Source: Candidatus Termititenax sp.
GTDB taxonomy: Bacteria; Margulisbacteria; Riflemargulisbacteria; GWF2-35-9; DYQY01
Direction of reading: 5' to 3'
Length of the DNA stretch: 24,360 nt
Assembly: GCA_020719045.1 (NCBI GenBank)
Contig: DYQY01000021.1
Coordinates: 1-24,360, forward strand
The notes under the pieces are model-generated. The model had not been told where the DNA came from. It did not search any database and worked only from the letters and a program-made list of their open reading frames with translations. A program made the translations under genes and the position numbers. This document shows positions 1 through 24,360 of the stretch, in pieces (position 1 is the first letter of the stretch; every line of letters begins with the position of its first letter).

Positions 1-2089
1 TCTCTGTTACATAGTATCCAGCTACATTTGCTTCTTCTACATTAATACTTAATACCACATTAGTACTATTCGTATATAACTTACTTAACGTATCTGCGTC
101 TTGTATCTCTATATTCACTGTTGGTTTTCTTGTATCAACAACTAAGTGAGAAGTGAACAGTGAACCGTGAACAGTGTTACCTGCATTGTCGGTGGCACTG
201 TAGTATATGTTATACGTTCCTTCTTGGCTTCCTGCTGTTACTACGTATTCACTCGTAAACGTAGAATCAGATAATCGTGTTAAAAGGACACTGAGCGTAG
301 TCGAAGTGCCGTTTCCAATAGTCACTGTAGGGGTAATAGTCATTTCTGCATCAAAATTAAAGGTTACGTTATATGTACCGACTTTTAAGTAGTAGTCTCC
401 TGCTATACTGTTCACTATTAACTGTTCACTGTTCACAAGCTCAATAGAGCTTAGCATTGGATCAGTCAAATCATAGTTAATTGTTGCAACACTTGCTTGC
501 GATATACGTCCAACTCCATCCTTCATCCATAGATATACAGTCTTTAATTCTTCGCTATCATTTTTAAAAGTATATGTTCCTGGTTTTGTTGATAACCATA
601 CCTCACTTCCGACAGAAGGTGTTGCAGGAATCTCATTTAGATACCAAGCTACAGCTTGCTCGTCATTAGTAATTGCAAGTCCAACAATTTGGTCATTTGC
701 ATCCTTCGAAAGCAAGGTATCCTGCTCGAACATATAAAAACTTGGTGTCTTTAAGTTATGACTAACAATATAAAACGGATTATAACTGACACCCTGATAC
801 CAAAGAACTATACTATCACTAAAGACATGGTTCTCATTGTCTGTAGCTCTTACTGAAAACACTCCTTGTCCCTGACCAATATATGTAGACACATTAAAAG
901 TTGTAAGATATTGGCCTGCCGATACCAATTGCAAGTCAAGCATTCGTGAGGACTTACCAGGAGCGGAATAGCTGAGGTTTGGGGTGCTTAGTAATCCGCT
1001 CCCGATATTGGTAATGTCCAAAGTTATCAATATTTGTTCATTCGTCAAAATAACATTTGGGGTAATGCTTACTTTAACACTAACCTCAGGCGCCTGAGGA
1101 TTATAAGAAATACTTGCTGTTGCATAACGAATATTCCATGCATTATCAATATACCAAAATTTAATATTATGAATCGCAATATTATCTGAAAGAGTTAAAT
1201 AACTTCCTAACGAAGCCCAATTACTTGTTGCCACGGGAGAATAAAGAACGTTATCCGTAACTATCCACCCCTTAACTCCTCCCGCATCATTCGTTTCAAT
1301 GGAAATTGCCATAAATCTTGTACTTGAATAAATAAGACCAGAAGTTGGATCTTTTCCGTCTAGAGCAAAAGTTAATAAGTTAGGTGAAACTCTGTCTACA
1401 ATGATTGAACTTGAGGTAAAAAGACCTTCCTCTGTTTTCTGCAGTGCATTATCTGTACAGCTATACCTGAAAGAATATACACCCTGAACAACACCTGAGG
1501 TAATACTAAACTCACCTTTATAATTTTTATCGTCAATTTTTGTGATTAAATCATTAAAGGAATATACAACAGAGCCATTATAAACCAACACTATTTCTGG
1601 CGTTGCAACAACATTTTCATTAAAATTAAAAGTCACACTAAATGGACCATCTCTTAGATAGAAATTATTTAAATATATATCAACTGGAAGATTAGCTGAT
1701 GTTTGCAAAATTGAAATACTACTAATCTGTGGGAAAATACTATCTAAGTTAATTGTCGCTATAGCAATCTCACTAATGTCTTCATTAGAACTCATCACAT
1801 ATAAATAAACTGTTTTAATGCCATTAGAATCATTCTTAAAAGTGTATCTATCTGGTTTGTCTGTTTGCCAAAAAACATCAGAAGTGGCTGGAGACGTAGG
1901 ATGGTCTTCACTTATCAGATACTTAAAAGGTGTAATGCTTGTGCTTATTGTTAAGCCTACTACTTGATCATTAGTGTCTTTGGTAGATAAAGTGTCCTGA
2001 TCGAAAAGCTCGAATTTATCGACAGTTATCGTAGCTGAAAAAAGAAAAGATGCCAGCAATAGGCATACTACGCTCTTTGATATATTCAA
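1..2089 (-). CDS. Large secreted repeat protein, Ig-like/surface type (3' end outside window)
   Basis: The frame is open from a TTG at 2089 to the window edge, giving 696 visible residues with no stop. The TTG has a strong ribosome binding site (GGAGGGG, about 8 nt upstream) and an in-frame TGA lies just before it. Residues 1-19 form a signal peptide (short basic start, then a hydrophobic run ending FLFSA). The rest is Ser/Thr/Asn/Val-rich beta-type sequence with hardly any Lys clusters, as in Ig-like or cadherin-like extracellular proteins. There is a clear internal duplication of period about 420-425 residues: DQDTL at residue 30 and EQDTL at 455; YTFKNDS at 82/506; VTFNF at 152/575; TDNA at 212/633. 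It lies 73 nt downstream of the PorV-like gene on the same strand, so the two are probably co-transcribed. I infer a cell-surface or secreted adhesin-like role; the export route and C-terminal sorting signal are outside the window. I do not recognise a named family. Confidence 0.8.
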   Translation of the reverse strand, partial: MNISKSVVCLLLASFLFSATITVDKFELFDQDTLSTKDTNDQVVGLTISTSITPFKYLISEDHPTSPATSDVFWQTDKPDRYTFKNDSNGIKTVYLYVMSSNEDISEIAIATINLDSIFPQISSISILQTSANLPVDIYLNNFYLRDGPFSVTFNFNENVVATPEIVLVYNGSVVYSFNDLITKIDDKNYKGEFSITSGVVQGVYSFRYSCTDNALQKTEEGLFTSSSIIVDRVSPNLLTFALDGKDPTSGLIYSSTRFMAISIETNDAGGVKGWIVTDNVLYSPVATSNWASLGSYLTLSDNIAIHNIKFWYIDNAWNIRYATASISYNPQAPEVSVKVSITPNVILTNEQILITLDITNIGSGLLSTPNLSYSAPGKSSRMLDLQLVSAGQYLTTFNVSTYIGQGQGVFSVRATDNENHVFSDSIVLWYQGVSYNPFYIVSHNLKTPSFYMFEQDTLLSKDANDQIVGLAITNDEQAVAWYLNEIPATPSVGSEVWLSTKPGTYTFKNDSEELKTVYLWMKDGVGRISQASVATINYDLTDPMLSSIELVNSEQLIVNSIAGDYYLKVGTYNVTFNFDAEMTITPTVTIGNGTSTTLSVLLTRLSDSTFTSEYVVTAGSQEGTYNIYYSATDNAGNTVHGSLFTSHLVVDTRKPTVNIEIQDADTLSKLYTNSTNVVLSINVEEANVAGYYVTE
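146..176. repeat. Tandem 7-bp repeat array (GTGAACA units), inside CDS
   Basis: Four consecutive 7-bp units read GTGAGAA, GTGAACA, GTGAACC, GTGAACA, followed by GTG. The array lies within the large surface-protein gene and is read in frame on the minus strand. The same unit occurs in opposite orientation at 409-436. Confidence 0.75.
286..310. repeat. REP-like imperfect palindrome, inside CDS
   Basis: The core CACTGAGCGTAGTCGAAGTG (289-308) can fold: CACT pairs with AGTG and CG with CG around a TAGT loop, and flanking GG/CC extend the stem. From memory, CACTTCGACTACGCTCAGTG-type sequences are dispersed in multiple copies in several unrelated bacterial genomes. Here it is read in frame on the minus strand as T-S-T-T-L-S. 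Only one copy is visible in this window, so repeat status rests on recall. Confidence 0.55.
409..436. repeat. Tandem 7-bp repeat array (TGTTCAC units), inside CDS
   Basis: Four 7-bp units read TGTTCAC, TATTAAC, TGTTCAC, TGTTCAC. The unit is the reverse complement of the GTGAACA unit at 146-176, so the two arrays form an inverted pair about 230 bp apart. Both lie in the second copy of the duplicated segment of the surface-protein gene. Confidence 0.75.
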
Positions 2090-2162
2090 TCTTCACACCC
2101 CTCCAACAGAACCCCTCAGCTATAAACCTAGTAACCTAATTCAATATTGACCCAATCATTGC

Positions 2163-3362
2163 CTACTGAAAAGACAACTCATCAAGATAATAAGTAATAA
2201 ATCTATTATTTTGATTAATTAACTGAACCTCTCTAAAAAGTTTTTCAGACTCAAAATACTTTCCTTCGTTAAAAAGCTGTTTAGCTTTTACAAACTTATC
2301 CCACGTTAAGCTCTCCTGCGGTAAGGAAGACTCAACGAATTGAATAGCTTTTTCAAGCCTCTCAAGAATTACCTTAACTTCCTTTCTAGAAGGATCGAAA
2401 GATAAAACATACTCAAGCCTTTGCTTAGCTAAATAAAAATAATCACTATTTAACATCTCCTGAGACTCAGCTAAAGCCTTCTCAACCTGATCTTTTGTCA
2501 TCTCGTCCATTGATTTTCCAAAATTAATATTTACTGAAAAAGCTATCTTGCTAGCTAACTCATTCATAATATAGGCAACATCCGCATCCATTATGCCTAG
2601 CTTTACTCCACCACCAAAACTAATCTCGTTATTATTAACACCAACCCTAAGAGGAATATTCTTTACTGGTTCATACTCAACACCAAAATGCCACTCATTA
2701 AAATTATCTCTAGCATCTAAAGCAAAAAGCATATTCTGCTCCTTATATCCAATTCCAAACATTGCTTGTGGGTTTAATTTATCTAACGTTTTGCCTAAAA
2801 CCATTCCAAAAACATTCATTAAATTAACTCCTGCAGAAAATCTATCTGAAATGTTGTAAATCATTGAAACATCGCCTGCAACTGCCATATCACTAGCTTC
2901 TCCCAGCGAACGCATATAAAATTTACCCTTTAAAGCCATATATAAATCTCGCATTATTCTCTTGCTGTATGTTGCTCCAAAAGCCATTTTGCTATCCTGT
3001 ACCATACCAGTGAACTGATTATACATATCCCTTCCCTCAATACCTGAGCCTCCGAACATAATAAATTCCACACCTAAAGCATCATCAACACCAGGAATAG
3101 CAAAAGCTCCATACATAGAACTGTAACTCTGATAAAGCATAGACATTTGAAACATGCCCTGCATACTTTGAAGTTTCATTACACCAGCTGGATTCCAAAA
3201 AAGACCAGACGCATCATTTCCTAAGGCAACATATGACCTTCCCATACCTAAAGCACGTGCACCATAACCCCATTCCAAATCAGAACCATAATGAAGTGGT
3301 CCAGCAGAAAATGTAATGGAAGTAAAAACCAAAATAATTATGGCTAAAAATCTATAAATCAC
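2163..3362 (-). CDS. PorV/UPF0164-like outer-membrane beta-barrel protein with C-terminal helical repeats
   Basis: The protein has an N-terminal signal peptide (hydrophobic run ending ITFSA). The hallmark segment of the PorV/PorQ/UPF0164 family follows: GARALGMG, then YVALGNDASGLFWNPAG. A beta-barrel-like body with alternating aromatic strands extends to about residue 285. The last 100 or so residues are helical and TPR-like (LAKQRLEYVLSFDP, then LFNEGKYFESEKLF), an addition to the usual barrel. In Bacteroidota PorV is an outer-membrane partner of type IX secretion; homologues elsewhere are uncharacterised, so secretion is an inference. I chose the GTG at 3362 because GAGGGG lies 5 nt upstream; an in-frame GTG at 3368 abuts that site and is less likely. 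The large secreted repeat protein follows directly, which makes a transporter/cargo or anchor/surface-protein pair plausible. Confidence 0.8.
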   Translation of the reverse strand: MIYRFLAIIILVFTSITFSAGPLHYGSDLEWGYGARALGMGRSYVALGNDASGLFWNPAGVMKLQSMQGMFQMSMLYQSYSSMYGAFAIPGVDDALGVEFIMFGGSGIEGRDMYNQFTGMVQDSKMAFGATYSKRIMRDLYMALKGKFYMRSLGEASDMAVAGDVSMIYNISDRFSAGVNLMNVFGMVLGKTLDKLNPQAMFGIGYKEQNMLFALDARDNFNEWHFGVEYEPVKNIPLRVGVNNNEISFGGGVKLGIMDADVAYIMNELASKIAFSVNINFGKSMDEMTKDQVEKALAESQEMLNSDYFYLAKQRLEYVLSFDPSRKEVKVILERLEKAIQFVESSLPQESLTWDKFVKAKQLFNEGKYFESEKLFREVQLINQNNRFITYYLDELSFQ

Positions 3363-3549
3363 GCACACCCCTCAAACCCCTATTCACCATTAGTCTTATG
3401 CCCTAAAATATAAGAAATAAACATTTTTTATCTCTGTTTCAACACATAAATACAACATAAAAAAATACACAGTATTTACACTCAATATTTTAGCCTAATA
3501 AACAAAAAAAAACTATTAAAACGAGGATAATTAATAGAGACTTAACCTG
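3363..3549. other. Intergenic gap, no gene seen
   Basis: About 187 bp of very AT-rich DNA separate the coiled-coil gene from the PorV-like gene. I see no convincing sigma-70 promoter with correct spacing, no hairpin followed by a T-tract, and no small ORF with a ribosome binding site. The only landmark is the GAGGGG ribosome binding site of the PorV-like gene (3368-3373). Confidence 0.5.
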
Positions 3550-6500
3550 CTAATTTAAAGCATCAGAAGCAACTGATTTTTCACACTCTCCAACCAACAC
3601 ATCATAACTCTGTATTAATCTTTTCTTCTTTGATTTTAAATCATCAACTAACTGTTGATTATACTTCTCTTCTTTGGTAATTAACCCAGTATAATAAGTC
3701 TTTATCTGCTCCCTTTTATTTTGAAAATCCTTATTTATTTTTTCCAGCCCACTTTGAATATCTAATTTCTGTTGTTCATATCTGCTTTTTTCATTCTTTA
3801 ATAGGTTTTGATACTCTGTACGTAAAGAATCAAGCTGTCTATCATAATGTCTAACTAATTGCTCTTTTTTACTTAGCATCTCATTTTGCTTGTTTTCAAA
3901 ATCCACCATTTCTCTTCTTAAAATATCTTCATTATCAGCTCTATACTTTGCAACTGTATGTTCATAGTTTTTTTGTAATTCCGACTTCCTAACCTTTAGC
4001 TCGTTCTCCATAATATTAACATCCTGATTATATTGCTTCATCTTTTTCTGATACAACATTTTTGCTTGTCTAAGGTTAGAACGATATATCCCCATTATTT
4101 CTTCTTTTTTGTCATCAATTTGTTTTTTAAATTCCAAATAATTTACTCTATGATCCTCAGTCATTTTAGAGTAATTATTAATCATTTCATTTACTTTTGT
4201 CTTTAACATTTCTTCAATTTTTTGCGTTTTTTTAAAATAATCTTCCTGCTTCTTATCCAACTCTTCTTTCATAAGCAGTATAGTCTCTTCCATTTCTTTT
4301 TTCTTACCTTCAATTCTTTCAGCTGAAATATCGCTTAACCTCTTTAATTCATCTCCCATAATATCCACAAGACCTTTTTTCTCTTGCTCATACGCATCCT
4401 TAAGGCACTTAACGTCAACTTCATACTTATTTTTCATTTCCTTAATGTTCTCTTCGTAAGCACTATATTCCTTGTTATATTTATCATTCAAATCATTAAT
4501 TTTTATGGTAATTTCTTGCTTTTGTGTTGAATACCTATTCTTAATCTCTGTTATTTTTGGCAAAATCTCTTCCCTAGCAATATGATACTGTGATTCAATT
4601 TCTTTTACCTTTTGACTAAGTTCATTTTCTCTCTCTTTAATTCTATTGGCGACTTCTATTGCCCTAATATTCTTTAAATTACTCTCCTCGGCTGACTTAT
4701 CTAATTCCTGCTTTTTTGCTCTTAACTGTGACAGAAGTATTTGCAACTTATTAATCTCATCTTTTCCTTGAAAAAGAATAACATTAACCTCTGCGGAAGC
4801 TCTCTCCTTTGCATCAAACAAAATACTTTCAGCTCTTTTTGTGGCCTCATAAATAATCCTATTAGTTTGATCCATAGCTTCTCTTTCCGCTGTTAACCGT
4901 ATCTCATTAGCTTTGTTCTCAGCCTGCTCCCTAGTAGAAACTATAATACTTTCTCTCTCTACTTTTGCTTGAATGATAGTTTTTTGCAATAAGTCCTTTG
5001 CCTTGCCTTCCTGTTCTTCCATTATTTGACGATAAATTTCCTGAGCTTTTTGCTTGGAGTCTCTAATAGAATTCTGCCTAATCTCTGCTACTTGAATATT
5101 GGCATCACCAATTATTTCCTCAGCTCTTGTTTTAGCATCATAACTAGATTGAGCGATAAGTTGCTCTTTTCGCTGCTCAGCATCCCTAATCTTTGACTCC
5201 AAATCATTACCGATTAAGACAGCCTGCTTATTAGCTCCTTCAAGCACATCGTTAGCTTCCTTCTCAGCCACAAAAATTATATTTTGAGCTCTTTTTTGAG
5301 CCTCCGCTATGATTTTCTCGGATTCCTTTTCTGCCCTAGACACAACACCTTGCTTAATATCGTCTCGCAGGGTACTCGCATCTTCTTTAGCTTTCTCTAT
5401 CAATTCATACGCATCATTCTTAGCTTTTTTTACAATTTGCTCTGCAAGAACATTGGCTTCATTAATTATTTTTTCAGATTTTTTACCAGATTCATTAAGC
5501 GTACTGTCTCTATACTCAATAATTTCACCCCTTAGTCTCTTCTTGTAATTGAGAACCATTGCTTCGCATTCTGTCTTAGTTTTTTCTAATAAATGAAGTT
5601 TTTCCTCTTCTGCCTGCTTAAGGATAGTTTCTCTTTCTTCATAAACCTCATCATTTGATTGTTTCTTAACCGACTCCATCATTAGCTCACACTCTTCATG
5701 TGCACTTTTTAGAAGACTAAACTTTTCTTCTTTGGCAATATTTAACATAAAGTCTACTTCTTCATTTGCCTGGCTAATAATCTTATCTGCTTGCTTTTTA
5801 GCATCCTCAATTATCTCATCCCTTGTTCTTGCCTCAACTTCAGTTACTTCATTTTGCACCCTACTAACTATTAAATCATATTCCTTCTGAGCCCTAACAT
5901 TTGCTTCTGCGATTAAACTATCAGCTTCATCAGTAGCCTTAGCAATAATCTCTGAAGATTTTTCTTCTGCTTCACTAATTATGTGTGACGCTTTCATTTG
6001 TGATTCTTTTAAATTTTCAAATTTATTACTTGATTCCAATAATAATTTTTCTGCTTCGTTCTTTGCATTCAGCCTTAGAACCTCAACCTCAACATTGGCA
6101 GACTCTATGATGCTCTTCTTAATAAACTCAGCATCAGATAACATTGCTACCTTAATAGCCTCTGACTCTTCTCTCGCTCTTGTACGAATCTGTTCTGACT
6201 CAAACAACGCCTGATTCTTCACTTTCTCTGATTCATCTTTTGCGGACGACTTAATTAACTCAACATCATAATAAGCTTGCTGTTTAATTTGGTCTGCTTC
6301 ATACTGGGCTTGACTCTTTATTTGCTCAAAATAAACAGGATTTGTTTGACCAAATAAATACTTAGGATCTTCCTTCGCTTTCTCGACTTGTCGGTTCAGT
6401 TTAATTCTCTCAGCTTGAAGTTGGTTAACATCATGTAATAAAAGTTGCTTCCTTTGAAAAAACTCATTCAGTAACTTCTTTTGATATTCTTGTTGGGAAG

Positions 6501-6804
6501 CAAATTCCAGTCTCTTCTTTTCCTCAAAATCCCGAACTTTTTCTTCTATCTTAAGCTTCCTAGCTTCTAACTCAGAAATCTCCAACAATAACTGCTCTCG
6601 CTTACTCTCCAAGCCTAAAATATTCTGTTCTGTTTTGCCTTTTTTTATATGAATTTCACCTAAAGTATCTATTGAATCTTTAATAGAATCATGTACATCT
6701 TTTTCAACTGCCTTATGAAAAATCTTAATATCAGGATTGTCCAATATTTGCTTATTCAAAATTTCATCGGCCGCATAAATTTTCTTTTGAAGAATTTCTA
6801 CCAT
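3550..6804 (-). CDS. Giant coiled-coil rod protein with 11-residue (hendecad) repeats
   Basis: The protein has 1084 residues and starts at ATG 6804 behind a GGGGGAAGAGGG ribosome binding site. Residues 1-60 look like a small non-coil head. Residues 61-145 are heptad coiled coil, and 146-160 form a Pro/Gly linker. Residues 161 to about 680 are hendecad repeats; eight in-phase 11-residue blocks begin at residue 165 (for example QAQYEADQIKQ, QAYYDVELIKS, QALFESEQIRT). About 680-1084 is conventional long coiled coil. I count one proline after residue 160. There is no signal peptide or membrane segment, so it is probably cytoplasmic. Hendecad rods occur in bacterial scaffold proteins such as Streptomyces Scy and in stalk-like proteins; no orthology is claimed. 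It has its own promoter downstream of the motAB/receiver genes. A polar or cytoskeletal scaffold is the best guess, but the function is unknown. Confidence 0.85.
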   Translation of the reverse strand: MVEILQKKIYAADEILNKQILDNPDIKIFHKAVEKDVHDSIKDSIDTLGEIHIKKGKTEQNILGLESKREQLLLEISELEARKLKIEEKVRDFEEKKRLEFASQQEYQKKLLNEFFQRKQLLLHDVNQLQAERIKLNRQVEKAKEDPKYLFGQTNPVYFEQIKSQAQYEADQIKQQAYYDVELIKSSAKDESEKVKNQALFESEQIRTRAREESEAIKVAMLSDAEFIKKSIIESANVEVEVLRLNAKNEAEKLLLESSNKFENLKESQMKASHIISEAEEKSSEIIAKATDEADSLIAEANVRAQKEYDLIVSRVQNEVTEVEARTRDEIIEDAKKQADKIISQANEEVDFMLNIAKEEKFSLLKSAHEECELMMESVKKQSNDEVYEERETILKQAEEEKLHLLEKTKTECEAMVLNYKKRLRGEIIEYRDSTLNESGKKSEKIINEANVLAEQIVKKAKNDAYELIEKAKEDASTLRDDIKQGVVSRAEKESEKIIAEAQKRAQNIIFVAEKEANDVLEGANKQAVLIGNDLESKIRDAEQRKEQLIAQSSYDAKTRAEEIIGDANIQVAEIRQNSIRDSKQKAQEIYRQIMEEQEGKAKDLLQKTIIQAKVERESIIVSTREQAENKANEIRLTAEREAMDQTNRIIYEATKRAESILFDAKERASAEVNVILFQGKDEINKLQILLSQLRAKKQELDKSAEESNLKNIRAIEVANRIKERENELSQKVKEIESQYHIAREEILPKITEIKNRYSTQKQEITIKINDLNDKYNKEYSAYEENIKEMKNKYEVDVKCLKDAYEQEKKGLVDIMGDELKRLSDISAERIEGKKKEMEETILLMKEELDKKQEDYFKKTQKIEEMLKTKVNEMINNYSKMTEDHRVNYLEFKKQIDDKKEEIMGIYRSNLRQAKMLYQKKMKQYNQDVNIMENELKVRKSELQKNYEHTVAKYRADNEDILRREMVDFENKQNEMLSKKEQLVRHYDRQLDSLRTEYQNLLKNEKSRYEQQKLDIQSGLEKINKDFQNKREQIKTYYTGLITKEEKYNQQLVDDLKSKKKRLIQSYDVLVGECEKSVASDALN

Positions 6805-6828
6805 ATTCCCTCTTCCCCCGTGTAACCT

Positions 6829-6858
6829 ATATTATGACAAATGAGCCACAAGTGTCAA
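6829..6858 (-). promoter_or_regulatory. Sigma-70-type promoter for the coiled-coil gene
   Basis: On the minus strand there is a perfect -35 TTGACA (6858-6853). The -10 is either CATAAT with 16-bp spacing (6836-6831) or TAATAT with 18-bp spacing (6834-6829). The expected start of transcription is 15-20 nt before the ribosome binding site at 6808-6819. An inverted repeat TGACA-N13-TGTCA overlaps the -35 and spacer and could be an operator. Confidence 0.7.
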
Positions 6859-6890
6859 TCTTAAGGCAAAATTATTCCCGAACTGATAGT

Positions 6891-6921
6891 CAAAAATAAA
6901 GCCATCAACACTACATGCGGC
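6891..6921 (-). terminator. Possible weak rho-independent terminator after the SLH/TPR gene
   Basis: Minus-strand GCCGCATGTAGTGTTGATGGC can form a short bulged stem (GC and CAT pairing with ATG and GC) and is followed by TTTATTTTT. The stem is only about 5 bp, so the call is tentative. Its position between the SLH/TPR gene stop and the next promoter fits a terminator. Confidence 0.3.
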
Positions 6922-6936
6922 GTACCAGGGGAAAAG

Positions 6937-7899
6937 CTAACTCTTAGACTTTGGCAACACCTTCAAAAAGTACTTAACTTCTTCATTATTTGGCTGATAG
7001 TAGAGCACCTTTTCCCAATATTTTTTTGCTTTTTCAAAGTCTCTCAACATATAATAAGTAGACCCTTTAAGTTTTAAAGCTCCAATGTGTTTAGGGTCCT
7101 CTTTTAACACAATATTACATTGCTGAATAACAACCCAATACTTATAGTTGTAAAAATTAAGCAAAGCCTGATTTAACCTCTTATCTAATAAATCTAAATC
7201 ATCTAAAGATAAATCTTCATTAAACTTCTGATACAACCTATCCTTTTTAGTTGCAAACTTCCAAAACATCACATAGTACTCTCTATTAGACAAACTGTAC
7301 TTACTGAGCTCAATCCTATCTAATGCACTTGCATACCCTAAGATATACTCACTCACGGCAGCACCTACGTACTCTTCCTCCTTTTTTCTTTTTTCTACAC
7401 GATATCTACTCACAGAACGATTAAATCCATCAATCTTTGTTATTAATGCTAAAAAATCTCTTCTTAAAAAAGGCTCCTGTCCTTTTTTGTCCAAAGCAAA
7501 TTTGTCATCCTTGTATACAGCAGAAAACATACTTAATGCATTAGAAATATTACAGGTAGCATATCCAAAAGCATCATCAGAGATAATGCCTTTCTCGTAC
7601 ATATACTGCATATAAGGATACTCTGGTGTTGCTTTACCGTAAGCCTTATTATACGGTTCTTCCTGCTTAGCATTTAAGGTTATACCACTTACAAACAGCA
7701 AACTTAACGCTACCTGATAATTAGTAAGCTCAGCATCCAATTGGAAGGAATTGTCTATGAACGCTGGAAGAAATAGATTTTCAGCCAAATAGTACACTTG
7801 GTCGCGATACTGATAATTTTTAGTTACGTCTACCAACTCAATAGAGAATGCTAAAGATAAGCCAAATAATAATATAAAAACTAAGGATGTTAATCTCAT
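6937..7899 (-). CDS. Secreted protein with degenerate SLH-like motifs and C-terminal TPR
   Basis: Starting from the ATG at 7899, the protein has 320 residues and opens with a clean signal peptide (MRLTSLVFILLFGLSLAFS). The frame extends upstream to a TTG at 7938, only 9 nt after the preceding stop, but that form would put a polar stretch before the signal. No start has a clear ribosome binding site. The middle carries segments reminiscent of S-layer-homology repeats (YPYMQYMYEKGIISDDAF; then EPFLRRDFLALITKIDGF), but the match is weak. The last 80 residues are a TPR pair (KYWVVIQQCNIVLKEDP, then YMLRDFEKAKKYWEKVL). It is the last gene of the motA-motB-receiver-receiver run. A periplasmic or envelope-bound adaptor is likely; the function is unknown. 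Confidence 0.7.
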   Translation of the reverse strand: MRLTSLVFILLFGLSLAFSIELVDVTKNYQYRDQVYYLAENLFLPAFIDNSFQLDAELTNYQVALSLLFVSGITLNAKQEEPYNKAYGKATPEYPYMQYMYEKGIISDDAFGYATCNISNALSMFSAVYKDDKFALDKKGQEPFLRRDFLALITKIDGFNRSVSRYRVEKRKKEEEYVGAAVSEYILGYASALDRIELSKYSLSNREYYVMFWKFATKKDRLYQKFNEDLSLDDLDLLDKRLNQALLNFYNYKYWVVIQQCNIVLKEDPKHIGALKLKGSTYYMLRDFEKAKKYWEKVLYYQPNNEEVKYFLKVLPKSKS

Positions 7900-7947
7900 A
7901 CAATTCATAATATTATTCGCAAAAATGGTGAATCGCAATAAGTATAA

Positions 7948-8307
7948 CTAAATAGCAAGAAGTTTATTTATCTTTTCAAGTAACTTATCTTCTTCAAAAG
8001 GTTTCTTAATAAATCCTTTTGCGCCAAGCTTAACTGTTTCCATAATCGTTTCTTGTTGGTCGACGTTGGTGAGCATAACGACCTTTGCATCCTTATTTAT
8101 CTCTTTAATTTGCTTTAAAACTTCAATGCCAGTCATGTCAGGCATAGTAACATCTAAAAAAATAATGTCAGGATTTTCTTTTTTAAAAGACTCTATTCCA
8201 GTTGGTCCATCCTCGGCCAAAGCTACCTCAAAACCACAACGTAGCAGAAACTTCTCTACTCTCATTCTAATAAAAGCTGCATCGTCGATAACTAGTATCT
8301 TTGTCAT
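7948..8307 (-). CDS. Single-domain CheY-like response regulator
   Basis: A stand-alone receiver domain of 119 residues with no output domain. The acidic pair is D8/D9, the phospho-acceptor is D52 (in FLDVTMPD), the switch Thr is T80, and the conserved Lys is K102 before P103. The family relays phosphate from a histidine kinase to a protein partner. The start overlaps the stop of the upstream receiver by 4 nt (ATGA), so translation is coupled. It follows motA/motB, which suggests control of a motor or of the adjacent envelope apparatus. No kinase, CheA or CheZ is present in the window. It resembles the neighbouring receiver closely in layout, as expected of a tandem duplication. Confidence 0.92.
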   Translation of the reverse strand: MTKILVIDDAAFIRMRVEKFLLRCGFEVALAEDGPTGIESFKKENPDIIFLDVTMPDMTGIEVLKQIKEINKDAKVVMLTNVDQQETIMETVKLGAKGFIKKPFEEDKLLEKINKLLAI

Positions 8308-8663
8308 GCCTCTAAAACTCTATAAACCTCGTCTAAAAAAACTACATCTTTATGTGGCTTCTTTATAAAAGCATCTACCCTTAATTCCTGTATTTTCTTA
8401 AGCATCGTCTCATTTGATGCACTAGAAACAACAATAACCTTTGCATTCGGAGTATGGTCTCTTATAATCTTCAAAACACCAACGCCTTGGATCCCAGGCA
8501 AAATATTATCGAGAACAACCAAATCCGGTTTTTCGTTCCTAAACAGCTCAAGTCCTTTTTCGCCATTCTCTGCCTCAATTACCGTAAACCCCTGTTTTTC
8601 TAGTAATGTTCTTATTTGAAGCCTATAAAAAGCAGCATCATCAATTATTAATATTTTTTTCAT
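8304..8663 (-). CDS. Single-domain CheY-like response regulator, second paralogue
   Basis: A 119-residue receiver from ATG 8663. That start has GGGAG 8 nt upstream and gives an MKKILIIDDAAF beginning that matches the neighbour. An upstream in-frame GTG at 8678 lies before the binding site and is rejected. Key residues are D8/D9, D52 (in VVLDNILPG), S80 at the switch position (Thr in the other receiver), and K102-P103. It sits between motB and the first receiver, with which it shares a 4-nt overlap. The paralogues keep identical residue numbering for the active site but differ in the switch residue and in the segment after D52, so they may have different partners. Confidence 0.92.
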   Translation of the reverse strand: MKKILIIDDAAFYRLQIRTLLEKQGFTVIEAENGEKGLELFRNEKPDLVVLDNILPGIQGVGVLKIIRDHTPNAKVIVVSSASNETMLKKIQELRVDAFIKKPHKDVVFLDEVYRVLEA

Positions 8664-8725
8664 AATTATTACTCCCACACTAACAACTAAAATAATTTAA
8701 ACATACATAAGTTTCTAAATCAACA

Positions 8726-9553
8726 CTATATTGGTATCGCTACATTACTTGGCAATGCAACTAGACCATCTACAGCATCTACTCCTTGTGCTTTTAGAGT
8801 TTCTTTCGTTTCATTAACCTTCTTTGCATGCAACAGAATGTTTACTTCTATTCTTCTATTAACAGCACGATGCTCCTTGGTGTCATTGTCTACTCTTGGC
8901 CTATACTCCCCATAACCTATTGCTGAAACCCTAAAAGGGTCAATCTTGTGTTTATTCACCATATACTTAAGCACAGTATAAGCTCTATCAAAGGAAAGCT
9001 GCCAATTATCATCGTACATCTCATTTTTAATAGGCAAATTATCAGTATGACCTTCAATAATAATATCGTTTTCTATCGTTGTTAAAATCTCCTTTATTAT
9101 CGGATCCAAATATGCACTTGCTCCAGGCTTCAAGTATGCATAACCAGAATTAAACAGTACTGGTTGGTTAAAAATGAGCCTTATCTTTTGCTCTTCAATA
9201 ACCATCTCAATATACTGCTTCATTGTTTCTTTCTCGACAATTTTCTTAATATTATTAATTAACTGCGTTTTTTGCTGAACTTCTAATTCCTCAGCCTTTG
9301 CTTCCTTGCTTTGGATGATTGGATCGGGTGGCGGTGTCTTGACATCCTCAGTGACCATATTCAACCTCTGTCTGAATCCATGTTTGATTTGTTCTACAAC
9401 AGTATCGCTATCTCCAGACACAGGGCTCTTAGAAAGATTTAAAGCTGCTATTGTATATAATAAAATAAAAAAGGTAAGCATCTGACACATAAGGTCACCC
9501 ATAATTGCGTCAGCGATATTCCCCCCAGATTCAGCTCCTTTTTTTTTACCCAT
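8726..9553 (-). CDS. motB: MotB-like stator subunit (OmpA-type peptidoglycan binding)
   Basis: The protein has 275 residues. After a short basic cytoplasmic N-terminus comes the single membrane helix with the MotB signature: D20 in GDLMCQMLTFFILL aligns with the ion-carrying Asp of MotB/PomB. A periplasmic linker with a Pro cluster (residues 74-76) leads to an OmpA-like domain at about 125-240, with EGHTDN (167-172), NWQLSFDRA (183-191) and NRRIE (232-236). The family couples ion flow to torque and anchors the stator to peptidoglycan. It begins 6 nt after the motA stop, so the two are surely co-translated. Whether the partner is a flagellar rotor cannot be told from this window. Confidence 0.9.
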   Translation of the reverse strand: MGKKKGAESGGNIADAIMGDLMCQMLTFFILLYTIAALNLSKSPVSGDSDTVVEQIKHGFRQRLNMVTEDVKTPPPDPIIQSKEAKAEELEVQQKTQLINNIKKIVEKETMKQYIEMVIEEQKIRLIFNQPVLFNSGYAYLKPGASAYLDPIIKEILTTIENDIIIEGHTDNLPIKNEMYDDNWQLSFDRAYTVLKYMVNKHKIDPFRVSAIGYGEYRPRVDNDTKEHRAVNRRIEVNILLHAKKVNETKETLKAQGVDAVDGLVALPSNVAIPI

Positions 9554-9559
9554 AATCGC

Positions 9560-10339
9560 CTATTTCTTTACTTTTTTTACAGCATTCTTGTCATTATCTT
9601 GCAAAAAGCTCTTTAGAAACTTCTCAACTTTAGAGGGAATTTCTTCCTTCTCTATCATAAGAATACCTTGAGTAATTAATCTCTTTAAATATGCTTCTTT
9701 TTCTGACATTTCCTTTAGTTTCTCTTTTGCAGGAGTAAATATTAATCCAGCAATAGCACCTCCATACAATGTTGTGATAAGAGCAACAGCCATTGCTGGA
9801 CCAATTTTAGAGGCATCAGACAAGCCTTTAAGTAACTGAATAAGCCCTACAATTGTACCAACCATACCAAATATTGGACCAAAACTTGCCATATTTCCGT
9901 ACATAGAATGTACACTAGCATGCCGGTTCTCCATTTCCTCAATATCGTTAGCAAGAGTCGCTTGAATAAAACTATGTCCTGTTTTCTCTGTTAATAGTTG
10001 AACTCCAAATTTAAGAAATGGTTGCTTAATTGTTTCAACTTCTTTATTAAGAGCAACTCTTCCTTGTGATTTAGAAATTTTTGCTAGTCTAACCAACTCT
10101 TCAATTGCATCCTGAGGACTCATTTGCTTTTTCGGCATAACAACCATTTTCCCTGTTTTCACAAAGATTTTAAATTTACTAAAGGAAGAACTTATTAACA
10201 ACGACGCGAAGGAAAGCCCAACAACAATCAACAAAGATGGAACATCCAGATATGCTTGAGGGTTTACTAATATATCACTTAACCCTACTAGAATAACCAT
10301 AGCTATTATTACGACAGCTATTATAATATTTATTTCCAT
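9560..10339 (-). CDS. motA: MotA/PomA-like stator ion-channel subunit
   Basis: The protein has 259 residues and four membrane helices (about 4-22, 33-51, 150-170, 179-201). The long cytoplasmic loop between helices 2 and 3 is typical of MotA. Signature motifs are GPIFGMVGTIVGLIQLL (P155) and KIGPAMAVALITTLYGG (P181), the conserved prolines of the channel. The second motif is of the compact PomA-like type. ATG 10339 is preceded by AGGGGGA. It is the first gene of the minus-strand run and is divergent from metH. ExbB/TolQ homologues share the fold, but gene length, the loop and the MotB neighbour favour MotA. Confidence 0.92.
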   Translation of the reverse strand: MEINIIIAVVIIAMVILVGLSDILVNPQAYLDVPSLLIVVGLSFASLLISSSFSKFKIFVKTGKMVVMPKKQMSPQDAIEELVRLAKISKSQGRVALNKEVETIKQPFLKFGVQLLTEKTGHSFIQATLANDIEEMENRHASVHSMYGNMASFGPIFGMVGTIVGLIQLLKGLSDASKIGPAMAVALITTLYGGAIAGLIFTPAKEKLKEMSEKEAYLKRLITQGILMIEKEEIPSKVEKFLKSFLQDNDKNAVKKVKK

Positions 10340-10389
10340 ACTAATCCCCCTATAAACTATTCTGTTTCAAAGATATAACATAATAGGTC

Positions 10390-10459
10390 ATAAGGTAAAG
10401 AGGGAAATAAAAAATAGCTTTCAGCTTTTAGACTTTTTACTTTTTACCTTTTACCTTAT
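10390..10459. repeat. Long imperfect hairpin between motA and metH
   Basis: The outer arms ATAAGGTAAA (10390-10399) and TTTACCTTAT (10450-10459) are perfect inverted repeats. The centre is AGCT-TTC-AGCT (10416-10426). Between them a purine-rich left arm and a pyrimidine-rich right arm match imperfectly. The right arm consists of short repeated words (CTTTTTA, CTTTTTACC, TTTTACC). The element fills most of the 129-bp divergent intergenic region and ends about 10 nt before the metH start. Confidence 0.65.
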
Positions 10460-10462
10460 ACT
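10457..10462 (+). promoter_or_regulatory. Possible -10 box for metH, near-leaderless
   Basis: TATACT ends 6 nt before the metH ATG at 10469. No Shine-Dalgarno-like sequence precedes the ATG, since the region is pyrimidine-rich. A transcript from this box would start at or next to the ATG. I see no good -35 at 16-18 bp, so support is weak. Confidence 0.3.
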
Positions 10463-10468
10463 TATGCT

Positions 10469-13045
10469 ATGAGCAAATACCTAAAATTAATCAAACAAGG
10501 CGTTCTAATCTTCCAAGACGGAGGGTTTGGGACCATGCTTCAAAAGCACAAAATTACACCAGAGGATTTCAAGGGTTATGAAGGAACCTTTGAGTATCTA
10601 AACATCACTAGACCAGACATTATCCAAGATATCCACAAACAATACTTGCTTGCTGGCGCAATGGTCATGGACACGAACAGCTTTGGTGGAAATAGAATCA
10701 AACTTAAAGAGGCTGGACTAGAGAATAAAGTCTATGAGCTTAACTATGCTGCAGCGCAAAACGCTAAAGAAGCAATAAAGTCCCTAGGAATAAAAGATGC
10801 ATTTGTAATGGGCTCAATGGGTCCTACTGGCTTTCTACCTTCATCCACAGACCCTACACTTGGCAACATTAGTTTTAACGAGTTATCTGACGTTTTCGAA
10901 GAGCAAGCAAAAGCACTTATCGACGGTGGAGCTGATTTACTATTACTCGAAACTCAACATGACATTTTAGAAGTTAAAGCAGGAATAGTTGGCGCAAGAA
11001 AAGCAATAAACTCCTCATGCAAGGAAGTTGCTCTTCAAGTTCAAGTAACTGTAGACCAATATAGCAACATGTTGTTTGGCACGCACATTCTTACAGCTTT
11101 AACGATTATTAAGGATATGGGTGTTGATGTCTTCGGGATAAACTGTTCAACTGGACCAACCGAAATGGAAAATACAATCAAGCTTCTTAGCGAGAATTCT
11201 CCGCTTCCGATTTCCATAATTCCTAATGCAGGTATGCCAGAAAATGTTGACGGAAAAGCTCACTATAAAATGACACCTGAATTATTTGCTGATGTTATTT
11301 CAAATTATTTAACCAAATACAGAATAAACGTAATCGGCGGTTGCTGCGGAACAACACCTGACCACATTAAAAACGTAAAAATTAAAGCTGAAAGCCTAAA
11401 GCTAACAGATAGAATCAGTAACCCAAAAAATCAAAACATAAATCAATTACCTACTTTTTGCAGTCCAATAAGTATTAAAGAGGGAAAAATAGCACCGCTA
11501 ATAATTGGCGAAAGAATTAACTCACAAGGATCAAGAAAAGCAAAAGATTTAATGCTACAAGATAAATACGATGAACTAATTGACCTTGCTAAATCACAAG
11601 AACAACAAAATGCTGACTTAATAGACTGTTGCTTTGCTATGACAGAAAGGCCAGACGAAGAGCTACAGTTATCCACTTTCAGCAAAAAAGTTGCTTATAC
11701 GACGAACGCACCTCTTTGCTTTGATTCTACAGAAGCATCTGTGCTTGAGTCAGCAGTAAAGTCTTATGCTGGAAAACCATTGATTAATTCTATTAACTTA
11801 GAGAGCGATAAAATTCATCAGATACTACCCATTGTTAAAAGGTTCGGACTTAGCACCATTGCTCTTTGCATAAACGAACAGGGCATGGCAAAAACAGCAG
11901 AGCAAAAAATAGCTATAGCTAAAAAAATATACAACATAGCAACTAATGATTACAACTTAAAAGCTGAACAACTAGTATTTGACACATTAACCTTTACGCT
12001 GGCTACTGGTGAAGATGAATGGAAAAACTCTGCCATAGAGACTTTCGAAGCAATAAAGTTACTCAAAAAGGAACTCCCTGGAGTAAAGACTGTACTTGGC
12101 GTAAGTAACGTTTCATTTGGACTATCTCCTTCTGCACGAAAGATATTAAACCTTGTCTATCTTCATACAGCTGTTGAGTATGGATTAGATATGGCTATTT
12201 TCAACGCAGAACATTTTCATCCTATTTCTGAGCTTAACAAAGATGAAGTTGCACTAGCAAAAGCGCTAATTCTTAACCAAGGAGCTTCTACACTTACTAA
12301 CTTTATTGAACATTTTCAAAAAATAGAAAAACAAAGTGCACCTGCTAAAGATAACAAACAAGTCGTAACAGAAAAGCTTCCACTTAATAAAGCCATTCAA
12401 CAAAAAATAATTACCAGAGACAAAGAAGGTATTGTTGATTTACTTGAACAGCTTAGACAAACCATGAAAGCAGAAGAAATAATAAACACAGTGCTTCTTC
12501 CAGCCATGAAGATTGTTGGGGACAAAATGGAAACAGGAGAAATTATTCTTCCCTTTGTACTTGAATCAGCTGAAATAATGAAAAAATCCATCACGCACCT
12601 CGAACAATATCTAGATAAAAACTCAAACATGTCTAAAGGCACTATCGTGCTTGCAACTGTTTTTGGCGATGTACATGACATTGGTAAAAATCTAGTTAAA
12701 ACGATTACAGAAAATAATGGTTATAAAGTAATTGACCTTGGGAAACAGGTACCTGCTGATAAAATAATTGAAACAGCACTAACCGAGAAAGCTGATGCAA
12801 TAACACTATCTGCATTACTCGTTACAACCTCTAAACAAATGCAAATCATCGTAGAAAAGCTAAACGAACTTGGCAAAAAAATACCAGTAATCATTGGTGG
12901 AGCTGCCATAAATGACAACTTTGCCAAAACTATTTCCAATATTAATGGCAAGCAATATGCTGGTGGAGTGTTCTATTCTAAAGACGCATTTAGTGGATTA
13001 AAAATACTAGAAGGCATAATAAATGACTCAAAAAAAAGTCATTAA
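10469..13045 (+). CDS. metH: Cobalamin-dependent methionine synthase lacking the reactivation domain
   Basis: It transfers a methyl group from methyl-tetrahydrofolate via cobalamin to homocysteine, giving methionine. The 858 residues show modules in order. The homocysteine-binding barrel spans about 1-310; its zinc ligands are C226 (GINCSTGP) and C292/C293 (GGCCGTTPDH). The pterin-binding barrel spans about 340-600 (IIGERINSQGSRK, LCFDST, GVSNVSFGLS). The cobalamin cap is at about 635-720. The B12 domain is at about 725-858, with the DxHxxG motif at D734-H736-G739. Canonical MetH of about 1200 residues also carries a C-terminal AdoMet/flavodoxin reactivation domain; here it is in the next, overlapping gene. 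The start matches the family N-terminus even though no ribosome binding site is visible. Confidence 0.93.
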   Translation: MSKYLKLIKQGVLIFQDGGFGTMLQKHKITPEDFKGYEGTFEYLNITRPDIIQDIHKQYLLAGAMVMDTNSFGGNRIKLKEAGLENKVYELNYAAAQNAKEAIKSLGIKDAFVMGSMGPTGFLPSSTDPTLGNISFNELSDVFEEQAKALIDGGADLLLLETQHDILEVKAGIVGARKAINSSCKEVALQVQVTVDQYSNMLFGTHILTALTIIKDMGVDVFGINCSTGPTEMENTIKLLSENSPLPISIIPNAGMPENVDGKAHYKMTPELFADVISNYLTKYRINVIGGCCGTTPDHIKNVKIKAESLKLTDRISNPKNQNINQLPTFCSPISIKEGKIAPLIIGERINSQGSRKAKDLMLQDKYDELIDLAKSQEQQNADLIDCCFAMTERPDEELQLSTFSKKVAYTTNAPLCFDSTEASVLESAVKSYAGKPLINSINLESDKIHQILPIVKRFGLSTIALCINEQGMAKTAEQKIAIAKKIYNIATNDYNLKAEQLVFDTLTFTLATGEDEWKNSAIETFEAIKLLKKELPGVKTVLGVSNVSFGLSPSARKILNLVYLHTAVEYGLDMAIFNAEHFHPISELNKDEVALAKALILNQGASTLTNFIEHFQKIEKQSAPAKDNKQVVTEKLPLNKAIQQKIITRDKEGIVDLLEQLRQTMKAEEIINTVLLPAMKIVGDKMETGEIILPFVLESAEIMKKSITHLEQYLDKNSNMSKGTIVLATVFGDVHDIGKNLVKTITENNGYKVIDLGKQVPADKIIETALTEKADAITLSALLVTTSKQMQIIVEKLNELGKKIPVIIGGAAINDNFAKTISNINGKQYAGGVFYSKDAFSGLKILEGIINDSKKSH

Positions 13046-13658
13046 CCCAGATAAATTTATCCCGTTCATAAATAAACAAGTTCTCTTCAAGACTTCTTGG
13101 GGACTTAAGGATAACAACAATCAAGACACTATCCAAGAACTAGAAAAAGCATTCATTGCCACAAAAGAGCTTATACTATCCTCTTACATTAAAGGACTAG
13201 TTTATTCTAATATCTTTTCCGTAACTAAAGAAAATAATTCAATTACCTTCCCTGAACACGGAATTACCTGGGAGTTTCCAACTGTAGACGGCAAAAACAT
13301 AGCTTCAGCCGCAGGCAATAAACTTGTGCTACAGGTTGTCACTTTAGGAAAAGAAGTTCTAAAGCTATACGAAGAACTTGAAAACCAAGGAAACTACTCA
13401 AACGCTTTTTATTTCCATGGCTTCACAACATGGATGGCAGAAGCTTTAGCACAATATAATCATAACACTGTAAGAAACGAACTTGGAAGCAGACTACCTC
13501 CTGAAAGATACTCCTTTGGTTATTCGCTTTGCCCTGATATGAGCATGCAAAAAGATTTATTTAAACTTTTAGAACTAAATGAAAATTCTGAAGTCAGATT
13601 AACTGAAAGCTTTATGATGTATCCTGAACAAAGTACTAGTGCACTAATCCTGCATTAA
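13023..13658 (+). CDS. Stand-alone methionine synthase activation domain protein
   Basis: The 211 residues match the C-terminal reactivation domain of MetH. RYSFGYSLCPDMSMQKDLF corresponds to the family's RYSFGYPACPD region, and LTESFMMYPEQSTSALIL to its LTESFMM.P..S segment. HGFTTWMAEALAQY is also typical. The domain binds AdoMet and re-methylates oxidised cobalamin with an electron donor. The gene begins inside metH (23-nt overlap, +1 frame) behind AGAAGG, so it is translationally coupled. At 211 residues it is shorter than the fused domain of about 330. Its 3' end overlaps the convergent pyrophosphatase gene by 23 bp. Confidence 0.85.
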   Translation: MTQKKVINPDKFIPFINKQVLFKTSWGLKDNNNQDTIQELEKAFIATKELILSSYIKGLVYSNIFSVTKENNSITFPEHGITWEFPTVDGKNIASAAGNKLVLQVVTLGKEVLKLYEELENQGNYSNAFYFHGFTTWMAEALAQYNHNTVRNELGSRLPPERYSFGYSLCPDMSMQKDLFKLLELNENSEVRLTESFMMYPEQSTSALILH

Positions 13659-15603
13659 AATATGTTAAAAGATTCTTTAATACACTTTTCTTTCTTGAAT
13701 TAAAATTAACTTTATCCGAAAAACTTAGATTTGCACAATAACCTAAAACACCTTTCTCATCTTTTACCTCAGAAAATGTATATTCAAAATTAGAGGAAGA
13801 AATGACATTACCAGTTACTGAATCTAAAAAATTCTGTTTCCAATAAGTCATTAGTTTTTGAAGTTCTTTTTTGGTTTTACAAAAAACAATCATACTGTCG
13901 GCTTGTCCGCTATTATTGTCTCTTTCTGTTGGAGTGACTAATAAAACACCAAAATTTCTTCTTTTATCCAATGTCTTCTCTGCCAACTCTAAGGGTACAT
14001 TATTCGCTTTTTGCATATGAACTTCTAATAAATTACTATCTAATTCCCACTGCCAAGCAATAACATCTATACCGTATTCTGCCTTATAATCTTTAACATC
14101 ACCAGCATCATAAAGAGCATCTCTATTATTTAACATCTTATTTTTAAAAACCTCAGCCTGAATAGCTCTATATCTACCTTTCTCCTCTGACTCTAAGCCC
14201 TTTCTATCAAGCTGATACCTTGTACTCTCATGGAAATTCGGCCCATAACTAACTCCTTGCTCTGCCGCTAAACAATATGCGGCAACGTCATCAAGCAAGT
14301 ACTCGTCCTGATCAATAAACCGTTCCTTCATATTGGAATCTATAAGCATTGCACCTAAGCCTAACCTAGCAAGTTGAGCTGGAAAAAAAGCATTCCTCCT
14401 AAACTGCAAATAATCTTTCAATATCATTGCTACCGTAGAACTATTGCCTCCAATATTTACTCCAGCTGCAAGCCCGCCCTTATTCTCGTGATGGTCCTTT
14501 TTTACCACAAACTTTGGCGGAATAGCCTTTAACCTGGCTGATGGTTCCTGAGTATCGACTAGAATTAACCCAATATTATCTTTATAGAACTCAGCCTGCG
14601 TAACAACTCCTGCAAACAAATTATTCTCAGTAACTACAGGAACTGCATACACCCTTTCTAATATCACTTGCATAGCAGAATCCATTTCGACATCAAGTCC
14701 GACTTGAATATCTTCTGGTACATTTTTCCTTGTTGCCTTATAAGCATTTTTCCACTCTAGCGCATCAGCAACTGTAAGTTCATCAAGCTTTCTCCCGTTT
14801 GCAATAGCTGTCATTAAGAATTCTTCTCGCTCAACGTGTCTTAAACATCCAAGATACTTTCCAGCTGAATTGACAATAGGCATAATTACTCGCAATCCAG
14901 GCTTATATTTTAGAACTTGTTTTGTTGACTCCAAATAATTCATATCTGCCTTTACCACAGGCAAATGTGCAGAAGTTATCATCTTTCTTTTTGCACAAAC
15001 ATATGGTCTATCATCAATATTAGCGAAAAATGACTCTGTAAAGCCTTTCCTACCAAGAACAGAATCAACATAATCCCTAACTTCTTCTTGCAAAACACCT
15101 TCATAACAAGGCCTTACCATTAATCGTTTATCCCCTGTTTGAAACATTAAATATGACATCATAATCACTGAAACTATTGAATCAACATCTGGATTGGCAT
15201 GCCCTGAAATTGGCAAATATATTGTATCAACACTATCTTTTACTTTTGGAATATAGTCCGACATCGGAGCTTTATTTGAACCAAAAAATCTTTTGTTAAA
15301 AGCATCAAACTTTCCAGGTTGATAGCTTGCAATAAGCCAACACAATTTACCAATACCTGATACATATTCAGAAGTGTATGCGCCTGTTTTTGTTTCCACC
15401 TGTTTTAATATATTAGGTAACTCTATAACTAAATCTACAAAATTGCTCCAAACAAATTTTGGGTTATCTGAATATTTAACAAGCAAAAAATCGCAAACAT
15501 TTCCAACATATACTTCTAATTCTACCTCACCAATATTACTTAGTTTTGAAGGCAAAGAGACTATTTTATTCTTTAAATAAACACAACCAACTGTTCTTAT
15601 CAT
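13636..15603 (-). CDS. CBS-domain family II inorganic pyrophosphatase-like DHH/DHHA2 protein
   Basis: The 655 residues carry the metal-binding motifs of manganese-type (family II) pyrophosphatase: H135/D139/D141 in GHANPDVDS, D350 in LILVDTQEP, D370-H371-H372, and D422 in AMLIDS. Two CBS-like segments (about 205-265 and 280-345) lie between the first and second motifs. This is the insertion site in regulatory CBS-PPases, where adenine nucleotides modulate activity. A DHHA2-like domain follows (about 495-600, DVKDYKAEYGIDVIAWQWEL). Residues 1-120 are an extra N-terminal domain I do not recognise, and family II members usually have VDHNE where this has VDTQE. It may thus be a true pyrophosphatase or a related phosphoesterase. 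The ATG at 15603 lacks a clear ribosome binding site. It is the last gene of the operon. Confidence 0.75.
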   Translation of the reverse strand: MIRTVGCVYLKNKIVSLPSKLSNIGEVELEVYVGNVCDFLLVKYSDNPKFVWSNFVDLVIELPNILKQVETKTGAYTSEYVSGIGKLCWLIASYQPGKFDAFNKRFFGSNKAPMSDYIPKVKDSVDTIYLPISGHANPDVDSIVSVIMMSYLMFQTGDKRLMVRPCYEGVLQEEVRDYVDSVLGRKGFTESFFANIDDRPYVCAKRKMITSAHLPVVKADMNYLESTKQVLKYKPGLRVIMPIVNSAGKYLGCLRHVEREEFLMTAIANGRKLDELTVADALEWKNAYKATRKNVPEDIQVGLDVEMDSAMQVILERVYAVPVVTENNLFAGVVTQAEFYKDNIGLILVDTQEPSARLKAIPPKFVVKKDHHENKGGLAAGVNIGGNSSTVAMILKDYLQFRRNAFFPAQLARLGLGAMLIDSNMKERFIDQDEYLLDDVAAYCLAAEQGVSYGPNFHESTRYQLDRKGLESEEKGRYRAIQAEVFKNKMLNNRDALYDAGDVKDYKAEYGIDVIAWQWELDSNLLEVHMQKANNVPLELAEKTLDKRRNFGVLLVTPTERDNNSGQADSMIVFCKTKKELQKLMTYWKQNFLDSVTGNVISSSNFEYTFSEVKDEKGVLGYCANLSFSDKVNFNSRKKSVLKNLLTYFNAGLVH

Positions 15604-15636
15604 ATTAATATATCGAAAACCTATTTAGAAAATTGC

Positions 15637-15649
15637 AGTAAACTTTACT
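15637..15649. promoter_or_regulatory. Dyad-symmetric site upstream of the pyrophosphatase-like gene
   Basis: AGTAAACTTTACT is a perfect dyad around a central base. It lies in the 65-bp gap between the dinG stop and the next gene. This is the size expected of an operator half-site pair, but no regulator is known and it may be chance. Confidence 0.3.
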
Positions 15650-15668
15650 TGAAATTCAGCTATTAAAA

Positions 15669-18431
15669 CTAATCTACCCACAGTTTTAAAGAAGCTATCA
15701 TTGAAGGTAAGTCCTCAGGGCTAACTTTCTTTGCGACAACTGCGTTAATAAATGTTTTACCGTAACCCTTATGTTTGACACGTTTATCAAGGATTATTAC
15801 AGCACCTTTGTCGGACTTAGATCTAATGAGCCTTCCAATGCCTTGCTTAAACTTAACGATTGCTTTTGGCACAACATAATCAAAAAAACTACTTCTTCCG
15901 ACATTAGCAACCTGTTCCATTCTTGCCATCACAATAGGGTCTGTTGGCACATCAAAAGGAAGCTTAACCACAATCACATACGATAAGTTTCTTCCTGGAA
16001 CATCAATTCCTTCCCAAAAACTATCTGTGCCCATCAAAACCCCACCCTCTTTACTCTTAAAGGCATTTATAAGGTTCTTGTCTGACATTTGCTTGCCCTG
16101 ACAGAACACAGGCATTCGCACCTTCTCTAGCTCGTGTTTTATTCCATAATAACAATCGCTCAAATGTTTGTGTGAGGTGAATAGGACTAAAGCCTTCCCA
16201 TCTATCCCAATTAACAAGTCCTTTAAATATTTAGAAATGCTATCGACATACTCTTTATCGTCTTTATAGGCAGGCACGTCACCTGGAACACATAAGAGCA
16301 TCCGTTTTTCTAAATCAAAAGGCGAACTAAATACTGCTGTCTCTGTTTTCTTAGGCGAATCCAAATAACCAAGCCTTGATAAATAATAGTTAAAGTTACC
16401 ACTAATAGAAATTGTTGCAGAAGTGTGAACAACTGAATCCAATTCTGATAAAAGCTCTTTCTGCAAAAGTTCGCCTGATGATAAAGGAGTCATTATCATC
16501 TCATAATGCATTGACCTTGGTCGCTCAACTTTTTCTAGCCATCTTATAAACCCAGGACTACGTTCATACATTATAGCTAACTCATCTATTAACCCTTCAA
16601 CTTCTGAAATGATTCCCCTTAAAAAAGCTCTTTGAAAAACTGAAAGCTCATCCTTAACATCTCTTCGCAAATCATTAAGCATAGGCTTAATCTCTAGCAA
16701 AACCCCAATCAAATCATTAATTGCAATATAAATAGAATCAATAACTGCCTCGTCAATCTCCGTAAAACCTATTCTTTTTTGGCTTTTCTTAAAAAAAACA
16801 TTTTGTTTTTCTTTCTCTTTAAAAACATCTTCAATCGCACTAAACCACTCATTATTTGCTCTAGTGGCCTTACGAAACTTCGTTTTAATTTTCTTAATAT
16901 CTTTTTCAACTTCTTTACCAACCGCATATTCATCAATCGAATTATTCTCTATCATCTTAGAAAACAATTCGTTAAGCCTCTTCTTGGCAAACGACATAGA
17001 AAAACATCCAGTAGCTACATCTTCTAAGGTATGTGCTTCATCAATAATAAGCTGACTAAACTCAGGCAGAACATTCCTTCCAAAATGGATATCTGCAAGC
17101 AATAGCGCATGGTTAACAACAATGATATTTGCATTCTTTGCATTCTCTTTAAGTTTATTTAAAAAGCAAACCTGTTTAAAAGGGCAATGTGACTGTAAAC
17201 AACTCTTTGTCTCCGCCTTAATCTGGGCATTAAACCTTGTCTTGAGACTATTATGTATCTCTGCAATATCGCCTCTCTCAGAAGAGATTACCCACATCAT
17301 AAGAGACAACGCACCTTTTAACAAAGAATCGTCTTTCTTAGAAACAGCAGAGTTCATTAAATAAGCAAATTTATTTAAACAAATATAATTCTCTTTGCCT
17401 TTTATCATTTCGTCCTTAAAGTTTATACCAAGTGCTTTTTTTAGAATGGGAATATCTTTTTCAACAAGTTGCTCCTGCAATGCTTTTGTTTTAGTAGAAA
17501 CAACTACGGTTTTATCATTCTTCAAAGCAAAGTATACGGCTGGCAATAAATAGGCAAGGGACTTACCAGTACCTGTTCCAGCCTCAACAACTAAATGTGT
17601 ATCATTTGTAAAACTATGCCAAACTTTTTCCATCATATCTATCTGAGCAGCTCTTATTTCAAACTCTGGTAAATTCTTTGCAAGACTACCGTCTTCCTTA
17701 AACATCTGAAACAAGGCATCAACATCTTTATCCCTAAAGCTTTCATCTTTATATCTCTGACTTATCTCATCTGTCTTTAGTTTATTAAACTTAAACGAAA
17801 CCCAGGGATAATCATGTTTCTCTAATTTGTTTCCAAATACATCATCAAACACTCTCCGAAGCGGTGTATCAGATTGGTCTAAATAATACAAAAGAACCGA
17901 GACGACATCTTTATCTAAGCTCTTTATTTCGTTAATTAACTTCAAATACAAATTGGCAGTCATTAAACTATCATCTTTTGCCCTATGAACGTTTTCCTCT
18001 AAAACTCCATAAATTTTGGCTAAATGGCTTAACTTAAAGCTTCCGCCAGTTGGATTAAGTATAGAAATAATATCCAAGGTATCCAAAACAACGTTCTCTA
18101 AAACAGGCCGCCCAGCTCTGATTAATGCTTGGTCTAACATACCTACATCAAAGCCAATATTATGACCCACTACTAGGTCATCTCCAATAAACTTTAGCAT
18201 CTCCTCCACAACAGCCTCGAACTCAGGAGCTGTACTAACCATCTCATTGGTTATCCCTGTCATGTTTGCTACATATTCTGATATTTTTTCTCTTGGCTTA
18301 ACTAAGGTGGAAAACTCAGCGACTAATTCGCCATTACGAAACCTAACTATCCCAATTTCAGTAATATCATTTCTTTTCTCATCCAAACCAGTGGTTTCGA
18401 CATCTAAAGCTATAAAATCTAGGCAACTCAT
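15669..18431 (-). CDS. dinG: DinG-type helicase fused to a DnaQ-like 3'-5' exonuclease
   Basis: The N-terminal DEDDh exonuclease (about 1-170) shows D10/E12 in LDVETTGLD, D95 in HNIGFD, and H149/D154. The XPD/DinG superfamily 2 helicase follows, with Walker A GTGTGKS (285-291) and DEAH (464-467). Motif VI-like QGIGRLIRS lies near the C-terminus. Four cysteines, C351, C411, C416 and C422, have the spacing of an XPD-type 4Fe-4S cluster. E. coli DinG has the cluster but no nuclease, while Bacillus-type DinG has the nuclease and lacks the cluster; this protein has both. Likely roles are 5'-3' unwinding of R-loops and other DNA structures in repair. The ATG overlaps the hflX stop by 4 nt (ATGA). 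Confidence 0.9.
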   Translation of the reverse strand: MSCLDFIALDVETTGLDEKRNDITEIGIVRFRNGELVAEFSTLVKPREKISEYVANMTGITNEMVSTAPEFEAVVEEMLKFIGDDLVVGHNIGFDVGMLDQALIRAGRPVLENVVLDTLDIISILNPTGGSFKLSHLAKIYGVLEENVHRAKDDSLMTANLYLKLINEIKSLDKDVVSVLLYYLDQSDTPLRRVFDDVFGNKLEKHDYPWVSFKFNKLKTDEISQRYKDESFRDKDVDALFQMFKEDGSLAKNLPEFEIRAAQIDMMEKVWHSFTNDTHLVVEAGTGTGKSLAYLLPAVYFALKNDKTVVVSTKTKALQEQLVEKDIPILKKALGINFKDEMIKGKENYICLNKFAYLMNSAVSKKDDSLLKGALSLMMWVISSERGDIAEIHNSLKTRFNAQIKAETKSCLQSHCPFKQVCFLNKLKENAKNANIIVVNHALLLADIHFGRNVLPEFSQLIIDEAHTLEDVATGCFSMSFAKKRLNELFSKMIENNSIDEYAVGKEVEKDIKKIKTKFRKATRANNEWFSAIEDVFKEKEKQNVFFKKSQKRIGFTEIDEAVIDSIYIAINDLIGVLLEIKPMLNDLRRDVKDELSVFQRAFLRGIISEVEGLIDELAIMYERSPGFIRWLEKVERPRSMHYEMIMTPLSSGELLQKELLSELDSVVHTSATISISGNFNYYLSRLGYLDSPKKTETAVFSSPFDLEKRMLLCVPGDVPAYKDDKEYVDSISKYLKDLLIGIDGKALVLFTSHKHLSDCYYGIKHELEKVRMPVFCQGKQMSDKNLINAFKSKEGGVLMGTDSFWEGIDVPGRNLSYVIVVKLPFDVPTDPIVMARMEQVANVGRSSFFDYVVPKAIVKFKQGIGRLIRSKSDKGAVIILDKRVKHKGYGKTFINAVVAKKVSPEDLPSMIASLKLWVD

Positions 18432-19492
18432 TTCTTTATCTTTTCTAAAATTTCCTTAACCAAGAGATCTAGGTTTTCACCTGTTTTTAAGGAAACGTGT
18501 ATGCCATTCTCAGGCAAAATCTCTTTTTCTTTTACAAGGTCTATCTTGTTATACACTGTAATCATTGGTTTTTCATCAATACCAAGCTCATGAAGCACCT
18601 CATAAACTGCACGTATTTGCTGAGTAAGTTGCTTACTTGAAGCATCAACAATATGCAAAAGTACGTCACTTAACATAACTTCTTCTAACGTAGCCTTAAA
18701 AGACTCCACTAAAAAATGTGGTAAATTATTGATAAAACCTACTGTATCAACTATATAAAACTCTGCGTTTTCATAACTAACTTTCTTGGTGATTGTATCA
18801 AGTGTCGCGAAAAGTTGATCCTTTGCAAAAGCTTCTTTACCTTTAAAATAATTAAACATTGTTGATTTTCCAGCATTGGTGTAACCAACCAACGAAACAA
18901 CAGGAGTATTGCTTTGCATACGCTTTTTCCTCTGCAAAAAACGATTATCCTTTACTTTTTTAAGCTCATCCTTTAGCCTAGCAACCTTTTTCTTAATCAT
19001 ACGTTTATCTATCTCGAGCTGAGTTTCCCCAACACCCTTCATTCCGATACCACCCTTTTGTCTTGAAAGATGGCTCCACATCCTTGTAAGCCGAGGATAC
19101 AGATACTGAAGCTGAGCAAGCTCTACCTGCAGCTGAGCTTCCTTAGATGAAGCTCGTGAAGCAAATATTGCCAAAATAATCTCGGTTCTATCAAGAACCT
19201 TACACTTAAGTTCTTCCTCAAGTGCCTGCTTCTGTAGTGGAGAAATGTTATCGTTAATAACTATTGTTTCTACATTAAACTCTTTTCTTACCTGAGAAAC
19301 TTCTTCTATCTTTCCTTTACCCAAATAAGTTGCGTTATTAAAAGCATCTCTGTGCATTGTTATTGTCATAATTACTTCAGCATGGAGATTCTCAACCAAA
19401 GAGATAACCTCAGCAACTGAGTACTGGAAATTTTTATCCTTTATTGTAACAACAATTACTTGTTCTTTATCGAAATTGGTCTTATTGTCCAA
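18428..19492 (-). CDS. hflX: HflX ribosome-associated GTPase
   Basis: The 354 residues begin with the HflX domain: YLGKGKIEEV (57-66), then the Gly-rich GGIGMKGVGETQLE near 147-160 and a helical Lys-rich linker. The G domain has G1 GYTNAGKST (203-211), G3 DTVGF (249-253) and G4 NKID (315-318). HflX splits stalled or stressed 70S ribosomes. It starts with TTG, 2 nt after the gpsA stop, with AAGGA about 9-11 nt upstream; no internal ATG would preserve the N-terminal domain. At 354 residues it is somewhat shorter than the usual 400 or more, mostly through a short C-terminus. Confidence 0.92.
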   Translation of the reverse strand: MDNKTNFDKEQVIVVTIKDKNFQYSVAEVISLVENLHAEVIMTITMHRDAFNNATYLGKGKIEEVSQVRKEFNVETIVINDNISPLQKQALEEELKCKVLDRTEIILAIFASRASSKEAQLQVELAQLQYLYPRLTRMWSHLSRQKGGIGMKGVGETQLEIDKRMIKKKVARLKDELKKVKDNRFLQRKKRMQSNTPVVSLVGYTNAGKSTMFNYFKGKEAFAKDQLFATLDTITKKVSYENAEFYIVDTVGFINNLPHFLVESFKATLEEVMLSDVLLHIVDASSKQLTQQIRAVYEVLHELGIDEKPMITVYNKIDLVKEKEILPENGIHVSLKTGENLDLLVKEILEKIKK

Positions 19493-19494
19493 AA

Positions 19495-20502
19495 CTAATC
19501 TTCCTTCTTAAGCTCTCTGTTCATAAGTGAACTAATGGTATCTTTAATAGATGCACCTTCATATATAACTTTGTAAATAGCCGAGGTTATTGGCATTGGT
19601 ATTCTATCTTTCAAAGCTAAAAAATGTATTACCTTGCTACTCTTTACTCCTTCAGCTACATCAACCATTTTTACTAAAATATCAGCTATCTTCTCGCCCT
19701 TGCCTAACGCATATCCTACCGAATAGTTTCTGCTTTTTGGACCAGTACACGTTGTAATTAAATCTCCAAACCCTGAGAGTCCAAAAACTGTATCTTCCTC
19801 TCCTCCAACATGCACGCAATATCTACGCATTTCAGCAATTCCTCTAACCATTAATGCTGATTTAGCATTAGTACCTAAATCCATAGCATCAACAATACCT
19901 GCAGCTAATGCAATAACATTTTTTAGTATCCCACCATACATAACTCCAATAACGTCATTACTCACATACGCCCTAAAAATGTCATTACTTATCATTTTTT
20001 GTACAGTAGTTGCGGCGCTACTACTATGTGATGAAATAACAGTAGCAGCTGGCAGTCCGGCATATATTTCTTTAGCTAAATTAGGACCAGAAAGCACACA
20101 AAATTGTCTACTAAGTTGCTCTTCAGCAAAGATTTGTCTATCAATATCTAACATTGACAGTCCACTTTCTTCCATACCTTTTGTTGCACTTACAATAATA
20201 TGATTGCTAGTTATCATTGGCTTAAGCATCTTCATGGTAGACCCGTAAAAATTAGAAGATACAACAACAAAAATAACAGTAACTTCAGGAATAACACGCT
20301 GAATCTTATCAAAACCTATTGCCTCTATACCAGCTGGCAACTTGGGATTAACTAGTCCATAAAATGAATTAACTCTGTTCTTGTTAATATCCTGAATAAT
20401 ACCTTCACTGTGGCAAGCTATGTATACTTTTTCGTTTCTTTCAGCAATTACTTTTGCTAAAGATGTACCCCATGCTCCACAACCTACGACTAAAGCTCTC
20501 AT
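19495..20502 (-). CDS. gpsA: Glycerol-3-phosphate dehydrogenase [NAD(P)+]
   Basis: It reduces dihydroxyacetone phosphate to sn-glycerol-3-phosphate for phospholipid synthesis. The 335 residues are the usual length. The nucleotide-binding GCGAWG (7-12) opens a Rossmann fold. SATKGM (K108), LSGPNLAKE (138-145), catalytic K194 in GGILKNVIALAAG, and GLSGFGDL followed by SRNYSVG (R258/N259) complete the family signature. It starts 2 nt after the plsY stop with AGGAGAA as ribosome binding site. Its product is the acceptor substrate of the PlsY enzyme encoded just upstream, so the pair is functionally matched. Confidence 0.95.
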   Translation of the reverse strand: MRALVVGCGAWGTSLAKVIAERNEKVYIACHSEGIIQDINKNRVNSFYGLVNPKLPAGIEAIGFDKIQRVIPEVTVIFVVVSSNFYGSTMKMLKPMITSNHIIVSATKGMEESGLSMLDIDRQIFAEEQLSRQFCVLSGPNLAKEIYAGLPAATVISSHSSSAATTVQKMISNDIFRAYVSNDVIGVMYGGILKNVIALAAGIVDAMDLGTNAKSALMVRGIAEMRRYCVHVGGEEDTVFGLSGFGDLITTCTGPKSRNYSVGYALGKGEKIADILVKMVDVAEGVKSSKVIHFLALKDRIPMPITSAIYKVIYEGASIKDTISSLMNRELKKED

Positions 20503-20504
20503 AG

Positions 20505-21092
20505 TTAAATCTTATTCTCCTGACCAGCAAATAGCCTTTTGATATTAGCTTTGTGCTTATAAATAATATAAGCAACAACAATAAATACAAAGACAGTATA
20601 AGCTAATTGTGTGTTAAAAACTGGCAACAACATTAACAAGAAAATTAATACTCCAGAAAGAATAGAAGCAAGTGACACATATCTAGTTATCATGATAATA
20701 ATTATTTCTGAAATAAAACCAATAATTGCAACAAAAGGCTGTAAAAAAAACAATACTCCAACCCCAGTTGCTACACCTTTACCACCTTTAAACCCAACAA
20801 ACGGGCTAAAAGTATGCCCTAATATTGCTAAGGTTGCGCCTATTACTGTTAATGTAGGGTCTCCGAAAGTAAAAAAATTAACTAATAAAGCTACAAAATA
20901 ACCTTTTCCTGCATCTAACAAAAAAGCAATAACACCATACAGTTTACCTACTGAACGATAAACATTTGTAGCACCAATATTGCCACTACCAACCTTTGCT
21001 AAATCAACCCCTTTAACTTTAGCTACCAGATAGCTAAAAGGAATCGCTCCTAAAACATAACTTGTTACCATCAGCAAAAAGAACTTTATCAT
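20505..21092 (-). CDS. plsY: Acyl-phosphate:glycerol-3-phosphate acyltransferase
   Basis: An integral membrane protein of 195 residues with several hydrophobic helices. It shows the PlsY motifs GSGNIGATNVYR (residues 36-47), GHTFSPFVGFKGGKGVATG, and C-terminal KHKANIKRLFAG. It makes lysophosphatidate from acyl-phosphate and glycerol-3-phosphate at the inner membrane. The ATG overlaps the dxs stop (ATGA). The acyl-phosphate supplier PlsX is not in the window. Confidence 0.95.
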   Translation of the reverse strand: MIKFFLLMVTSYVLGAIPFSYLVAKVKGVDLAKVGSGNIGATNVYRSVGKLYGVIAFLLDAGKGYFVALLVNFFTFGDPTLTVIGATLAILGHTFSPFVGFKGGKGVATGVGVLFFLQPFVAIIGFISEIIIIMITRYVSLASILSGVLIFLLMLLPVFNTQLAYTVFVFIVVAYIIYKHKANIKRLFAGQENKI

Positions 21093-22966
21093 TTTTTACC
21101 CTCCACTACCTTTATAAGTACATTCTTAATTGATTCTTTATCTAATCCTAATTTTTTAAACAAATCTTGCTTACTTCCATGTTCCACAAAAGATTCACCA
21201 TCGATACCTATTGCATAAGACCTTACGTTTACGCCATCTTTCTGAATAAGCTCAGAAACAATTCCATAAAGACCACCACTAATAACGCCTTCTTCAGCAG
21301 TTACAATAACATCGGAGCCTTTAACAAATTGTTTTAAAAGAGCCTCATCAAACGGCTTTAAAAATCTAACATTCACTAAATTTACCTGAAAATTATTCTC
21401 TGTAATAACTTCATAAACCGGACATACCATTGAACCACAGGCAAAAACAGTTACCTTTGACTTCTTATTCTCTATCAAAACTTCTGCTTTACCATTCTCG
21501 ATTGGATTCTCTTTAAAGCTGATATCTGGAACATCACCTTTAGGATAACGTATTGAAACTGGTCCATTATGAGCAACAGCAAACTCGAGCATTAGCTCTA
21601 ACTCTCTATGGTCTTTTGGTGCAAGAACCGTCATGTTAGGAATCATCCTCATGTAGTTAATATCAAACACCCCATGATGTGTCGGGCCATCTTCTCCTAC
21701 AAGCCCTGCCCTATCCATAATCATCACAACAGGAAGATTCTGAAGTGCTACATCATGCACAATCTGATCAAATGAACGCTGCATAAACGTAGAGTAAATT
21801 GCTACAACTGGTCTCATCCCTTGGACAGCTAAACCTGCAGCAAACGTAAGTGCGTGCTCTTCACTCATACCAACATCCACAAAATGTTCAGGGAACTTTG
21901 CCTTAAACTTTGCAAGACCTGTACCATCTTCCATGGCAGCTGTAATTGCAACAATCTTTTTATTTTTCTGGGCTAACTTAACTAACTTATCACCAAAAAC
22001 ATCTGTATATGACAATTTATTCTTTTTTGTTATTGGCTCTCCTGTTTCTGGATTAAACTTACCAAGTCCATGAAACTTTGTTGGGTCTTTTTCTGCTGGA
22101 AGGTAACCATGCCCTTTTTTACTTAGGACATGAATGATTACTGGCTCTGGTGCCTGCTTAGCATAATTAATTGCACCCATAACATGTGGAATATTGTGCG
22201 CATCTATTGGACCCAAATACCTAAATCCAAGCTCTTCATAAATAACGCCAATTTTTTTATAATTAATTAAAAGATGCTTTGTTCTTGTTATTAACTTATC
22301 TATTGAAACTGCGAGCGGAGCACCTTTAGGCAATAACTTAATTATGCTTTCTGCCTTTTTCTTAAAACCACGATAAAGCATGTTGTATCTCAAAGAAGTA
22401 ATGTGGTCAGAAACAACACCAACAGACTCAGAAATAGACATCTCATTATCATTTAAAATAACAATAAACGGTCCTTTAATAGCGTGGACATTGTTAATAG
22501 CCTCAAACGCTTCACCAGAAGAAATTGAAGCATCACCAATAACAGAAAGCACAGCAAACTTTTCTCCTAAAATGTCTCTTGCTTTTGCAATTCCTAATGC
22601 TGCAGAAATAGAAGTAGCTGCATGACCTGCTCCAAAAATATCATGCTCAGATTCTGTTCTCTTTGGAAAACCACTTATCCCATTTGATTGTCTAATTGTG
22701 TCAAGCCTATCATATCTACCAGTCAATAATTTATGAGTATAAGCTTGGTGACCTACATCCCAAATTATTTTATCCTTTGGACTATTTAGGGAGGCATGGA
22801 TAGCAACCGTTAACTCTACAACACCCAGGTTTGGTGACAAATGCCCACCGTTTTCGGCAACCACCTGAATTATTTTATTACGGCATTCACCTGCTATTTC
22901 ATAAAGCTCTTTTTCTGTTAAGTCTTTGAGCCCTTTTGGTAAAGATAAAGCATCTAAAAGTCCCAC
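21089..22966 (-). CDS. dxs: 1-deoxy-D-xylulose-5-phosphate synthase
   Basis: This thiamine-diphosphate enzyme joins pyruvate and glyceraldehyde-3-phosphate in the first step of the MEP isoprenoid pathway. The 625 residues are the normal length. GHLSPNLG (41-48), WDVGHQAYTHK (69-79), the ThDP/Mg segment GDASISSGEAFEAIN (144-158) with LNDNEMSIS (171-179), and the catalytic GMSEEHA and GPTHHGVFD motifs are all present. It starts with GTG sharing one base with the ispA stop (TAGTG), with AAGGAAG just upstream, so it is translationally coupled to ispA. Confidence 0.96.
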   Translation of the reverse strand: MGLLDALSLPKGLKDLTEKELYEIAGECRNKIIQVVAENGGHLSPNLGVVELTVAIHASLNSPKDKIIWDVGHQAYTHKLLTGRYDRLDTIRQSNGISGFPKRTESEHDIFGAGHAATSISAALGIAKARDILGEKFAVLSVIGDASISSGEAFEAINNVHAIKGPFIVILNDNEMSISESVGVVSDHITSLRYNMLYRGFKKKAESIIKLLPKGAPLAVSIDKLITRTKHLLINYKKIGVIYEELGFRYLGPIDAHNIPHVMGAINYAKQAPEPVIIHVLSKKGHGYLPAEKDPTKFHGLGKFNPETGEPITKKNKLSYTDVFGDKLVKLAQKNKKIVAITAAMEDGTGLAKFKAKFPEHFVDVGMSEEHALTFAAGLAVQGMRPVVAIYSTFMQRSFDQIVHDVALQNLPVVMIMDRAGLVGEDGPTHHGVFDINYMRMIPNMTVLAPKDHRELELMLEFAVAHNGPVSIRYPKGDVPDISFKENPIENGKAEVLIENKKSKVTVFACGSMVCPVYEVITENNFQVNLVNVRFLKPFDEALLKQFVKGSDVIVTAEEGVISGGLYGIVSELIQKDGVNVRSYAIGIDGESFVEHGSKQDLFKKLGLDKESIKNVLIKVVEGKK

Positions 22967-23862
22967 TAATTCTTCCTTTCGTAAACCATTTTCGCAAAAT
23001 CCATCAAAACAGCATTCATCTTTTCTTCAACTAAGTTTAACGAATCCAACATCTCATCATAAACATTCTTTGCAAAAACCTTTGCTTCAGCTAGCCCCAT
23101 AAGTGAAACATAAGTCGCTTTATCGTTTTCTTTATCTGACCCAATTGGTTTACCTAGTGTTTCTTGGTCTGATGTTTCATCTAAGATGTCATCTATCACT
23201 TGAAAAAGAAGTCCAAGCGTATCTGCATATTCAACTAACGAAAAGTTACCAGTCAAATCGTCTTTTCCAGTACATAAAAGTAATGGACAAATAAACGAAG
23301 CCCGAATAAATCTACCTGTTTTTAATTCATGTATCTTTTTAAGCCTACTAATATCGCAAATATCCTTGGTGCTCTTTATATCCATAACCTGACCACCAAC
23401 CATACCATTTGAGCCAAGTGCTTTACTCAAATAAGTGATTGTCTCCACAATATTTACAGCCTCAAATCCGTTTCTTAAAAGACCTTCTGCAATTACTTCA
23501 TATGCCTTTGTCATTAGATAATCTCCTGCGAGAATTGCCATATCCTCACCGTAAACCTTATGGTTAGATGGCTTCCCTCTACGAAAATCATCATCGTCCA
23601 TTGCAGGCAAATCATCATGGATTAACGAATAAGCATGTATCATCTCAACTGCTGCAGCTAGTGGTAAAAATCTAGAAGGCTCACTATATAAAGACCCAAC
23701 TGAAAGAATCATGCAACCACGGATTCTTTTTCCACCAGCCATAACGCTATACCTAGCCGACTCAAGAATAAGGTCAATGTTCTTATCTTGATTAGCAAGA
23801 ACAACCTCTAAGTAGTCCTCTATCATTTTTTTATATTGTTTAAAATAAGGTGGGATATTCAT
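22966..23862 (-). CDS. ispA: Polyprenyl (farnesyl/geranylgeranyl) diphosphate synthase, IspA-type
   Basis: A trans-prenyltransferase that condenses IPP with allylic diphosphates. The first Asp-rich motif is DDLPAMD (DDxxxxD form) near residue 83, preceded by YSLIH as in bacterial short-chain enzymes. The second is DDILD near 224. GGKRIR, GGQ and KTG motifs are also present. Product length (C15 or C20) cannot be decided by eye. I prefer ATG 23862 (298 residues); the frame extends to a TTG at 23871 (301 residues) without a ribosome binding site. It overlaps xseB by 23-32 nt. Together with dxs downstream it covers the first and a late step of isoprenoid synthesis. Confidence 0.93.
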   Translation of the reverse strand: MNIPPYFKQYKKMIEDYLEVVLANQDKNIDLILESARYSVMAGGKRIRGCMILSVGSLYSEPSRFLPLAAAVEMIHAYSLIHDDLPAMDDDDFRRGKPSNHKVYGEDMAILAGDYLMTKAYEVIAEGLLRNGFEAVNIVETITYLSKALGSNGMVGGQVMDIKSTKDICDISRLKKIHELKTGRFIRASFICPLLLCTGKDDLTGNFSLVEYADTLGLLFQVIDDILDETSDQETLGKPIGSDKENDKATYVSLMGLAEAKVFAKNVYDEMLDSLNLVEEKMNAVLMDFAKMVYERKN

Positions 23863-24088
23863 TCTCTTCAACTATTTCTATTTCAACGCTGTCATCTTTT
23901 TTGTGCACAAGTTTATGCACCTTTGCTTCTGCTTGTTTAAGTTCTTTTTCGCATTCCTCTATATATTTCATACCAGCTTCGTACTTAACAACAGCTTCAT
24001 CAAGTAAAATATCAGAGTCGAGTTCTTTAAGAGTTTTCTCAATCTCCTTAATCTTCTCCTCAAACTTAAGTGTCTTTTGTTCTTTCAT
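23840..24088 (-). CDS. xseB: Exodeoxyribonuclease VII small subunit
   Basis: The 82 residues are the usual XseB size, with the family pattern FEEKIKEIEKTLKELDSD, an acidic turn, then LDEAVVKYEAGMKYIEECEKEL. XseB wraps the XseA catalytic subunit as a helical hairpin; the complex degrades single-stranded DNA. It is the first gene of the operon. xseA, commonly just upstream, is not within the visible 272 bp. No Shine-Dalgarno sequence precedes the ATG, and the promoter -10 lies only 9 nt away, so the message may be leaderless or nearly so. Confidence 0.9.
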   Translation of the reverse strand: MKEQKTLKFEEKIKEIEKTLKELDSDILLDEAVVKYEAGMKYIEECEKELKQAEAKVHKLVHKKDDSVEIEIVEENEYPTLF

Positions 24089-24097
24089 GTTGAGCTA

Positions 24098-24126
24098 ATT
24101 ATATCACTCAGTTACTCCCTTGTAGA
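24098..24126 (-). promoter_or_regulatory. Sigma-70-type promoter for the xseB operon
   Basis: Minus strand: -35 TCTACA (24126-24121, 4 of 6 consensus), 17-bp spacer, then a perfect -10 TATAAT (24103-24098). The ATG of xseB begins 9 nt after the -10, so the predicted 5' leader is only 0-3 nt. This appears to be the only strong promoter before the eight-gene operon down to 13636. Confidence 0.7.
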
Positions 24127-24200
24127 GGGTACGTTAAGGTCTCATCGCAACCTCTCCCCGCAGAAGACAAAATCATTTCTCAACAGTTGAACGTGCTACG

Positions 24201-24234
24201 ACCCTCTCCATTAACTTTGTGAAACGGAGAGGGT
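24201..24234. repeat. 9-bp inverted repeat (ACCCTCTCC / GGAGAGGGT)
   Basis: Perfect 9-bp arms (24201-24209 and 24226-24234) surround a 16-nt loop. No T-tract follows directly on either strand, so this is not a standard rho-independent terminator. Related CCTCTCC words at 24151-24157 suggest a repeat-rich element. Confidence 0.65.
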
Positions 24235-24322
24235 AACGGCATTGTTTTCCTTTAAAGATACTTATATATTCCGTGGGTGAGGTTCGTCGAAAAATCTACT
24301 TTTTTATATGGGACTGTTGCGA

Positions 24323-24334
24323 AATTAGCTAATT
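24323..24334. repeat. 12-bp perfect palindrome AATTAGCTAATT
   Basis: The palindrome is perfect but AT-rich. Its function is unknown. AGCTAATT also occurs at 24093-24100, next to the xseB -10 box. Confidence 0.5.
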
Positions 24335-24337
24335 AAA

Positions 24338-24360
24338 GTCATTTTGAGCAAAGTCAGGAT
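24338..24360. repeat. Possible REP-like repeat, cut by the window edge
   Basis: GTCATTTTGAGCAAAGTCAG resembles the GTCATTTCGAGCGAAGTCGAG class of short repeats that, from memory, recur in many copies in various bacterial genomes. Only part is visible and no second copy lies in the window. Confidence 0.35.

Follow-up and report, generated by a model that had tools for sequence, protein, structure and literature searches.

Long, proline-poor hendecad rods that follow a short conserved N-terminal motif are found in Scy and FilP, where this motif reads RGYDxxEVD, and in DivIVA-like proteins the motif GY[DN]xx[QE]V[DN] is located ahead of an N-terminal dimerising coil (PMC9858780). Motors of the MotAB type that are combined with outer-membrane partners and a cytoplasmic coiled coil are found in Myxococcus, i.e., AglRQS-Glt with AglZ; AglRS groups with generic, not flagellar, transporters (PMC12505986). 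In Bacteroidota, the GldLM/type IX secretion machinery comprises an ion-driven motor, a PorV-family barrel and a large surface protein, while Zorya ZorAB is a MotAB-like motor with a long helical structure. In the flagellum, MotA and MotB work with the FliG_M and FliG_C domains of the C-ring, where CheY-P binds FliM/FliY at the peptide EIDALL (PMC9126983).

The locus discussed here is found in an uncultured relative of Cyanobacteria, which belongs to an order of Candidatus Marinamargulisbacteria, in a family that differs from that of the named relatives; the Candidatus Marinamargulisbacteria MAGs LJ_bin-3332 and AM_bin-3330 are among the genomes compared. The window, i.e., the whole stretch of 24,360 nucleotides that was analyzed, encodes on one strand MotA, MotB, two CheY-like regulators, an SLH/TPR protein, a long coiled-coil rod, a PorV-family barrel and an Ig-like exported protein (Table 1). 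No export, hook or filament genes were found at the locus (separate flagellar genes are located elsewhere in the genome), and no FliG gene adjoins the rod gene in the window. Among genes of any size, only a MetH-like gene and the partner that follows it (10469-13658) are on the plus strand.

Table 1. Features of the rod gene and its neighbors, in window coordinates
Feature	Position	Strand	Basis
Exported large Ig-like protein, interrupted by contig end	1..2089	-	orthologue comparison
PorV/PorQ-family outer-membrane barrel, TPR-like tail	2163..3368	-	91.8 bits, cut-off 90
Coiled-coil rod protein, 1084 aa	3550..6804	-	ORF call, ATG start
Near-straight C-terminal coil, residues 681-1084, period 3.635	3553..4764	-	periodicity
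Right-handed rod, residues 160-680, period 3.705, mixed 11/15-residue spacing	4765..6327	-	periodicity
Five strict in-phase hendecads, residues 165-219	6148..6312	-	block rule of the initial annotation
Conserved head coil, residues 60-146, period ~3.55, [FY]ExxKR...LLxDIxxL signature	6367..6627	-	periodicity and head alignment
N-terminal NPD tag, residues 18-31, KQILDNPDIKIFHK; core NPD = 23-25	6712..6753	-	invariant in tagged-head alignment; on unrelated enzymes
Promoter-like site of rod gene, TTGACA-N16-CATAAT	6831..6858	-	consensus match; hexamers kept in same-genus orthologue
Exported SLH-like/TPR protein; homologue fused to FliG in a relative	6937..7938	-	domain match, comparison
CheY-like response regulator 2	7948..8307	-	domain match
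CheY-like response regulator 1	8304..8678	-	domain match
MotB with transmembrane Asp and OmpA peptidoglycan-binding domain	8726..9553	-	OmpA 1.6e-16; transmembrane Asp read from sequence
MotA, PomA/MotA type	9560..10339	-	PomA match 6e-35 over residues 28-249

The open reading frame of 1084 residues described in the initial annotation was confirmed as protein-coding, with an ATG start on the minus strand. Compared with its same-genus orthologue in genome G001 (1052 aa, 59% identical), codon positions 1, 2 and 3 differ by 0.26, 0.19 and 0.55, respectively, and in the 132-nt gap 5' of the gene the -35 and -10 hexamers and the ribosome-binding site are kept; this codon-position bias, together with the conserved upstream elements, indicates a real gene. 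The protein has only four prolines (24, 147, 156 and 749), and the count of one in the last 924 residues given earlier is exact, i.e., Pro749. The helices on the two sides of this residue, 592 and 335 residues in length, correspond arithmetically to ~88 nm and ~50 nm, and the head coil to 13 nm, which agrees with the long proline-poor rod that had been described; the total length is estimated at ~140 nm. No hydrophobic segment was detected (the highest 19-residue Kyte-Doolittle mean is 0.65), and Walker A and LSGG motifs as well as Pfam matches are absent, so that the protein is, as had been stated, neither secreted nor SMC-like; SMC/Rad50 proteins, which carry ABC ATPase heads, can be discarded on the same grounds.

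An analysis of 11- versus 7-residue periodicity, proposed as a check in the initial annotation, yielded hendecad-type periods and no heptads. Residues 160-680 display a hydrophobic period of 3.705 with a power of 34, compared with 5.9 for the 99.9th percentile of shuffled sequences and only 2.6 at a period of 3.5, and the identity autocorrelation peaks at 11, 15, 22, 26, 37 and 41. Periodic spacing thus extends to about residue 680, as had been claimed. According to the usual reckoning of handedness from the period (PMC9858780), this mixture of 11- and 15-residue spacings implies a right-handed segment. The earlier prediction of a right-handed or straight rod is even exceeded, because 3.705 is larger than 11/3. 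The more specific claim of eight in-phase 11-residue blocks from residue 165 holds in part: five blocks (165-219) pass strictly, block 6 conforms to the original rule only if Met is permitted in position 2, and the last two blocks do not conform. Nevertheless, five in succession are seldom reached by chance, given that 400 shuffles gave a mean of 1.5 and a maximum of 5. The left-handed coil that was predicted to follow was not found. Residues 680-1084, with a period of 3.635 (half-height of the two halves ~3.59-3.68) and a power at 3.5 of only 0.5, are essentially straight and close to an unsupercoiled helix. The rod is probably cytoplasmic and dimeric, forming a right-handed-to-straight coiled coil. 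The observation in the initial annotation is, overall, partly confirmed and its interpretation partly supported.

Matches to the rod are confined to the same order among 38 relatives searched, and a profile of the rod head applied to 74 genomes of the phylum recovered this order only, apart from a weak stray match to an SMC-like protein in G069. A contig profile scan with the rod alignment returned no relatives, from a set in which the own genome may have been left out. Homologues were found in the order's seven genomes only. They comprise 109-1939 aa, differ greatly in length between related genomes, have rod periods of 3.63-3.705, never 3.5, and nearly all start with an N-terminal motif, hhxNPD[IVL]xhh, referred to below as the tag. 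The residues N23, P24, D25, E94, K97, R98, L122 and L129 are invariant in the head alignment. Exceptions are a coiled coil in G004:C25, which has NND where the others have NPD, and a 622-aa coiled coil beside the G006 rods that shows no visible tag. Some tagged coiled coils are encoded at flagellar genes (G003:C141; G006:C55) or at unrelated genes, and the rod family is therefore not confined to the motor. At G006:C55 (L020 5744-6500), a 109-aa tagged protein that consists of the head only is encoded directly 5' of a bactofilin-like gene, near fliF-fliJ.

The periods of these homologues and their strong 11-residue autocorrelation are those of a hendecad-rich rod as in Scy/FilP (PMC9858780). 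By analogy, the rod could serve as a scaffold of a general cytoskeletal or polar kind (Scy/FilP/crescentin-like), which would determine the shape or polarity of the cell and recruit numerous tagged clients, with the motor as one of several. Sub-threshold NCBIfam matches to both Wag31 and Scy, the 109-aa tagged protein that adjoins the bactofilin-like gene and the presence of the tag on many unrelated proteins (see below) are consistent with such a role, which is nevertheless less probable, as the rods are strongly linked to one part of the MotA tree (see below) and vary so much in length among related genomes. Furthermore, the homology comparison with Scy, crescentin-like and DivIVA families proposed in the initial annotation gave a negative outcome: the DivIVA-like motif is present in 0/11 family members, which excludes membership in DivIVA/GpsB/FilP/Scy, and the scores of the curated models are far below their cut-offs (Wag31, 50.7 of 260 bits; Scy, 38.8 of 1040), with no Pfam family. 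In contrast to Scy/FilP, the rod carries NPD[IVL] in a tag that is portable to enzymes, is partly right-handed and is encoded at a MotAB/FliG locus. Crescentin- and intermediate-filament-like proteins have predominantly heptad rods, and are excluded by the power at 3.5 in both rod halves. AglZ and FrzS, in which the coil follows an N-terminal (pseudo)receiver domain, were rejected because Response_reg is not matched in the rod. Matches of the rod to ATP-synthase b/E and SctL, all under cut-off, reflect generic hendecad-helix similarity.

Judging from sequence matches, the NPD segment is a portable tag that is not specific to rods. Whole-genome searches with tag profiles, i.e., ~22 columns built from the NPD segment, located it close to the N-terminus of a HAD phosphatase (G006), a BioF/SPT-like synthase (host contig C22; G006), an aldehyde-dehydrogenase homologue (G001), a PlsC acyltransferase (G002) and a methyltransferase (G006), and in 5/5 of these enzyme families the tag precedes the matched catalytic domain. 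It is also present on paired proteins of ~470-490 aa (host C25; G001), on several other coiled coils and on small proteins of 85-132 aa. Among ten matches outside the profile-building set, eight place the tag inside the first 45 residues (p = 2.5e-6), and across the phylum matches at E <= 0.01 come from the order's seven genomes and one stray. A mobile DNA element is ruled out by the synonymous variation of the Asn, Pro and Asp codons. The tag resembles the response-regulator strand xPD[IL]hhhD, which is represented in the window by ENPDIIFLD (7948-8307). The idea of a receiver-domain remnant was set aside; only ~10-45 residues precede the tag, and no receiver domain matches. The NPD peptide appears to be a docking tag that had not been reported before.

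For most tagged enzymes, a gene for a multi-TM sensor kinase follows directly or closely and regulators are found nearby; HisKA_7TM was tested and detected in two kinases beside tagged enzymes. We infer a resemblance of such an enzyme and kinase to synthase-sensor pairs such as CqsA/CqsS. On host contig C22 (L162 5395-10457), the gene of the tagged BioF/SPT-like synthase is flanked by those of a response regulator and of a multi-TM sensor-like protein of 790 aa, and similar enzyme-sensor pairs are found in G001:C55, G006:C34, G006:C46 and G002:C83. A pair of tagged proteins, 482 and 481 aa in length, is encoded on host contig C25 (L163 3907-5355, 6645-8090). Their N-terminal 85 residues are identical, the first member is without a Pfam family, and a related pair is found in G001:C33. 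Four small tagged proteins (L172 2884-3186, L168 7369-7635, L170 6686-6943 and L178 6263-6661) have the common C-terminal pattern YKxAExELLKhK...hhxLh and are candidate adaptors of the tag system.

MotA and MotB of the window have the characteristics of a flagellar-type stator. In G004:C5 and G006:C31, a FliG-fusion gene directly adjoins the rod gene and encodes an N-terminal hydrophobic segment, a region of periplasmic size, one TM segment and FliG_M/FliG_C. In G004:C25, the SLH-TPR protein and FliG_C are joined in one protein of 855 aa. At a second site in each of G002 and G005, the fusion clusters with SLH-TPR and genes of CheY-like regulators, two in G002 and a partial one at a contig end in G005. 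In G003 it clusters with SLH-TPR; in the host genome it is found on contig C9, without SLH-TPR or CheY-like neighbors. FliG_C exceeds the cut-off in the fusions of the relatives, and the host C9 fusion matches the PDB FliG 1lkv at 9e-11 over ~200 aa. For FliF_C in the periplasmic region, there is one weak Pfam match (G004:C33, E = 1e-3) in addition to the topology. On this evidence the assignment appears firm for FliG and tentative for FliF. The torque-helix charges are only partly kept compared with the flagellar FliG of the genome, and the classical MotA-FliG contacts may therefore not apply.

The C-termini of eight rod-type fusions end in EIDxLF (4/8), DIDSLF (2/8), DVDALF (1/8) or KIDELF (1/8), resembling the CheY dock of FliM/FliY. 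The host C9 fusion carries the peptide IDQQEIDKLF. In the same genomes, SQNEIDxLL is found at the N-termini of FliN-like proteins; the background is 6 regex matches in 632,924 aa. The G006 fusion sequence EQNEIDQLF is almost the same as the N-terminus SQNEIDQLL of a protein of that genome that is FliN-sized, an assignment based on size and N-terminus only. The locus thus shares with the flagellar C-ring homologous MotA, MotB and FliG_M/C as well as an EIDxL-type CheY-docking peptide, but here FliG is fused to a membrane-anchored periplasmic part and the peptide is C-terminal. The likeness to AglRQS-Glt with AglZ is an analogy, from which the locus differs in the absence of a receiver in the rod, in the FliG-fusion rotor and in the separate CheY-like proteins. 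The analogous GldLM system differs in that the stator here is of the PomA/MotA type with FliG parts; a search for SprA in 8 genomes gave no match, with an equally empty positive control.

A midpoint-rooted tree built from 35 MotA sequences of the class falls into two halves, 17 with FliG-fusion or rod neighbors and 18 of flagellar type. A tagged rod is found within 12 kb at 8/17 loci of the former half and at 0/18 of the latter (Fisher p = 0.001, counting loci as independent, although some are orthologous), and seven of the eight rod-linked MotAs fall in one clade (support 99/92). At the level of gene neighborhoods, the linkage of rods to the FliG-fusion MotAB motor type is well supported. The same counts weigh on the suggestion that the rod is a ruler, spacer or cable of an ordinary flagellar export or switch apparatus and is merely encoded near MotAB. 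Two family members are indeed encoded at flagellar genes (G003:C141, G006:C55), but no flagellar-half MotA locus has a tagged rod within this distance and the whole-genome tag searches gave no match in the flagellar clusters of the host, which makes this suggestion very improbable.

In every motor-linked case MotAB is paired with a long helical protein, and by analogy with the ZorA tail the rod might be a detachable tail of the MotA pentamer, the head of which binds MotA while the rod carries motion or a signal into the cytoplasm. This arrangement is improbable, given that the tag is also found on soluble enzymes without a linked MotA. In addition, PADLOC gives no ZorA match for MotA or the rod, and its ZorB matches are generic MotB/OmpA. 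Membership in Zorya, defined by a ZorA-type MotA with its own long tail, is rejected on the same PADLOC result; here the rod is a separate protein, and PADLOC does not mark the locus as a defense locus.

The motor is wider in distribution than the rods. In L184, from a MAG ('bacterium isolate nzgw234') that is not labelled Margulisbacteria, PorV-TPR, SLH-TPR, FliG fusion and MotA are encoded consecutively, and FliG_C is found in 31/74 genomes of the phylum, often in frames of 480-510 aa. In both L184 and G007 the motor is present and a tagged rod was not detected; the rod is therefore an addition rather than a core part, and the filament-less motor is probably older than its rods. No description of this motor was found in open-licence papers that deal with a FliF-FliG fusion or with FliG in connection with gliding or PorV. 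The host has another filament-less motor locus, on contig C17 (L051 205-11957), where a FliG fusion, a separate FliG, MotA, MotB and a 2617-aa exported protein with an FlgD-Ig domain are encoded; a tagged rod and an EIDxLF tail are both absent there. In several families of the phylum, FliF exceeds the Pfam cut-off and FliG_C is not matched. On host contig C3 (L050 14742-18301), an open reading frame of at least 1186 aa, the N-terminus of which suggests a Cas12a-type effector, is located directly after flagellar export genes.

From the above discussion, the reading that we prefer, at a probability of roughly one half, is that the rod, docked by its tag, acts as a cytoplasmic scaffold in a filament-less envelope motor of the FliG/MotAB type. 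Several observations count against this reading: the promoter-like site of its own upstream of the rod gene, the lack of a FliG gene beside the rod in the window, the tagged coiled coils at flagellar or unrelated genes, the motors of G007 and L184 in which no tagged rod was detected, and the partly kept torque-helix charges. In such a scaffolded motor, MotAB would turn or push a ring of FliG fusions, and CheY-like regulators would dock on the tail of the fusion to switch the motor. SLH-TPR and PorV-TPR would then transmit the motion to the Ig protein at the surface, the movement of which may serve gliding, adhesin movement or secretion. The NPD tag of the rod would dock to a hub common to the other tagged proteins, and docked rods of lineage-specific length could place or link motor units within the cell. 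What we infer here concerns the mechanical role of the rod, the binding partner of the tag and the output of the motor (gliding, secretion or adhesion). In a broader and more tentative version, hhxNPD[IVL]xhh might be a general address label in one Candidatus Marinamargulisbacteria order, carried by rods, by acyl-signal-type enzymes paired with sensor kinases and by small adaptors, all of which would be directed to one hub that also organizes the filament-less FliG/MotAB motor, which CheY would switch and which would drive a surface protein.

If the preferred reading is right, a flagellar switch and stator work without a filament in a lineage near Cyanobacteria, and a FliG fusion that is anchored in the membrane and carries a CheY dock of its own is coupled to a barrel of the outer membrane and to a surface protein. 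A filament-less motor of this kind bears on the reuse of flagellar parts in other motors, and an N-terminal motif common to rods and unrelated enzymes would constitute a lineage-specific sorting signal.
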